Positions 1 to 64,000 of a stretch of DNA of 64,000 nucleotides are shown piece by piece. The stretch comes from Oscillatoria sp. CS-180. GTDB lineage: Bacteria > Cyanobacteriota > Cyanobacteriia > Phormidesmidales > Phormidesmidaceae. Positions within the stretch are counted from its first letter, which is position 1, and each line of letters opens with the position of its first letter. Under the pieces are notes generated by a model that was given only the letters and a program-made list of their open reading frames with translations, was not told the DNA's origin and searched no databases. The DNA is taken from assembly GCF_028330965.1 (NCBI RefSeq), contig NZ_JAQMUB010000029.1:1-64000 (forward strand), given 5' to 3'. Made by a program: the position numbers and the translations under genes.

Positions 1-108
1 AGTCAAGCTCATCTCAAGAAGAAGATTCTGGCCTTTGTCGATTACTTCAATCGCACCATGGCCAAGCCTTTTAAGTGGAATTACACGGGCAAACCACTCA
101 CCTCATGA
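1..108 (+). mobile_element. 3' end of an IS630-family transposase (cut by window edge)
   Basis: The first frame is open from base 1 and ends at TGA 106-108. It gives a 35-residue C-terminus containing FVDYFNRTMAKPFKW followed by TGKPL. This resembles the end of cyanobacterial IS630/Tc1-type DDE transposases as I remember them. The rest of the element, including its catalytic residues and left end, lies outside the window, so intactness cannot be judged. Its right end must lie between the stop codon and about base 135, because response-regulator coding sequence resumes there. Confidence 0.7.
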
Positions 109-123
109 ATAGTTCCTTTATTT

Positions 124-375
124 CTGCCGTCAGGTACTAGATTTAGTGGCATAGAAGTTTTACAAGCAATTCGGCAGAATTCAACTACGCAGTACTTGCC
201 TGTTGTTATCATGTCTTCTTCATCAGAAGAAAGTGATTTGACGGCTTGCTACAATCTAGGCGTTAACAGCTACGTTGTGAAATCTTTAGATTTTCAACGG
301 TTTCACGAAACCATCAGGCAAGTCGCAATTTACTGGATGACAATCAATTATCCCGTTAGTGTTTTAATACCCTGA
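124..375 (+). pseudogene. Truncated Rcp-type response regulator, interrupted by the IS630 element
   Basis: From about base 130 the frame encodes SGIEVLQAIRQ, then LPVVIMSSSSEE, LGVNSYVVKS and FHETIRQ, ending at TGA 373-375. This is the second half of a CheY-like receiver of the Rcp1 type: the Thr/Ser-rich end of beta-4 (VVIMSSSS) and the conserved Lys of beta-5 (VVKS) are visible. The half carrying the acidic pocket and phospho-accepting Asp is missing, and the frame upstream runs straight into the transposase stop codon. No start codon is present, so the gene is a remnant. It lies 38 bp before the REC-GGDEF-EAL gene, which suggests the two once formed one operon. Confidence 0.75.
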
Positions 376-413
376 CGGGAATCATGAATGTAGAATAGGA
401 TACCTTCGGGTTT

Positions 414-2771
414 ATGGTGAATCGTTCTCTCTCTGTGCAGAGGGGTATAACCAATGTTGCGAATTTAGATGATGCTGAAACAGCTGCATCACGATTAAAG
501 CTGCTGGTTGTAGAAGATGTCCAAGAAGACGTCGAACTGATTTCCCTGTGCCTAGATGCAGCTGATATAGACTGTGCCATTGAGGTAGCAGACTCTTTTG
601 AGAACTGCGATAGTCTTCTCTCTCAGCAGACTTTTAATGCTGTTTTAGCAGACTATCGCTTACCTGGTCTGAACGCCTTCGATATCTTTCATCTTGTCCA
701 AAAACATCAATCAACAATCCCCTTCATTTTGGTGACAGGTAGTCTAGGGGAAGAGTCAGCTGTTGAGTGCATCAAAGCTGGAATGACTGATTATGTGCTC
801 AAGGATAGACTCTATCGTTTACCAACCGTGTTGAAACGGGCCTTGGCTGAGGCCAAACTGAAACGGCAGCAACAAACTGCTATCGAGCAAATGGAGCAGC
901 AGGCTTGGCGCGAATCTGTTTTGAATCGCATTATACAGGCCATTCGGGAGTCCCTTATTTTAGAAGAGGTTTTGCAAGCAACCGTAAAACAATTGCAGAC
1001 AGCACTCAAAGTGGACTACTGCATGGTCGTTCAGCCTTCTGCAACTCAGCAAATGCTCACGCAATATGTCAGTTCCTCTACAGGTGAAAGCACTGTTTTT
1101 TATCAAGAAAACTGGGATCTGTGCATTCATTTTGAGGAACAACTCAGAGCCGGACAGCAGATAGAACTTAATCAAGCTAACCTGGCGATCGCTGAGATTT
1201 CCAAAGGTAAGCATCTCCAGTCGGCGTTGGTGACTCCGCTGAATTATCAACAGATGTACTTTGGGGCATTGATGCTATGCCATATCCATGAGCAACGTTC
1301 CTGGGAAAAGCTAGAAGCCGGTCTAATCCAGGCTGTCGCTGAGCAGTGCGCGATCGCAATCTATCAAGCCAATCTTTATGCCCAAGCACAAAGAGAGTTG
1401 GAACAGCGTCGCCGTGTTGAAGATCAGCTGCACCATGATGCCTTTCACGATGCTCTCACTGGTTTACCGAATCGAGCCTTATTTCTGGACCGTTTGAACC
1501 ATGCTCTCCAAATTGCTCACCGAGATAAGTCCGACAATGTTGGAGGCGTGCTAGGCAGTTTTGCTGTACTGTTCCTGGATTTAGATGACTTCCGCATTGT
1601 CAACGATAGTCTGGGACATGATGCCGGTGACTTCTTATTGCAAGTCGTAGCCGCAAGACTATATCAATGCCTCCGAGTAGGAGATACGCTCGCACGTATC
1701 AGCGGTGATGAATTTGCCGTTTTGCTTGAAGACATCTCAAATATTGACCACATCATCAAGGTGGTAGAGGACATCCAAAACGTTTTAAGAGAGTCGATTA
1801 CTCTGGAATCTCAAGAGATTTCAATAAGTTCCTGTGTTGGCATTGTGATTGATGCTCCAAACTACAACAATGCGGCTCAGTTTTTGAGAGATGCTGATAC
1901 CGCGATGTACCAAGCCAAACGCAAAGGTCGTGGTAGTTATCGAGTTTTTAATTGGTCAATGCATGCTGAAGTCAAGCAGCGTCTTCAGCTCGAAAACGAT
2001 TTGCGCCGGGCAGTCGCTCGGGATGAATTTCATCTGGTTTATCAGCCTATTATTCATCTTCCTAGTCGAGCTTTACGCGGGTTTGAAGCACTGATACGTT
2101 GGTGTGACCCGGTTCAAGGCATCCTTTCACCTAGTGAATTTATTCCTGTCGCTGAGCAGACTGGCCTGATCATTCCCATGGGTCAATGGGTTATTCGTCA
2201 ATCTTGCCAGCAATGGAAGCAATGGCTTCAGCGCTGGCCCCAATTGTTGAATCGTTGCAGCATCAGCGTAAATCTATCTGCTAAGCAGTTTGTACAGAGT
2301 GATTTGGCCACTCAGATTGATACCATTTTGAAAGAAACTGGCATTGACTGTTCCTGTCTTCGGATCGAAATTACGGAGAGTGCCCTCCTCAATAATGAGG
2401 CTACCTCTCTTGAGATACTGACTCAGCTAAAGGCACGCCGCATTCAAGTTGCAATGGATGATTTTGGTACAGGATATTCTTCACTCAGTTATCTCCTGCG
2501 TTTTCCCAAGGATGTCCTCAAAATTGATAAATCTTTTGTCTCTAATTTGGACGATAGTCCAGACAACCAAGAGATTATTAAAACAATTCTTGCACTAGGT
2601 AGTAATTTGGGGCTGGATGTAGTGGCTGAAGGCATTGAAACTGAGCATCAAGCTCAGTTTTTGCTTGATCAGGGCTGTGCTTTCGGTCAGGGATACTGGT
2701 TTTCAGAACCTTTGACCAGCGAAGACGCTGATGCCTTGTTGCATGAACAGTTGGATAGCCCTTTGCTTTGA
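414..2771 (+). CDS. Response regulator with REC-GAF-GGDEF-EAL architecture (c-di-GMP turnover)
   Basis: This 785-residue cytoplasmic protein makes and/or degrades cyclic di-GMP. Domains in order are a receiver at about 29-145 (KLLVVEDVQED; phosphoacceptor Asp in LADYRLPG; Lys in VLKDRL), a GAF domain at about 165-325, GGDEF at about 345-505 and EAL at about 525-770. The cyclase signature reads SGDEF (near residue 429), and an RVGD inhibitory I-site sits exactly five residues before it. The EAL part keeps EALIRW, the Glu of ITESAL, DDFGTGYSSL, LKID and QGYWFS, so both activities look possible. The receiver suggests control by a histidine kinase, which is not in the window. The adjacent truncated Rcp regulator may have been a partner. 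The ATG at 414 is the first start in frame, and no strong ribosome binding site precedes it. Confidence 0.92.
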   Translation: MVNRSLSVQRGITNVANLDDAETAASRLKLLVVEDVQEDVELISLCLDAADIDCAIEVADSFENCDSLLSQQTFNAVLADYRLPGLNAFDIFHLVQKHQSTIPFILVTGSLGEESAVECIKAGMTDYVLKDRLYRLPTVLKRALAEAKLKRQQQTAIEQMEQQAWRESVLNRIIQAIRESLILEEVLQATVKQLQTALKVDYCMVVQPSATQQMLTQYVSSSTGESTVFYQENWDLCIHFEEQLRAGQQIELNQANLAIAEISKGKHLQSALVTPLNYQQMYFGALMLCHIHEQRSWEKLEAGLIQAVAEQCAIAIYQANLYAQAQRELEQRRRVEDQLHHDAFHDALTGLPNRALFLDRLNHALQIAHRDKSDNVGGVLGSFAVLFLDLDDFRIVNDSLGHDAGDFLLQVVAARLYQCLRVGDTLARISGDEFAVLLEDISNIDHIIKVVEDIQNVLRESITLESQEISISSCVGIVIDAPNYNNAAQFLRDADTAMYQAKRKGRGSYRVFNWSMHAEVKQRLQLENDLRRAVARDEFHLVYQPIIHLPSRALRGFEALIRWCDPVQGILSPSEFIPVAEQTGLIIPMGQWVIRQSCQQWKQWLQRWPQLLNRCSISVNLSAKQFVQSDLATQIDTILKETGIDCSCLRIEITESALLNNEATSLEILTQLKARRIQVAMDDFGTGYSSLSYLLRFPKDVLKIDKSFVSNLDDSPDNQEIIKTILALGSNLGLDVVAEGIETEHQAQFLLDQGCAFGQGYWFSEPLTSEDADALLHEQLDSPLL

Positions 2772-2791
2772 TTGAGCGGAAAGCTATTGCC

Positions 2792-4126
2792 CTATATATC
2801 GCTGTTAAGCTCAATGAGAACGTATCCTACCTGCTCTAAGTTGGCCAAGAAATTGCGCACGGTTGCAAACCCTTGAGAGGGCGGTGCCGGCTGTAAGGTG
2901 ATGGGGTCTAGGGGATTCACCTGCAGCCATCGCTGGGCTAGTTCATTGACGGTTTTAGGGGTTTCTAGCAGTGCATAGAGACAGCCTGCATAAGCACTGT
3001 CCAGTTTGAAGGGTCTACCGTCTATTTGGAAATACTGATCTAGAGGAATCATGCCAGGTCTGTTTGCATGACTTCTCAGAAGCTTCTTAAAGGCTGAAGT
3101 TTTCAATTGAGGATGCAAATGCACACGGGCTGTTTTCCACTGCTGATCGCTCCATTCAATCAGTGGCAAACGTGCTTGAGCTTGACCTGGATGTCCACAA
3201 TAGAGATCTAGCAAACGGTGAACTGGATGAAGCAGATCAAAGAGATGAAGCTGTTTCTCTAAGCTCATTTCTGCCATGGTTAGGGCGATCGCCAGAGGTA
3301 AATCTGTCAAGTCTTTGAACAACATCTCCAAATTCCAAGTCCGCCAGTCCACCATGCTGACAAACTCTAGTCCCGCCTGCTGTAGCATCGTGGAAAAGGC
3401 CTGCATTGTTGTTCCTTTATCACCCCGCAACAAGAAATTGGCAAATAGCTTCTCCTCATCAGTTTCCAGTTCTGGGTTAGGCTGCCAAATTTCCCGCTTC
3501 GTCACAGTCCAATCCTGTAAATTGCGCATCGTCTGTCGTGTTAGCGCAATTTCTTCTTGAGTTAGTGCCCCACGCAGGTACCCCAACTGCGTCAAAAACG
3601 CCTGCACTCGGTAGCAATCTGCCCGCTGAAATGCACTGTGCATGTTGGCCCGTATAATGCCGTCGGGTTTCAAGACAGCTCTCATAGCCTCTAACCCATC
3701 GACTGGATCGGCTAGTAGATACAGCGTTTCGTCACAGTTGATGTAATCGAACGAATATCCCAGACTCGGCAACTCTTCAACTGCTAAACAGTGAAACTCC
3801 ACTGGGTTTTGAATCCCGTGATACTCAATTCGCTGTTTGGCAAGCTCGACCGATTTTGGTGAAATGTCAATGCCAACAACGCGAGCACCCGGATTTGCCA
3901 TTGCCAAAGCCGCAGCTTTAACTCCAGATCCACAGCCCGCATCTAGAATCCATTTGTCCTGAGTATTTATAACCTGGTGATATCGCAAATAGTAAGGAAT
4001 CACGCAGCTATGGACTGACAAATAGTTGGGATGATTTCCAAACGGCTGTTCTAAAGGAACATTAGGATAAGGAAGAGCATCAAACTGCGGACGGACGTAC
4101 TCCCATTGATCGCTCGTTTGAGACAT
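2792..4126 (-). CDS. SAM-dependent class I methyltransferase with C-terminal extension
   Basis: The protein is 444 residues from the ATG at 4126. A TTG at 4144 would add six residues but is less likely. The N-terminal half is a Rossmann methyltransferase: motif I is LDAGCGSG, followed by VVGIDIS with an acidic residue for the SAM ribose, then NCDETLY and the post-motif LKPDGIIRANMH. The C-terminal 200 residues (about 245-444) have no fold I recognise and end in a conserved-looking block that could be a regulatory or substrate domain. The substrate cannot be read from the sequence. The gene converges on the c-di-GMP gene with only 20 bp between the stops. Confidence 0.8.
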   Translation of the reverse strand: MSQTSDQWEYVRPQFDALPYPNVPLEQPFGNHPNYLSVHSCVIPYYLRYHQVINTQDKWILDAGCGSGVKAAALAMANPGARVVGIDISPKSVELAKQRIEYHGIQNPVEFHCLAVEELPSLGYSFDYINCDETLYLLADPVDGLEAMRAVLKPDGIIRANMHSAFQRADCYRVQAFLTQLGYLRGALTQEEIALTRQTMRNLQDWTVTKREIWQPNPELETDEEKLFANFLLRGDKGTTMQAFSTMLQQAGLEFVSMVDWRTWNLEMLFKDLTDLPLAIALTMAEMSLEKQLHLFDLLHPVHRLLDLYCGHPGQAQARLPLIEWSDQQWKTARVHLHPQLKTSAFKKLLRSHANRPGMIPLDQYFQIDGRPFKLDSAYAGCLYALLETPKTVNELAQRWLQVNPLDPITLQPAPPSQGFATVRNFLANLEQVGYVLIELNSDI

Positions 4127-4396
4127 GGAAACATTCTCTTGCAAGTAGTTTTAAGGTCTGAATTTGGAAATTTTTCTCATTCTGCCTTTAAACGATCTTT
4201 AAAGACGGCAAATCAATCATTTGAGTTTATTGGCCTATATCAATTTTCGGTCAGTTTTTTGTTTTGAACTCAGGTCCGTAAGGGTTGGAAAAAACTAAAT
4301 TCAGCATCTGTAGCTCCTGGGCAAAATCTAGCGATATTCACAAACTGCGTCTCCAAGTTGGGAAATGCCTTCTTTTCAAATTGGCATCGCTTAAGC

Positions 4397-5218
4397 CTAT
4401 TCTTCATTCTCTGCCTCCTCCTGCTCAGGATTGTACCGAATCGTATATCGCCCCTGTTCATTAGGAACAATCTCTGCTCCCAAGTCCTCGATTTGTCTAG
4501 CAACGACGGCACGAGTCTGATCATCTTGTGCTGAAGCTAACACTTGTGACCAGGCATTCAATTGAGCTTGAAGACTGTTAGGGTTGGTAGCATAAAACTC
4601 CGCAGCACGCGCTAGCGAATACTGATCGTCTTCTGCGCTCGGATAGGGCGATTCAGCCGCCCATTCAGCCGCAATTTGGTGCGATCGACTAGCGGCTTCG
4701 TGATCTCCCAAGAACAAAAGCTCATCAATGCCTTTACTGCGCCAGATGAAATATGACCGGGGTGGTAAGTCTGGCGATAAAGATTGCAAGCCTTTCTCTT
4801 GTAGAGCTACAGCCCGCTCCGGTTGAGCGGCGAACAGCGAAACACTACTGGATAAGAAAATGTAGGGGTCGTAGGCATAGGGATCGCGCTCAATGATGAT
4901 GTCAAAGTAGTCACCGCTAAGGCTATATCCCGTTATCTGACGATGCTCAAGGTTACCAAAATATTGAAGAAATTTAAGAAAAGTCCAATCCGCAATAATG
5001 TTACGAAAGCCAAAATCGGGCAAAACTTTGAGTATTTGTAACTCCAAAGATTCCTGCTGTTCCTGATTTTTGGCTTGAGTAGGAATGGTCTCTGAGCTTG
5101 GCTCAGTTAAAGCTTGCAAACGTGCTTTTTGTAAAACAGCTAATACCAGTAAAATAGCTGCTATCAAAACTCCTTTAAGCGTGATTTCTAAAGTTTTCTT
5201 AGACAACTTCATAAGCAT
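4397..5218 (-). CDS. Conserved cyanobacterial membrane-anchored protein of unknown function (TPR-like)
   Basis: The product is 273 residues. One hydrophobic helix near the N-terminus (about 13-28, LKGVLIAAILLVLAVL) follows a short Lys-rich segment, so it is probably a membrane anchor with the rest exported or facing the thylakoid/periplasm. The remaining sequence is alpha-helical and resembles a degenerate TPR solenoid (FLKFLQYFGN, then ERAVALQEKGLQSL and HEAASRSHQIAAEWA), with an acidic Glu-rich end. I know similar proteins only as conserved hypotheticals of cyanobacteria. It lies downstream of pilA but behind a terminator, so it is likely transcribed alone. ATG codons at 5218 and 5212 are both possible starts. 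Confidence 0.7.
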   Translation of the reverse strand: MLMKLSKKTLEITLKGVLIAAILLVLAVLQKARLQALTEPSSETIPTQAKNQEQQESLELQILKVLPDFGFRNIIADWTFLKFLQYFGNLEHRQITGYSLSGDYFDIIIERDPYAYDPYIFLSSSVSLFAAQPERAVALQEKGLQSLSPDLPPRSYFIWRSKGIDELLFLGDHEAASRSHQIAAEWAAESPYPSAEDDQYSLARAAEFYATNPNSLQAQLNAWSQVLASAQDDQTRAVVARQIEDLGAEIVPNEQGRYTIRYNPEQEEAENEE

Positions 5219-5294
5219 TCACGTTGGGGCCATGAGTGGAAGTCTGGCAGGATCTAGCAAATCGTCTGCTCTTACAATGTATTGTATGCAAATT

Positions 5295-5387
5295 ATAGCT
5301 GTGGTCATCTAGGCTAATGTACCCAGTAGCATTCTGGTGCCTAATGCATCGCCGACGGCTCCTGGCTTTCTGTCCTGTATAGCTGTC
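5295..5387 (+). repeat. Dispersed repeat family 1, copy A
   Basis: A roughly 93-bp intergenic element shares its order of words with copies C, D and E: CATCTAGGCTAATGTACCC, then TAGCATTCTGGTGCCTAATG, then a GCCGACGGCT-like block. TATAGCTGT occurs at both edges. It lies between the start of the TPR-like gene and the pilA terminator in a 377-bp gap that otherwise holds no gene. Confidence 0.6.
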
Positions 5388-5491
5388 CCAGATGATTTTT
5401 GAAGGAAGGCTTTTTGAGTACGAGTTTTCCAAGAAAACCTTTATTCAAAATTCAAGTAGGATTGCTCTATGTTTTTGATTGCAGAACCAAA

Positions 5492-5530
5492 CTAAAAACT
5501 GCTCTGTCTTTTGGACGGAGCAGTTTTTAG
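5492..5530 (-). terminator. Strong hairpin terminator behind pilA
   Basis: An inverted repeat has arms CTAAAAACTGCTCTGTC and GACGGAGCAGTTTTTAG, with one mismatch, around a short TTTG-type loop. Both arms end in A/T runs, so it can act on either strand. It is 66 bp after the pilA stop and separates pilA from the downstream membrane-anchored gene. Confidence 0.85.
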
Positions 5531-5595
5531 AAAACCCAGACTGCTGAATGCTTATAAGCCTAAAGAAAAGGAACTAGTCTGTCCTCTACTGGAGC

Positions 5596-6147
5596 TTACA
5601 GCTGATCGTATGCGGTATCGACGCATTCTTCTGAAGTTACAGCAGTAACGTCAGTATCATTGGATTGGTCTTTCTTCTCACGGCAGAGGTTGGCACCTGT
5701 ATCGTCCTCTTCAACAAAAGCAATACCCGCAAACCCTTTGAGTTCTCTCTTAGGCAGAGCGTATAACGCGGCACCGCTGCCGTTGGCTACCGTTACATCG
5801 GTAAAATTACCATCTCCAGTAGTATTTTCATTACCACCAGCAGTAGCACTGCCGTAAGCATAATTGGGAGTCGTGGTCTCAATACCAACGTCCAAATCTG
5901 TAGTGTTAGCGGCGAAGTCTACAAACTCTAGATAATAAGCTTGCTGACCTCGGTTGGCTGCACCAACATAGTTAGCTGCTTCAGACTCGCGGGCGCGGTT
6001 TGCTTGGTTGAGGAATGAAGGCAGAGCGATCGCGGCCAAGATGCCGATGATGATGATAACTACAAGCAGTTCGATCAGGGTGAAGCCACCTTCAGCTTGC
6101 CTACGACGCAAGTGCTGTAGCAAATTATATTTCAGGCTGGTTTTCAT
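5596..6147 (-). CDS. pilA: Type IV major pilin PilA
   Basis: The protein is 183 residues from the ATG at 6147. It has a 20-odd-residue basic leader ending in Gly-Gly, then the class III prepilin signature FTLIELLVVIIIIGILAAIA with Glu at mature position 5, then LPSFLNQANRARESEA as in Synechocystis PilA1. The leader is cut by PilD, and the mature pilin polymerises into pili for twitching motility, DNA uptake and adhesion. The C-terminal region contains a Cys pair (LCRE and EECV) that could form the pilin disulfide loop. I chose this start because AAGGAGAG stands about 10 bases upstream. An in-frame ATG at 6201 would add an unlikely leader. The gene stands alone, with its own terminator. Confidence 0.95.
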   Translation of the reverse strand: MKTSLKYNLLQHLRRRQAEGGFTLIELLVVIIIIGILAAIALPSFLNQANRARESEAANYVGAANRGQQAYYLEFVDFAANTTDLDVGIETTTPNYAYGSATAGGNENTTGDGNFTDVTVANGSGAALYALPKRELKGFAGIAFVEEDDTGANLCREKKDQSNDTDVTAVTSEECVDTAYDQL

Positions 6148-6609
6148 TGTGAATGTCTCTCCTTGGGAAGCCAATGTGCAAATGTGCTGGTCTAGCTCCA
6201 TGGCATTAGGCTACCCCCGCTAATCTCCTTTCATATCACCACTAAAAATCTTTTTCGAAGACGACTTAGCCTTCAGTGATCTTCCTCAGAGAAGTTGAGA
6301 AATTATCTCTTCGCTGCTTTCTTTTGAATTTTCCATTTCGGTAATCTTTCAGATAAAGCGCTTGATTAAGCGTTACAAACAGCAGCAATTTAAAAACCTT
6401 TACGTCAAAGAAGGAGTCGTCGGCTTTTAGCCAGATACAAGCAGATTGCCCATTGTGTCTGTCAAATATTAGGGCATTAAATCCTATAACTTAGGTGTCC
6501 GACTTAAAAACATAAGGTACGGTGATTGAATTTTAGACAGTTTAATTTCTGCTGATAAATGGAATTTATAGGAGATTAAAACAGGTGCTTTGATGGCAGT
6601 GAAATTGTT
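6148..6609. other. Intergenic region upstream of pilA and downstream of the AAA ATPase gene
   Basis: This 462-bp stretch has no supported gene. It must hold the pilA promoter and a long 5' untranslated region. A second AAGGAGA-like word near 6225-6233 has no suitably placed start codon. No repeat element or RNA gene was recognised. Confidence 0.5.
6159..6164 (-). promoter_or_regulatory. Ribosome binding site of pilA
   Basis: AAGGAG on the minus strand, 11 bases before the ATG at 6147. It decides the pilA start in favour of the short leader. Confidence 0.75.
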
Positions 6610-8160
6610 TCATCCACGAATAACAGTAACGTTTCGATTATTGGATGTTGTCGCTTGCTCAGTTGTGACGCGATCAGCGATGGGAGGCAGGCCTGGGCGT
6701 TGATCAAAGATGATGAGCCAGCCTGTTTCTAGTCCTAGGCCTGTGAGATAGCGATCCAATTGCTCTAAGCCTGCTTGGAGGGGATCTGGGCGTCCTTCCC
6801 GCCAAACCTTGAGTTCCATGCCAAGAGTGACATCGCCATAGCGAAGGCAGAGATCCATGCGATCGCTACCAATGGCATACTCTCGCTCTAGGGTGCCACC
6901 CCCGTTCACAACTCGATGAAGAAAGGCCATTAGGACTAGATGAGGTGCAATCTCGTGATAAGGAGCGCTTTTCAGCAGCGGTTGCCCGTGCTGACGCCAG
7001 AAAGCTAGAAAGGCTTCTAAAAGCTTGTTGGAGTCAATCTGGCCTTCAGCAGTCAACCAGCTGGGAGAGATTTGCGGTAGTGATGCCTGTGGAATTTGAG
7101 CTAAAACCCTAGGCAGGACTTCTTGATAAATAGGATTTGAGACCACTAGACCGCCATGTGGACTCATACGGCACAATCCTAAATCAATTAAGAACTCTAA
7201 ATCATCATGGGAAACACCTTTTAGCTCTTGTCCTGCAAGCATAGGTTCGATGACTACTCGTACCCTATCTTCCTGTAGGAGACTTGCCAAACTGTCTAAG
7301 TGCGTATCGCGTCGCTGAATCAGAATTTCCTTGGCTTGTTCAACATGTTCGATGCTGATGGTTGTTCGAGAATCAGGCACAAGCACTTCTACCATTTGCC
7401 GAGCTAATGCATTGACGAGCCAAGGCTGTCCCTGAGTAAGGTAGAAGGAATGTTCAATAGCTGCTTCAGTGAACACCTGTCCGGTTTCAGTTGTGTGCTG
7501 ACCGTAGAGTTCGGCCACCTCGTCCTGAGTAAAGTTCCGTAGCGTTAGGGACTCAACCTTGATGTTAAAGGGACTGGAGGTGTTGAGGCGATCGCTTCCC
7601 CCTGAAGCAACCTTGTAGTCTCGCACATCGCGTACGCCAACCAGCGCTAGCGCATGGGGAAATCCCTCTGGACGGGCAGGATAGCCGTTGCGTAACTGAC
7701 GTAGGACAGAGATTAGTGTTTCATTCCTCAAAGAATCAATTTCATCAATAAAAATGACTAAGGGGCGAGGTGACTGCTGCGACCATTCGCTGAGAGCGGA
7801 ACCAATCCTGAGTCTAGAGGTTAACTCAAGCCAGTTTGGAGGATGTAGCTCAGACGGCAGTTTAAGTTTAGCCATAGTATACCAAGCCTCTAAAATGCTG
7901 GTCTCAGCAGTAATAGGGGCATCTGGAAAAGCGGCTCCGACTTCTGCCGACACCATAATGGCTGTATACTTGCCCTGTTCTGTAAGCTGTTGAGCCAAAG
8001 CTAGCATCATGGTTGTCTTGCCCGTCTGCCGAGGTGCATGGATGACGAAGTAGCCTTGCTGTTCAACCAACCGTTCTAACTGGGGTAACCGTGCTAGGGG
8101 CGGCAGCATGTAGTGAATATCTGCTTTACAAGGGCCAGCCGTGTTAAACCATTTGGGCAT
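6610..8160 (-). CDS. AAA-like ATPase with C-terminal PD-(D/E)XK nuclease-like domain
   Basis: The protein is 516 residues. The ATPase domain carries Walker A APRQTGKTT (about 43-50) and Walker B VIFIDEIDSL (about 133-142), followed by an arginine-rich region and a winged-helix-like segment. The last 120 residues contain RMDLCLRYG, then LGMELKVWR, then GWLIIFDQR, which is the D...ExK layout of PD-(D/E)XK nucleases. This architecture is frequent in cyanobacteria, often in many paralogous copies, and its role is unknown. Links to mobile DNA or defence have been suggested for related STAND/AAA proteins, but nothing in this neighbourhood confirms it. The gene stands alone between pilA and the acyltransferase, in the same direction. 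Confidence 0.75.
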   Translation of the reverse strand: MPKWFNTAGPCKADIHYMLPPLARLPQLERLVEQQGYFVIHAPRQTGKTTMMLALAQQLTEQGKYTAIMVSAEVGAAFPDAPITAETSILEAWYTMAKLKLPSELHPPNWLELTSRLRIGSALSEWSQQSPRPLVIFIDEIDSLRNETLISVLRQLRNGYPARPEGFPHALALVGVRDVRDYKVASGGSDRLNTSSPFNIKVESLTLRNFTQDEVAELYGQHTTETGQVFTEAAIEHSFYLTQGQPWLVNALARQMVEVLVPDSRTTISIEHVEQAKEILIQRRDTHLDSLASLLQEDRVRVVIEPMLAGQELKGVSHDDLEFLIDLGLCRMSPHGGLVVSNPIYQEVLPRVLAQIPQASLPQISPSWLTAEGQIDSNKLLEAFLAFWRQHGQPLLKSAPYHEIAPHLVLMAFLHRVVNGGGTLEREYAIGSDRMDLCLRYGDVTLGMELKVWREGRPDPLQAGLEQLDRYLTGLGLETGWLIIFDQRPGLPPIADRVTTEQATTSNNRNVTVIRG

Positions 8161-8220
8161 GGAAAGTAGCGATCGCTTTCCTTCATCTTAGGAGACTTCT
8201 TAAATTGAGTAGCAGAAGAA

Positions 8221-9150
8221 TCACCAGAACAGCTGATTGAGTTGTTTCGTCAACGGCTTTGCCCCTTTGGGTTCCTTGTAATCGGCGACAAGTAAGTGGC
8301 TCAAAGCCTGCTCAACTTGGGCTGTCGCTTCCTCCAGTTCTTTGCGTTTAGGACGAGTATTTTGAGAAAAGGGAAGAGGTTCTCCAAACCGAAGAGTCAA
8401 TTTTTTGCGGAAATGCAGCGTTTTACTGCCAATAATCGCGACAGGTACAATCGGCACGCCAGATCGTATTGCGTAGATAACGGTGCCTCGCTTCAGAGGT
8501 AAATGGAGTTGTCCTTCTTGGTGGCCCAAGCGTCCTTCAGGAAACAGCATGAGACCGTCTCCTCGTTTCAGAATGGCTTGAACAGCTTGATCAATCTGGC
8601 GCATCTGCTGTATCGAGCTACCATTGGGAACGTCTGCTTGAATGGCCTGGGCCAGATCTTTCAGGTCAGGACGAACCGTTTGAGATCGCTCTATTACCGC
8701 AATTTCTTCCTTCCACCAGCGCTCTAATGGAATAACGCCGCCTGCACTGCCAACAATCCAGCGTTTCCAGCGCTTGTTATACAAGGTTCGAGCATCACCC
8801 AAGATGTAGTAATACGGATGTGGGGGTACCGCTGCCAGAACTAGAAATGGATCGAGATGACTTAGATGATTGGCCACCAGTACGACGGGTTCCTGAGGAA
8901 TATTCTCTGGATTTTCGACTTCAATACGAAACAAGAATCGAATAAACCGTCGCAGTAACCAATGACGAAAGCGACCGCTGACGCGAAGGTCAGAGTCCCC
9001 ACGGGCGATCGCACTGATGTTGTTGAGAGCAGTTTGGGTTTGGGTCTGCACGTGAACATCACGGGCTGCCGCCAATCCCTCTTGAACACGCTGAATGACC
9101 TCAGGGGTCAGCTCAACCGTCTCTGCTTCGGCCTGTTTGGGTGCATCCAT
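8221..9150 (-). CDS. PlsC-type 1-acyl-glycerol-3-phosphate acyltransferase family protein
   Basis: The protein is 309 residues from the ATG at 9150. It has the four-block acyltransferase signature: NHLSHLD (the catalytic His-Asp pair), GGVIPLER, FPEGRLG and VPIVPVAI. Such enzymes transfer a fatty acyl group from acyl-ACP or acyl-CoA to lysophosphatidate or a related acceptor at the membrane. Here the N-terminal 80 residues are an unusual extension with no clear membrane helix. The substrate is not certain. A TTG/ATG start at 9207 would overlap the hemC stop by 29 bp, so the ATG 28 bp after hemC is preferred. It probably shares a transcript with hemC. Confidence 0.85.
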   Translation of the reverse strand: MDAPKQAEAETVELTPEVIQRVQEGLAAARDVHVQTQTQTALNNISAIARGDSDLRVSGRFRHWLLRRFIRFLFRIEVENPENIPQEPVVLVANHLSHLDPFLVLAAVPPHPYYYILGDARTLYNKRWKRWIVGSAGGVIPLERWWKEEIAVIERSQTVRPDLKDLAQAIQADVPNGSSIQQMRQIDQAVQAILKRGDGLMLFPEGRLGHQEGQLHLPLKRGTVIYAIRSGVPIVPVAIIGSKTLHFRKKLTLRFGEPLPFSQNTRPKRKELEEATAQVEQALSHLLVADYKEPKGAKPLTKQLNQLFW

Positions 9151-9178
9151 ACAACGAGAGTAAATAGACCAAGAATCT

Positions 9179-10156
9179 TTACTGCCGATTCTCAGCGTTG
9201 ATTGCATCTAGAATTGTCTGAGCACCCTGACTGCGAACGTTTTGTGCAAGCTGGGTTCCCATATTTTCGGCATCATCGGGATGCCCTTGAACTGTATCTT
9301 TTATCAGAGTTTGACCATCTAAACTGGCGACAAGCCCCATCAAGGTTAGGACACCATCATTGATTTTCGTATTAACTCCGATGGGAACCTGACAGCCGCC
9401 TTCCAATTCTCGAAGAAAGGCCCGTTCGGCTAAACAGCGATAGGCCGTAGAGCTGTCTTCTAGGGTTTTGATGAGAGCGAGAATCTCGTCATCCCCCATC
9501 CGGCATTCGATGCCCAAAGCTCCTTGGCCTACTGCATGCAACGAAAGGTCAGCAGGAATAACTTGGTGAATGCGATCGCCCATATCCAATCGCTTCAGAC
9601 CTGCTACTGCCAGAATAATGGCATCGTACTGCCCCTCGTCCAGCTTACGAAGCCGAGTGTTGAGATTTCCGCGAATATCTTTAAAGGTGAAATGGGGAAA
9701 ATGATGACGGAGTTGAGCGAGACGCCGGAGAGAGGAGGTGCCAATCACCGCTCCCTTTGGCAGCGTGTCTAGCTGCTTATCCTGGTGCTTTTCGTGAACA
9801 ACCAGCGCATCTGCTGGGTCTTCCCGCTCGGTAATGCAGCCCAGCATTAGACCTTCAGGTAAACGAGTGGGCAAATCTTTCAGGGAATGCACGGCAAAGT
9901 CAATATTGCCTTGCAACATGCCATCTTCCAACTCTTGAGTAAAGAGACCCTTATCACCAATTTTGGAGAGGGAAACGTCTAGGACTTTGTCGCCTTGAGT
10001 ATCCATCGTCGTGACTTCGAAGGTCAGCTCTGGAAACCGCTTTTGTAGCTCATCTCGTACCCAATGGGTCTGCACCAGTGCCAATTGACTCTTACGAGAG
10101 CCAATGCGAATCGTCCGGGTTGGTGCAGTCGTTGGAGTAGAAACCAGTGAAGTCAT
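9179..10156 (-). CDS. hemC: Hydroxymethylbilane synthase (porphobilinogen deaminase)
   Basis: The protein is 325 residues, the normal family length plus about ten. It condenses four porphobilinogens to hydroxymethylbilane in heme, chlorophyll and bilin synthesis. Visible signatures are [11 protein letters not shown] at the N-terminus, the catalytic Asp region [10 protein letters not shown], the substrate-binding arginines in SSLRR and [10 protein letters not shown], and the cofactor Cys in LEGGCQVP (about residue 255), to which dipyrromethane is attached. It precedes the acyltransferase gene in the same direction. It is divergent from the TPR gene across a 139-bp gap that must hold both promoters. 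Confidence 0.97.
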
Positions 10157-10295
10157 GGAAACTTGGCTTGTTAAAGTTTTGAAGGTTTGAAATTACGCAG
10201 AAAAGCTGCAAGATCTTAAGGTTACATCAATTGCTTCCCCTTTCTGCTCTTGGTAAAGGGGAGTGTTAACGAAACCCATAGTTCCGCAATCTCCT

Positions 10296-11618
10296 ATGCC
10301 ACAAACGCTCTCTATTCTTTGGGGTCGCTGGTTTGCAGCGATCGCGATCGCTCTTGTTGGTGGGGCATTGGCTCCTCTAACCGTCTGGGCACAACTGTCT
10401 CCGGCAATTCGCGATCCGTTTTTATCTGACCCGGAGTTGACTGAACCTCGTGATCCGCTATTACCAGATTTGCCCGTGGAACGTCGTTTGAGTCCGCTAG
10501 AGAAATCTGCGCTCAGAGACGAGCTTGATGGGTTAGCTGCAGAGGCAGAACAGCGTTATCTAGAAGGACAAACCGATTTGGCTTTTGCCATCTGGATACG
10601 GGAAGTGCGTCTGCGGCGAATTTTGGGATACGAAGCAGAAATTGCCGCCCTACAGCGAGTTGGCCTGCGCGCCTGGGAAAACTCTCGGGCTGACGAAGTT
10701 CAGCTAATCACACTGCGGTTGAGACAGATCCAAGCCGATCTCTTAGCTGCGGATCCACTCGATATTGAGCTATTAGAAGAGATAGCAGCAGCGTTTGAAA
10801 TTCTGCGAGACATTGACTCTGCGATCGCGGTTTACGAAACATTGATTGTACGAGCAGCTCAAACCAATGATCGAGCAGAGCGGCAGCGCTTGTTGGAAAA
10901 TCTGGCAAGTCTCCAGCAAAATTGGTTTCGCTTCCCTGAGGCCGGTAAAACCTATCAGACTTTGCTCACTTCCCTAGGAAGCAATCGAGATCCGATTAAG
11001 GAGGTGGAATACTTACGGGGTGCGATTCGCAATTTCCAAGATGCAGGCGATCTGCGGACTGCAATTAACTACCAGCAGCGCTTAGTCAGGCTATATGAAG
11101 AGACGCTACAACCTCGGTTAATTCCACCATTAACGTTAGCGATCGCTCGCAACTACCGTAACCTAGACGACCTCAGTCAGGCCCAGACCTTTTACATGAC
11201 TACTTATTCAACAGCACTGGCCCAACGTCAGACCGATGTCGCCAGTGATGCGCTGCAAGACCTGGCTGATATTTATGAAGCTCTTGGTCGCTCAGAAGAT
11301 GTGCTTTACCTCTATGAGCAGCGGCTTGCTGTAGAACGTTTGTCATACAACGGTTATGGCCTGATGCAGACATTCGACGACTTGGGGCAATTTTACGAAG
11401 CTCAAGGAGAGCCAGACACTGCGATCGCAGCTTATAAAGAGGCTCTCATCCTAGCTGACCATCTCGACCATCGTGAAGCTTATTTTACATTGCGCTTACA
11501 GCAGCTGTTATTGAATCAGGGCCGCTTAACCCTTCCACCACTAGAACAGCACCAGGCAAGTCGTGTCAGGGCCTTACAGAAGCCTGAACCGTGGAAAGGC
11601 AATAGTCGTATCCCATAG
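10296..11618 (+). CDS. Secreted TPR-repeat protein of unknown function
   Basis: The protein is about 440 residues. A signal peptide is visible (LWGRWFAAIAIALVGGALAPLTVWA, then QLSP), so it is exported. Residues 80-420 form a run of about seven TPR-like helical pairs (for example FEILRDIDSAIAVYETL, then DLADIYEALGRSEDVLYLY and GEPDTAIAAYKEALI), suited to holding a partner protein. Such proteins next to hemC are known to me only as conserved cyanobacterial hypotheticals. I chose the ATG at 10296. A GTG at 10263 is also in frame, and an AAAGGGGA stretch lies only three bases before it, too close for good initiation. Confidence 0.7.
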   Translation: MPQTLSILWGRWFAAIAIALVGGALAPLTVWAQLSPAIRDPFLSDPELTEPRDPLLPDLPVERRLSPLEKSALRDELDGLAAEAEQRYLEGQTDLAFAIWIREVRLRRILGYEAEIAALQRVGLRAWENSRADEVQLITLRLRQIQADLLAADPLDIELLEEIAAAFEILRDIDSAIAVYETLIVRAAQTNDRAERQRLLENLASLQQNWFRFPEAGKTYQTLLTSLGSNRDPIKEVEYLRGAIRNFQDAGDLRTAINYQQRLVRLYEETLQPRLIPPLTLAIARNYRNLDDLSQAQTFYMTTYSTALAQRQTDVASDALQDLADIYEALGRSEDVLYLYEQRLAVERLSYNGYGLMQTFDDLGQFYEAQGEPDTAIAAYKEALILADHLDHREAYFTLRLQQLLLNQGRLTLPPLEQHQASRVRALQKPEPWKGNSRIP

Positions 11619-11658
11619 CCGGACGGCATATTTTATAACGCAGTCTAATTTTTCCAAG

Positions 11659-11714
11659 CTCCAAGTCTTCTACTGAAAGTCAGGCGTAGCGAGTGACGAG
11701 TAGAAAACCTGGAG
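11659..11714. repeat. Long imperfect inverted repeat between convergent genes
   Basis: CTCCAAGTCTTCTACT (11659-11674) pairs with AGTAGAAAACCTGGAG (11699-11714) with two mismatches, enclosing a 24-base centre. It lies exactly in the gap between the two convergent stops and could end transcription from either side. Neither arm is followed by a clear T-run, so a classical terminator is not proven. Confidence 0.5.
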
Positions 11715-11722
11715 CGATTGGC

Positions 11723-12313
11723 TTAAGCGTTTTCAGATAATTCGTCTAGAGCATAGCGGGCGATCGCTAAACTCAGCCGCGCTTTTTCTAATTCAGAAAG
11801 TTCTCCCCATTCAACCTGCCGAACTGAACGCAGCGTAACGTCTAAAATTTCTTCTTGCCCCCCTCGCATCGCCATCGCTAAGGGACGAGCCATTACCTGA
11901 AGATCTTCAACTTCCCAACTGTCTAGTACAGATTGAACTGATTCAACCAACTGATCGACCAAAGCAAGACTGCTACGAGAAACGGCTTCAGCAGCTTTTG
12001 CGATCTGACCTAACTGGTTTAGAGAAACACGAGAGCCAAACTTTTGAGCTAGCACTGCAACCAGCGATTCTGAAGACTCGGCCCAAATCTGTCCTGCAAT
12101 CTGCGAGACTTGCTGCCATTGGGAATCAAAACCATCGTCAAACGAATCCTCTGACGCAAAGGTATTTTCGAGATCATCAACATATGCAGCGGTCGTAGGA
12201 TCGTAGGCGTTCCAGGGATATACCTCGCCGTCGTCTAGAACAGAATGCAACAGCTCTAGCTTGATACACTGCTCATCTGAGATTTTAGATGCGGGACGGT
12301 TTGACTCTTTCAT
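11723..12313 (-). CDS. Conserved cyanobacterial hypothetical protein
   Basis: The protein is 196 residues, soluble, acidic and mostly alpha-helical, with no signal peptide or membrane segment. The N-terminal 55 residues (containing VYPWNAYD) look disordered. The rest contains helical blocks such as WQQVSQIAGQIW and LEKARLSLAIARYALDEL. No domain is recognised. It is downstream of, and in the same direction as, the CHAT-FHA gene (211 bp away), so co-expression is possible but not shown. Confidence 0.6.
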   Translation of the reverse strand: MKESNRPASKISDEQCIKLELLHSVLDDGEVYPWNAYDPTTAAYVDDLENTFASEDSFDDGFDSQWQQVSQIAGQIWAESSESLVAVLAQKFGSRVSLNQLGQIAKAAEAVSRSSLALVDQLVESVQSVLDSWEVEDLQVMARPLAMAMRGGQEEILDVTLRSVRQVEWGELSELEKARLSLAIARYALDELSENA

Positions 12314-12524
12314 GGGTTTTTATTCTCGTTATGGATGCACCGACGGTGGATAAGTTGGCGCGACAGGTTTGCCTATGTGACCAGGTTGGCTAGTTTTGTA
12401 TACAAAACCTATCGCCGCAGTTCCGCAGAAAACTCAATGAAATCGAAATTAGAGGAAACACAAAAATCTTGTGGACTTATTTACACTCTAGTTTCCAGAC
12501 TTGTTCATTACAACAAAAGTGACT

Positions 12525-14144
12525 TCAACCTTCGAGCACAAATTCCATAAGACGTCCTTGAGGACTACCAAATCGAATTTGCGTTCCCGGTTTCAAGATA
12601 ATTTCCTGTCGATGAACGTGTTGCCACCCTTCTGCTTTTTGACAAAACGTGCCAAAGCGGGAGTCATCTCGGAGGTAATAGCAGCCGTCTACCTGACCAA
12701 TTGCCACGTTTTTGTTGGGTTGTCGGCAAAAAATTTCGGCATGACTGCCCGATACCCAGGGTTCTGGAATAACGACATCGTTTTCTGGACGACGCCCTAC
12801 TCGTAGAACGCCGCTATACAGATACCAGACTAAATGAGGATCATCGACAACGCGGATGGCTGCAACCGGACCAGACGTGCAGGACTCTCCAGGCAGTCGG
12901 GTAATGTCGATAGTTTGCTCTGAGAGGAGCTGACCATCAAAATTGGGATGTAGGTAGAGGACCGGTAGAGTCCAAGCGGGCTGGTTGAATTTATAAAGGG
13001 TTAGCAACTGTTGACGAGCAATGGCGACAGCTCGATCAACGGGATGGCGCTCTACTAGAGACTGGGAAAAGCTTTGGATGAAACTCAAAGCTTCCTCATC
13101 AGCGATTGAATCTCGCATGGCAATCACCGCTGGGACACCGTGATGCAATAAAACTTCAGCTAAGCTACTACGAGAAATCGTCCGCTGTCCTTGCTGGTCG
13201 GGTTGTGCCCCCCAACAAGTGTTGAAAACAGCTAATTTGACTCGGTTATGAGTCAACAGCTGAGCCAACTCTGTGCCATTAAGCGTAGACTGAGCCTGCA
13301 GAAAAATGAGTCCGCCATCAGGTGCAGGCACTCCATGACCAGCATAGAAAAAGACATTGTATTGGCCATTTTCTAATGCTTTGATTAGATCAGCGGCCCG
13401 CGGTCGAACTAAAACGTCAACCTGACAAGACACTGCTGTCGGTCGTTTGCTGAGACCAGAAGTGACTTCGCCCAGCAGAATCCGTCTTAGGGTATTGGCT
13501 TCATTTTCAAGTTGCAGAGTTTCACTGGCGCGATCCGCATTTGGATCGTTGCTAGGAACATCTGGTTCTCCTAGCACCAGCAAAATCTTCAAGCTCTCGT
13601 TTAGGCTAATGTCAGCGAGGGGATCAACGTCACTTGTCGTTCTGCTAAAGCGAATGTGCTCACTTAAGGACATTGCCTGACGACCTGGCTGAGACTGCAT
13701 GATTTCCCAGGGCAAGCTGATGAGAGCAGGGTCACGAATATCGAGACAAAGACAGAGAGGATTACCTTGCCCCATTGCAATTCCTAAACTTTGGTCGAGG
13801 CTACTCTTGATAGCGCCATCAAATAGCCATTGCCACAGCTTCACACCTAAGGTTTGCATCAAACGTCCGGTGTAGCCTCGGCCTGAAGAGGTGTCTTTAC
13901 CAAGGTCTGCTGTCACAAACTGAGGAATGTAGGCAGAAGGAACGTGGGGTACTTGAGGTAGACCCCGTAAGGAGAAGAGCTGAAGCCAACTTTGCCAAAG
14001 TTGATTAAGTTCGTCTGTCCACGGGCGATCATGATGAACGTATCCCCCCGGATGAGGAGCCTTTACGACCCAAATTGCATAATGAGGGGTCGCGGATGAG
14101 GATAACCGCTCAATGGCAATACGCAAGCGAATAGGCTCTGGCAT
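12525..14144 (-). CDS. CHAT (caspase-like) protease domain fused to a C-terminal FHA domain
   Basis: The protein is about 539 residues. The middle (about 180-405) is a CHAT domain of the caspase/separase clan, with the catalytic His in FYAGHG (about 270) and Cys in FNTCWG (about 310). Residues 440-530 are a forkhead-associated fold, which normally binds phosphothreonine: LRVGRRPENDVVI, VSGSHAEI and YYLRDDSRFGTF. The FHA Arg and Ser-x-His are kept, but the Asn usual before Gly-Thr is Phe here, so binding may be altered. There is no signal peptide. The next gene upstream on the same strand is a PP2C phosphatase, so the pair could read and erase Thr phosphorylation and couple it to proteolysis. 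That link is inference. A TTG directly precedes the chosen ATG. Confidence 0.85.
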   Translation of the reverse strand: MPEPIRLRIAIERLSSSATPHYAIWVVKAPHPGGYVHHDRPWTDELNQLWQSWLQLFSLRGLPQVPHVPSAYIPQFVTADLGKDTSSGRGYTGRLMQTLGVKLWQWLFDGAIKSSLDQSLGIAMGQGNPLCLCLDIRDPALISLPWEIMQSQPGRQAMSLSEHIRFSRTTSDVDPLADISLNESLKILLVLGEPDVPSNDPNADRASETLQLENEANTLRRILLGEVTSGLSKRPTAVSCQVDVLVRPRAADLIKALENGQYNVFFYAGHGVPAPDGGLIFLQAQSTLNGTELAQLLTHNRVKLAVFNTCWGAQPDQQGQRTISRSSLAEVLLHHGVPAVIAMRDSIADEEALSFIQSFSQSLVERHPVDRAVAIARQQLLTLYKFNQPAWTLPVLYLHPNFDGQLLSEQTIDITRLPGESCTSGPVAAIRVVDDPHLVWYLYSGVLRVGRRPENDVVIPEPWVSGSHAEIFCRQPNKNVAIGQVDGCYYLRDDSRFGTFCQKAEGWQHVHRQEIILKPGTQIRFGSPQGRLMEFVLEG

Positions 14145-14247
14145 CAAAGAACGCTGCTGTCACAAACAATTGCGAAGGATCAAAACACCCTTAAACTTTA
14201 GCGATTTAAGCACGAAAGTAGGGGAATCTGGAACACCTGAGATCAAA

Positions 14248-16500
14248 TCAATCAGTACATAATCCCTGTTGTGCATTGGATGTACCCAATAGTCGCTCAG
14301 CGAAGACAGGAAGCTCTGTTTCTAATAGCCATCCTTGGTCGCCAGACTGCACGAAAGGAATCTGACGATCGCCCTCTAGCTCAGCTGACTCATTCGATCC
14401 TAAAGACGATGTCGGTGGATCGGATGGGCGCATAGCTTCGGCATCAGTGACTAAGGTAGAGCAAACTTCTAAACGCACCCATGTCTGATTGTCAGGCGTT
14501 CTTTGTCGGCTGATAACTTGCACAATACTACCAATCGGTAGCAATCGCTCAGGTAAATCTACTGCGACTGGGGGATCTGGCACGGGAGGATTATCGACAA
14601 CGAGTAAGGTTGCCGCTGCTGAAGGATCCGTCAGCGGCTTGATTTGCAGATAGTCACCAATGGCCAAACTATCAGTATTTTCTGATGCAGAGGAATTAGG
14701 AGGCGGTGCCACTGGGGAAAGGGTTTCGCCTTCGTCGGAATCGTCGGAATCGGTGACGATAGGCCGTTGTAACCACTGCCATCCCAGCGCACCCGCAATA
14801 CCCAATAGCCCAACTATCAAAACGCTGCTGAGCAGCAGAGGCAGCGGTCGCCACTGCTTGGATGCGGATTGGGGCGTTAGATTCTGAGTAATAGGTACCG
14901 CCACGGTTTGGGTCGCAGACTGACTGCCCCTATTTTCCGGTGGAACTGCTGTCAGCAAATCAGCAACTGTTGCTGAAATAGGCGTTTCCTGTGCAGACTT
15001 GTGAGGTGCTAGCTTCAAGACGCCTACTGTGACGTTGTCATGACCATTTTGGCTATTAGCAAGATCAATCAGACGCTTGACGCCCGTTGCGACATCGCGA
15101 TCGCCACTCAAGATCGGTTTTAGTTCTGACACCCAAGTCCGTTCCAACAGATCGTGATCGCTCAATCCATCTGAGCACAAAACAATTAAGCTATCAGTTG
15201 CAATCGGATAGAGCTTGACCGTGGGATGCAGATGTTCGGCTTTAGCCATACCTAATGCCTGCACCAAAGCGCCAGATCCCGGATTCTGTAGAGCATCCTG
15301 GTACAGTTCTAGCCCTAAGCGCATTTCGCGAACGGCTACATCATCATCCAGCGTAATTTGGCGACAGCTATAGGGCCGCACTCGATAGGCACGGCTGTCG
15401 CCCAGGTGAGCGACGTACAGCCGCGTTCCATAAACGAGGGCAATGACAATGGTTGTCCCCATCCGGTCTCGGTCTTGTCGCTGGTCAGCATCATTACGAG
15501 CCGAAATCACTTGATTGGCTGCAAAAATGGCCTGTTTCAAAGATGCCACAATGTCGACATGGGACAGGTTGGGCGTACGGGTGAGATGTTTTAATTGCTG
15601 TGTCACTTCGGCGATCGCGCTTCGCGAAGCAACATCCCCACCTTGATGTCCACCCACCCCATCACACACGACAACCAATGGAGCAGGCACAGTGTCAACC
15701 ATTGTTGGAGTAACAGAGCGCTGTTCTGAAAATCCGCTGCTGGGAAAACAAGCATCTTCATTGCGTTGACGGGTCGGACCTTGATCGGACGCTGTTGCGA
15801 ACTCTACAGAAACAGCCTGTTTTGCAGAGAGCTGTTCGATAGCTCGGATCAGAGAATAGGCCAGTCCTTTAGCGTTGCCTTCGCCTGACTGAAGACGCTG
15901 AATCACTTGACTCAGATAATCCTTCACTGGAACGGCAGCGGTTTCTACCAAAGCTTGCCAGTGCTGTCCTAGGTTCACCAAAGTTGGTGAGTCCGGCTTG
16001 GCCATAAGCGTCAACAGCCGCAGATCTTCTCCGTCAACTCGAAGATTTTGCCAATCCAGCAAACTCTGAGCAACTTGGTTATCAATGCAGGGTTGCCAAA
16101 GCTTAGCAATTCTCCAGAGCCAGGTGAGTTGATGAAGCGCAGTTGCTTTTTCCCAAACCGCTAAAAGCGTTGGCAACAATGTCGGAGTCTGCCCTTTTCC
16201 AGCAACCTCGTGTAAAGGCACTTCCTCAAGCAATAGCAAGGGAGTTTGATCGCTAGGATGCGGAACTTGAGTAAACGGTCGTGGAATCGCGACTGAAAAC
16301 GCAGACAGAGCCAGATACGGTTCTGCTAATGAAGGCACTGCCTCTAGCTGTGTCGGTGGCTCTTGAGGACATGTGTCTTGAATCAGAGGGAATTGAACAA
16401 CCTGATATCGCCCAGCCAGCAAGGTGCCTGGAGGTAGAGGAGAGGCTGCTCCTTGAACCCATAGATATCGATGAATCGGCGGCAGTTGCAAACTAGGCAT
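14248..16500 (-). CDS. Membrane-anchored PP2C-type Ser/Thr protein phosphatase
   Basis: The protein is about 750 residues. The N-terminal 240 residues resemble a degenerate kinase-like regulatory region (LLAGRYQVVQF, LLLLEEV). The PP2C domain spans about 240-505 with metal-binding acids in RNEDA, VCDGVGGHQGG, LCSDGLSD and GHDNVTV, plus GDSRAYR. One membrane helix follows (about 560-580, LLLSSVLIVGLLGIAGALGW), and then a beta-rich exported tail resembling an SH3b module (LPIGSIVQVISR, QGWLLETELPVFAE). It should therefore remove phosphates in the cytoplasm under control of an outside domain. It is upstream of the CHAT-FHA gene. Starts at 16521 (TTG), 16518 and 16500 are possible. I chose the last because the extra codons contain a HIP1-like site rather than conserved sequence. 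Confidence 0.9.
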   Translation of the reverse strand: MPSLQLPPIHRYLWVQGAASPLPPGTLLAGRYQVVQFPLIQDTCPQEPPTQLEAVPSLAEPYLALSAFSVAIPRPFTQVPHPSDQTPLLLLEEVPLHEVAGKGQTPTLLPTLLAVWEKATALHQLTWLWRIAKLWQPCIDNQVAQSLLDWQNLRVDGEDLRLLTLMAKPDSPTLVNLGQHWQALVETAAVPVKDYLSQVIQRLQSGEGNAKGLAYSLIRAIEQLSAKQAVSVEFATASDQGPTRQRNEDACFPSSGFSEQRSVTPTMVDTVPAPLVVVCDGVGGHQGGDVASRSAIAEVTQQLKHLTRTPNLSHVDIVASLKQAIFAANQVISARNDADQRQDRDRMGTTIVIALVYGTRLYVAHLGDSRAYRVRPYSCRQITLDDDVAVREMRLGLELYQDALQNPGSGALVQALGMAKAEHLHPTVKLYPIATDSLIVLCSDGLSDHDLLERTWVSELKPILSGDRDVATGVKRLIDLANSQNGHDNVTVGVLKLAPHKSAQETPISATVADLLTAVPPENRGSQSATQTVAVPITQNLTPQSASKQWRPLPLLLSSVLIVGLLGIAGALGWQWLQRPIVTDSDDSDEGETLSPVAPPPNSSASENTDSLAIGDYLQIKPLTDPSAAATLLVVDNPPVPDPPVAVDLPERLLPIGSIVQVISRQRTPDNQTWVRLEVCSTLVTDAEAMRPSDPPTSSLGSNESAELEGDRQIPFVQSGDQGWLLETELPVFAERLLGTSNAQQGLCTD

Positions 16501-16587
16501 GCAGGGCGATCGCACCATCAATGGATCAATAATAACAATTCAGAAAACCGAGAAAGACGCTTAAAGGCTGCCATTACCTGGGTGAAA

Positions 16588-16935
16588 TCAAGCATTACTC
16601 TCAGCATCTGATACGACCTGAGGGAGTCCCATGCTGTAATTCAGCACACGACTTCTGAGGTTATAGCTAATCTCTCCAGATTGAAGCAACTGCTTGATGA
16701 AATGTTCCAGGTCCGAGCCGACACGACGCAAATTGTAATCTGTCAACTCAGCACCGTTGGAAGCTTGCACCAGACGATCAAACTCGTCATTGACTTTTTG
16801 CAGAGCCTCATCGCTCCAATTGAATTCATTGTCCGGATCGACATCCAGTGTCAGAACAGATTCGCTGGGAACCAGTTCATCGTCAACGACTTCGGCGGCG
16901 TAAATAAAAACGTGGCGAGTAGTTGATTTCAGCAT
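16588..16935 (-). CDS. ndhM: NAD(P)H-quinone oxidoreductase subunit M
   Basis: The protein is 115 residues, the usual length. It starts MLKSTTRHVFIYAAEV and has LTLDVDPDNEFNW, DYNLRRVGSDLEHFI and a C-terminal NYSMGLPQV. I recognise these as the hallmark of cyanobacterial/chloroplast NdhM. It is a small soluble subunit of the thylakoid NDH-1 complex, which carries out cyclic electron flow, respiration and CO2 uptake with ferredoxin as donor. No other ndh gene is in the window, and scattered single ndh genes are normal in cyanobacteria. Its role beside the PP2C gene is probably coincidental. Confidence 0.88.
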   Translation of the reverse strand: MLKSTTRHVFIYAAEVVDDELVPSESVLTLDVDPDNEFNWSDEALQKVNDEFDRLVQASNGAELTDYNLRRVGSDLEHFIKQLLQSGEISYNLRSRVLNYSMGLPQVVSDAESNA

Positions 16936-17187
16936 TGCGTTTGTGCAGGTGGGTAATCAGGATAACCTGATGACATTGTAAGGGGATCAGGCTAGGTCAA
17001 CCGATAGAGATTAGAAATGGTCGTGCTCAGATTTTCATAGCTATAAGTCTCAGTTCAATCAGATAAAGCTTCAGGACCAGCTTTTTACGTCGCGTTCAAT
17101 TTTGTGCTTTCGCCTGTTGCCCCATACCTCAGCTTATGGATCAAACAATTTCTCGTTCACAATATAAGGAAAAGAATTGTCCTAACC

Positions 17188-18435
17188 ATGACTCGATCGC
17201 TGAACACCATTTTAGAGCGCGCTCTAGACGGCGCTGACCTAACTCCTGATGAAGGGGTGCACTTACTGAAGCAAGCGGACGAAGGAGCGATCGCCGCGAT
17301 TAGCTCTGTTGCTAATACATTAAGGCAGCGACAAGTTGGCGACACCGTCACCTATGTCGTCAACCGCAACCTGAATTTCACTAACATTTGCGAGCAACAC
17401 TGTAGTTTTTGTGCCTTTCGCCGCGATGACGGCGATGAGGGTGCCTTCTGGCTTGATTGGGGAGCCATGCTGGAGAAAGCTGCTGAAGCGGTTGCTGAGG
17501 GAGCAAGTGAAATTTGCATGCAGGGGGGGTTGAACCCAACCGCTAAGATTGACGGCAGCAGTCTACGCTACTATCTACGCCTAGTCGAGAATATCAAAGC
17601 AGCCTTTCCTGACCTGCATCTCCATGCCTTTTCGCCTCAAGAGGTGCAGTTTATCGCGCGGGAAGATGGGCTGAGCTACACGGCAGTAATTGCTGCACTC
17701 CAAGCGGCTGGCGTAGGGTCGCTACCAGGAACCGCAGCTGAAGTCCTTGATGATCGTGTCCGCAGGGTACTGTGTCCTGAAAAGATCAATACCGCTACCT
17801 GGCTGGAGATTGTGGGTCTTGCTCACCAGCAGGGTTTACCCACAACCAGCACCCTGCTTTGTGGGCACATCGAAACACCTGAACAGCAGATTCAGCACAT
17901 GGAGCATTTACGGCAGTTGCAGCAGCAAGCGATCGCCCAACAGCGACCCGCTCGCATCACCGAATTCATTCTGCTGCCGTTTGTCGGTCAAGAGGCTCCT
18001 AAACCTCTGCAACGACGTGTCGGTCGAGATCAGCCTAGTTTGCAAGACACGCTGCATTTAACAGCCGTTGCGCGTATTTACTTGGGTAACTGGATTCCCA
18101 ATCATCAGCCGAGCTGGGTCAAGTTAGGCCTAGCCGGAGCCGTTGAAGCGCTGCAGTGGGGTTGTAATGACATTGGTGGCACGCTGATGGAAGAGCATAT
18201 TACAACCATGGCAGGTGCCCAAGGGGGGACCTGTATGACCGTAAATGAATTACGAGGGGCGATCGCGTCTCTGGGACGCCCAGCTCAGCAACGAGATACC
18301 CTCTACCGTTCACTATCCGCACCCTCCTCCGCATCCACGCTTTCTTCGACAGCTTCAGCCTCCTCCACAGCTTCGGCATCTACCGGATATGTTGCCCCTG
18401 CCCGGCAGTCTCTGAGCCAGAGGCGTACTGCTTGA
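17188..18435 (+). CDS. cofH: FO synthase subunit 2 (radical SAM CofH)
   Basis: The protein is 415 residues from the ATG at 17188. A GTG at 17104 would add 28 unconserved residues. CofH joins 5-amino-6-ribitylaminouracil to the tyrosine-derived hydroxybenzyl group on the way to the deazaflavin FO, the chromophore of some photolyases and the core of F420. It has the CEQHCSFC [4Fe-4S] motif, [28 protein letters not shown] and a C-terminal [10 protein letters not shown]. The conserved part ends near DTLYRSL. The last 40 residues are Ser/Ala/Thr-rich and are encoded opposite the end of the neighbouring gene. The partner cofG is not in the window. Confidence 0.93.
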
Positions 18436-19025
18436 CCCACAATGCCGTCACTGCTTTCACGGGGAGGTGTGGGAGGTCGAATCGAGGGTTCGTCTACTGC
18501 TAGCCGGGAAAACAACAGTGCCATGCGCCATCCGTCTTCGTCTGGAGTGACGAATAACCAGTAATAGTTCTCTAGATTGACAAAATCAGTCTCGTTGTAG
18601 TGCCGTTCCAAGGTTGTAAAAAACACTTGCTGGACCGCAGCTTCAGTTAGGACTCCGGCTTCACTAAACGTGAGAGGAGAAATCTCAAGCGGTTCGAATT
18701 CGGCACGGCCCGCGATCAAAACAGTGCCAAATCCAGCATCATTCTCTTGAATACCCAAATTGCGACGTGCAACCCGGTTAGCATACCCTGGCAGATCTCG
18801 TAAAAGTCCCTGCGTCATCAGCTCTAGGTCTTCAGGGCAGGACGTTTCAGGACGAAGAAAAGGAGTCTCCAACTCGGGAAGTTCATTCTGAGTTTCCTCC
18901 ACAGCATCAGACGTGGAATCAGCATCAGAGAAGGACGCGATCGCGCTCTTTGCTGTTCCTATCAGCAGAACACTCATCAAAACAGGCCCCACGAACGATG
19001 CCCCCTTGAAACCGCTTATAGTCAT
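18303..19025 (-). CDS. Secreted conserved hypothetical protein with acidic C-terminus
   Basis: The protein is 240 residues from the ATG at 19025; a TTG precedes it. An N-terminal hydrophobic signal ([19 protein letters not shown]) indicates export. The central region ([24 protein letters not shown], written here as two adjoining blocks [11 protein letters not shown] and [11 protein letters not shown]) is mixed alpha/beta with [19 protein letters not shown], and it has two Cys (TSCPEDLEL and RDCRAG) that could pair outside the cell. The tail is a low-complexity Glu/Ala/Val run. No family name is known to me. The last 133 bp lie antiparallel to the end of cofH. Confidence 0.65.
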
Positions 19026-19372
19026 CAAATCAACTCTCCCCCCAGCCTTTCATTTTCTGACTACGTAGAGCAAACCTCAGCGCTGTCCCGACTCTACGCC
19101 GTGAAAGATTGCAATGTTATGACTCGAAATTCGATATCCCTAGTATCCTTATCGGAAAATCCTTTTAATCTCTTTCAGCATGACGATATGCCGTTCTTGA
19201 TGGCCTCAAACTTTAGACAGCGCCGCCGCAAACAGCATACCTACAATTGGCTTAGACAGCTTAGAGAGGGAGACCTTAACCTATTTTCCTTACAAATGGG
19301 TGACGGGTTCTTAGGGAAGTATCGTATGACAACCACAAGGCCTTTAGGGCTGCTGGTGAGGAGAAATTGAAC
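19026..19372. other. Divergent promoter region
   Basis: This 347-bp gap lies between the starts of the secreted protein and the large fusion gene, and it must hold both promoters. A good ribosome binding site, GAGGAG at 19358-19363, precedes the ATG at 19373. An 89-codon frame at 19101-19370 is open but has no family features and starts far from a binding site. Confidence 0.45.
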
Positions 19373-22300
19373 ATGGTCAAGGCACGGAATCGCTCATTAT
19401 TCGTTCTATTGCTGACGGTTGCCTGTCTAGCACCTCCTCTGATGGCAGCAAATCCCCAAGAGGATCGATTGTTGGCACAAGTGGACCCTGACAATCCAGA
19501 TGCTGTTGAGGCACCAACTCAAGACGCCGTTGAGGAACCCGCTCCAGAATCACCAGCTGAAACGGCTCCCCAGGAAGAGGTTTTGCCCCTTCCTGAGACA
19601 ACGCCCCCTGAGCTATCGCCAACCTTTGAGTTACCCAATGAACTCCCTGATGGGACAACCGTAAGCATCACCGGATCATCCAGTATGGAGGTGATCACAC
19701 GCAGTTTAATCCAGCAGTTTCAGCAGGCTTATCCTAATGCCGATGTAACGTTTACCGAGCAATCTTCCGAGGCCGCATTGGCAGACCTACAAACCGGCTC
19801 TGCTGAGCTGGTCGCTACGGGGCGCTCTCTGACAGATGAGCAACTGGCTCAGGGTCTTACGGAAGTTGATGTCAGTCGGGAAAAAATTGCGGTCATTGTG
19901 GGGGCGAGTAATCCCTATGAAGGACAGCTGGAAGCCGACGATTTTGTCCGAATTTTTCGAGGCGAAATTACGAACTGGAGTGAGTTGGGAGGGCCAGACG
20001 TGCCCATTCGCTTCATTGATCGTCCAGAAACGAGTGACACCCGTGCAGCTTTGGGCGATTACGAAATTTTTGGAGGGGACCTGACAACCGGCGAGAATAT
20101 CGAACAGGCACCCAGTGATAGCACTTCTGAGATAGTCGAGGCTTTGGGAGACAACGGCATCAGCTACGCGATCGCCAGCCAAGTCATCAATCAAGACAAC
20201 GTCCGGGTGCTGTCAATGCACAACACGCTGCCTGACGATCCTCGCTATCCCTATTCTCAACCCCGCAACTACATCTATCAGTCAACTGAAACGCTGCCGG
20301 TAGGGGTAGAAGCCTTTCTGGCTTTTGCGACTAATGCCCAGGGACAAGAGGCCGTAGCTCAGGCGAAGGCAGCCGAAGCTGCCGATGTTGCCGCTGCTGA
20401 TCTGCCCGATACTGTCTCTGTGGTTCGCCCTGATGGCCAGGGATTCGTAACGGGCGATCGCACAGGCAATCTCAACTTTTGGAGTGCCGATGGCACTGCG
20501 GCTGGCGACCCTGTTTCTGCTCACACTGGACCTGTCACAGCGCTAGCTGTCAGCTCTGATGGAAGACGCCTCATTAGCGGCGGTGCAGACGGCACGATTC
20601 GGCTATGGGATAGCACAGACAATGCCATTGGCGATCCTATCAATGGTGGCAATGGTCCTATCACCAGTCTGATTGCCCAGCCTGACGGCAGTTTTATCAG
20701 CGCCAGTGCGGATGGGACCCTGCAGCGCTGGGACGAAATGGGCAATACAGAGGGGGAACCGATCACTGGGCATGAAGATGCCGTGCGAGATATGGCACTC
20801 ACTGCCGATGACGCAACCCTCATCACAGCCTCCAAAGACGGCACAATTCGCCGCTGGAATGTGGCAGACGGATCTGCTACGGGAGAACCTTTGACAGGAC
20901 ATCAGGGAGCAGTACAAGCACTGGCAGTTAAGCCTGATGGTACCTTCTTCTCGGGCGGTGCAGATGCTACAGTCCGCCGTTGGGATTCTGCGGGAACCCA
21001 GATAGGAGAGCCAGTCCAAGTTGCAGGTCCAGTGAATGCGATCGCGGCGAATGCAGACGGCACTAACATTGCAGTTGGCGATGAAACAGGAACCCTACAG
21101 CTGCTCTCTGGTGAGGGAGTGCCCGTAGGTCAAGCCATTACAGATGTCGGTGCGCCTATTGACGACTTAGCGTTTACCCCCGATGGTCAGCTCATCGTGA
21201 GCGCTGGGGAGACGCCACAAATTCGAGATAGTGGGGGACAACTCATCGCGACGCCCACGTCGGAAGCTGAAAGTGACACAGAAGCTGATGGCATCGAATC
21301 TGTCTTGCTAGACCTTTGGCAGCGCGTTAGCCAACAACCGCTTCGGTTTTTGTGGATTATCCCAGTTCTCGTTTTAGGATTATTGCTCTTGCAGTTGCTG
21401 CGGAATTTTCAGCAAGACGAAGAAGATTTGGACGAGGAAGAAGCGGTTGATGTGCCGCCTGAAGGACGGTTTGATCCGGTTCCTAGTACCGAAAGTCAAG
21501 AGTTCGGCTTGACTAGTCCAGACGCTGACGATGAGGCTGTCACAGGCTTCATTTCAGATGATGTCGCTGTTCCACTTGACTCCTCGTTGACGAAAGCTAA
21601 GCAAACTTTGGCAGAGGGGATCAGCCTGGGCAGTGCCGGACGCCACCAAGAGTCACTAGACCGATTCAATAAGGCAATTGAACTAGCTGATATGGAGCGA
21701 TTGAAAGCAGCAGCAGCAGGGGCCTCTCTAGTAGGGGCCGGAGTCGTGATTGCTAGGGGATTGGCGCGACGCGGCACGGCGCTCACTCATCTAGGCCGTT
21801 TAGAAGAGGGGTTGAAGAGTATCAACCGGGCCTTAGAAATGGATGCCAATGATGTTGCTGCCTGGATTGGTAAAGGAAATGTCTTGACCGAATTGGGGCA
21901 ATTTGATGAAGCTGTATTTTCTTTTGATAAGGCGATCGAGTTAAATCCCAACATTGCCGCTGCTTGGCAAGGAAAAGGAATTGCCCTTCAAAAGATAGGC
22001 AGAGATACAGAAGCCCGGCGTTGCTTAGCTAAAGCCGATGCTTTGGGGGGCATTGACGACGACATTCCAATGAATTTAGAAACGCCAGTGAGTGCGCCTG
22101 TGCCCATTACTCAACAGCCAGACAATGACATTACACCAACCCCCGTTGTCCCTCAGCCAACGCCCGATGTCTCACCGTCAAACACTGATTTTTCCGCTGA
22201 TTCGGGTTTATCTGATTTCGATGAGTCTGACTTTATGACGTCACCAGTGGACTTTACAGGCGATGATTTTACGAGCGCTGATTTCGCAGACGACGACTTC

Positions 22301-23095
22301 ACGAATAGCGAAGAACAAGCGTTTGTGTCCTCAGCGGGCGATCGCGGCATGGAAGCCGACTACTCTAGCGATTCAGAGACCTCTCCTAATCAACCTCGAA
22401 TTGTGCCTGATTCACCGGATGAGGTGGAAACAATTGGCATCATCACTCCACAACCGCAACCCCCGGTCGACTCAGATACTGAGTTACCGTCTGATTTGTT
22501 AGCTGCCGTTGAAGATTTGCCAACCTATTCAGAACAGGAAATACCTGCAAGATCTGGGCCGGAGAATGATGCCGTTCAAGCTCCAGCCTCATTCTCAGAC
22601 TATGGACAGACAGAAGATACCGATATCCCTGCGGAGGTGCGAGAGACCCTAGAATATCTGCCATCAGAACCAGACACTCCAGATCCGAATGCTCCGATGA
22701 CAGAGCCAATTCCAGTCCCCCCTGATGTTGAAGCCATTTTGGCTGGAGAGTCGGAGATTCCCAGTACGGAAGAGACTCCCACGGCTATAAATGATCCAAT
22801 GGCCGCTTTCCTTGGGAATGATCCGACGACCTCCATGAGACCTACTGCTCGACCGTCGGCAGACATTGAAAATCCTGAGGAATCGCCAGAACCCCCTTCG
22901 GTATCGATTCCCGAAGCCGCTGTGGAACCTGATCCACCAGAAGAAATGACCGACCCAGCGTTGGAAGGATTACCTCCAGAAGTTATAGAAGCTCTTAAAG
23001 GAATTCCAGAAGATTCGCCTGATAGCTTTGGGTTTTCAGGAGGTTCGTCAACACCGCCACCGCCACCCAATAACCCTCGGTTGAGGGATTCTTAG
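19373..23095 (+). CDS. Fusion of PstS-like binding domain, seven-bladed WD40 propeller, membrane helix, TPRs and acidic tail
   Basis: The protein is 1240 residues. A signal peptide (SLFVLLLTVACLAPPLMAA) is followed by a Pro/Glu-rich spacer. Next is a PstS-type solute-binding domain at about 95-335 (VSITGSSSMEVITRS, LVATGRSLTDEQL, FVRIFRGEITNW). Then come seven WD40 repeats at about 345-625 (GGADGTIRLWD, ASKDGTIRRWN and others), which is a full propeller. One membrane helix follows (about 660-680, FLWIIPVLVLGLLLLQLL), then a TPR block at about 740-900 (AWIGKGNVLTELGQFDEAV), and about 340 residues of acidic, proline-rich tail. Topology suggests the binding domain and propeller lie outside and the TPRs and tail inside, as in a receptor. 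The ligand may be phosphate or another oxyanion, but this is inference. GAGGAG 10 bases upstream fixes the ATG; a TTG two codons earlier is not needed. Confidence 0.88.
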   Translation: MVKARNRSLFVLLLTVACLAPPLMAANPQEDRLLAQVDPDNPDAVEAPTQDAVEEPAPESPAETAPQEEVLPLPETTPPELSPTFELPNELPDGTTVSITGSSSMEVITRSLIQQFQQAYPNADVTFTEQSSEAALADLQTGSAELVATGRSLTDEQLAQGLTEVDVSREKIAVIVGASNPYEGQLEADDFVRIFRGEITNWSELGGPDVPIRFIDRPETSDTRAALGDYEIFGGDLTTGENIEQAPSDSTSEIVEALGDNGISYAIASQVINQDNVRVLSMHNTLPDDPRYPYSQPRNYIYQSTETLPVGVEAFLAFATNAQGQEAVAQAKAAEAADVAAADLPDTVSVVRPDGQGFVTGDRTGNLNFWSADGTAAGDPVSAHTGPVTALAVSSDGRRLISGGADGTIRLWDSTDNAIGDPINGGNGPITSLIAQPDGSFISASADGTLQRWDEMGNTEGEPITGHEDAVRDMALTADDATLITASKDGTIRRWNVADGSATGEPLTGHQGAVQALAVKPDGTFFSGGADATVRRWDSAGTQIGEPVQVAGPVNAIAANADGTNIAVGDETGTLQLLSGEGVPVGQAITDVGAPIDDLAFTPDGQLIVSAGETPQIRDSGGQLIATPTSEAESDTEADGIESVLLDLWQRVSQQPLRFLWIIPVLVLGLLLLQLLRNFQQDEEDLDEEEAVDVPPEGRFDPVPSTESQEFGLTSPDADDEAVTGFISDDVAVPLDSSLTKAKQTLAEGISLGSAGRHQESLDRFNKAIELADMERLKAAAAGASLVGAGVVIARGLARRGTALTHLGRLEEGLKSINRALEMDANDVAAWIGKGNVLTELGQFDEAVFSFDKAIELNPNIAAAWQGKGIALQKIGRDTEARRCLAKADALGGIDDDIPMNLETPVSAPVPITQQPDNDITPTPVVPQPTPDVSPSNTDFSADSGLSDFDESDFMTSPVDFTGDDFTSADFADDDFTNSEEQAFVSSAGDRGMEADYSSDSETSPNQPRIVPDSPDEVETIGIITPQPQPPVDSDTELPSDLLAAVEDLPTYSEQEIPARSGPENDAVQAPASFSDYGQTEDTDIPAEVRETLEYLPSEPDTPDPNAPMTEPIPVPPDVEAILAGESEIPSTEETPTAINDPMAAFLGNDPTTSMRPTARPSADIENPEESPEPPSVSIPEAAVEPDPPEEMTDPALEGLPPEVIEALKGIPEDSPDSFGFSGGSSTPPPPPNNPRLRDS

Positions 23096-23118
23096 CCTAG
23101 TTAGGATTTGTGTAGAAT

Positions 23119-23178
23119 ACAGCTTGAGTCATTAAGGCTAGTGCACCCAATCGCATCCGAATGCTGATCGTGTACTGG
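23119..23178 (+). repeat. Dispersed repeat family 1, copy B (5' half)
   Basis: AAGGCTAGTGCACCC followed by AATCGCATCCGAATGCTGA matches the left half of copies C and E. The 3' stem block is missing. It fills the gap between the convergent ends of the fusion gene and hpsJ. Confidence 0.55.
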
Positions 23179-23958
23179 CTAAGTGTTTCCCATACTCATG
23201 AGTCTGCGTAGGCCTTGCCAACCGATAGCAATATAAGCGATCGCCATCAACAAGCTACCAATCGCAACACGAATGGCTGACTTGAAGGCCCTTTGCCTGA
23301 TCTGCTGACGAGCATCTTCACGCCGAGTCCCAATTTCAGTCTCAATCTGCTCCCGAGCCTCTCCAGCCCGCTGTGTCAAAAACTCATCCAAGCCAGCAGG
23401 GTTATCTCTGAACTGCTCAATTTCGGCGGGTAGCTGTCCCGCCTGAATCGCTTGTTGCAAAAGTGCATCATCTTCAAACAGACGTTGTAATTGACTCTGC
23501 TGCTGCGACAGTTCACCACTTAGACGCTGCTCCAACTGACTGGAAGCCTCCGTAGCCTCTCGTTCAACCTGGGCAAGTTCCCCTTGGGCCGCAGTTCGGA
23601 CATTGTTGACGTGAAGGAAAGGCAGTATTAAAAAAAGAAGACCTAAAATACTGGCGATTAAACACGTCCAGAATCTTAAATCCGCGAGTAGGCTAGTCGG
23701 TCTTCCCCCTTTTCCTGAGCTGCGGTCGACCCAAAAGCCCGTCAACAATAGAGCAATACCGACTAGCGGTACAATACCCCGATCAACGATCTGCGTAAAC
23801 GTCCTCAACTGCCAATCCGTATTTAAGAAGTCAGGCGGTATTAATAGGATCAAGAAATCCAGTAAAACAGACAAAATGGTCACAACGCCCACTAGCTTTA
23901 ATGCCGTTGCAGCTAGTGGAGAAACCGCAGAATTTGCAAAAGGTTTTTCAGCAGTCAT
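23179..23958 (-). CDS. hpsJ: HpsJ-family membrane protein
   Basis: The protein is 259 residues with four hydrophobic segments: about 18-42 (ALKLVGVVTILSVLLDFLIL), 58-76, 91-112 and 228-247. A long Gln/Glu-rich coiled coil lies between the third and fourth (SSQLEQRLSGELSQQQSQL), followed by RAGEAREQIETEIGTRRED. This layout matches the HpsJ family, which in filamentous cyanobacteria is needed for hormogonium polysaccharide secretion and gliding motility. The assignment is from overall architecture and remembered family sequence, so it is moderately sure. The gene is alone, flanked on both sides by copies of repeat family 1 in the same orientation. Confidence 0.7.
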   Translation of the reverse strand: MTAEKPFANSAVSPLAATALKLVGVVTILSVLLDFLILLIPPDFLNTDWQLRTFTQIVDRGIVPLVGIALLLTGFWVDRSSGKGGRPTSLLADLRFWTCLIASILGLLFLILPFLHVNNVRTAAQGELAQVEREATEASSQLEQRLSGELSQQQSQLQRLFEDDALLQQAIQAGQLPAEIEQFRDNPAGLDEFLTQRAGEAREQIETEIGTRREDARQQIRQRAFKSAIRVAIGSLLMAIAYIAIGWQGLRRLMSMGNT

Positions 23959-24079
23959 AGATTTCGATGAGGCTAGGATTTGGTCATAGTCTGCCCCTAA
24001 ACGCTTAGCGACAGACAGTCAGGATGGCACAAAAGCGCAAACACACGTTAATGCCCTAGAGCTTGGCATGCCCAAGATG

Positions 24080-24182
24080 TAGCTTTAGCCATCTAGGCTT
24101 GTGCACTCAATGGCATCCAGGTGCTTAGCACATCGCCAAATGGCTCGTCGTCTTGTTCTCATGGAATTGGCGACGGCTATAT
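24080..24182 (+). repeat. Dispersed repeat family 1, copy C (complete)
   Basis: About 103 bp in the 352-bp gap between hpsJ and the flavin/heme-binding gene. The left end is TAGCTTTAGCCATCTAGGCT, the middle is GGCATCCAGGTGCTTAG, and the right end is GCGACGGCTATAT. The ends TAGCCATC and GACGGCTA form an imperfect inverted repeat. The rest of the gap (23959-24079, 24183-24310) shows no gene. Confidence 0.7.
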
Positions 24183-24310
24183 CTTATGGCAAAAGACAGT
24201 CTCTCAAACCTACACCCCTAATGCATATCCATCGGAATTCATAGAAAAACTTCAACTCTTGGGGTAGATGCATTGAGACTTGCCAGCAATAGTTTTTGCG
24301 GCAACGCTGA

Positions 24311-24799
24311 TTAATTCTCAGTCGGCATCAGTCGATCTAGGTTAGTGGGATCAACTTCATAAGCTGCTCCAAATCCCACCACAAATCGCCCTGCTTGGGG
24401 AGTCAGTTTAAAGATCTGAAAGTCGGGCAGCTGACGCAGCATGTCGATGAGATTGCCAAAGCGCAGTTTGAACTTATCTGCCCAAGTTGTCCACTGAGGA
24501 TCATGACGTTCTATCAGTTCTGCTGAGCAGTCATACATCAATCGCTGACGAGCGAAAACCTGCTTAGCTTGGCTCTCATCTTCAATAAACAAAATTCCGG
24601 CCTTGGGGGTTGTTTGAAGATTTTGAGTATGACTTGAAAGCCCACTAACAAAGATAAAAACCGTGCGATCGCGCTCCATCACAAAGGGGGTGTAGCTAGC
24701 TTGAGGCTGACCTTCAGAGCTGATCGTGCTCAGCATTAAACTTTGAACACGGTTGGGAAAATCGACGTATGCAGATTGAACCTCAGTAAAACTAGCCAT
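24311..24799 (-). CDS. HugZ-like pyridoxamine 5'-phosphate oxidase family protein
   Basis: The protein is 162 residues and forms one split-barrel FMN-binding-type domain. Visible features are LMLSTISSEGQPQASYTPF (beta strands of the barrel), VFIFVSGLSSHTQNL, KAGILFIEDE and the C-terminal GRFVVGFGAAYEVDP. The last element is typical of HugZ-type heme-degrading or heme-binding members rather than of PdxH. The reaction is not certain: heme utilisation, an F420/FMN-dependent redox step or plain heme binding are all possible. It is divergent from the SRPBCC gene with 26 bp between the starts, so the two share a promoter region. Confidence 0.8.
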   Translation of the reverse strand: MASFTEVQSAYVDFPNRVQSLMLSTISSEGQPQASYTPFVMERDRTVFIFVSGLSSHTQNLQTTPKAGILFIEDESQAKQVFARQRLMYDCSAELIERHDPQWTTWADKFKLRFGNLIDMLRQLPDFQIFKLTPQAGRFVVGFGAAYEVDPTNLDRLMPTEN

Positions 24800-24825
24800 A
24801 CAATAATTCGCTACAGTAACAACAG

Positions 24826-25392
24826 ATGTTTTCTTTCCTAGATTCTATGTCTCCTACGACCACTCTTAATCAGCTGACGAGTAGTCTGAGTGAAGCTGAA
24901 CAGCAACGTCTGCAACAGGGTGAAGTGGTGCTCATTGGAGAAGAAGGCATTTATGCTGTGCTATCTATCGTGACAGCTTCTTTAGAAACCGTCTGGAATG
25001 TTCTCACTGCTTACGAAGCATTTCCTGATTTTTTACCTTCGGTTGTTGCCTGCCGCATTCTAGAACGGCGAGAGAACCGTATCTTGGTTGAACGAAAGGA
25101 TCGTCGCAAAATTGGCTGGCTACCCATCAAAGTCAAAATCGTGACGGAAAATGTTGAAACCTTTCACGACCGAATTGACTATCGCATGGTTGAAGGAACG
25201 TTAGACCACATGCACGGCAACTGGCAACTTGTCCCATACGAAGGCATACAGGGACACACTGGTACTTTGCTGATGCAGAAGATTACAGCCAAAGCCAATA
25301 TGGGTCCCCTTCAGCCTTACTTCTACGAGGTTTTTGAAACTGGGCTGATCGAAACGATGACAGACCTACGAACTGAAATGGAGCAGCGATGA
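24826..25392 (+). CDS. SRPBCC (START-like) polyketide cyclase/dehydrase family protein
   Basis: The protein is 188 residues. A single helix-grip fold is indicated by LSIVTASLETVWNVLTAYE, FPDFLPSVVACRILERREN, the strand pairs around RIDYRMVEGTLDHM, and a long C-terminal helix (FYEVFETGLIETMTDLRTE). Members bind a hydrophobic ligand such as a lipid, quinone or pigment. The ligand cannot be predicted here. It resembles coenzyme Q-binding COQ10-like proteins found widely in cyanobacteria. ATG codons at 24826 and 24847 are both possible. Confidence 0.8.
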   Translation: MFSFLDSMSPTTTLNQLTSSLSEAEQQRLQQGEVVLIGEEGIYAVLSIVTASLETVWNVLTAYEAFPDFLPSVVACRILERRENRILVERKDRRKIGWLPIKVKIVTENVETFHDRIDYRMVEGTLDHMHGNWQLVPYEGIQGHTGTLLMQKITAKANMGPLQPYFYEVFETGLIETMTDLRTEMEQR

Positions 25393-25476
25393 TCGGTAGG
25401 TTGCTAGCTCACGAATCAATATGGCTCTGCTGAGCCGTCTCGATTTCTCAAACGTCTATTGAAGCTTTTCATCATT

Positions 25477-26175
25477 ATGTGTGGTCGGTTTGCTCAAACT
25501 CAATCAGGGGAGGCGATCGCTGAGGCTTTTCAACTCTCCGCAGTACCTGAACTGGTCCCGCGCTACAATATTGCGCCCAGTCAGGGCATTTCCGTTGTAA
25601 CTCAATCTCGAAAGACGGGCGATCGCGACCACCATGAAAAGAAATGGGGCTTGATCCCTCGATGGAGCAAAGATTCAAAGATTGGGCAGAAACTCATCAA
25701 CGCCCGTTCTGAAACTGCCGCCGAAAAGCCATCATTTCGCAATGCCTTTCAGAAACGGCGGTGCCTGATTGTGACTGACGGCTTCTATGAATGGCAAAAA
25801 ATAGAGGGTCGGACTAAGCAGCCCTACTTGATTCGTCTCAAGTCGCGATCTCCGTTTGCCTTTGCCGGACTCTGGGAGCGGTGGCAAAATCCTCAATCAG
25901 AAGAAGAGGTCTTTTCCTGCACTATTCTGACCACAGCGGCTAATGACGCAATGACGTCGATTCATCACAGAATGCCCGTCATTCTCGCTCCTGAAGCTTA
26001 TGACACTTGGCTAGATACGACGTTCTACAATCCCGGCGTGATGCAGGATTTATTAGGCCCGTTCGACGCTTCAGCAATAGAAACAACGCCCATTAGCAAC
26101 GCCGTCAATAATCCTAGAAACGATAGTGCCTCAGTGCAGGAGCCGGTTGAACTAGCTTCCGCACTAGACACCTAA
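25477..26175 (+). CDS. SOS response-associated peptidase (YedK/HMCES family)
   Basis: The protein is 232 residues from the ATG at 25477. Members form a covalent thiazolidine bond between Cys2 and abasic sites in single-stranded DNA, shielding replication forks. The family requires Met1-Cys2, and MCGRF is seen only with this start, so a frame that begins six codons earlier is rejected. Other conserved parts are RYNIAPSQ, INARSETAAEKPSF, TDGFYEW with the active-site Glu, and SIHHRMPVI with the catalytic His. The length is normal. It follows the SRPBCC gene in the same direction after 84 bp. Confidence 0.95.
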   Translation: MCGRFAQTQSGEAIAEAFQLSAVPELVPRYNIAPSQGISVVTQSRKTGDRDHHEKKWGLIPRWSKDSKIGQKLINARSETAAEKPSFRNAFQKRRCLIVTDGFYEWQKIEGRTKQPYLIRLKSRSPFAFAGLWERWQNPQSEEEVFSCTILTTAANDAMTSIHHRMPVILAPEAYDTWLDTTFYNPGVMQDLLGPFDASAIETTPISNAVNNPRNDSASVQEPVELASALDT

Positions 26176-26354
26176 GGACGAAAGAATCAGCTGAATCAGA
26201 AAACGATCCATTAGCAAACTTTGGATAGCCTACTCTTGCTAGCTCAGAACCACGTCTGTTGTCGACCACCTCAGGTGGCTCAAAAAATACTTCAGGACTA
26301 ATGCCTGAAAACGACTATGAGCCTTTCATAGAACCTGTGCTGCCGAGAGCCATC

Positions 26355-26454
26355 GTAGCCGTCACTAGTTCTTTCGAAAAGACGGCGAGCCATCTAGCTA
26401 TCGCGTTAAGCACCCGCGCATGCGACGAGGTACACCAGCCTAAACGGCGAAAGC
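26355..26454 (-). repeat. Dispersed repeat family 1, copy D (inverted)
   Basis: Read on the minus strand it gives TTTAGGCTGGTGTACCTCGT, then CGCATGCGCGGGTGCTTAA, then GGCTCGCCGTC, an 18-base loop and GACGGCTA. The stem GCCGTC/GACGGC is perfect. It lies between the YedK-like and RRM genes, directly behind the RRM stop. Confidence 0.65.
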
Positions 26455-26458
26455 TAGG

Positions 26459-26776
26459 CTAGAGGGGATTGCTTGTAAAATTAGAGCGATCGCTGTTGTC
26501 GCGTCGACCGCCGCCACCTTCGTTACGAGGACGAGCTTTATTCACGCGCAGCTCACGTCCTAGCCACTCAGCGCCATCTAGCTCCGAGATAGCAGCATCT
26601 TCCTGAGCCTCTTCTAGCATCTCGACGAAAGCAAAACCACGTTTACGGCCCGTTTCTCGGTCGGTTGGTAGGCTAATACGCTTTACCTCACCATACTCGG
26701 CAAACACGTCACGCAGGTCGTCCTCTGTCGCCTGAAACGACAAATTACCAACGTAGATAGTCACAATATTCTCCAA
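26459..26776 (-). CDS. RNA-binding protein of the cyanobacterial Rbp (RRM) family
   Basis: The protein is 105 residues: one RRM (residues 4-85) plus a short Gly/Arg-rich tail. RNP2 is IYVGNLSF and RNP1 is KRGFAFVEM, both with the aromatic residues needed to stack on RNA. The ribonucleoprotein layout and tail match the cold-inducible RbpA-type proteins of cyanobacteria, which act as RNA chaperones or affect mRNA localisation. It is monocistronic, preceded by a long AT-rich upstream region that could give a cold-responsive leader. Repeat copy D begins four bases after its stop. Confidence 0.93.
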   Translation of the reverse strand: MENIVTIYVGNLSFQATEDDLRDVFAEYGEVKRISLPTDRETGRKRGFAFVEMLEEAQEDAAISELDGAEWLGRELRVNKARPRNEGGGGRRDNSDRSNFTSNPL

Positions 26777-27393
26777 ACAAACCTAATCAAAACAGTACCT
26801 AGAAGAGCCAAGGATAAATCTTAGAATTTTCTGGGCTTGAGCCTCTAAGTATTTTGATGCGATCATAGCTGATTTGTTTTGAATTCTTAGTAGTCCATCT
26901 CACATGTCTTGCTTTTGTAGAAAAATCACCCCGATCAAACCCTATTTGCTGATCGACCTAATCCCTAAAACACTGCGACCACAGTGATTTCACGGCACTT
27001 ACGGAAATGTTTATTTTTGCAAAGATCACGACTTAATACGCAGTATTAATGCCTCAAGGCAGCAATAACTCTCTAAATTTGTCAGGAAAGCTCAATAATT
27101 TCAAGCATTTAGAACTCAACCGAAGTTTATCTGTATAGACATCGCTACTCATTTTTATCCATAGGGTTTTTATCCATGGGGTTTGAGCATTTAGTCAAAA
27201 GTTTGTTCGTTAGTTTTTATCTGCTCAACCCTAGACACTTCAGGACTTTGCCGTCACTCTGATTGTCGACTACTCTGCCGGGATACACACGTTCCTGTGC
27301 TCTCAGGCGAAATTCAAGGCTGTGGGCGCAAACCCCTATGGCACAATAACAAGTAATCAATCGACAAAGCCTGTACTGAGAGAGTTTCTGCTT
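26777..27393. other. Divergent upstream region of rbp and chlI with a 15-bp tandem repeat
   Basis: 617 bp without a supported gene. TTTTTATCCATAGGG (27152-27166) is followed immediately by TTTTTATCCATGGGG (27167-27181), a tandem duplication with one change. A GTG-initiated extension of chlI from 27322 is open but its 24 codons look unconserved. Confidence 0.5.
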
Positions 27394-28491
27394 GTGACTG
27401 CGACCGCTAACCGTTCGACTAATTCCCGCCGCGTAGTGTTTCCCTTTACAGCCGTCATCGGCCAGGAAGACATGAAACTGGCTCTAATTCTGAACGTCAT
27501 TGACCCTCGCATTGGAGGGGTCATGATTATGGGCGATCGCGGTACGGGTAAATCCACAACTATCCGTGCACTGGCCGATCTGCTGCCCGAAATTGAAGTT
27601 GTTGCCGATGATCCCTTCAGCCGTTCGCCTCGTGATCCCGACATCCAGCGTGAACGAGAGTCTCCAGATCTACCCACTGACAAAAAGAAAGTTCCGATGG
27701 TTGATCTCCCCTTAGGAGCGACTGAAGACCGGGTCTGCGGCACCATTGATATTGAAAAAGCTTTATCTGAAGGCGTCAAAGCTTTCGAACCCGGCCTTCT
27801 GGCAAAAGCCAACAGAGGTATCCTGTACGTAGATGAGGTCAATCTACTAGACGATCATTTGGTGGATGTCTTACTAGATTCGGCAGCGTCAGGTTGGAAC
27901 ACGGTTGAACGAGAAGGTATTTCTATTCGTCATCCGGCTCAGTTTGTTTTAGTGGGCTCTGGCAATCCAGAGGAAGGAGAACTCCGTCCTCAACTGCTGG
28001 ACCGATTTGGTATGCACGCTGAAATCCGCACTGTGCGTGATCCTGAATTGCGGGTGCAAATTGTGGAGCAGCGTTCTGACTTTGACCAGTCACCCCAGGA
28101 CTATCTAGAGAAACACTCGGCAGCGCAATCAGACTTGCAGCAGCGGATTGTGGATGCTCAGGCTCGCTTGCCGGAGGTTACTATCGATCATGATTACCGC
28201 GTCAAAATCTCACAGGTCTGTTCTGAATTGGATGTTGACGGCTTACGGGGCGATATCGTTTCCAATCGAGCTGCGAGGGCACTGACTGCGTTTGAAGGAC
28301 GCAATGAAGTGACCATAGAGGACATTCGCACTGTGATTGTGATGTGTCTCCGCCATCGCCTGCGCAAAGACCCCCTAGAATCTATCGATTCGGGATACAA
28401 GGTTGAAAAGGTTTTCAGCCAAGTTTTTGGAGTTGCCATGGCTGAGGAAGAAGCGTCAAGCAACGGTCGTCAGCCAGTCGGTGCTGGATAG
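27394..28491 (+). CDS. chlI: Magnesium chelatase ATPase subunit I
   Basis: The protein is 365 residues from the GTG at 27394. It is the AAA+ motor of Mg-chelatase, which inserts Mg2+ into protoporphyrin IX at the first committed step of chlorophyll synthesis together with ChlD and ChlH. Visible motifs are [13 protein letters not shown] at the N-terminus, Walker [10 protein letters not shown], Walker [31 protein letters not shown] with sensor and arginine-finger residues, and the C-terminal lid. I chose 27394 because it yields MTATANRS before the conserved block and a GAGAGAG stretch lies upstream. GTG 27322 is an alternative. Its stop overlaps the ruvC start by one base. Confidence 0.95.
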
Positions 28492-28979
28492 TGGGCAAAC
28501 GCATTCTGGGATTAGACCCAGGATTGGCGATTCTTGGTTTTGGGGTAATTGATGGTGTCGGCACCTCGGCTACGACATCTGCCGGAGCTGAGGTTATCGA
28601 TTTTGGTGTTGTTGAGACACCTGCCAATACCCCTGTTGGCGATCGCCTATGTACTCTCCATGACGATCTACACAGTCTAATCCAGCAATTCAAACCCGAT
28701 TTGGTGGCTTTAGAAAAGCTGTTTTTCTATCGTATGGGTAACACTATTTTGGTTGCTCAAGCGCGCGGGGTGGTGATGTTGGTCCTGGCTCAACATCAGC
28801 TTTCTCCAGTCGAATTCACTCCGGCACAAATTAAGCAGGCCCTAACAGGCTATGGCAATGCCGACAAGCTTATGGTGCAAGAATCTGTAATGCGTGAGCT
28901 AGGGTTACCTAAAATTCCTAAGCCGGATGATGCAGCAGATGGTCTAGCTGTAGCTCTGACGGCATGGTTTCAACGGTAG
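28491..28979 (+). CDS. ruvC: Crossover junction endodeoxyribonuclease RuvC
   Basis: The protein is 162 residues, normal length, starting at GTG 28491 inside the chlI stop (TAGTG, one base shared), so it is translationally coupled. RuvC resolves Holliday junctions. The four catalytic acids are visible: LGLDPG (Asp near residue 8), ALEKLFF (Glu), and [15 protein letters not shown] (two Asp). The DNA-binding segment [16 protein letters not shown] is present. It is known to sit beside chlI in several cyanobacteria. RuvA and RuvB are not in the window. Confidence 0.96.
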
Positions 28980-28980
28980 A

Positions 28981-29036
28981 TATAGCCCTGTGCGGCTTGG
29001 TTAGGTATATCTCAGTGTCTTAAGGGAGTAGGGAAT
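28981..29036 (+). repeat. Dispersed repeat family 2, copy a
   Basis: TATAGCCCTGTGCGGCTTGG, then TATATCTCAGTGTCTTAAGGG, split here as TATATCTCAGTG and TCTTAAGGG, then AGTAGGGAAT. It begins one base after the ruvC stop. Matching copies are at 37887 (plus) and 42894 (minus). Confidence 0.65.
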
Positions 29037-29065
29037 GAGGTGTGTTTGATCCAAATGCTGACCGC

Positions 29066-29170
29066 TATAAGCTTTACCACTTGGGCTAGTGTACTGAGTC
29101 GCATCCAAGTGCTTAGGATAATAGCCAGACAGCTTGCCGTCTTGTCCTCGTGGCACTGGCGACGGCTATA
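29066..29170 (+). repeat. Dispersed repeat family 1, copy E (complete)
   Basis: About 105 bp: TGGGCTAGTGTACTGAGTCG, CATCCAAGTGCTTAGG, AGCTTGCCGTC, then a 19-base loop and GACGGCTATA. The stem GCCGTC/GACGGC is perfect. It lies 29 bp after family 2 copy a and 37 bp before the cytochrome start, so it probably lies in the leader of that gene. Confidence 0.7.
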
Positions 29171-29207
29171 CTTCATTCAACTCCAGCCTAATTTTGAGGA
29201 TGCACTC

Positions 29208-29555
29208 ATGAAGCGATCACGGGTTTATTGGATAGCCTGTCTCATGGCCCTGCTGGTTTGGTGGACTGTCACTGTCCCTTCGGCATTGGCTGAGAGTTCG
29301 TCCGTACACGCTCAGGAACTATTTTCGCAACAGTGTGCGGGGTGCCATATCAATGGCGGCAATATTGTGCGTCGAGGCAAAAATCTAAAGCTACGGGCAC
29401 TGCAACGTAACCACGTCGATTCCATTGAGGCGATCGCGCAACTCATCACCAACGGCAAAGGGGCGATGTCTGCATACGGAGATCGATTGAGCGCAGAAGA
29501 CATTGATCTGCTCGCTCATTTTGTGTGGGATAAAGCACAGGTGAATTGGAAATGA
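29208..29555 (+). CDS. Cytochrome c6-like protein, predicted low-potential c6B/c6C type
   Basis: The protein is 115 residues from the ATG at 29208; longer in-frame starts run through repeat E and are rejected. The signal peptide (WIACLMALLVWWTVTVPSALA) sends it to the thylakoid lumen/periplasm. The mature part has the heme motif CAGCH, NGGNIVRRGKNLK, and the axial Met in GKGAMSAYG, then LSAEDIDLLAHFVWDKAQ, as in cytochrome c6. The Gln found four residues before the NGK of photosynthetic c6 is Leu here (QLITNGK). In c6A/c6B/c6C proteins a hydrophobic residue at this place lowers the redox potential, so this may not replace plastocyanin. Its electron partners are unknown. Confidence 0.88.
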   Translation: MKRSRVYWIACLMALLVWWTVTVPSALAESSSVHAQELFSQQCAGCHINGGNIVRRGKNLKLRALQRNHVDSIEAIAQLITNGKGAMSAYGDRLSAEDIDLLAHFVWDKAQVNWK

Positions 29556-29977
29556 ATGCTGACGCGATCGCGGATTGTCATGAGATTTTTAACTCCGTAA
29601 GATCTCGTTGCTGAGAAGCTGATCTCTCTCAGAGAGCAAAAAGATTCCAATAAGTACTGAATGTTGAGTTCTTGAAAGGAGTCAACACGTTTTTCTTAGT
29701 GAGTAAAAACAATGTCTTTCAAGATAGATCTGTTTTGAAAGACCCCTTTTCCGAGTGGGTCTACGTAAGTTTCTGTTTGAATGGCATTTGATTTGGGCCT
29801 AAAGAAGGCAAAATTTAATCGCTTTTTGAAGTTACTGCTAAAGCAAAGACTATTAAGCAGAAGTTCTTTGACTTGCAATGTAACTTGTAACTATCGAGAG
29901 TCCCCATATCACTCAATCTTTTTGGGATTGAGTACTGCCCCGTTGAAATAGAGCTCGGCGTTTTTCCTTGGATATTT
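29556..29977. other. Intergenic region before the PEP-CTERM gene
   Basis: 422 bp with no supported gene. A small hairpin CTCAATC-TTTTTGG-GATTGAG at about 29912-29933 stands some 45 bases before the next start codon and could lie in its leader. Otherwise AT-rich, with nothing recognised. Confidence 0.45.
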
Positions 29978-30871
29978 ATGAGTTTAGCGACAAACCTCTC
30001 GAAGACTGCGCTTTCTTTGGGTGTTATGGCCGTAACAAGTACTGGAGCAGCCTTCTTCACTCCCTCTGCTCAAGCCGCAACTTTTGATCTGGATTTTAAC
30101 TGGTCCGGACTAATCGTAGATGGCGATGCAACCAACGCTGGACAGGCATTAGATGCTAATCAGTTGGATACTAGAAGCGGTCAGCGAATTGATGGAACCA
30201 AGTTCAGCACAAAGAAAGGCAATATTGGCAGTATTTGGGACGATTACGGCATTTCTATCACCGGTTTAGACAAACAGGGGCGTCGATCCAACTCTGCTCC
30301 TCTAGGCTTGTTCAACAGTAACTGTGTGGCAAGAGGGGGGGTGTCTGTCAACGGCTTCACAGGAACGTGTGCCAGAAACGGTTCTCTTGGTGATAACGAT
30401 TTGGCTACAGGCAAAGGTAGTTATGGCAATGTGACTTACGACACGATCGCTCAAGGTAACCTTCTGATATTCGAAGAGAATAAAGGTAACGGTACCGCAG
30501 ACGACACTAGTAAAGGTGGAACATTCGTCTTTGACATTGCCAACGACAAAAACTGGTTTGTTGAGGAGATTGGCATCGTAGATGACGCCCGGGGTGAAAT
30601 TACATACACCTACCGCGATGGGACCGTTTCCACAGAAATGATCGATATTAACGGTGAGAATGAACTGCAATTCTTTAATGCTGCTCAAGAGAAAGAAATT
30701 GCGCAAGTTGCCGTTCGATTTGACGGCAGCGGTGGCATCAGCGCCCTCCGTTTTCGTGATGAAGTCGTTGAAAACGCTAGCGTGCCTGAACCCACCATGG
30801 CCATCGGCTTAATCTCGTTGGGGGCAATTGTTGTTCGTACGAAGCGGCAGCGTAAAACAACTTTGGCGTGA
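29978..30871 (+). CDS. PEP-CTERM sorting-signal protein (secreted, unknown function)
   Basis: The protein is 297 residues. A signal peptide ends near PSAQA; the mature body is rich in beta strands, Gly, Asn and Asp (for example GTFVFDIANDKNWFVEEIG). The C-terminus has the sorting signal: VPEP, a hydrophobic helix (TMAIGLISLGAIVV) and a basic end RTKRQRKTT. Such proteins are recognised by a (cyano)exosortase, cleaved, and placed on the surface or in the extracellular matrix. No exosortase gene is in the window, and hpsJ 6 kb away is often exosortase-linked. Two Cys (NSNCVA and GTCARN) could form a disulfide. A strong terminator follows. Confidence 0.9.
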   Translation: MSLATNLSKTALSLGVMAVTSTGAAFFTPSAQAATFDLDFNWSGLIVDGDATNAGQALDANQLDTRSGQRIDGTKFSTKKGNIGSIWDDYGISITGLDKQGRRSNSAPLGLFNSNCVARGGVSVNGFTGTCARNGSLGDNDLATGKGSYGNVTYDTIAQGNLLIFEENKGNGTADDTSKGGTFVFDIANDKNWFVEEIGIVDDARGEITYTYRDGTVSTEMIDINGENELQFFNAAQEKEIAQVAVRFDGSGGISALRFRDEVVENASVPEPTMAIGLISLGAIVVRTKRQRKTTLA

Positions 30872-30933
30872 TGGCTGCATGGTTGTGAAGAAGTCGAGGT
30901 CATGAGTAGGTTTTGAAGCCAATTTTGATGTGT

Positions 30934-30960
30934 AAGGAGGGCAAAACGCCCTCCTTTTTG
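30934..30960 (+). terminator. Rho-independent terminator of the PEP-CTERM gene
   Basis: AAGGAGGGC, loop AAAAC, GCCCTCCTTTTTG: a seven-to-nine-pair GC-rich stem directly followed by five T, 63 bp after the stop codon. Confidence 0.92.
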
Positions 30961-31031
30961 TTGCCGAAGGCCAATATGGAAAAACCACTTTGCTGTCGCG
31001 ATCGCTCATTCAATAGGATCAAGTCTGTAAA

Positions 31032-31064
31032 CTATAGCCGTCACCGACTCAATTAGAGCAAGAC
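31032..31064 (-). repeat. Dispersed repeat family 1, 3'-end fragment
   Basis: On the minus strand it reads GTCTTGCTCTAATTGAGTCG then GTGACGGCTATAG, which matches the right end of copies C and E. The surrounding 321-bp gap (30872-31192) also holds a hairpin CTTTGCTCTTC / GAAGAGTAGAG at about 31080-31125 and no gene. Confidence 0.45.
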
Positions 31065-31192
31065 TTTGAATTCTGTAGAGCTTTGCTCTTCTCGTGCGCC
31101 TTTGGCGTTCTCGAAGAGTAGAGTATTTTGCATCTTGAATTCCGCGTAGCGGTACTAAATGGACAAAGCTATATACCTATTGAATTCTTCCA

Positions 31193-32536
31193 ATGCCTCC
31201 GACACCTTTTCAAGAAAAACGGCCCAAATCCTTTTTGAAAACCTTTGGTCGTCTTGCGATCGCCAACATGTTTTCTAATTTGATGGTGCCACTGGCAGGA
31301 ATCATTGACACGGCATTTCTAGGGCATCTTGCAGAAGTTCACTACCTTGGAGGCGTTGCGATCTCGGCTATCATCTTCAACGTTGTGTATTGGAGCTTTA
31401 GCTTCCTTCGCATGGGCACAACGGGGACGATCGCCCAGGCTTATGGACGGCAAGATTTTCGCACCATCAGCCTGATTTTGCTACGTAATGGGCTGTTGGC
31501 AGTAGCAATAGGTTGCCTGATTCTGCTGTTGCAAGTTCCCATTCGACAGCTTGGTTTTTGGTTACTCAGCGCGGATACCGATGTTCGACTATCAGGAGAA
31601 GCCTTTTACAATGCCCGAATCTGGGGCGCGCCTGCGGTGCTACTCAACTATGTTCTGTTGGGTTTATTTATAGGCTGCGGTCAAGGTAAACGGGTCATTG
31701 CGATGTCTATTGTGGGCAATGGCAGCAATATCCTGCTGGATTATCTCTTTATCTGGCGGTTAGGTTGGGCTAGTGCGGGAGCGGGTGCGGCTACTGCCAT
31801 GAGTCAAGGCTGTATGTTGCTAGTAGGCAGCATCTTGGTTTTACGAAAGTTTTCTCTCCCTCAACTGTGGCGGCTGAGAACCGACCTATGGGAAGGATCT
31901 GCTGTATATGCAATGGTTCGCTTAAACCGCGACCTTTTGATCCGGACTTTTGCTCTGTTGATCAGCTTTGCTCTGTTTACCAACTGGAGTTCGGCAATGG
32001 GAACGGCAGTGCTCGCAGCAAACACCTTACTGCTGCAGGTTGTTACTTTAACGTCTTACTTTGTTGATGGACTAGCTTTTGCGACAGAATCCTTTGCTGG
32101 ACAGTTTTATGGCGTTGGCGATCGCACCCGTCTCCAGACATTACTCATCTGGGGCATCAGTCTTGGGACGCTGGTAGGAGTCACCATTGCCCTCGTGTTT
32201 CTGACCTTCCCTAAATCTCTTTTCCAAGTCATGACGCAGCATGATTCTGTCATCAGTCAGGTTGAAGACTATGTTGGATGGTTGGTGCCGATCCTTGGAT
32301 TTGGCGCGATCGCATTTCTTCTGGACGGCTACTTTCTAGGCTTGACAGCAGGCAGTTCACTCAGAAACTCGACGTTGGTGGCAACCCTAGCAGGGTTTTT
32401 ACCCATTGGCCTAATAGCTCAGTCCTTAGAAGCTCCCCACTTACTCTGGCTAGCCCTAACCAGCTTCATGGCCTTACGGGCGATAACGCTGCTCAGTCAA
32501 ATTCCGAAAACGTTGCAGCCCGTACACAAGACCTGA
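31193..32536 (+). CDS. MATE-family multidrug/toxin efflux transporter (DinF-like)
   Basis: The protein is 447 residues with about twelve hydrophobic segments, normal for MATE exporters. The N-terminal block RLAIANMFSNLMVPLAGIID (first membrane helix) and DTAFLGHL, then GTTGTIAQAYG, are typical of the DinF branch. The second half repeats the fold (VDGLAFATESFAGQFYGVGD). It should exchange Na+ or H+ for an organic compound across the inner membrane; the substrate is unknown. It has no same-strand partner nearby and converges on a methyltransferase gene. Confidence 0.9.
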   Translation: MPPTPFQEKRPKSFLKTFGRLAIANMFSNLMVPLAGIIDTAFLGHLAEVHYLGGVAISAIIFNVVYWSFSFLRMGTTGTIAQAYGRQDFRTISLILLRNGLLAVAIGCLILLLQVPIRQLGFWLLSADTDVRLSGEAFYNARIWGAPAVLLNYVLLGLFIGCGQGKRVIAMSIVGNGSNILLDYLFIWRLGWASAGAGAATAMSQGCMLLVGSILVLRKFSLPQLWRLRTDLWEGSAVYAMVRLNRDLLIRTFALLISFALFTNWSSAMGTAVLAANTLLLQVVTLTSYFVDGLAFATESFAGQFYGVGDRTRLQTLLIWGISLGTLVGVTIALVFLTFPKSLFQVMTQHDSVISQVEDYVGWLVPILGFGAIAFLLDGYFLGLTAGSSLRNSTLVATLAGFLPIGLIAQSLEAPHLLWLALTSFMALRAITLLSQIPKTLQPVHKT

Positions 32537-32630
32537 CGCATAGATTCTGCCGATTTCACCATCTTGCATTTTTTCGGTTACGACTTCTTTTGTCCTATTG
32601 CTTTCAAATGGTCCTCTCATCAGGGCAACC

Positions 32631-33389
32631 CTACAAAGATTTGTAAGCAATCACCTGAATGCGTCGATAGTCTGCCCACCATTGGTTGTCTTTGTAGAGA
32701 TCAGGGCGAGCGATCGCGACAACCTTAGGCAGTAGGTCCTGGACCTGCTGAGACGAGAGATCAGCCCAAAAGCGAGTTGCAAACATTTGCAACCAGTTCA
32801 GTAAACCGTCTTCTCCTTGCAAAGGGGTCGGGCGATCGTACAAACGGGCGAACTGCACTTCAAATCCCTGTTCTTCTAATAAGCCGGTATAGGCACTTAT
32901 GGAGGGGAAATACCAGGGCGACGCTGGGAAAGACCCTAAATCAAGTGCTTGCCGCGCTTGGGCGATCGCAGCTAAAACAGTTGCAATATTGCCATAACCG
33001 CCAAATTCAGCAACAAGACGGCCTCCAGGCTTGAGGGCCGCTATCATGCGTGCAGCGACATCGGTCTGTTCTGGAATCCAGTGCAGGGCGGCATTGGAGA
33101 AAATGGCATCGGCAGGAGAGGGCAGGGTGAAGTGCCGGGCATCAGCCACGACAAAGGTCAGCTGGGGAAATTGTCGTTGGGCTTCTGCAATCATGGTTGG
33201 GTCGGCGTCGATCCCAATGACACTAGCACCTTGGTCTGCAATTTTTTGCGTGAGCTGCCCCGTCCCACAACCCAAATCTAGGACGTATTCCCCTGGTTGA
33301 GGAGCAAGCAAATTTAACAGGTCGTCGCTGAGTTGCCAAACAAAGCTGTGTTTCTCTTGGTATAGGTTCGCGTCCCAAGGGTTTTGCAT
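32631..33389 (-). CDS. SAM-dependent methyltransferase (trans-aconitate methyltransferase-like)
   Basis: The protein is 252 residues, one Rossmann methyltransferase domain. Motif I is VLDLGCGTGQL, the acidic loop is VIGIDADP, the middle is FVVADARHF, then AIFSNAALHWI and LKPGGRLVAEFGG. The NAALHW block and overall length resemble Tam-type small-molecule methyltransferases, but the substrate cannot be stated. It has its own start 90 bp before the transport operon ends and could be read as the last gene of that transcript, though nothing shows a functional link. Confidence 0.85.
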   Translation of the reverse strand: MQNPWDANLYQEKHSFVWQLSDDLLNLLAPQPGEYVLDLGCGTGQLTQKIADQGASVIGIDADPTMIAEAQRQFPQLTFVVADARHFTLPSPADAIFSNAALHWIPEQTDVAARMIAALKPGGRLVAEFGGYGNIATVLAAIAQARQALDLGSFPASPWYFPSISAYTGLLEEQGFEVQFARLYDRPTPLQGEDGLLNWLQMFATRFWADLSSQQVQDLLPKVVAIARPDLYKDNQWWADYRRIQVIAYKSL

Positions 33390-33479
33390 GTTTGGTTCTA
33401 AATATGGTGTGTAGCGTTATGCACTAATAGCGGTAGCATTGCTGTACATTAGCGCCGCTTCGCCGCTGGCGTCGTGCAC

Positions 33480-34331
33480 TTAGGGGCCGGTGGTGCTGGT
33501 TCGAGCGTATTCGTCGCTGTTAGGTCGGACGTGGTGAGGTTCAACGTGGGGAATCAGGGAATGGGGTTTTTCTAATCCGTGGTTTTCCATCAGAGTTTGA
33601 TTGCCCATCACTTCGACAGGATCGCCGTCAGCAATAACGCAGCCTTCATCTAACAGAATGATGCGATCGCACACTTCTAGTAAAAATTCGAGGTCATGGG
33701 AGGCTAAGACGAGAGTTTCATCAGACTGCTGCAAAAAGCGAATTAGACGACGGCGGGTACGAAGGTCAAGGCTAGCGGTAGGTTCATCATACAGAAGGAT
33801 GCGCGGACACATGGCGAGGAGTCCCGCGATCGCAACCATCTGTTTTTCTCCGCCAGATAGGTGATGGGGCGGACGGTCTTCTAGAAATTGAGTACCCGTT
33901 AGTTCCAAAGCTGCTTCAACTCGTTTTGCAACTTCTGTTTCAGATAGACCTAGGTTTTGGGGGCCGAACGCAACGTCATCGCGAACGGATGGCGAGAAGA
34001 GTTGATCTTCAGGATCTTGAAATAAAAATCCCACTTCAGGACGAAATTCACCCGGCTGTACAGGGCGATCAAATAAACAAATGTCGCCTGTTTGGGGCTT
34101 TAACATGCCACACATCAGCATAAAAAGGGTTGTTTTGCCACAGCCGTTGTGACCAATGAGTCCAACGCGCTCCCCTTCTCGAACAGAGAAGCTTACTCCC
34201 TGCAAAATGTCGGGATTATTGGGATAGGCAAAACCTACATTTTCTAAGGAGATAGCTACAGGTCTGGCTAACAAATCTTTGGTAGTCGGAATACCAATCG
34301 TTGGGGGGGTGCTGGATGAAAACTGGTTCAT
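33480..34331 (-). CDS. cbiO: ECF-type cobalt/nickel transporter ATP-binding protein
   Basis: The protein is 283 residues from the ATG at 34331, which shares ATGA with the cbiQ stop; upstream in-frame starts are rejected for this reason. It is the energising ATPase of the ECF importer: Walker A GHNGCGKTT, Q-loop FLFQDPEDQL, signature LSGGEKQ, Walker B ILLYDEPTASLD and the switch His in LASHDLEFL. The FQDPEDQLF sequence is characteristic of CbiO/EcfA. The Pro/Ser-rich first 20 residues and the tail HVRPNSDEYA look dispensable. Confidence 0.93.
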   Translation of the reverse strand: MNQFSSSTPPTIGIPTTKDLLARPVAISLENVGFAYPNNPDILQGVSFSVREGERVGLIGHNGCGKTTLFMLMCGMLKPQTGDICLFDRPVQPGEFRPEVGFLFQDPEDQLFSPSVRDDVAFGPQNLGLSETEVAKRVEAALELTGTQFLEDRPPHHLSGGEKQMVAIAGLLAMCPRILLYDEPTASLDLRTRRRLIRFLQQSDETLVLASHDLEFLLEVCDRIILLDEGCVIADGDPVEVMGNQTLMENHGLEKPHSLIPHVEPHHVRPNSDEYARTSTTGP

Positions 34332-35116
34332 AGATAGGTGAGAATCCACTCTCCAATAACAAAGCTGAGGGTTGCTGACAAGATAGCGGCAGTCGTGAGC
34401 CATGACTGCCGGTAGGTAGACCGAGACACAGATGCTCCCAAGGTAATGTCGCTTTGACCGTACCCTCGTAAGCACATTGCTTTGTAGACCCGATGGGATC
34501 GCTCATAGCTTCTTAGTAACAAGCTGCCAAAGAGAGCAGCCAGCCAGCTCCACTGCCGTTTCACGGTTTGACGAAGTAAACCGTAGCCCCTGAGTCGCAT
34601 TGCCTGACGCATACTTGACAATTGCGCTGCAACATCGAACAGGTAGCGATAGGTTAGCAAGGCCATATCGGTCAGTAGCGACGGCAATCCTAGCGATCGC
34701 ATCGCTTTGAGCATATCGAGGAAAGGAGTGGTCCCCAACAAAATAAAACCTGTTGTTAAGATTGCGAGGAATCTACCTGCAATCAAAGCTGCCGTCTGGA
34801 GACCTTCTAGGCGTAGGGTCAACCAATACCCTTGCCAAAGAACGGTCTCTCCTGAAATCCAAGGCAATAGACCCACCATCGCTACGATAAAGATGCCGGG
34901 ATAGGTCAACCGTTTCAGCAAATACTGCCAGGGCAGTTGTGAGTAGCGATATAACAGCCCAACAACAATGAGCACCCAAGGAATTAGGGCAAGATGGCTG
35001 ACGAGGGAAATGGCAAACATTAGCCCTAGCAAGCTGAGCAGCTTAGGTCGAACAGCCCAGCAATGGATAGGAGAATTGCCGGCAACAAAAATGTCAGCGC
35101 GAAGTGCGATCGCCAT
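34328..35116 (-). CDS. cbiQ: ECF-type cobalt/nickel transporter transmembrane T component
   Basis: The protein is 262 residues. It has five or so membrane helices and the two cytoplasmic coupling motifs AMRLRG and AMCLRG in the last third, which bind the ATPase grooves. It couples CbiO to the substrate-binding CbiM. It starts 16 bp after cbiM and overlaps cbiO by four bases. Confidence 0.92.
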   Translation of the reverse strand: MAIALRADIFVAGNSPIHCWAVRPKLLSLLGLMFAISLVSHLALIPWVLIVVGLLYRYSQLPWQYLLKRLTYPGIFIVAMVGLLPWISGETVLWQGYWLTLRLEGLQTAALIAGRFLAILTTGFILLGTTPFLDMLKAMRSLGLPSLLTDMALLTYRYLFDVAAQLSSMRQAMRLRGYGLLRQTVKRQWSWLAALFGSLLLRSYERSHRVYKAMCLRGYGQSDITLGASVSRSTYRQSWLTTAAILSATLSFVIGEWILTYL

Positions 35117-35132
35117 ACCGTGTCAGTTTCCG

Positions 35133-35777
35133 TTAGTTTTTCAGTAGCTCTGGCTTCACTCGTAACAAAAAGAAGGACAGCAACATGGTGAAAAGTCCTT
35201 CGAGCAAGATGAGAGGGATATGGGCAATCATCAGTGCGGTCAAAAACCCCTGCTCAGTGGCCTGATCAAGCGTAGAGGGAGTTGTGAAAACAATGAGACT
35301 GAAGAAAATGAAGGCTGACAGCCCCACGCCAATAGCTCCCGCTAGGAAGCTAAACAGACCGAGTGACCATCGCCGTTGAGCGGCTTTGCCTAAGCGGCGT
35401 CTGAATCGAAAGCACTGAGCGGCAACCAGCGCTGGAAGTCCTATCAGGGTCGCGTTGACTCCCAGCGTTGTTAGTCCTCCGTGCCCCAGAAGAATAGCTT
35501 GTAGCAATAGACCGATGAGAATAGCAGGCCAGGCATACCATCCCAAAACTGTCCCTAGTAGCCCATTGAGGACTAAATGAACGCTTGCTGGTGGTACCGG
35601 TAAGTGAATGGAAGAGCCCACAAAAAAGGCTGCTGACAGTAGCGCAGCGCGGGGAACCTCTTCCTGGGGATCAGAGGTTTTGTTAATCCGCCGGAGCACG
35701 ACCCAGGTAACGCCGCCGGCGATCGCATAACCTGCCACACTCACTTGAGCTGGAAGAATACCGTCTGGAACATGCAC
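35133..35777 (-). CDS. cbiM: ECF-type cobalt/nickel transporter substrate-binding permease
   Basis: The protein is 214 residues, starting at GTG 35777 to give MHVPDGILP. Residue His2, directly after Met, is the essential metal ligand of CbiM/NikM, so this start is required. Other hallmarks are SSIHLPVPPASVHL, LGTVLGWYAWPAI and LLGHGGLTTLG. It binds Co2+ or Ni2+ through the N-terminal ATCUN-like loop and histidines. The start codon shares its G with the stop of the preceding gene (TAGTG). Confidence 0.93.
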   Translation of the reverse strand: MHVPDGILPAQVSVAGYAIAGGVTWVVLRRINKTSDPQEEVPRAALLSAAFFVGSSIHLPVPPASVHLVLNGLLGTVLGWYAWPAILIGLLLQAILLGHGGLTTLGVNATLIGLPALVAAQCFRFRRRLGKAAQRRWSLGLFSFLAGAIGVGLSAFIFFSLIVFTTPSTLDQATEQGFLTALMIAHIPLILLEGLFTMLLSFFLLRVKPELLKN

Positions 35778-36244
35778 TATCGCTTACCTCGTCTGAAATA
35801 AAGAGCTGTTCCCACACAGCCCCAGGCCACTGCCGCCGATATGATGATTCGCTGCAGGGGACTCAGACTCGTTGAATTGATGAATTCCGGAGCGATTGCG
35901 CCGTTTGCTTCTACTGGAATCACCGCAATATCGCCATGTCCAGCTTGCCGAACCGAGATTTCCCAATTCCCCGGCTGATTTGGCACAAAGACAAAATGGC
36001 CGGCCTCATCAGTTGTTCCCGTGAAGACAGGGGATTGGGGATCATCTGGGGCAAAAACCTGCACTTGGGCTGCTGCCATCGGCTCACCCGTATCGTAAGC
36101 AGCTTGAATTTCCACTGCCGAAGTTGCCCGGGATTGAATGTGAGCACCATGGGCGATCGCCCATGCCGGCGTAAGGACAAACCCAACTGCCGCGATCCCA
36201 ACCCCCTGAAATAGTCTGCTAGTTCTTGTCCAAGTTGGCTTCAT
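35777..36244 (-). CDS. NikL-like exported accessory component of the Ni/Co transporter
   Basis: The protein is 155 residues from the ATG at 36244, which overlaps the preceding stop by one base (TAATG). An N-terminal membrane/signal helix (GVGIAAVGFVLTPAWAIA) is followed by HGAHIQ, then a carboxypeptidase-regulatory-like beta sandwich (VFTGTTDEAGHFVFVPNQ, NWEISVRQAGHGD). A C-terminal helix is next (LQRIIISAAVAWGCVGTALYF) with a basic end. Two helices enclosing a periplasmic beta domain is the layout of NikL/CbiL, which replace CbiN in some ECF systems. The His residues HGAH and AGHGD could bind metal. Confidence 0.8.
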   Translation of the reverse strand: MKPTWTRTSRLFQGVGIAAVGFVLTPAWAIAHGAHIQSRATSAVEIQAAYDTGEPMAAAQVQVFAPDDPQSPVFTGTTDEAGHFVFVPNQPGNWEISVRQAGHGDIAVIPVEANGAIAPEFINSTSLSPLQRIIISAAVAWGCVGTALYFRRGKR

Positions 36245-37125
36245 TAGCGAGATGTCAGTTCCGTTTCTGCACAATGACCTTCGCCGACATGTCCCAGGCT
36301 AGGCAGAATCGACATCAGCGTATCGTAATCCGTGGGAGATAGCTGTGCCTGTAGCCCTGCCATATCGACATCTAATGTGCCACCTTCTGCGATCTCAGCT
36401 AGTGGGTCAAACCCAAGCGCCCCAGTGTTAATCTCGTCTTCAGGAGCGGCTTCTCCATCTCCAAAGAGATGATCGAAATGGAAGGTAGCTTCTAAATCAG
36501 CTTGATCGGCTGGCTCAAGAATGCCTTTGCGATCGTCACCCACAAAGTCCCCGCAAACAAAGCCCAGTGTTGGATCAAGCTTCAGGGCGAAGTCAACGGT
36601 TTCTCCTTCCTTAGCGGCAGTCCCTTCAAGCCACAACGTCTGTCCTGCGGCTGGACCACTATCAGCCGGCATCATCTTCCAAGAGAGCGCGTTGTAGCGT
36701 CCAGAGGGTGCTTCTATGGTTTTGACTAAAATCGGCTCTGCATCATCGCCGCCTTCTGCTAAATCGACCGTAACAGGCTCCTCTAGGCTAACGGTCTCTG
36801 TTGCCTCTGGCTCTCCCCCCACTTCTGGGTCAAAAGCAGGCTCGCTTTGATACGCGGTGACATCAGCTAACGTGACATAGACATGATCGAAGTCAACTTG
36901 CCAACCGTCCTTAGTGACAAAGCCTTGGCGAACGAAGTCCTCACCATTAGCACGAATTTCAAGTTCACCCGTTGCAGCCGAGGCCGGTTCTTCTGCGGGC
37001 ATTTCATCGGTAGAAAGTTGCTCAGGAGCATCTGTTGCTGCTGGTTCTGAGCTACAGGCAAATAGCAGGGTTGGCACTGCAACACCAACAGCTAAACGAC
37101 CAAAGAAAGACTTAGATTTCAACAT
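36244..37125 (-). CDS. Lipoprotein at the head of the Ni/Co uptake operon (putative metal-binding NikK-like role)
   Basis: The protein is 293 residues. The lipobox is LLFACSS with Cys at about residue 24, followed by an acidic Ala/Glu-rich linker. The globular part begins GELEIRANGEDFVR and has DGWQVDFDHVYVTLADV, FVCGDFVGDD, FHFDHLFGD and a C-terminal GHVGEGHC. The His and Cys clusters are suitable metal ligands. I do not recognise a named family, but it is the first gene of an operon where each gene overlaps or nearly touches the next, so a substrate-capture role for the ECF transporter is likely. Some nickel ECF systems have an extra periplasmic NikK protein, and this may fill that place. 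Confidence 0.75.
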   Translation of the reverse strand: MLKSKSFFGRLAVGVAVPTLLFACSSEPAATDAPEQLSTDEMPAEEPASAATGELEIRANGEDFVRQGFVTKDGWQVDFDHVYVTLADVTAYQSEPAFDPEVGGEPEATETVSLEEPVTVDLAEGGDDAEPILVKTIEAPSGRYNALSWKMMPADSGPAAGQTLWLEGTAAKEGETVDFALKLDPTLGFVCGDFVGDDRKGILEPADQADLEATFHFDHLFGDGEAAPEDEINTGALGFDPLAEIAEGGTLDVDMAGLQAQLSPTDYDTLMSILPSLGHVGEGHCAETELTSR

Positions 37126-37206
37126 AACAAGCCTGTCAAATTTTCCTTAAGCGATCGCGTTTTCCGACCACTTAGTTCAGTTAATCGAGGCAAGCGTTGA
37201 AAAACA

Positions 37207-37223
37207 ATACCCCTAGGGGGCAT
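37207..37223. promoter_or_regulatory. Candidate CsoR/RcnR/InrS-type metal-sensor operator
   Basis: ATACCCCTAGGGGGCAT is a near-perfect inverted repeat, with the 10-bp core CCCCTAGGGG exact. The A/T-flanked C-tract/G-tract form is that of operators bound by DUF156 sensors (CsoR, RcnR, InrS). It stands 82 bp before the lipoprotein start, where a promoter of the Ni/Co operon is expected. No gene for such a sensor lies in the window. Confidence 0.6.
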
Positions 37224-37886
37224 TCAACTTAATAGAGGTCGCCAGTCTGGATGCTCAGAAAACTTTTATTTCTACTTTTATGAGTTCTTCTCAATTTTCA
37301 TTGCGCAGAGATTTATTTCAATATATTTTGCGCTGCCCGAAAGTTAATTGGAATCCGCCCCTATATTTTGCGTGTTTACCCAACTCTTAATTTTTCTGAA
37401 ATTCCCCTCAGGAAAGGGCTACAGCTATATTGGAATGGTAATTCCACTTAAAGAAAACTATTTCTTTGGGGTAGTTGACATGAAAGGGTGACATCTAGCT
37501 CCTGCAAAGCTATGTAAAATACAACCTTAAAACTGTATCTTTCAAGGCTTCACTCATCATGACCTGAAAAGTATTGCCACACTTATTGCAAAGGTATCTC
37601 AAGCAAGTTTTAATTGAAATGTTTTGCTAGGGCACTTGCTGTGCAAAACCTCGTTGCAGACAATGCTAATTTTCTTGTTTTATTGATAATTTTTGGGTAA
37701 TGTTCTTGGAGGATTGATTCTCGTTCCATTGGAATCTAAGTTGTACGCAAAGAAGCCTTGAGAGGCTTGGGACGCTTCATCAATGCACAATGCATAACCA
37801 AGCTGTCCGTCCAATGTACGGAGTCCAGAAGTTTTCACCTGCTGATGCTTGTATCTAAATTTATTTGATGAAAGTTCTTTGATGTA

Positions 37887-37942
37887 CACCCCTGTACGGC
37901 TTGGTTAAGTCCATCTCAGTGTTTTAGGGAAGAAGGGAGTAG
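37887..37942 (+). repeat. Dispersed repeat family 2, copy b
   Basis: CACCCCTGTACGGCTTGG, TTAAGTCCATCTCAGTGTTT and TAGGGAAGAAGGGAGTAG match copies a and c in order and spacing. It lies 92 bp downstream of the ahcY stop. Confidence 0.65.
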
Positions 37943-38034
37943 AAAAAGTGCAGGGCGAGTATCACCCACCCTGCTTATGGGTCTGCTATGGTCCTGCCCT
38001 GTAATAACAGAGCTGGCAGTAGAGACTTTAGCCT

Positions 38035-39969
<1,935 letters not shown>

Positions 39970-40698
39970 TTGGAAAGTACGAAAGAAAAGATTTTGGTTG
40001 TTGACGACGAGGCCAGCATTCGTCGAATTCTGGAAACTCGTCTTTCTATGATTGGGTACGATGTTGTCACCGCTGCAGATGGCGAAGAGGCGATCAACAC
40101 CTTTCACGCTTCTTGTCCAGATCTTGTGGTTTTGGACGTGATGATGCCCAAGCTTGACGGATACGGTGTTTGCCAAGAGCTGCGGAAAGAATCTGATATT
40201 CCCATCATCATGCTGACGGCGCTCGGGGATGTTGCCGATCGCATTACAGGGCTTGAACTCGGTGCGGACGACTATGTTGTTAAGCCTTTTTCACCCAAAG
40301 AGCTAGAAGCGCGAATTCGCTCTGTTCTTAGGCGCGTTGATAAGAGCCAAGCCACGGGCATTCCTAGTTCGGGTGTCATTTCCATCAATGCGATTCGCAT
40401 CGACACCAATAAACGACAGGTTTACAAAGGTGACGAGCGGATTCGGCTCACAGGTATGGAATTTAGCCTGTTGGAGCTATTGGTTAGTCGTTCTGGTGAA
40501 CCCTTTTCACGAGCTGAGATTCTTCAGGAAGTTTGGGGATATACCCCCGAACGTCACGTAGATACCCGAGTGGTAGACGTGCATATTTCACGTCTGCGAG
40601 CGAAGCTGGAAGAAGATCCCAGTAATCCAGAGCTAATCCTCACAGCTCGGGGAACTGGATATTTATTTCAGCGGATTGTAGAACCGGGTGAGGAGTAG
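39970..40698 (+). CDS. rpaB: OmpR-type response regulator RpaB
   Basis: The protein is 242 residues. The receiver (VVDDEASIRRILETRLSM, Asp56 in LDVMMP, VVKPFSPKELEARI) and the winged-helix DNA-binding domain (LLELLVSRSGEPFSRAEIL, VDVHISRLRAKLEEDP) are nearly identical to what I know of RpaB/Ycf27. RpaB binds HLR1 elements and controls high-light and photosystem genes with the kinase NblS. I chose TTG 39970, giving MESTKEKILVVDDE, the family's usual N-terminus, because GGGAG lies 11 bases upstream. TTG 39952 would overlap that site. plsX follows after 40 bp. Confidence 0.95.
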   Translation: MESTKEKILVVDDEASIRRILETRLSMIGYDVVTAADGEEAINTFHASCPDLVVLDVMMPKLDGYGVCQELRKESDIPIIMLTALGDVADRITGLELGADDYVVKPFSPKELEARIRSVLRRVDKSQATGIPSSGVISINAIRIDTNKRQVYKGDERIRLTGMEFSLLELLVSRSGEPFSRAEILQEVWGYTPERHVDTRVVDVHISRLRAKLEEDPSNPELILTARGTGYLFQRIVEPGEE

Positions 40699-40738
40699 TC
40701 TGCTAAAATTCTTAGGAGTTTTTACAGAATTCTAGTAC

Positions 40739-41773
40739 ATGGTAGCGACTCGCGCTCGAATTGCCGTAGATGCTATGGGGGGCGATCACGCCCCCGCCGA
40801 GATTATTGCAGGTGCCGTTAGAGCAAAAGCCGAACTGGATGCTGAAATCCTTCTAGTCGGTGATCCAGACCAAATCAGATCGGTCACCCCTAACGAACAT
40901 AATCTGGCTGGCATAGAAATCGTGCCCTCTGAAGGGACCATTGAGATGCATGAGGAGCCTATAAGTGCCTTGCGGCGCAAGCCGAAGGCATCAATCAGCG
41001 TCTCGATGGATTTAGTCAAGAAGAATAAGGCTGATGCGGTTGTTTCTGCTGGTCATTCAGGCGCCGCGATGGCCTCTGCTTTGCTGCGGTTAGGACGACT
41101 GAAGGGCATCGACCGTCCGGCGATTGGAGCCGTTTTTCCGACGGTTCTAGCGGATAAATCAGTTTTGATCTTGGATGTTGGCGCGATCGTTGACTGTCGC
41201 CCTAAGTTTTTGGAGCAGTTCGCTGTAATGGGGACGGTTTACTCTAAGTACGTGCTAGGCGTGGAAGAGCCTAAAGTCGGACTGCTCAACATTGGCGAAG
41301 AACCCAGCAAAGGTAACGATGCTGCGGTCCAAGCCTATCAGCTTCTGGAACAGCATCCTGTCGTTCCTTTCGTGGGCAACGCTGAAGGGCGTGATATCCT
41401 CTCTGGTCAGTTTGATGTGGTTGTCTGCGACGGTTTTGTGGGCAACGTGCTACTCAAGTTTGCCGAAGCTGTCGGTGAATCTGTCTTGCAGATTCTGCGA
41501 GAAGAATTACCTCGGGGAGCGCGGGGTAAACTGGGGACGTTTGTTCTCAAAGACAATTTGAAGCGGATTAAGCAGCGGGTTGATCATGCCGAGCATGGTG
41601 GTGGATTGCTGTTGGGTGTCGCTGGCATTGCCGTTATCAGTCATGGCAGTTCCCAAGCGCCTTCTATCTTTAACGCGATTCGGTTAGCGAAGGAAGCAGT
41701 CGATAATAAGGTATTAGATCGAATTCAGGCCCAATACCGAAAGGTAGCTATGCCTGCGGCAGACGGAGAATAA
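40739..41773 (+). CDS. plsX: Phosphate acyltransferase PlsX
   Basis: The protein is 344 residues. It converts acyl-ACP and phosphate to acyl-phosphate for membrane lipid synthesis. Signatures include IAVDAMGGDHAP, SALRRKPKASI, SAGHSGAAMASA, LNIGEEPSKGND, GNAEGRDI and VCDGFVGNVLLK. The stop TAA overlaps the fabH ATG by one base (TAATG), so the two are coupled, a common plsX-fabH pairing. Confidence 0.96.
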   Translation: MVATRARIAVDAMGGDHAPAEIIAGAVRAKAELDAEILLVGDPDQIRSVTPNEHNLAGIEIVPSEGTIEMHEEPISALRRKPKASISVSMDLVKKNKADAVVSAGHSGAAMASALLRLGRLKGIDRPAIGAVFPTVLADKSVLILDVGAIVDCRPKFLEQFAVMGTVYSKYVLGVEEPKVGLLNIGEEPSKGNDAAVQAYQLLEQHPVVPFVGNAEGRDILSGQFDVVVCDGFVGNVLLKFAEAVGESVLQILREELPRGARGKLGTFVLKDNLKRIKQRVDHAEHGGGLLLGVAGIAVISHGSSQAPSIFNAIRLAKEAVDNKVLDRIQAQYRKVAMPAADGE

Positions 41774-42771
41774 TGGTGCAGCATACAAAAACAGGGGTGG
41801 CATTAGTGGGAAGTGGCTCTGCCCACTTGCCGATCGCAGTGACTAATGACGACCTCAGTCAGGTTGTCGAGACATCGGATGAGTGGATTGCGACTCGAAC
41901 GGGCATCCGCCAGCGCTACATTGCGACGCAGCAGGAGTCTCTCGTTAGCTTGGCAACTAGTGCAGGCACAGCAGCCCTTGAGATGAGTAACACTCAGCCT
42001 ACTGACGTTGATCTCATCATTTTGGCAACCTCCACTCCTGATGATCTGTTTGGTAGTGCGGCTCAAGTTCAGGCGAATCTTGGCGCCTCCCACGCGGTTG
42101 CCTTTGACCTCACAGCGGCTTGTTCTGGCTTTTTATTTGCGTTAGTAACCGCCGCTCAATATATGCGGACTGGAGTGTACAAAACCGTTCTCGTCATCGG
42201 GGCTGATGTCCTTTCTCGGTGGACTGATTGGAGCGATCGCCGAACCTGCGTACTGTTTGGCGATGGTGCTGGAGCAGTTGTGTTGAAGGCCAGCGATCGC
42301 GATCGGCTGCTGGGATTTGATTTACGCAGCGATGGCACCCTGAATGGCTGTCTTAATTTGCCCTATCAAGCAGATTCCCAAGCATTGACTAGTGACAAAA
42401 CCGTGCAAAAAGGTACCTATCAGCCCGTCACGATGAATGGCAAAGAGGTGTATCGATTTGCCGTCAAGCGAGTCCCTGAAATTATTGAGAAAGCGCTTTT
42501 CCATGCTGGATTATCGACCGATGGCATTGACTGGTTACTGCTTCATCAAGCTAACCAGCGTATCTTAGACGCGGTTGCTGAGCGCCTTAACGTTCCCAAA
42601 GACAGGGTAATCAGTAATATGGGACGTCATGGCAATACTTCGGCTGCGTCAATTCCGCTTGCCCTTGACGAAGCCGTGCGTGACGGCAGAATCAAGGCAG
42701 GTGACGTTATTGCATCATCCGGCTTTGGTGCAGGTCTCAGTTGGGGAGCCGCTATTTTTGAGTGGGGATGA
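41773..42771 (+). CDS. fabH: Beta-ketoacyl-ACP synthase III
   Basis: The protein is 332 residues. It starts fatty acid synthesis by condensing acetyl-CoA with malonyl-ACP. The catalytic triad is visible: Cys in TAACSGF (about residue 117), His in LLHQANQRI, Asn in GRHGNTSAAS. Also present are SDEWIATRTGI and a C-terminal GAGLSWGAAIF. It is coupled to plsX. In many cyanobacteria fabD comes next, but here two repeat copies follow and then an unrelated gene on the other strand. Confidence 0.96.
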   Translation: MVQHTKTGVALVGSGSAHLPIAVTNDDLSQVVETSDEWIATRTGIRQRYIATQQESLVSLATSAGTAALEMSNTQPTDVDLIILATSTPDDLFGSAAQVQANLGASHAVAFDLTAACSGFLFALVTAAQYMRTGVYKTVLVIGADVLSRWTDWSDRRTCVLFGDGAGAVVLKASDRDRLLGFDLRSDGTLNGCLNLPYQADSQALTSDKTVQKGTYQPVTMNGKEVYRFAVKRVPEIIEKALFHAGLSTDGIDWLLLHQANQRILDAVAERLNVPKDRVISNMGRHGNTSAASIPLALDEAVRDGRIKAGDVIASSGFGAGLSWGAAIFEWG

Positions 42772-42775
42772 GGAC

Positions 42776-42825
42776 CGTGCATCGTCATAGGGCTTGCCGT
42801 CCTGTCCTAATCGAACTATAGCGGC
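42776..42825 (+). repeat. Dispersed repeat family 1, copy F (partial, 3' half)
   Basis: CGTGCATCGTC, AGGGCTTGCCGTCCTGTCCT and a degenerate CTATAGCGG end resemble the right half of copy E. The 3' arm of the stem is lost. It lies just after the fabH stop. Confidence 0.4.
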
Positions 42826-42838
42826 ATGTATTTGGGGC

Positions 42839-42894
42839 TATTCCCTGCTCCCTCAAGACACTGAGATGGACTTGCCAAGCTGCACAGGGCTATC
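42839..42894 (-). repeat. Dispersed repeat family 2, copy c (inverted)
   Basis: On the minus strand it reads ATAGCCCTGTGCAGCTTGG, AAGTCCATCTCAGTGTCTTG and AGGGAGCAGGGAAT, close to copies a and b. Adjacent to family 1 copy F. Confidence 0.65.
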
Positions 42895-42921
42895 GTGGCG
42901 ACCGTAAATGATCACTTAATA

Positions 42922-43578
42922 TTAGTCACGAACTTTCGGACAAGGTTTGCCGTCTGTCGTCGCCATTGCGCACTGATCAACTAGACAAGGGGTGTAGTAG
43001 CTGTCCTCGGTTTCCAGAGGGGGTGGCGTTGCACCAAACACCATTTCACAACTCAAATCTTCAAAATTAGGCGTCATCGTCAGGGGAATGCCAAAGTCCT
43101 GAGTGAAAAATTTCTGGGTAGGCAGCTTACACATATTGACGCACATCCCCACACAGCGACTCTGTTCCAAATATCGGCACTTTTGGATATGGACTCCACT
43201 TCTTTGCTGACGAAGCTGCCCTTTTTCGTCTTTAATTTGCACTTCGACAACTTCGCAGGGGCCAACCAGCCACTCAAAGAGCTGAGTGGCAAACCAAGCA
43301 TTCAGTTCACATACCAACTGTGTTGGGGAAAAGAGTGTTCGAATGAGCCAGAGTACCTGCGCTGGAACCAGGGAGCTAAGTACGATCGCAACGAGCGCCT
43401 GCTGCTCCTGAGCATTGCGCCCTGTCATGATTCGCTGTGATAGATCGACAAAGCCGCTATAGCCTCTGAGACGGGATTTCTGACCTAGGGCATTCGCCAT
43501 CTTGCGACTGAACAGCCGAATAAAAATTCGGTCAATTAAACTGTCGTGATACTCCGTAGAAACGACCTTCGTTGACAT
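42922..43578 (-). CDS. D27-like protein (DUF4033 family, carotenoid isomerase-like)
   Basis: The protein is 218 residues. The plant D27 enzyme isomerises all-trans to 9-cis beta-carotene in strigolactone synthesis and binds iron. The C-terminal DUF4033 block is present: KCRYLEQSRCVGMCVNMCK, then FGIPLTMTPNFEDLSCEM and FGATPPP, with many conserved Cys. The N-terminal part (RIFIRLFSRKMANALG) is also typical. In cyanobacteria the reaction is not settled, so carotenoid isomerisation is only a family-based guess. It is monocistronic on the minus strand. Confidence 0.88.
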   Translation of the reverse strand: MSTKVVSTEYHDSLIDRIFIRLFSRKMANALGQKSRLRGYSGFVDLSQRIMTGRNAQEQQALVAIVLSSLVPAQVLWLIRTLFSPTQLVCELNAWFATQLFEWLVGPCEVVEVQIKDEKGQLRQQRSGVHIQKCRYLEQSRCVGMCVNMCKLPTQKFFTQDFGIPLTMTPNFEDLSCEMVFGATPPPLETEDSYYTPCLVDQCAMATTDGKPCPKVRD

Positions 43579-43731
43579 AGTAGAACTCGGACCAGCATCA
43601 GCAACAGCGTGACTACTGTAACGCGATCGCCCCCTGCTCTTGTGAATTCGCGACTTTAGGGTTGGTGTAAGACCGTAAGCTTGACAGTTATTTTGACCGG
43701 CCTATTGGCATAGGCAAACCACAAAACAGTG

Positions 43732-44466
43732 TCACAATTCCGGCCTAAACTGCCCTATTTGGGTGAGTTCATCCGCCTGCACCTGGAGGACAACAGCCTC
43801 TCCTGACTGGGGTACGATATCGGTTAGCGCTGTGATGTTGACCTGATGCGTCACCATCACCACTACACCGGGCGTCTCTGCTTGGTCGAGTAGATAGTTC
43901 TTGACGTCATTGGTTTGGGACTCAGCCGTAGCGCGATCGCGAAAAAATGAATTCAGTGGCAGAAACGGTTCAACGTCACCAACAGCCATCAGTTCAGCTG
44001 TTTCCAACGAGCGACACCACTGGCTAGACAACACCTGCTGGACTTCGACACCGCGATCACGGAAAGCCTGTCCAATTTGTTGAGCTTGCGATCGTCCCTC
44101 GGCAGACAAATTGCGCTGTGTTGAGCAATCCTCTAGCTGAAAATTGCTGGGGTCACCGCTTCCAGGAGCGAGGGCGTGTCGTAGCAGAACGGCATACAGC
44201 GCCTCATCAGGCTGCTGCAACCTTTGCCACAGCTCTTCCTTGGTGAGGACATCAGAAGCATCACTGACGGTCGCATCAGTATTGTTAGGACGATTGTCAA
44301 CCTCAATCATCTCGGGGGTCGGCGATACAGCCGGAGACGGCGATTCTGAAAGAGGTGTTGGGTCCACTTCATCTGGGCTGCTATCTGGGCGGGTGGCACA
44401 GCTAGCCACTAAGAGTACCGTCAACGCACACAACCGAAATGAGTGGAGAATGCTGGTTAGCGTCAT
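43732..44466 (-). CDS. Lipoprotein with histidine phosphatase (phosphoglycerate mutase-like) domain
   Basis: The protein is 244 residues from the ATG at 44466; a GTG at 44475 is in frame. The lipobox VASCAT puts it on the outer face of the inner membrane after a Pro/Ser-rich linker. The phosphatase domain (about 85-235) has the phospho-accepting LLRHALAP (RH motif), the CSTQRNLSAEGRSQAQ helix, SSQWCRSLETAE and the second catalytic His in VTHQVNITAL. The substrate is unknown. An exported member may hydrolyse phosphoesters or act on envelope components. Confidence 0.85.
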   Translation of the reverse strand: MTLTSILHSFRLCALTVLLVASCATRPDSSPDEVDPTPLSESPSPAVSPTPEMIEVDNRPNNTDATVSDASDVLTKEELWQRLQQPDEALYAVLLRHALAPGSGDPSNFQLEDCSTQRNLSAEGRSQAQQIGQAFRDRGVEVQQVLSSQWCRSLETAELMAVGDVEPFLPLNSFFRDRATAESQTNDVKNYLLDQAETPGVVVMVTHQVNITALTDIVPQSGEAVVLQVQADELTQIGQFRPEL

Positions 44467-44554
44467 GGTTTGCACCGATTCTTACAACTCAGCCGTAATG
44501 GATTGCCCTTAGTAAACCCCTTGAAGCTAACCGATTTCATATATGGGGTGGCGT

Positions 44555-46453
44555 TTAACTTTCAAGCATTTGCAGCTTGTAGAGACTAGCATAGAGACCG
44601 TCTTGGGCCAGGAGGGTTTCATGGTTGCCTTGCTCAATCAGTTCCCCCTGTTTCAGGACCAGGATGCGATCCACGTTGCGAATGGTCGAGAGACGGTGAG
44701 CAATGATGATAGCCGTTCGCCCCTGCAATAATTTCTCAAGCGCATCCTGAATTAAAGCTTCAGTGCCCACGTCCAAGTTGGCGGTTGCTTCATCAAGGAT
44801 CAAAATACCAGGATTGCGAATAGCTGCTCTAGCGAAGGCTAATAGCTGCTTTTGACCACCGGAAAGGTTAGTACCTCGTTCTCGTAACGGAGTGTTATAT
44901 CCTTGGGGAAGCTGCTCGATAAATGGAGCAACGTTTGTTTTCCGAGCAGCCTCTTGAACCGCCTCAAGCGAATAGTTTTCTCCCAGTGAAATATTGCTTT
45001 TAACATCACCGGCAAACAAGAAGCCATCTTGTAAGATGACTGCCATGCGACGACGTAGCTCGGCCTGCGGCAGGTCTCTAATATTAATGCCATCCAGCTT
45101 GATTTCACCTTTATTAACATCATAGAGACGGCAGAGCAAGCGAATGATGGAGCTTTTACCGGCACCTGTAGGACCAACCAGCGCTACTTTTTCACCAGGC
45201 CGGATGGTGAAGTTGAGGTTCTTAAGAACATAGTCATCTTGCTTGTAGCCAAAAGTAACCTGATCAAATCGAATCTCAGACGCGGCTGTTTTTGTCCACT
45301 GTCGATCGCGTTTAGCATCCCTTAGATCTGAGGCATGACTAGACCCCTTTATCTGCAACTGCGGCACTACAGCAGATGCGTGGTCTCGACTTGGATCCTG
45401 AATTTCAACAGGAACGTTCAATAAATCAGTAATCCGTTCAACAGCAGTAAAACCGGCTTGAATCGAGGTGAATTTGTCGGCAAACTGTCGTAACGGGTCG
45501 AACAGGCGCTGAGCAAACAAAATAAAGGAGGCCAGTGTGCCAAAGTTGAGAGACTCTTGCATGACGAGATATCCGCCTAACCAAAGCACCCCTGCGATCG
45601 CCACCAATGCAATCCATTCCAGCGTGGCCGAAACAGCTGAGTCATGAAAGATCGTCTTGTCAATGGCCTGAACATACTGTCGATTCGTCTTGGCAAATCC
45701 TTGAGCGTTGTACCGCTCCCGACGAAACATCTGCACCACTTCGATGCCCATGATGTTTTCTTGCAGCGTTGCATTCAGCTCTGACAACTTGTCTCGCGCA
45801 CGATAATTAGCCTTGCGATACTGCTGCTGAAAGTAGATGATCAACCAAGTGACTGGAATCAGCATCGCGATGAGCATCAGGGCTAGCTGCCATTGCAGGA
45901 TGAACATGGTGACTGCAATGACGCCAATGGAAAAAATATCACTAAAGATGCCGACAGCTCCCGTTGAAAAGACGTCTCCCAGAGCATCCACATCACTGGT
46001 GAGTCGAGTAATCAGTTTGCCTACGGGAGTGCGATCAAAGAATCGAACTGCTAGGGAGGTGACGTGGCTGAATAAATCGTTGCGAATATTCGCTGTAATG
46101 CGCTGACCAACTTTCTGAACTAAGTAGCTTTGCCAGCCATCTAACGTAAGTCGGACCGTAACGGTGGCTAGCAGCAAAGCCACTAATAAATTGAGTCCTG
46201 TTTGCAGCGTCCTACCTTCTAAAAACCAGGCGACAGGTTCCTGACGAATGAGCGAAATGGCTTGTCCAATTAGAATGGGCTGTAGGGCATTTGCTAAAGA
46301 AAGCGGCACTAGCAAAATGAGCGGTACCCAAAGAAAGCGCCGCTGAGCTTTGATGTAGGGAAGTAAGCGGAGAAATAAGCGCCAATCGTTGCTGCGTTCT
46401 GAGAGCGCTGCCTCATGAGCGGATGATTTGGGCACGTTAGTGGCTGAGGTCAT
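44555..46453 (-). CDS. ABC exporter, fused membrane and ATPase domains (MsbA/MdlB-like)
   Basis: The protein is 632 residues. Six membrane helices fill residues 30-330 (for example WVPLILLVPLSLANALQPIL). The ATPase domain has Walker A VGPTGAGKSS, Q-loop VILQDGFLF, signature NLSGGQKQ, Walker B ILILDEAT and the switch His in IAHRLST. It works as a homodimer or a heterodimer and exports lipids, peptides or drugs; which is unknown. It is downstream of hisG on the same strand, 332 bp away. Confidence 0.93.
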   Translation of the reverse strand: MTSATNVPKSSAHEAALSERSNDWRLFLRLLPYIKAQRRFLWVPLILLVPLSLANALQPILIGQAISLIRQEPVAWFLEGRTLQTGLNLLVALLLATVTVRLTLDGWQSYLVQKVGQRITANIRNDLFSHVTSLAVRFFDRTPVGKLITRLTSDVDALGDVFSTGAVGIFSDIFSIGVIAVTMFILQWQLALMLIAMLIPVTWLIIYFQQQYRKANYRARDKLSELNATLQENIMGIEVVQMFRRERYNAQGFAKTNRQYVQAIDKTIFHDSAVSATLEWIALVAIAGVLWLGGYLVMQESLNFGTLASFILFAQRLFDPLRQFADKFTSIQAGFTAVERITDLLNVPVEIQDPSRDHASAVVPQLQIKGSSHASDLRDAKRDRQWTKTAASEIRFDQVTFGYKQDDYVLKNLNFTIRPGEKVALVGPTGAGKSSIIRLLCRLYDVNKGEIKLDGINIRDLPQAELRRRMAVILQDGFLFAGDVKSNISLGENYSLEAVQEAARKTNVAPFIEQLPQGYNTPLRERGTNLSGGQKQLLAFARAAIRNPGILILDEATANLDVGTEALIQDALEKLLQGRTAIIIAHRLSTIRNVDRILVLKQGELIEQGNHETLLAQDGLYASLYKLQMLES

Positions 46454-46785
46454 AGGATGAGCGATCGCAATAGGTCTTCAAACCAGGCTTTACACAAGCT
46501 CTGTCAGGGAACTCTGTCTGAGGGATCTAGATCTCGTTCTTCACCAACAGCAAAAGCCAACGCTGCATCAGATTCACGACATTAGGGCTTTCACAAATAG
46601 ACGATTGGTCTTGTAGGGTGGGCAGCCCATGCCGCCTATCAACATTCCGTGTCGGTTCTAAACGTGAATTCTGTTGATGATATGTGCCGCATAGGTTATC
46701 GGCAAAGCGTGTACAGTCCTTAATCTATCGCAAGCATTCACTGTTCTGGGGTGAATTAAAGCGCAAATATTGCTGATTAAAGGCC
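46454..46785. other. Intergenic region between hisG and the ABC exporter
   Basis: 332 bp without a gene. It contains a TAGGGTGGGCAGCCCATGCC word and a short inverted pair ATCAACA / TGTTGAT (about 46639-46685). Nothing else recognised. Confidence 0.4.
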
Positions 46786-47430
46786 CTAAACAGCCGCAGT
46801 CAGAGGTTCTCGGAGTTGACGCACAATGTCAGCTAACCCGCCAGGATTGACTCGATAGCTCACCGGATGAGCAATCAGCCGAGCTGTGCTCTCATACAAA
46901 ACTTCTAACTCAGTGAGATTGTTTTCTCGCAGTGTGCGCCCAGTTGAAACTAAATCGACAATGGCTTCTGACATACCTGTAATCGGCCCCAACTCGACAG
47001 AACCATAGAGGGGCACGATATCAACCGGTAAATCAATGCTTTGAAAATAGTCGCGGGCACAGTTAACAAATTTAGAGGCAACGCGGCTATGGGCGGGCAG
47101 ATCCAGTGCAGAACGATAGGGACTAGAGGCTTTCACCGCCACAGACATCCGACAGTGCCCAAAACCTAGATCAGCGAGCTGAGCCACATCAGCCTGTTTT
47201 TCGCGCAGCACATCATAACCCACGATGCCCAATTGGGCCTGTCCATGCTCTACATATACAGGCACATCTTGGGCCCGAACCAGTAGACCTTGAGCGTTAC
47301 CGTCAGGCGTTTGGATTTGCAGCTGACGATTTGATTTATCTAGGAAGGCACTGAAGTCCAGTCCGATCGCTTGAAAACGATCAATGCTTTCCTTCAACAG
47401 CGCTCCTTTGGGTAGTGCAATAGTCAGCAT
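46786..47430 (-). CDS. hisG: ATP phosphoribosyltransferase, short catalytic form
   Basis: The protein is 214 residues. It joins ATP and PRPP in the first step of histidine synthesis. Features are [11 protein letters not shown] at the N-terminus, [19 protein letters not shown] and the PRPP-binding [13 protein letters not shown]. At this length it lacks the C-terminal regulatory domain and so needs HisZ, which is not in the window. Confidence 0.97.
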
Positions 47431-47570
47431 AGGGATTTCTCTGGCAGCCGTTTCTGATCCTATCAGCCATCGGCATCGGTTTTCTTGAACAAGAAAACCG
47501 TAGGAATGAACACCCGTTCGCTATCGTATGAAATGAAGAGTTTTGTCAAAGACGTCAGTTAGGTTTCGCA

Positions 47571-48182
47571 ATGGCTTCTGCTCCTGATTCATCGGCTTCT
47601 CAACCTGCCAACAGTTCTGAAACGAGCATGGCAACCAAAATACGCAACTTGCTTATCGTTAGCGTCGCTGTTGTTCTCTCCGTTTTAGTCGTGCTAGGCG
47701 TTCAGACTCAAACACCAGCTGCTTCTCTAGAAACATTGGCTGCCGAAGCAACGCCCCTAGAGGTTGCTCTAACCAACAACAAACCGTCTTTTGTTGAGTT
47801 CTATGCCAACTGGTGCACGTCTTGCCAGGCAATGGCAGGCGATATGGCAGACCTGAGAACAGCCTACGGCGATCAGGTGAACTTCGTTATGCTGAATGTT
47901 GATAACACCAAGTGGCTGCCCGAAATGCTGCATTATCGGGTCGATGGCATTCCTCACTTCCTATATCTAGACCCCTCGGGCGAACCTGTTACCACCGCGA
48001 TTGGAGAACAGCCGAAAGCCATTATCGCCAGCAACCTGGATGCTCTCGTCTCTGGTGGAGAGCTGCCCTATCAATCTGGCGTTGGGCAACTCTCTGAGCT
48101 TGATCAGACAGCGCCGATAGAGGCAGCTAGCAGAGATAGAGGAGACGATCCCCGGAGTCACGGTGCTCAAGCGGTGAACTAA
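47571..48182 (+). CDS. txlA: Membrane-anchored thioredoxin-like protein TxlA/HCF164
   Basis: The protein is 203 residues. One N-terminal membrane helix (LLIVSVAVVLSVLVVLGV) anchors a thioredoxin fold with redox motif WCTSC in VEFYANWCTSCQAM and the cis-Pro in VDGIPHFLYL. Its plant counterpart HCF164 passes reductant into the thylakoid lumen for cytochrome b6f assembly. The last 20 residues are unconserved and polar. The gene converges on gmk with only 16 bp between the ends. Confidence 0.9.
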   Translation: MASAPDSSASQPANSSETSMATKIRNLLIVSVAVVLSVLVVLGVQTQTPAASLETLAAEATPLEVALTNNKPSFVEFYANWCTSCQAMAGDMADLRTAYGDQVNFVMLNVDNTKWLPEMLHYRVDGIPHFLYLDPSGEPVTTAIGEQPKAIIASNLDALVSGGELPYQSGVGQLSELDQTAPIEAASRDRGDDPRSHGAQAVN

Positions 48183-48198
48183 TGAGAGGAGCGATCGC

Positions 48199-48837
48199 CT
48201 ACAAAAGAGCTTCTTCTAGGGCGGCGATCGCATCGTCTAAATTGTCATTTACGATTTGAACATCAAACTCATCCGCAGCTGCCAGTTCAACCTGTGCCCG
48301 CGCTAGTCGGCGAGCGATCGCGGCATCATCGTCTTGTCCTCGATTGCGGATGCGACGTTCTAGCTCGTCTGGAGACGGGGGAAGAATGAAGATTTTCAAC
48401 GCTGTTGGAAAGGATTGAGCAACCTGACGTGCACCTTCTAGCTCAATCTCAAGAATGACTTGATTTCCCCGCTCTATCTGCACCTCAACAGGCTGACGCG
48501 GCGTTCCGTAGTAGTTCCCAGCGAATTCCGCCCATTCCAGCAGATCACCCTGCTCAATCATCAATTCGAACTGTTCACGGCTTAAAAAGTAGTAGTGTTG
48601 CCCATGCACTTCCCCTGGACGGGGCTGACGGGTCGTTGCCGAGGTTGAAAGATAGAGATGCGGGTATTTCTCTCTCAAGTGACGCAACAGAGTTCCTTTA
48701 CCCACTCCACTGGGTCCAGTTAAGACGATCAATCGACCTAGAGTCGATAATGCATGGTCAGCAACTTTTGGCGATAATCCTGAATCGGTCAGCGAAGGAA
48801 CTGACAGAGAGGAATGAGAAATAAGGGTATGAGCCAT
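48199..48837 (-). CDS. gmk: Guanylate kinase
   Basis: The protein is 212 residues from the ATG at 48837; a TTG at 48864 is less likely. It phosphorylates GMP to GDP. The P-loop is GPSGVGKGT, followed by [34 protein letters not shown] and [10 protein letters not shown], all nucleotide-binding parts. The first 30 residues before LIVLTGPSG are longer than in most bacterial enzymes and look unconserved, so translation could begin further in. Confidence 0.95.
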
Positions 48838-49044
48838 AAGAATTAAGGAGATAGCGCCGAGCAACAGAATGAAAGCTTAAGATACCTAAAAACGGGCCTC
48901 TGCTCAAATATTGGGCAGGAGCTGTAGATGCGTCAGGTAGTTGAATTCGAGTTAAAAGGGCTACTGGGACCTTAATGCGTCTAAGTCTAATCAAATTTGG
49001 AAACTGGTTTGCTACAGGATAGCAAGCATCCCACTTCCATGCCT

Positions 49045-49782
49045 TTAATTAAGGGCCTGATCAAATAAAACTGTTGTCATGTAACGCTCTGCCCAAGCTT
49101 CTCCAAAGGCTTTTTCAAGGACACGACGGGTCTTATCATTTTGCTGCTGCTGAGTACAGTAGCGATTTTGGCCGGCTAAAATCTCGGCCTGTCGCTCGGG
49201 ATCTGGGGCTAGAGCGATCGCCTGTTCACAATGAATCGTTAGATAGTCTTTGACTCGCTGTAAGAACTGCTGTTCTTCAGCAGGAGAGGCCGGACGAATA
49301 AAGACACAACTGTTTGAAAAAATATCACCCCAAGTGGGCACATCACGAGGCTGGCTAAAATCAGCACTCGGTAGGGCTGCGATCGCGTCCCGATAGGCGG
49401 CAGAAAGGGTGCGATCGCGACTCACTGGAGACAAATCGACAATGGCAGCGCTGACCTGCCCTCGCCCGCCGACGATGTCACAGCCAAACATCGGCAAATC
49501 ATAATCTGGGCGGGGAAACATGACACAGTGCAGAATATCGAGCGACTTCCCAACCCGCGCCAGCTCTAGGTGGAGCTTACGAAACTGAGGCGTTTGGTAA
49601 CAGGCATTCTCGATGACAAGCTTTTCTCCCTCTAGGCGACCTTCGATATAGCCCAAGTCTTCCGGAAGCTGGTAGGGCGACAAGGTCAAATGCTGCTGCC
49701 ATACTGCTTCGATAATGTCCGCCAACTGGCGGATCATAGGATGCTGTTGTTCCCGAAGGGACGGAGCTGAGGAAGCAGTCAT
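49045..49782 (-). CDS. pcyA: Phycocyanobilin:ferredoxin oxidoreductase
   Basis: The protein is 245 residues. It reduces biliverdin by four electrons to phycocyanobilin, the chromophore of phycobilisomes and cyanobacterial phytochromes. The substrate-handling residues are visible in LHLELARVG (Glu), DILHCVMFP (His) and MFGCDIVGG (Asp), and the C-terminal [17 protein letters not shown] is typical. Its presence shows that the organism makes phycobilins. Confidence 0.97.
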
Positions 49783-49895
49783 GGCTGTTGCTGAACCAGG
49801 TGCACAATTGATTTCAGCATATCAGTCTTCTGCGAGGCATCTTCAAGACGTGAACGCTTTGAAAACACTTCCGCTTGAGTTTCTCCTCGCTGAAA

Positions 49896-49938
49896 TCCAA
49901 AAATTCTGAGCGGGATCAAGGACAACCGATCCCGCCCA
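49896..49938 (-). terminator. Rho-independent terminator of smtA
   Basis: GCGGGATC (49910-49917) and GATCCCGC (49928-49935) form a perfect eight-pair stem with a ten-base loop. On the minus strand a TTTTT run lies six bases past the stem. It is 19 bp after the smtA stop. Confidence 0.8.
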
Positions 49939-49954
49939 AAAACGACTGCCTGTC

Positions 49955-50122
49955 TTAGCTATGGCAAGTACAGCCTTTATGACCACAGCCAGACCCTTCC
50001 ATATGACCGCTAGCGCAAGCTTCACTGCAATAGTATCTGTCGTCTTTCTCAACGGCCTGACTGGTATCAACGATACATAGACAATCTTCACAAGCACACT
50101 TCATTTGAGTCACCGTTGTCAT
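49955..50122 (-). CDS. smtA: SmtA-type bacterial metallothionein
   Basis: The protein is 55 residues. It starts MTTVTQMKCACEDCLC and ends CGHKGCTCHS, with nine Cys and three His placed as in Synechococcus SmtA (CxCxxCxC, YYCSEACASGH, then GCGHKGCTCH). It binds several Zn2+ (or Cd2+) as a buffer and detoxifier. GAGGAG lies 8 bases before the ATG. It is divergent from smtB with two SmtB-type operators between them and is followed by its own terminator. Confidence 0.97.
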   Translation of the reverse strand: MTTVTQMKCACEDCLCIVDTSQAVEKDDRYYCSEACASGHMEGSGCGHKGCTCHS

Positions 50123-50156
50123 GGCAATCTCCTCAAGGATAAAATTAATAAACAGC

Positions 50157-50170
50157 TGAACAAGCGTTCA
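50157..50170. promoter_or_regulatory. SmtB-type operator 1
   Basis: TGAACA-AG-CGTTCA, the 6-2-6 inverted repeat of the SmtB/ZiaR family with one mismatch. It stands 35 bp before the smtA start. Confidence 0.8.
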
Positions 50171-50189
50171 TGCTTTACATAATAACATT

Positions 50190-50203
50190 TGAACATGTGT
50201 TCA
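50190..50203. promoter_or_regulatory. SmtB-type operator 2
   Basis: TGAACA-TG-TGTTCA, a perfect 6-2-6 inverted repeat, centred 33 bp from operator 1 (about three helical turns). Binding here would block both divergent promoters. Confidence 0.85.
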
Positions 50204-50298
50204 TGTATTGAGATCCAAAAGCTTAATGATTTGTTTGGTTGGCTTGCTGTTGAAATCGTTATCTGCCAAGCTGTCAACGTTTTGAGATTACAGGCTTA

Positions 50299-50676
50299 AT
50301 GGTTGGCGATCGCCTCACGAATGAAGCTCACGAAGACTCTGGCTGTCTGCAACCACCAGCAGGTCCGCTTGTTAAAGACGTCATGACTTTGGAAAAAGCT
50401 CAGCGGATGGCGGAGTTTTTTGGTGTGCTGAGCGACCCCAACCGTTGGCGTATTTTGTCGGTGCTAGCTTTAGGGGAAACGCGCGTGCGTGATCTAGCAG
50501 AAGCTGTAGAGATGACAGATTCTGCCGTTTCTCACCAGCTGCGAATTTTGCGATCGATGCGCTTGGTCAGCTACCACAAACGAGGCCGCAACGTGTTCTA
50601 CTGCCTCAAAGACGACCATATTTTTAACCTCTATCGAGAAGCTTCAGAGCACCTGGATGAACCTCAGGATCTTTAG
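50299..50676 (+). CDS. smtB: SmtB/ArsR-family zinc-responsive repressor
   Basis: The protein is 125 residues, dimeric winged helix. The recognition helix is [16 protein letters not shown]. The alpha-5 zinc site is complete: Asp105 and His107 in KDDHIF, His118 and Glu121 in SEHLDE. The alpha-3N site is not: the ELCV of SmtB is ETRV here, so no Cys. One N-terminal Cys (about residue 16) remains. Zn2+ binding at alpha-5 should release it from the operators and raise smtA expression. It is divergent from smtA. Confidence 0.93.
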
Positions 50677-51266
50677 GGCCGATCTCATAAGCTTTGAATT
50701 GCCTGTTTTAAAGATCTTTTGAACTATTCCAAGCCAAACGGCTATAGCCGTAAAACCGAGGCTTTCACTTAAGATATTTTCCTTGAATTTTAATTCTGCT
50801 GGCGATCGCGATAGTGAACGATAGTGGCCAAAAAACGTCGCCTCATACTCTCTTGAAAACAGTACAAATGACCTTCAATCTCATTAAGGATGAGCATTTT
50901 TCTCACTTAAGGCTATACAAAAACCTATGAAAAATGGCCTGGTGATTCTATCGCTCAAAGAACGGTATTGTGCCTATCAGAATTTCTTTTCCATAAACTC
51001 GATCTTGTAATTGACATAAGATTGCAATAAGCTTACGGTCATGACTTAAGAGCTGTTTTTGGCAGCAACAGATCAAAATTGCGTCCACTGTGACCGCACC
51101 AATGAAGGTTGAAATTAGCATGTCTAAGTTCGGCAGTTTTGAGGTGGCAGCATTGCCGCATTGCTGTTTTGGTGCTCTTTTACGGTAATTTTCTTGATTT
51201 CGAGGCAAGCCGTTTTTGGGCACTGAAAACAGAATTTCATGATTTCTCTGACGTATTGACTGACCT
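50677..51266. other. Intergenic region before the TonB-linked uptake genes
   Basis: 590 bp. GGCTATAGCC at about 50739-50750 is a short palindrome. The part 50950-51240 stays open on the minus strand and looks less AT-rich than a promoter region. The open frame has no known domain and may be a decayed gene. No cobalamin riboswitch signature (GCCACTG box) or Fur box was recognised. Confidence 0.4.
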
Positions 51267-52301
51267 ATGACGACGACTGCGCGATCGCCCCATACGCTCT
51301 CTAAGGTGCCTCGACAGCGGCAGCGGGTATTTCTATCGGCTGCTCTGCTGTTAGGGGGGCTAGGACTGGTCATTTTCCTGTCGCTTACCAATGGGTCTGT
51401 AGCACTGACTTGGTCCGAGTTAATGACGGCGGCACTGCGACAAGGGGATACCATCAACCAAACCATCCTGTGGGATTTGCGATTGCCGCGTGTGCTGGCG
51501 GCACTGATTGTAGGTGCGGCGTTGGGACTGGCTGGAGCATTGCTGCAGGGCATGTTGCGAAATGGGTTGGCCAGCCCGTTTCTGCTGGGTATTTCGGCGG
51601 GTGCGGGACTCATGGTCGTGCTCATTGTTGGTGTGGGACTAGTGCAAATTTGGACTCCCCTCGGCGCTTGGTTAGGCGCGGTGATCACGACGTTTCTGGT
51701 GTATCTCTTGGCTCGCACAGGCACGACCCTTTCAGTCGAACGGCTAATTTTGGGTGGGGTTGCCTTCAGCTCTTTTTTTGGAGCGATTCAGTCTTTGCTA
51801 TTGCTCATGTCGCCGGATGGACAAATTCAAGCCGCGTTGAATTGGCTGATTGGCAGCTTAAACGGGCGCGGTTGGACGGAGGTGACGCTGGTTGGACCAG
51901 TGGTGTTGGTGGCTGCCATTGCAGGGTGTTTGCTGGCTCGCCAGGTCAATTTGTTGAGTCTGGGAGAAGATTTAGCAACTGGATTGGGAACGTCACTGCT
52001 GCGATCGCGCTGCCTGATCGGAGCCGTCGCTACCCTACTTGCGGCAGGTGCCGTCAGCATTGCCGGATTGGTTGGGTTTGTTGGCCTTATCGTGCCTCAC
52101 GGAGTCAGACTGCTTGTGGGCACGGACTATCGCCTCGTGCTGCCCTTTTCAGCCTTAGGCGGTGCACTGGTGCTATCGGCAGCGGATCTGCTAGCCCGCA
52201 CGGGACCAGTCGAATTGCCTGTTGGCGTGGTAACGGCCATACTCGGCGCTCCAGTATTTATTGGGCTGCTATATCGTCGTCGTCTGCGGGGAGGGGTGTG
52301 A
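51267..52301 (+). CDS. FecCD-family ABC permease for iron-siderophore, heme or cobalamin
   Basis: The protein is 344 residues with about ten membrane helices. Typical blocks are DLRLPRVLAALIVGAALGLA, GALLQGMLRNGLASPFLLG and the C-terminal AGLVGFVGLIVPHGVRLLVG. It forms a homodimeric channel with the ATPase that starts two bases after its stop. Substrate class is set by family; the exact ligand is open. Confidence 0.94.
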   Translation: MTTTARSPHTLSKVPRQRQRVFLSAALLLGGLGLVIFLSLTNGSVALTWSELMTAALRQGDTINQTILWDLRLPRVLAALIVGAALGLAGALLQGMLRNGLASPFLLGISAGAGLMVVLIVGVGLVQIWTPLGAWLGAVITTFLVYLLARTGTTLSVERLILGGVAFSSFFGAIQSLLLLMSPDGQIQAALNWLIGSLNGRGWTEVTLVGPVVLVAAIAGCLLARQVNLLSLGEDLATGLGTSLLRSRCLIGAVATLLAAGAVSIAGLVGFVGLIVPHGVRLLVGTDYRLVLPFSALGGALVLSAADLLARTGPVELPVGVVTAILGAPVFIGLLYRRRLRGGV

Positions 52302-52303
52302 TT

Positions 52304-53116
52304 ATGCCATTAGAAGCTCGTCATCTAGCTGGGGGCTATGGCGATCGCCCCATTGTCGAAGCGGTCAATTTAGCGCTGGCAGCCGGGGAATGGCTGAGTC
52401 TGTTAGGCGCCAACGGTTCAGGCAAGTCCACGCTGCTGCGACTCATGAGTCGTATTCTCCAACCACAAGCGGGCAATGTTTTGCTAGACGGACGAGACAT
52501 TCACCAATTGTCGCCAACCGCAACGGCGCGACGATTGGCCCTACTCCCCCAGCAGCAAACCGTACCCGCAGGACTGACGGTTTATCAGCTTGTCAGTTTG
52601 GGGCGATCGCCTCATCAACCGTGGTGGCAGTGGGAATTGGATGCCGCTGGACGAGAGCAGGTCGAGAAGGCACTCCATTGGACAGAGATCGAGCACTATC
52701 GCGATCGCTCCGTTGCAGAATTGTCAGGCGGCGAGCGGCAGCGAGCATTTCTGGCGCTAGCGCTGGCGCAGGATCCGAAAGTGCTGCTGCTGGACGAACC
52801 GACGACTTTTTTGGACTTGCACTATCAGCTTCAGCTCCTGGAACTGTTGAAGCGATTGAACCAACAGCAGGGACTCTCGATTATCACAGTGCTTCACGAC
52901 ATTAATTCGGCAGCACGGTACAGCGATCGCCTTGCCTTAATGCGACAGGGTCATCTTTGGGGCATTGGCACACCAGCAGAGATGCTGACCCCTCAAACGC
53001 TACAGGACGTCTTTGAGATCGAAGTCGCCCTCATCGAAACCCCCGTTGGCTTACAAATCTGTCCGCTTAATGCCAGTGATATGTCTGCCAAGGAACTCAC
53101 CGTCACGTCTTCCTAA
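52304..53116 (+). CDS. ABC transporter ATP-binding protein (FecE/BtuD/HmuV class)
   Basis: The protein is 270 residues, starting at ATG 52304 behind GGGGAGGGGTG. Walker A is GANGSGKST, Q-loop LLPQQQTV, signature ELSGGERQ, Walker B LLLDEPTTFLD and switch His VLHDINSAA. The same frame remains open back to 51410 across the permease gene, but that part encodes no family and is ignored. It powers the permease; the tail of 30 residues is unconserved. Confidence 0.93.
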   Translation: MPLEARHLAGGYGDRPIVEAVNLALAAGEWLSLLGANGSGKSTLLRLMSRILQPQAGNVLLDGRDIHQLSPTATARRLALLPQQQTVPAGLTVYQLVSLGRSPHQPWWQWELDAAGREQVEKALHWTEIEHYRDRSVAELSGGERQRAFLALALAQDPKVLLLDEPTTFLDLHYQLQLLELLKRLNQQQGLSIITVLHDINSAARYSDRLALMRQGHLWGIGTPAEMLTPQTLQDVFEIEVALIETPVGLQICPLNASDMSAKELTVTSS

Positions 53117-53184
53117 GCACATTTCCCTCAATCTTTCCTCACACCTCCTCACATGTTGTATCCATCCATGAGTAACCAACCGCC

Positions 53185-55851
53185 ATGAAACAGTCCCTGT
53201 TGATGAGAATCATTCTTTCTAGTGCAGCCCTTTTGACCTTGCCTTTTTGGATATTGGCGGGATCTGCTCACGCTGAAGCTGAGCCAGAGGAGATTTTGTT
53301 ATCTAATTTTAAAATTCTGTCAGAAAACCATTCCAGTAGTTCTCCAAAAGCCAGTGTTCAAAAAACAAACGCTGATTTCGATCAGATTCATGCTTTGGAC
53401 TGGCAGACTTTAGATGAGAATAGTTCTCTTTCTAGGTTGTCCGAAGAGGAGTCGGCTGGAGATGCACTGGCGATCTCCCGTTCGTCAAATCTTCAATCCG
53501 CTTCGTCCGAGAGCAGTCTGGCAACGTCTGATACTCAGCGAATCCTGTCCAATCCTCAGGCTGCCATTGATCCAATCGCCCCGCCTGCCCAATCGGCAAC
53601 AACAGCCGTTGACATTGCCCAGGTGGAAGAGACAGAGACTGACGATGAAGAGGACACCGAAGCAGAAACGGATGACTTCTCAGATCCGGTCACGCCAGAA
53701 TTCACAGGCGATACATTGCGGTTCACCGTCACCGGAACCCGGAACTTCATCCCGGTGAGAGAGCTGCCCGCAACTGTCACCGTTTTTGAGCTGGAAGATT
53801 TCGAGTTTTACCAGTTCCAGAATCTGCGAGATCTGTTGCGCTACGAACCAGGTGTCTCAGTGCGCGACAACCTGCAATTTGGCATTCAAGACGTCAATAT
53901 TCGCGGCTTAGAAGGCAACCGTATTCTGTTTCAGCTCGACGGCATTCGGCTGCCCGAACGTTTTGAATTTGGTCCCTTTAACTTGGGTCGCGGCGATTTT
54001 GTGGATTTCGCCACGTTGCAGGCGGTTGAGATCTTGCGGGGTCCTGCTTCGACCCTGTTTGGCAGTGATGCCTTGGGTGGCGTTGTCGCCTATCGATCGC
54101 TCGAACCCCGAGACCTGCTCGGTGACGACGATGATTTCGCAGCTGACGTTTCTTCCATTTACATCAGCGAAACGGGCGGCTTAGATAATGTCGGACGGCT
54201 AGCGCTGAGACACGAAAACTCTGAAGCGGTCTTTGTCATCAGTCGCCGCGATGGGCGAGAGACAGACTCCTTTGCTGACGATGACTTTGTCGATTCCATT
54301 GATGCAGAAGGCACGACCTTGTACGGTAACTTTGTGCAGCGATTAAGCCCTGTCAGCAACATCAGTTTCATTGCAGAAGACCTGAGCCGTTATACCAATC
54401 GAGTCGAAGCAGACGGTAATCTGAGCTTGAACTTAACCGAAGAAGAAGACATTCTCATTGATCGAACCCGACTCAGCCTAACCTACGAGTATGACGATCC
54501 CGAGAGCGAATCTTTCCTGAACTTTGCCCGCGCGCAGGTTTTTTATCAAGATGCCGTCATCACTGAGCTATTGCGAGAAACGCGGGCTTCTGGATCGGCA
54601 TTTCGCGGCGATCCCGTCTTCCGAGATACGGAAAACGAATTCGTGTCAGACAGCTATGGTGGCGATATCCAGTTGCGGAGTGACTTTTCTACGGGTACTG
54701 TCGATCATCGCCTGACCTATGGTTTGGATGTGTCGAATACGTTCAACTCTCGGCCTCGCGATCGCGTCGAAACCAGTCTCATTACAGGGGAATCCACCAG
54801 AGTCATTCCTCCCGATGTTTTCCCCGTCAAAGATTTCCCCGATGGCGAGACCCTCCGCTTAGGTGCCTATGTGCAAAACGAGATGGAGATCGGCCAGTTC
54901 GACATCATCGCGGGTTTGCGCTTCGACTATTACGACCTCACCACTGATCCCGACCAAGATTTCAACCGCAATGGTGCTGAATCAGTTGACCTGAACGCTT
55001 CTGCGTTATCCCCTCGAATTGCCGTTCTGTATGAGGCAACTCCCGAGATCTCTCTCTATGGTCAGTATGCCAGAGGCTTCCGGGCACCGCTTTACAGCGA
55101 GATCAACAGCGGATTCACCAACCTGACCGGTTCCTTCTTCAAGTATGAAACGCTATCGAACCCAGACCTGGAACCCGAGACCAGCAACAGCTTTGAGGTG
55201 GGCGTCCGAGGCAATTTCCCCCAGTTCGATTTTCGCGTCACGGGTTTCTACAACACCTACGACAATTTCATTGAGACGTTTGTCTTAACGGGACAGCGCT
55301 GTTTGATCCCTAACGCGGATCCCTGTCCTACCCTGCCACCCTTCCAGGGAGGATCTCAGACCGTCAACCAGTTCCAAACCCAAAACGTCGCGGAAGCTGA
55401 GATCTATGGCGTTGAAGTCGGGGGAGAATATCGTTTCAGTCCTGACGGTACCGGATTTAGCATCCTCGGCAGTCTGGCCTGGGCTGAAGGCAACAACACC
55501 ACCGACGATGAACCCCTGAGCACCGTTGATCCGATTACTGCGGTTCTCGGTCTTCGCTATCGAGCACCAGAAGATCTATGGCGAGCGGAATTCATCAGCA
55601 CAATTGTTGGCCAAGCCAGGGTCGGGGATGATGTGGATACCTTTGTCCCCGATACCTATGCTGTCTTCGATCTAATTGGCAGCTACAATCCCATACCTAA
55701 CTTAGGGCTGAGTCTGGGAATCTACAATTTATTTGACACGGAGTACTACATCTATTCCGACGTTCGCAATCAGCCAGATGATGCACCTGATATTCAGCGG
55801 TTCTCTCAACCGGGAATCAATGTGCGATTCGGCGTTAGCTATCGCTTCTGA
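53185..55851 (+). CDS. TonB-dependent outer-membrane receptor
   Basis: The protein is 888 residues. A signal peptide ends near GSAHA. It is followed by about 140 residues of Ser/Glu/Asp-rich, low-complexity spacer (including VEETETDDEEDTEAETDD). Then comes the plug domain (VTVFELEDFEFYQFQNL, GVSVRDNLQFG, DVNIRGLEGNRILFQLDG, VEILRGPASTLFGSDALGG) and a 22-strand barrel ending in Phe (INVRFGVSYRF). Plug and barrel resemble the hemoglobin/transferrin/lactoferrin-type receptors of cyanobacteria. No TonB-ExbBD genes are in the window. It lies between the ABC genes and the binding lipoprotein. Confidence 0.93.
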   Translation: MKQSLLMRIILSSAALLTLPFWILAGSAHAEAEPEEILLSNFKILSENHSSSSPKASVQKTNADFDQIHALDWQTLDENSSLSRLSEEESAGDALAISRSSNLQSASSESSLATSDTQRILSNPQAAIDPIAPPAQSATTAVDIAQVEETETDDEEDTEAETDDFSDPVTPEFTGDTLRFTVTGTRNFIPVRELPATVTVFELEDFEFYQFQNLRDLLRYEPGVSVRDNLQFGIQDVNIRGLEGNRILFQLDGIRLPERFEFGPFNLGRGDFVDFATLQAVEILRGPASTLFGSDALGGVVAYRSLEPRDLLGDDDDFAADVSSIYISETGGLDNVGRLALRHENSEAVFVISRRDGRETDSFADDDFVDSIDAEGTTLYGNFVQRLSPVSNISFIAEDLSRYTNRVEADGNLSLNLTEEEDILIDRTRLSLTYEYDDPESESFLNFARAQVFYQDAVITELLRETRASGSAFRGDPVFRDTENEFVSDSYGGDIQLRSDFSTGTVDHRLTYGLDVSNTFNSRPRDRVETSLITGESTRVIPPDVFPVKDFPDGETLRLGAYVQNEMEIGQFDIIAGLRFDYYDLTTDPDQDFNRNGAESVDLNASALSPRIAVLYEATPEISLYGQYARGFRAPLYSEINSGFTNLTGSFFKYETLSNPDLEPETSNSFEVGVRGNFPQFDFRVTGFYNTYDNFIETFVLTGQRCLIPNADPCPTLPPFQGGSQTVNQFQTQNVAEAEIYGVEVGGEYRFSPDGTGFSILGSLAWAEGNNTTDDEPLSTVDPITAVLGLRYRAPEDLWRAEFISTIVGQARVGDDVDTFVPDTYAVFDLIGSYNPIPNLGLSLGIYNLFDTEYYIYSDVRNQPDDAPDIQRFSQPGINVRFGVSYRF

Positions 55852-55861
55852 TGACACTATC

Positions 55862-55888
55862 GGAGGGCAGCATCACTGCTGTCCTTCC
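55862..55888 (+). promoter_or_regulatory. Intercistronic hairpin
   Basis: GGAGGGCAGCA, loop TCAC, TGCTGTCCTTCC: a stem of about eleven pairs with one bulge, eleven bases after the receptor stop. It has no T-run, so it may protect or process the mRNA, allowing different levels of receptor and binding protein. Confidence 0.45.
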
Positions 55889-55971
55889 AGTAGTCAGTCC
55901 TAAAGATAGGCTGGGTAGCATACCCGCCTCACCTCTATTTCCCGTCCTCTCGCATCATGGAGATCACTCAC

Positions 55972-56874
55972 ATGCAAACTCAGTGGCTAACTCGCGGATT
56001 CGGTATTGTGCTGGTGGGAGCGATCGCTGCCTGTTCCAGCAATCCTGAAACACCAATTGCTCAAGAGTCTGAGGTCGATGCTGCAGAAACCGCTGAATCG
56101 GTCGAGCCAGCCGAAACGGTCGAAACCGTTGACAAGGTTGTGGCCTTAACCTCTTTAACGGCTGACCTGGTTCACACTCTGGACGATGAGCGGCTAGTGG
56201 GCATACCCGGCAGTCCACTCTTGCAAGAGGGCGATCGCTTTGCAGGACTGGAAGTCGTGAGTGAAGGACGAGTCGAACCAGACTTAGAGAAAATCGTGGC
56301 CTTGGAACCCGATCTCGTCATCGGTGCAGAAGGCTTTCATGATAAGACACTGGAGCGCTTAAGTGAGTTGAATGTCGAGACCTTAACCGTCAACGTCACG
56401 GGCTGGGAAGCCCTGCAAACGCTCACGGAAGACTTGGCTCAACGTTTGGGTGCTGATCCACAACCCCTGATGGATCGCTACGCGGCTTGTTTAGCCCAAG
56501 CCCCAGAAACCTCACCAACGGCGCTTGTCCTTGTCAGCCGTCAACCGCTGCTTTCTCCTAATCAAGACAGTTGGGCGGGAGACTTCTTGAAGCAATTCAA
56601 TCTGCAAAACTTGACTGCTGACCTGCAGGGAGAAAGCCCTTTTGAAGGCTATATCACGCTGCCGGAAGAGCAGGTGCTGACGGCTGATCCCGACATGCTG
56701 CTAGTGGTTGAAACGGGGGATAACCTCCTGGAACAGCTCAAGGGCGATGCCTTTTGGGGACAGCTCAAAGCCACTCAAACCGACGCCGTCCATACCTTTG
56801 ACTATTTTGGTCTGGTCAATCCCGGTAGCCTAGCGAGTATCGAAGCAACCTGCGATCGCCTCTCTCAACTCTGA
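55972..56874 (+). CDS. Periplasmic binding lipoprotein (BtuF/FhuD/HmuT class)
   Basis: The protein is 300 residues from the ATG at 55972, preceded by GGAG; an ATG at 55957 contains that site. Lipobox IAACSS, then a Glu/Ala/Val-rich linker, then a class III binding fold (VVALTSLTADLVHTL, LEKIVALEPDLVIGAEGF, long helix linking two lobes). It hands the chelate taken up by the receptor to the FecCD-type permease encoded 4 kb upstream. The ligand is not determined. Confidence 0.9.
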   Translation: MQTQWLTRGFGIVLVGAIAACSSNPETPIAQESEVDAAETAESVEPAETVETVDKVVALTSLTADLVHTLDDERLVGIPGSPLLQEGDRFAGLEVVSEGRVEPDLEKIVALEPDLVIGAEGFHDKTLERLSELNVETLTVNVTGWEALQTLTEDLAQRLGADPQPLMDRYAACLAQAPETSPTALVLVSRQPLLSPNQDSWAGDFLKQFNLQNLTADLQGESPFEGYITLPEEQVLTADPDMLLVVETGDNLLEQLKGDAFWGQLKATQTDAVHTFDYFGLVNPGSLASIEATCDRLSQL

Positions 56875-56900
56875 TGTATTCCAATATTAAAGAGCTTGTC

Positions 56901-56936
56901 CAGAACCCTCTTCTTCTGAGAAGAAAGAGGGTTCTG
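56901..56936 (+). terminator. Long stem-loop between the uptake genes and acnA
   Basis: CAGAACCCTCTTCTTCT, loop GAG, AAGAAAGAGGGTTCTG: a 15-16 pair stem with one bulged A. It lies 26 bp after the binding protein stop. No T-run follows, so it may be a terminator of unusual form or a leader structure of acnA. Confidence 0.5.
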
Positions 56937-57033
56937 CAATCTACCCTACTGAGGGATGGGTAGCTCAGGATGTAGAATCGTGGTTCGGGCCAAAGCATGC
57001 CTGAAGACTCGTTGAGATTCGGAGAGCGATCGC

Positions 57034-59721
57034 GTGACTAACAGCTTTGATGCCAAAACCACGCTGCCAGTCAATGGTAAGAATTACATATATTACAGTT
57101 TGCCAAAGGCTGCGGAGCAGCTAGGGGATATCAGCCGCTTGCCTTTCAGCCTCAAAGTTTTGCTCGAAAATTTGCTGCGATATGAAGACGGACGAACGGT
57201 AACGGCGGCGGATGTGGAAGCAATCGCGGCCTGGTTAAAGACCCAAAGCTCGGATCGAGAAATTGCCTATCGCCCAGCCCGAGTTTTGATGCAGGATTTC
57301 ACTGGGGTTCCAGCGGTAGTTGATCTAGCCGCAATGCGGGATGCGATGGTGAACCTCGGCGGTGATCCTGAAAAGATTAACCCCCTGTCTCCCGTTGATC
57401 TCGTGATTGATCATTCGGTCATGGTAGACAGCTACGGTAGCGACAACGCCTTCGGTACTAACGTACAGCGCGAGTTTCAGCGCAACGGTGAGCGCTATGC
57501 GTTTCTGCGATGGGGACAAAGCGCCTTCGATAACTTTCGCGTTGTCCCCCCAGGCACAGGCATCTGCCATCAGGTGAATCTGGAATATTTGGCGCAAACG
57601 GTGTGGACTAAGGAAGACAATGGCGAGACGATCGCCTATCCCGACACGCTGGTTGGCACGGATAGTCACACTACGATGATTAACGGCCTGGCTGTTTTGG
57701 GCTGGGGAGTCGGCGGTATCGAGGCCGAAGCCGCCATGTTGGGACAGCCCATTTCGATGCTGATTCCCGAAGTGGTGGGCTTCAAGCTGACAGGACGACT
57801 GCCGGAAGGTGCTACCGCCACAGACTTGGTTCTTACGGTTGTGCAGATGCTGCGGCAGAAAGGCGTCGTGGGTAAATTCGTCGAGTTCTATGGCGACGGT
57901 CTCTCTCACCTAACGTTGGCAGACCGGGCCACCATTTCCAATATGGCCCCTGAGTACGGCGCAACTTGCGGGTTTTTCCCCATTGATGCAGAAACGCTGC
58001 ACTACCTAGAATTCTCTGGACGTGAGCCGGAGCGGGTAGCCTTGGTGGAAGCCTATGCCAAAGCGCAGGGACTTTGGCGTGAGGATGATACTCCAGATCC
58101 CATCTTCACCGATACCCTAGAGCTGGATTTAGCCACTGTCGAACCGTCCCTCGCTGGTCCCAAGCGACCTCAAGATCGCGTGTTGCTCTCCCAGCTAGCA
58201 GAGCAATTCATGACTTCGGATTTTCCGGTCTTCAGTGGTTTAGGGTCTTACGTAGAAAAGCGCTCGGTTCCTGTGAGCGGTACTGACTATGAGCTAACGG
58301 ATGGGGCCGTGGCGATCGCTGCCATCACAAGCTGCACCAATACCTCTAATCCTTCTGTCATGATTGGCGCGGGTCTAGTGGCCCGCAAAGCTCGCGAAAA
58401 AGGTCTCTCTGTCAAGCCTTGGGTAAAAACGTCCCTTGCTCCCGGCAGTCAAGTGGTCTCTGCTTATCTGGAGAAAGCAGGTCTCCAAGATGACCTGGAT
58501 GCTCTGGGCTTTAACTTGGTGGGCTATGGCTGTACGACCTGCATTGGCAACTCAGGTCCCCTGCCTGAACCCATTGTTGAAGCCATTAACGCAGAAGACT
58601 TAGTCGTCGGTGCCGTGCTCTCAGGCAACCGGAATTTTGAGGGTCGAGTCAGTCCTCACACGAAGGCCAACTATCTGGCATCTCCACCTTTGGTGGTGGC
58701 CTATGCGATCGCTGGCAACCTCGCCATTGATCTCAAGAAAGATCCCATTGGTCAGGACCAAGACGGGCGTCCTGTTTACTTGAAGGATATCTGGCCGTCC
58801 TCTGAGGAAATTAAGGCGGTCATGGCCGATGCCCTAACGCCCGAGATGTTCCGAAGTCGGTACGGCAACGTGTTTACGGGTACGGAAGACTGGCAGGCGA
58901 TCGCTGCTGAAGCTAGCCAAACCTACGACTGGCAAAACGACAGTACCTACGTCCAAAATCCACCCTTCTTCGAGGCGATGTCGGCAACCGTCAATGGCAG
59001 TAGTGCTACCGACATTACGGGTGCTCGTCCATTGGCGCTCTTAGGCGACAGCATCACCACCGATCACATCTCCCCGGCTGGAGCCATCACAGCAGATGGT
59101 CCAACTGGTCACTATCTCAAGGACAATGAAGTTTCTGTAGTTGACTTCAATTCCTACGGTTCCCGGCGAGGCAATCACGAGGTGATGATGCGCGGTACCT
59201 TCGCCAACATCCGCTTGCAGAATGAAATGGTGCCCGGTTCCAGAGGCGGTGTTACCCAATACATGCCAGATGGAACCGAAATGTCCATCTACGATGCGGC
59301 GATGCAGTACCAGGAAGCGGGCGTTCCCCTAGTCGTGTTTGCAGGGAAAGAATACGGTACGGGGTCGTCTCGTGATTGGGCCGCTAAAGGGACTCGTCTG
59401 CTTGGCGTCAAAGCCGTGGTAGCGGAAAGCTTTGAGCGTATTCACCGCTCCAATCTAGTGGGGATGGGCGTGTTACCGCTCCAGTTTCCTGAGGGCGTCA
59501 ATCGCAAAACTCTTGGCTTAGACGGCACCGAAACCTTTGATTTGACCGGTCTCAGCGACGGCATTCAGCCTGGCATGACCGTCAAGCTTACCCTTAATCG
59601 AGCGGATGGTTCCTCAGAGTCGGTAGATTTACTTTGCCGTATTGATACTTTGGACGAAGTGGAGTACTACCGCAACGGAGGCATCCTACATTACGTTCTG
59701 CGTCAGCTGCTGGCAGCATAG
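57034..59721 (+). CDS. acnA: Aconitate hydratase, AcnA (IRP1-like) type
   Basis: The protein is 895 residues, starting at GTG 57034. It interconverts citrate and isocitrate. The [4Fe-4S] cysteines are in TSCTNTSN and [11 protein letters not shown]; other family blocks are [32 protein letters not shown] and [19 protein letters not shown]. The single-chain layout with the swivel domain at the C-terminus marks AcnA rather than AcnB. As I recall, most cyanobacteria use AcnB, so this type is less usual. In other bacteria AcnA can bind RNA when iron is short. It directly follows the metal-uptake genes. Confidence 0.96.
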
Positions 59722-59782
59722 GGCCGCACTTAGGCTAAAGCGACACTTTTGAAGCACTAAACTTGTTCAGACCAGAAGAGAG

Positions 59783-62143
59783 TCAGAACTTGCTGTTGCT
59801 TTTCTCGGTGGAGTCGGTGGCCCAGTCTGTGGGGAGATAACCCGTGGGTTCATCCCAACGGTCTTCGTCATCAACAGACTGCTGGTTGACGCTGTTCATA
59901 ACCGAATCATTGATGAGGACTGCATCTGGCAGCATGACAGGAATTTCCTTTAGCGCCGCTAGAACTTCTTCAGCAGAGTTATAGCGCTGTGAGAAGTCGT
60001 ATCGCACCAGTTTGCTGATGACGTTGCCCAGCGCAGGGTGGAGATCAGGCACTTTGTACTGCCAGATGAGTTCACCGCGATCGTCATAGGTCAGCTTATA
60101 CGGTGACACACCTGCCAGGGCCTCGATCGCCGTCACGCCTACCGCATACAAATCGCTGCTAAAGCGCGGCATGCCAGCCGACTGCTCACTCGGCATATAA
60201 CCCTTGGTCCCAATACCAATGGTGGATGTGACGTGGGCATCCGTTTCAGTCAGCTGATTCGAGATTTCCTTAACGGAGCCAAAATCGATCAGGACCAAGC
60301 GACCGTCTCCGGCCCGACGAATCAGGTTAGATGGCTTGATATCCCTGTGAATAACGCCGTGGCTGTGAACATAGTCAATCACAGGCAGAATATCCAGCAG
60401 AAAGTTCATGACCCATGCTTGAGATTTCGGTTGCCGGGAGACAAGTTCGCTTTTCAGCGTTGTTCCCTGGATCATCTCTTCAACGAGGTAAAAGGACGAG
60501 GCACTCTCAAAGTGGGCTAGCAGTCTTGGAATCTGATTGTGATGTCCTAGCCGCTCTAGCGTGTGAGCCTCAGCCAGAAAAAGTCGATGGGCTAGGTGAT
60601 GGGATTGAGGATCATCGCTAACAATCTTGAGCCGCTTAACCACGCAAATAGGATTACCGGGGCGCTGAGTGTCAACTGCGGTATAGGTTTCGCTGAAACC
60701 GCCATATCCCAACACGGCAACGACTTGATAGCGAGCACCAAGGACAGTCCCTACCACTTCCGCTTGACGGGCCTGCAGCAAATCTCGATACTCTTCCTCT
60801 TGGCTAAGAATTTCCTGCACAATGGGCGAAGTAGCGTATTGCGCCAGGGTGTTGCGAAAACGCTGTTTGCGAAGCTGTTCGGAAACCAGTCCGACAGTGG
60901 AATAGCAGCCTCCACAAACTAACAGCGTTGCCGTCAACCCGGCTGTCGGCAAAATCCAATTCAACCCCACAAAACTGGCGTAGCTGACCAAGAGCCAGCC
61001 ACCGCTAGCGATCGCCGTCCACATTAAACAACGCAGTGCTCGCTGGCTCCGAGAGAGTAGCAGAATAAAACCCGCACCAAAAACAATGACGAATCCAGCC
61101 CTTGTGGTGCTCTCCGGCACTAACTCTCGTAGCGCCTTGCCAGACCGTAGAGTGGCAATGTCATTCGCCAAAATTTCGACTCCGGCCATCGGCAACGGAT
61201 AGGCAGTGCCTTTGGCGAAGGGCGCATTGTGAAAGTCTTGGTGCTGACTAGCCGTTGAGCCGACCAGAACAATCTTGTCCTCAAAGACCGCACCAGATTC
61301 TAAGTAGTTTTGCCAGAGATCTTCGTCGAGGATATACCAAAAAGGAATATGTCTAAAGGTTTGAGTAGGCCCCCAAAAGTGAATATTACTTCCTTTCACT
61401 TGGGGATAAGAAACATCAGCAGCAGTCAGAGTAGATTCAGCAAAACTCAAGATGTTGTCCCAATCAGGCGCAATTTCGCTGGAGATGTCCAGCTGAGCCG
61501 TGTAACCTTCCAGAGACTCTAGATAAACATGAGCCTGACGATGGATACGGCCATCCATCTCAATGGGGAAATTGATGTTGCCTAACCTGACTCCCGTTTG
61601 CAAAAACTGATTCGTGGGCAGCGTTGGCTTCAATAGAGAGCCTTGGCGTAGCTGGCTGTCTTCATATTTCATTGCCAGCGTGACGCGATCGCCATAGGTT
61701 TCTAAAACCGACGCTAGCCGCTCATCATCACCAGCACCATAGGCACTTTCTGTCGTTAGCAAAATATCCAGAGAGACGGCCTTCGCCCCAGCACCGATGA
61801 GTCGTTCGATCATGATCGCATAGGCTTCCCGACGCCAAGGCCACTGCTCAATGGGGGCCAGGGATGAGTACTGCTCAGGATCATTGCGATAGTACTCACT
61901 TTGGGCCAGTGACTCATCATCAATCGCCAAAATAATAATGTCGTCTGGGGCTGTTTTAGCACCCCTAATCTCAAAAAAAAAGGTCTGCGTTTGTCGCTCC
62001 CACTGCTGCAAAAACGGACTATTCAGCCCGGTCAACGCGGCGGCAATTGAAAGACAGCCGCCTGATAAGATAGCTTGCCAGGGAATTCGAAAGCGTTGAT
62101 CTTCCTGAGTTTTTGATTGAGTTACCGTAGCAGAATTAACCAT
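59783..62143 (-). CDS. CHASE2-domain membrane Ser/Thr protein kinase
   Basis: The protein is 786 residues. One N-terminal helix, then a CHASE2 sensor at about 45-340 (IIILAIDDESLAQ, WPWRREAYAIMIERL, DKIVLVGSTA-like EDKIVLVGSTA), then three membrane helices to about 420. The kinase spans about 470-735: GYGGFSETY (Gly loop), VVKRLK (Lys), HGVIHRDIKPSN (catalytic loop), LIDFGSVK and PSEQSAG in place of APE. An outside signal should therefore drive cytoplasmic Thr/Ser phosphorylation. It has the same phosphoamino class as the PP2C and FHA proteins 44 kb away. It converges with acnA. Confidence 0.93.
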   Translation of the reverse strand: MVNSATVTQSKTQEDQRFRIPWQAILSGGCLSIAAALTGLNSPFLQQWERQTQTFFFEIRGAKTAPDDIIILAIDDESLAQSEYYRNDPEQYSSLAPIEQWPWRREAYAIMIERLIGAGAKAVSLDILLTTESAYGAGDDERLASVLETYGDRVTLAMKYEDSQLRQGSLLKPTLPTNQFLQTGVRLGNINFPIEMDGRIHRQAHVYLESLEGYTAQLDISSEIAPDWDNILSFAESTLTAADVSYPQVKGSNIHFWGPTQTFRHIPFWYILDEDLWQNYLESGAVFEDKIVLVGSTASQHQDFHNAPFAKGTAYPLPMAGVEILANDIATLRSGKALRELVPESTTRAGFVIVFGAGFILLLSRSQRALRCLMWTAIASGGWLLVSYASFVGLNWILPTAGLTATLLVCGGCYSTVGLVSEQLRKQRFRNTLAQYATSPIVQEILSQEEEYRDLLQARQAEVVGTVLGARYQVVAVLGYGGFSETYTAVDTQRPGNPICVVKRLKIVSDDPQSHHLAHRLFLAEAHTLERLGHHNQIPRLLAHFESASSFYLVEEMIQGTTLKSELVSRQPKSQAWVMNFLLDILPVIDYVHSHGVIHRDIKPSNLIRRAGDGRLVLIDFGSVKEISNQLTETDAHVTSTIGIGTKGYMPSEQSAGMPRFSSDLYAVGVTAIEALAGVSPYKLTYDDRGELIWQYKVPDLHPALGNVISKLVRYDFSQRYNSAEEVLAALKEIPVMLPDAVLINDSVMNSVNQQSVDDEDRWDEPTGYLPTDWATDSTEKSNSKF

Positions 62144-62487
62144 AGTGGGGCACCTTAAGTCATCCTGTCCCTAGGACGCTGAATAGATAGCAGTAGCCTT
62201 ATAAGATCTGTGATATTGCTTAAAGTTGCATGCACCCGTATCCCACAATAACCTTTGCAGACCGCAACCGAATGATTTTCTCGACCGGCAGTTATCCGAC
62301 AACGGCAGAGATCTCTATTTCTTCATCTCTTTTGGCTCAATCTATTCAGAAAACAGCCTTGTAAATAGGGTCCACTCAGGTCACTCTATAAGAAATATGG
62401 TACATTTGAACTCAGCTTTTTGATTCCATTCTCCTATTTAAAGCGGTAAACTCACTTCTGAAGCGATCGCATCAGATCGCGACATCT
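62144..62487. other. Divergent promoter region of the kinase and the YgjP-like gene
   Basis: 344 bp, no supported gene. One HIP1-like site (GCGATCGC) sits at about 62463-62470, just before the YgjP-like start. Nothing else recognised. Confidence 0.4.

Positions 62488-64000
<1,513 letters not shown>

Follow-up and report, generated by a model that had tools for sequence, protein, structure and literature searches.

Binding-protein domains are found as components of transporters and of certain receptor kinases, and a gene of Oscillatoria sp. CS-180 raises the question of what such a domain does in a large protein that also carries a WD40 propeller, a membrane segment and TPRs. The gene lies in a stretch of 64,000 nucleotides that was analysed as a whole (the window; contig NZ_JAQMUB010000029.1, positions 1 to 64,000). 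Its open frame runs on the plus strand from an ATG at 19373 to a stop ending at 23095 and encodes 1240 residues. A ribosome-site-like run, GAGGAG, is located at 19358-19363, ahead of the ATG, and the start of the protein resembles that of close orthologs (M-V...NRSL). A preliminary description had proposed an undescribed class of transmembrane sensor or scaffold, possibly for phosphate.

Domain organization of the window protein

The window protein is a single chain in which an export signal is followed by a PstS-like periplasmic-binding domain (PBP), a seven-bladed WD40 propeller and a predicted membrane helix; TPR hairpins and then an acidic, disordered tail complete it (Table 1). This order, read from the sequence in the preliminary description, was borne out by Pfam, AlphaFold2, Foldseek, Kyte-Doolittle hydropathy and composition. 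The Pfam matches to PBP_like_2 (PF12849), WD40 (PF00400) and TPR_1, the TPRs matching as PF00515, each exceeded their own curated cut-off. A protein kinase domain was absent from the best 25 of 54 Pfam families and from the 20 NCBIfam families on the protein. The export signal has a Kyte-Doolittle peak of 2.15 at residues 8-26 and, as judged by eye, an end of the Ala-x-Ala type. A lipobox-like TVAC is found at residues 16-19; its Cys varies, and some orthologs lack it.

AlphaFold2 modeled residues 80-645 as a PBP followed by a seven-bladed propeller, with a mean pLDDT of 91.8 and a pTM of 0.78. Foldseek matched the binding part of the model to Sll0540 (9l8j) with a TM-score of 0.89 by target length and 40% identity, and the domain also matched 9l8j by sequence (1.3e-48). 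A chance similarity of the binding domain was rejected on the strength of these two matches and of that to PF12849. The rest of the model matched a designed seven-bladed propeller, 7bie (TM 0.93), and the predicted propeller is closed, with seven four-stranded blades and ten-residue pLDDT blocks of 87-97.

A hydrophobic segment of at least 2.2 was found between the propeller and the TPRs in all 26 distinct orthologs, in keeping with its predicted insertion in the membrane. A third Kyte-Doolittle peak (1.60) occurs at residues 779-797, within the TPR region; since this stretch is polar in more distant orthologs, it was rejected as a second membrane helix. The PBP and the propeller probably lie on the exported side and the TPRs and tail in the cytoplasm, a topology that agrees with the one first proposed.

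The TPR match scored 63.9 bits against a cut-off of 27.8, its eight helices corresponding to about four hairpins, and the TPR model showed ten-residue blocks at pLDDT 78-96 over residues 101-250 of the model. The tail of 335 residues contains 74 D+E, 9 K+R and 58 P, and its pLDDT blocks are mostly 30-48, with values of 60-70 at the last copy of a repeated motif. This motif, described by an expression composed after the tails had been inspected, [LIV]P-x-[DEA]-[LVIM]-x3-[LIVM]-x2-[LIVM][PS], is present in the tails of 26/26 distinct orthologs and in no other part of those chains, against a chance level of at most 0.01 per shuffled tail. Outside the ortholog family, the strict motif was not found in 820,192 residues of collected frames, a redundant set. 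Docking of the motif on the TPRs was not seen in the model, in which the tail pLDDT is low and only four sequences were used.

Table 1. Position of the gene and of the features of its product in the window
Feature	Residues	Position	Strand	Basis
Coding sequence, 1240 aa plus stop		19373..23095	+	open frame, RBS-like run, ortholog-like start
Export signal	1-26	19373..19450	+	hydrophobic peak; signal type judged by eye
PstS-like periplasmic-binding domain	93-321	19649..20335	+	PF12849 4.7e-32; 9l8j by sequence and fold
Anion-loop motif R217-P-E-T-S221-D222-T223-R224	217-224	20021..20044	+	alignment with PstS R-x3-S-G-T, Gly to Asp
Long helix between binding domain and propeller	322-343	20336..20401	+	model helix 243-264
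Seven-bladed WD40 propeller	about 348-626	20414..21250	+	PF00400 3e-38; AlphaFold2 model, Foldseek
Predicted membrane helix	657-675	21341..21397	+	Kyte-Doolittle 2.29; model helix 662-681; ortholog conservation
TPR region, eight helices	738-891	21584..22045	+	PF00515 7.9e-18; model
Disordered, acidic, Pro-rich tail	906-1240	22088..23092	+	composition; low pLDDT
Docking-type motif copy 1, LPSDLLAAVEDLP	1038-1050	22484..22522	+	
Docking-type motif copy 2, IPAEVRETLEYLP	1085-1097	22625..22663	+	
Docking-type motif copy 3 and conserved end, LPPEVIEALKGIPEDSPDSFG	1200-1220	22970..23032	+	weak helix in model

Conservation of the protein and of its binding pocket

Matches at E <= 1e-90 were detected in 34 of the 63 genomes of the order, one per matching genome. 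PBP, WD40 and TPR domains occurred together in 26 distinct frames reaching a stop, one of which (L015) is truncated at the 5' end, and a pattern scan of genome contigs gave at least three named full-length orthologs. In the PBP tree, 18 of the 19 ortholog PBPs fell into one clade (support 98/88).

Eight phosphate contacts of E. coli PstS are given in the available part of PMC10846223: T10, F11, S38, D56, R135, S139, G140 and T141. The window protein has R217, S221 and T223 in place of R135, S139 and T141, D222 in place of G140 and a Gly in place of D56, and so lacks the full set, by a yardstick that is itself imperfect, as a PstS-family protein of the same genome (L009) has Pro at R135 and Ser at D56. 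The equivalents of Arg135, Ser139 and Thr141 are retained in 19, 19 and 18 of the 19 orthologs and in 48, 51 and 48 of 52 other fusions, and the Arg after the loop Thr is likewise nearly invariant. The Gly140 position is occupied by Asp (11) or Ser (8) in the orthologs and by Asp or Glu in 52/52 of the other fusions. The Ser38 equivalent is S or T in only 5/19 orthologs, and the Asp56 equivalent is Gly or Ala in all 19; with both mostly lost, ligand binding may be weak or absent. Judged from these alignments, the pocket of the anchored PBPs is altered yet constrained and differs from that of PstS. The PBP of the window protein scored 77.5 bits with the PstS family model TIGR02136, below the curated cut-off of 206.6; among the other matches in the same genome, two pass (305 and 303.8) and two fall below it (145.7 and 144.7).

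A clade of anchored PBP fusions

In a tree rooted by midpoint, the PBP of the window protein fell within a 71-row clade of fusions (support 98/98), apart from the stand-alone Sll0540-like and PstS proteins. In other members of the clade, the C-terminal part is DUF4912, TPR, coiled coil or glycogen phosphorylase. Among 43 fusions, DUF4912 was found in 32 and TPR in three, and 40 have a hydrophobic segment C-terminal to the PBP, which in three of those lies only far downstream; the window protein likewise has such a segment followed by a further part. WD40 matches, of about three blades, occurred in two of the 43, none of which has a full propeller. The PLP lysine is missing from the PBP-fused phosphorylases in 10/10 genomes having that fusion, whereas the separate ones retain it in 6/6. 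The exchanged C-terminal parts look like binding modules; we know of no function for DUF4912, so for this domain the label is a guess. A comparison of DUF4912 with glycogen-binding CBM48 gave an hhalign probability of 0.2% and hence no support, with only 17 rows on the CBM48 side. As the tree and the domain matches indicate, the architecture of the window protein is one of several within a clade of anchored PBPs.

No description of a PstS-WD40-TPR protein or of the anchored clade was found among the top-ranked papers of an open-licence library. In the available parts of PMC8400943 and PMC7848895, PstS, WD40, TPR and cyanobacteria all occur, in separate contexts. The proposed class therefore still seems to be undescribed, but it is wider than first thought, taking in many anchored PBP fusions. 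This large cyanobacterial clade of anchored binding domains appears undescribed, and its role looks to be in sensing or scaffolding, not in a transporter.

Gene neighborhood and regulation

The nine neighbors scanned comprise CofH-type, PNPOx, polyketide-cyclase-type, SRAP, PP2C, CHAT-FHA and MoxR-like genes and two without a match; Pfam gave nothing for the immediate neighbors, 18303-19028 and 23179-23958. Among these nine, no permease, ABC ATPase or pstCAB genes were found, in line with the earlier statement that no ABC transporter stands beside the gene. A CbiM-CbiQ-ABC set of the cobalt/nickel type is located about 10 kb away on the opposite strand (33480-35777), and a pstS-pstC-pstA-pstB cluster is present elsewhere in the genome (L010). 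In three related genera (G012, G018 and G011), a gene for a solute-binding lipoprotein lies directly downstream of the ortholog; Pfam assigns the single scanned copy to SBP_bac_5. No fixed operon partner was found, and the neighborhood varies between clades.

No PHO-box-like site was found between 19029 and 19372 with a pattern allowing up to three mismatches, a weak test. The window contains 31 such matches, no excess over shuffles (mean 35.97). Applied to the pst cluster, the scan found one two-mismatch site just before pstS and four matches in total (shuffle mean 4.94); without an overall excess even there, the scan is a weak test of Pho control, which we rejected for this gene on the upstream result. 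Neither a promoter nor a terminator was detected by scans of 18900-23400. Together with the low TIGR02136 score and the replaced loop glycine, the lack of an upstream site weakens the suggestion that the protein serves phosphate.

Possible functions

We consider it most likely, with moderate confidence, that the window protein is a transmembrane receptor-scaffold, which keeps to the earlier view of a sensor or scaffold outside any transporter. The PstS-like domain and the propeller would face the periplasm or the thylakoid lumen, on the exported side. What they bind there would be a small ligand, a protein partner or both. A single helix would span the membrane, and partners in the cytoplasm would be held by the TPRs together with the repeated motif of the tail. 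Ligand would close the binding domain, and the rigid helix and the propeller would relay this change, so that clustering or docking inside is altered.

The loss of the Ser38 and Asp56 equivalents in most orthologs could also mean that the PBP binds no ligand and serves as a structural module of the envelope. The protein would then be a constitutive membrane scaffold, for the envelope, thylakoid, pili or stores, acting through contacts of its propeller, TPRs and tail, and its large protein-interaction surface and long disordered tail with a repeated motif are consistent with this. The near invariance of the loop Arg, Ser and Thr and of the following Arg, however, goes beyond what a vestigial pocket would need, although it may have structural causes; we regard such a scaffold as rather unlikely.

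It is more doubtful still that the protein is an anchored accessory to a Pst-type permease encoded elsewhere, passing on phosphate or another solute, with the propeller and TPRs only positioning the binding domain. The pst cluster of the same genome and the lipoprotein genes downstream of three orthologs fit such a role. The nine neighbors scanned do not, the nearest transporter set found being of the cobalt/nickel type, and neither do the Asp or Ser at the PstS loop glycine in every ortholog, the sub-threshold family score, the 280-residue propeller after the PBP and the very different C-terminal parts of the relatives. That domain shuffling within a single lineage left the protein as an orphan without a selected function is already largely refuted and seems very improbable. 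WD40 and PBP matches are abundant in these genomes and the clade swaps its C-terminal parts freely, but the single strong match in more than half of the genomes of the order, the grouping of nearly all ortholog PBPs in one clade and the motif-level conservation of the tail argue against it.

For the clade as a whole, we put forward a tentative proposal, which may well prove wrong: that these proteins are cyanobacterial non-kinase transmembrane receptors with a rewired PstS pocket, its loop glycine mostly acidic, which pass a nutrient or solute signal from the exported side to exchangeable non-catalytic modules inside. In the window protein, the module would be TPRs with repeated docking motifs; many members would use DUF4912, and one family a pseudo-glycogen-phosphorylase without the lysine, which, if the proposal is true, would couple the carbon store to a signal from outside. 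The fold forms the outside part of a large set of cyanobacterial membrane proteins, in which an active enzymatic output was not found. The clade offers a clear place to study kinase-free signaling from outside to scaffolds inside; the change in the pocket also turns the nature of the ligand into a question that can be put sharply and tested.

Comparison with known systems

Among solved structures, the binding domain is closest to Sll0540 of Synechocystis PCC 6803, titled a putative phosphate binding protein in 9l8j. Its solved chain of 242 residues has no propeller or TPR part. Stand-alone proteins of this type have an S-G-T anion loop in 13/13 rows. The loop reads S-D-T in the window protein, and in its anchored relatives Asp, Glu or Ser takes the place of the Gly. 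E. coli PstS shares the fold and the anion-loop Arg, Ser and Thr, but unlike the PstS of a Pst transporter, the window protein is anchored, fused, below the family cut-off, changed at Gly140 and without adjoining pst genes.

Exported sensor domains are also found in receptor Ser/Thr kinases, for example in the PknD type. A kinase-WD40 gene lies directly upstream of the Nodosilinea-type ortholog in all six loci inspected (L043-L045 and L226-L228), with the kinase assigned by Pfam in L045 only. Its product shares a WD40 propeller with the window protein, but no hydrophobic segment was found in it in L043-L045, so it is not an exported receptor of the same kind. In Hassallia byssoidea (L061), one protein carries both a protein kinase and a PBP, along with a hydrophobic segment. 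It resembles the window protein in having one hydrophobic segment between the PBP and the output part but differs in its reverse order, with the kinase first and the PBP last, whereas the window protein has no kinase domain. The anchored fusions that end in DUF4912, TPR or a phosphorylase-like part belong to the same PBP clade as the window protein and differ from it in their C-terminal parts.

Architecture and topology of the window protein

The domain search and structure prediction proposed in the preliminary description were carried out on the product of the window gene, whose genome comprises 6.5 Mb in 102 contigs. Pfam identified PBP_like_2, a PstS-like periplasmic-binding domain (PBP), at residues 93-321, together with WD40 repeats and TPRs. 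AlphaFold2 modelled the binding domain and the propeller in residues 80-645 (mean pLDDT 91.8, pTM 0.78), separated by a helix of ~22 residues, and the modelled propeller matched designed seven-bladed propellers. In the model of residues 642-1240, which was built from four sequences only and had a pLDDT of 55.7, a membrane helix was followed by eight TPR helices, themselves modelled with good confidence, and by a disordered tail.

Only two stretches of the protein, residues 8-26 and 657-675, were strongly hydrophobic. A third stretch (779-797, peak 1.60) was considered as a membrane helix and rejected, as more distant orthologs are not hydrophobic there. All 26 distinct orthologs contained a segment with a hydrophobicity of at least 2.2 between the propeller and the TPRs. 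Since an N-terminal export signal is followed by a single later hydrophobic segment, the binding domain and the propeller are predicted to lie outside, in what could be the periplasm or the thylakoid lumen, and the TPRs and the tail inside. The preliminary description guessed both this topology and the sensor or scaffold type well.

Conservation of the orthologs and their tail motif

The protein proved real and conserved. At E <= 1e-90 it matched 34 of the 63 genomes of the order, once per matching genome, with some of the matches partial and at contig edges. Among the frames fetched, 27 (26 distinct) reached a stop codon and contained PBP, WD40 and TPR according to profiles derived from 13 of them. 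Three were from named assemblies, and one (L015) was cut at its 5' end. Named orthologs among the matches listed came from Leptolyngbya and Nodosilinea assemblies, which makes a filamentous member of this cyanobacterial group the probable host. A looser search (E <= 1e-3) matched 59 of 59 relatives, a count that is hardly informative, as the listed matches include many to WD40 or PBP only.

The motif [LIV]P-x-[DEA]-[LVIM]-x3-[LIVM]-x2-[LIVM][PS] occurred in one to four copies in the tail of all 26 distinct orthologs and nowhere else in these chains. Shuffled tails contained on average at most 0.01 copies, which overstates the rarity of the motif because the expression was composed after the tails had been seen. 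The near-invariant last copy, present in 25 of the 26 orthologs (all except L017), is better evidence than the shuffles. None of 43 other PBP fusions contained the motif, and a scan of the fetched open frames of at least 150 residues (820,192 residues, redundant) found no further protein with its strict form. We infer that the motif has a docking role.

The binding domain belongs to a wider anchored clade

A binding-domain match at E <= 1e-30 was found in 91 of the 386 genomes of the phylum, and the matching frames were mostly either ~300 residues or far longer. Forty-three long fusions, which were picked for length and spread rather than at random and include the own-genome L008, contained DUF4912 (32), TPR (3), WD40 (2) or phosphorylase (1). 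A hydrophobic segment (>= 1.6) followed the PBP in 40 of the 43, including three in which it lay only >200 residues past the PBP (L171, L195 and L200); L178, L194 and L196 had none.

A tree of 87 PBPs placed 52 fusions and 19 orthologs together with support of 98/98; outside this group were 13 stand-alone proteins (Sll0540-like, unfused), two own-genome PstS-family proteins and E. coli PstS. Eighteen of the 19 orthologs formed one clade (98/88), and L031 fell outside it without a firm place. The tree was midpoint-rooted, with E. coli PstS on a very long branch. Hits weaker than 1e-40 or <200 residues, identical rows and loci L001-L006 and L123-L165 had been left out of the alignment, and two distant PBPs additionally out of the tree. 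The class of anchored binding-domain proteins is real and wider than one protein.

Several single architectures were noted (table). The ~3-blade WD40 regions that follow the PBP in L181 and L202, counted by eye and with Pfam, are perhaps incomplete propellers that must pair with others. Anchored PBP proteins of this type form tandem pairs in L197 and L201, and six PBP matches were counted in the genome G058, of which two lie ~5 kb apart.

In the G058 family, 10 of 36 genomes had a long fetched frame matching both PBP and glycogen phosphorylase, with the PBP match of the G462 chain spanning only 122 residues. The position that we take to be that of the PLP lysine was occupied by Ile (8), Ala (1) or Met (1). 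In what we take to be the KR pair before HEYKRQ, Lys was lost in all 10 and Arg in 8. Six separate phosphorylases from five genomes all kept the lysine and the KR pair; the PLP lysine was also absent from L208 and L213, frames without a PBP match. A hydrophobic window (>= 1.6) lay within 200 residues past the PBP in 8 of the 10 chains and was below this value in L255 (1.15) and L267 (1.38). Both Pfam-scanned chains, L188 and L256, contained TPRs. Contig misjoining is unlikely in G058 and G487, two of the 10, because these are single-contig genomes. These chains, with a PBP of the type found in the clade, are apparently membrane-anchored pseudo-phosphorylases.

Positions of the genes and loci discussed
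Feature	Position	Strand	Remark
Window gene	window 19373-23095	+	ATG at 19373, stop at 23095; 1240 residues
CHAT-FHA protein gene adjoining PP2C-type phosphatase gene	window 12525-16521		pair also near ortholog in G003, G004, G005
CbiM-CbiQ-ABC set (cobalt/nickel type)	window 33480-35777		~10 kb downstream of window gene
Homologs of the ABC and CbiQ genes	L044:1-1454		~6 kb upstream of ortholog
Solute-binding lipoprotein gene	L219:4694-6535
Solute-binding lipoprotein gene	L225:10733-12583		SBP_bac_5
Solute-binding lipoprotein gene	L223:10457-12376
4-Cys-prefix Ser/Thr kinase gene, PstS-like PBP gene	L012:2939-5598		own genome; kinase gene ends at start base of PBP gene
PBP-phosphorylase	L206 (= L188:1265-5737)	-	near full-length phosphorylase
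PBP-phosphorylases	L207, L255, L256, L262-L267		near full-length phosphorylase
Same PBP clade	L190:606-5609		PBP, hydrophobic segment, very long coiled coil, DNA-binding-type helix-hairpin-helix repeats
Anchored PBP	L181:2511-5696	-	~3 WD40 blades before hydrophobic segment
Anchored PBP	L202:2185-5811	-	~3 WD40 blades before hydrophobic segment
Receptor-type (Hassallia byssoidea)	L061:7158-9128	-	protein kinase, hydrophobic segment, PBP_like_2

Gene neighbourhood

In the four further genomes of the genus that were compared (G001, G003, G004 and G005), the ortholog was accompanied each time by adjacent CofH-type and NdhM genes and a homolog of the gene at 18303-19028, and in three of the four also by PP2C and CHAT-FHA genes. 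That homolog also lies beside the ortholog in G012. Neither immediate neighbour of the window gene (18303-19028 and 23179-23958) had a Pfam match. In three genera (G012, G018 and G011), a solute-binding lipoprotein gene was directly downstream of the ortholog, Pfam assigning the G018 copy to SBP_bac_5; the L225 lipoprotein was 66.8 and 67.4% identical to its two counterparts. The gene downstream of the window gene is another one. All six loci examined in the Nodosilinea-type clade had a gene for a WD40 protein upstream of the ortholog, identified by Pfam as a kinase-WD40 in L045. No single conserved gene partner was found across the compared ortholog loci. The own-genome pst cluster is not beside the window gene and sits at L010. 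The kinase and PstS-like PBP genes of L012 are probably expressed together, because one ends where the other starts.

Binding pocket and comparison with known receptors

In E. coli PstS, phosphate is contacted by T10, F11, S38, D56, R135, S139, G140 and T141, as listed in PMC10846223. By alignment, 19, 19 and 18 of the 19 orthologs retained the equivalents of R135, S139 and T141, respectively, as did 48, 51 and 48 of the 52 other fusions. All 13 stand-alone proteins had Gly at the G140 position; the 52 fusions had Asp (44) or Glu (8) there, and the 19 orthologs Asp (11) or Ser (8). At the D56 position, Gly or Ala was present in 19/19 orthologs and 47/52 fusions, and Ser in 13/13 stand-alone proteins. 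Ser or Thr occupied the S38 position in 43 of the 52 fusions versus 5 of the 19 orthologs. The own-genome PstS-family protein L009 kept S-G-T, but its R135 position held Pro, which makes E. coli PstS an imperfect yardstick for cyanobacterial proteins; the L010 row was cut short in this alignment. By these comparisons, the PBP pocket is constrained but rewired.

Phosphate, the possible ligand named in the preliminary description, gained no support beyond the fold. An acidic residue at position 140 may compensate for the one lost at position 56, so that HPO4 would still be taken, or it may mark another ligand. A literature search limited to open-licence papers found no description of the anchored PBP class, and we rate this class as a variant of binding-protein-type receptors.
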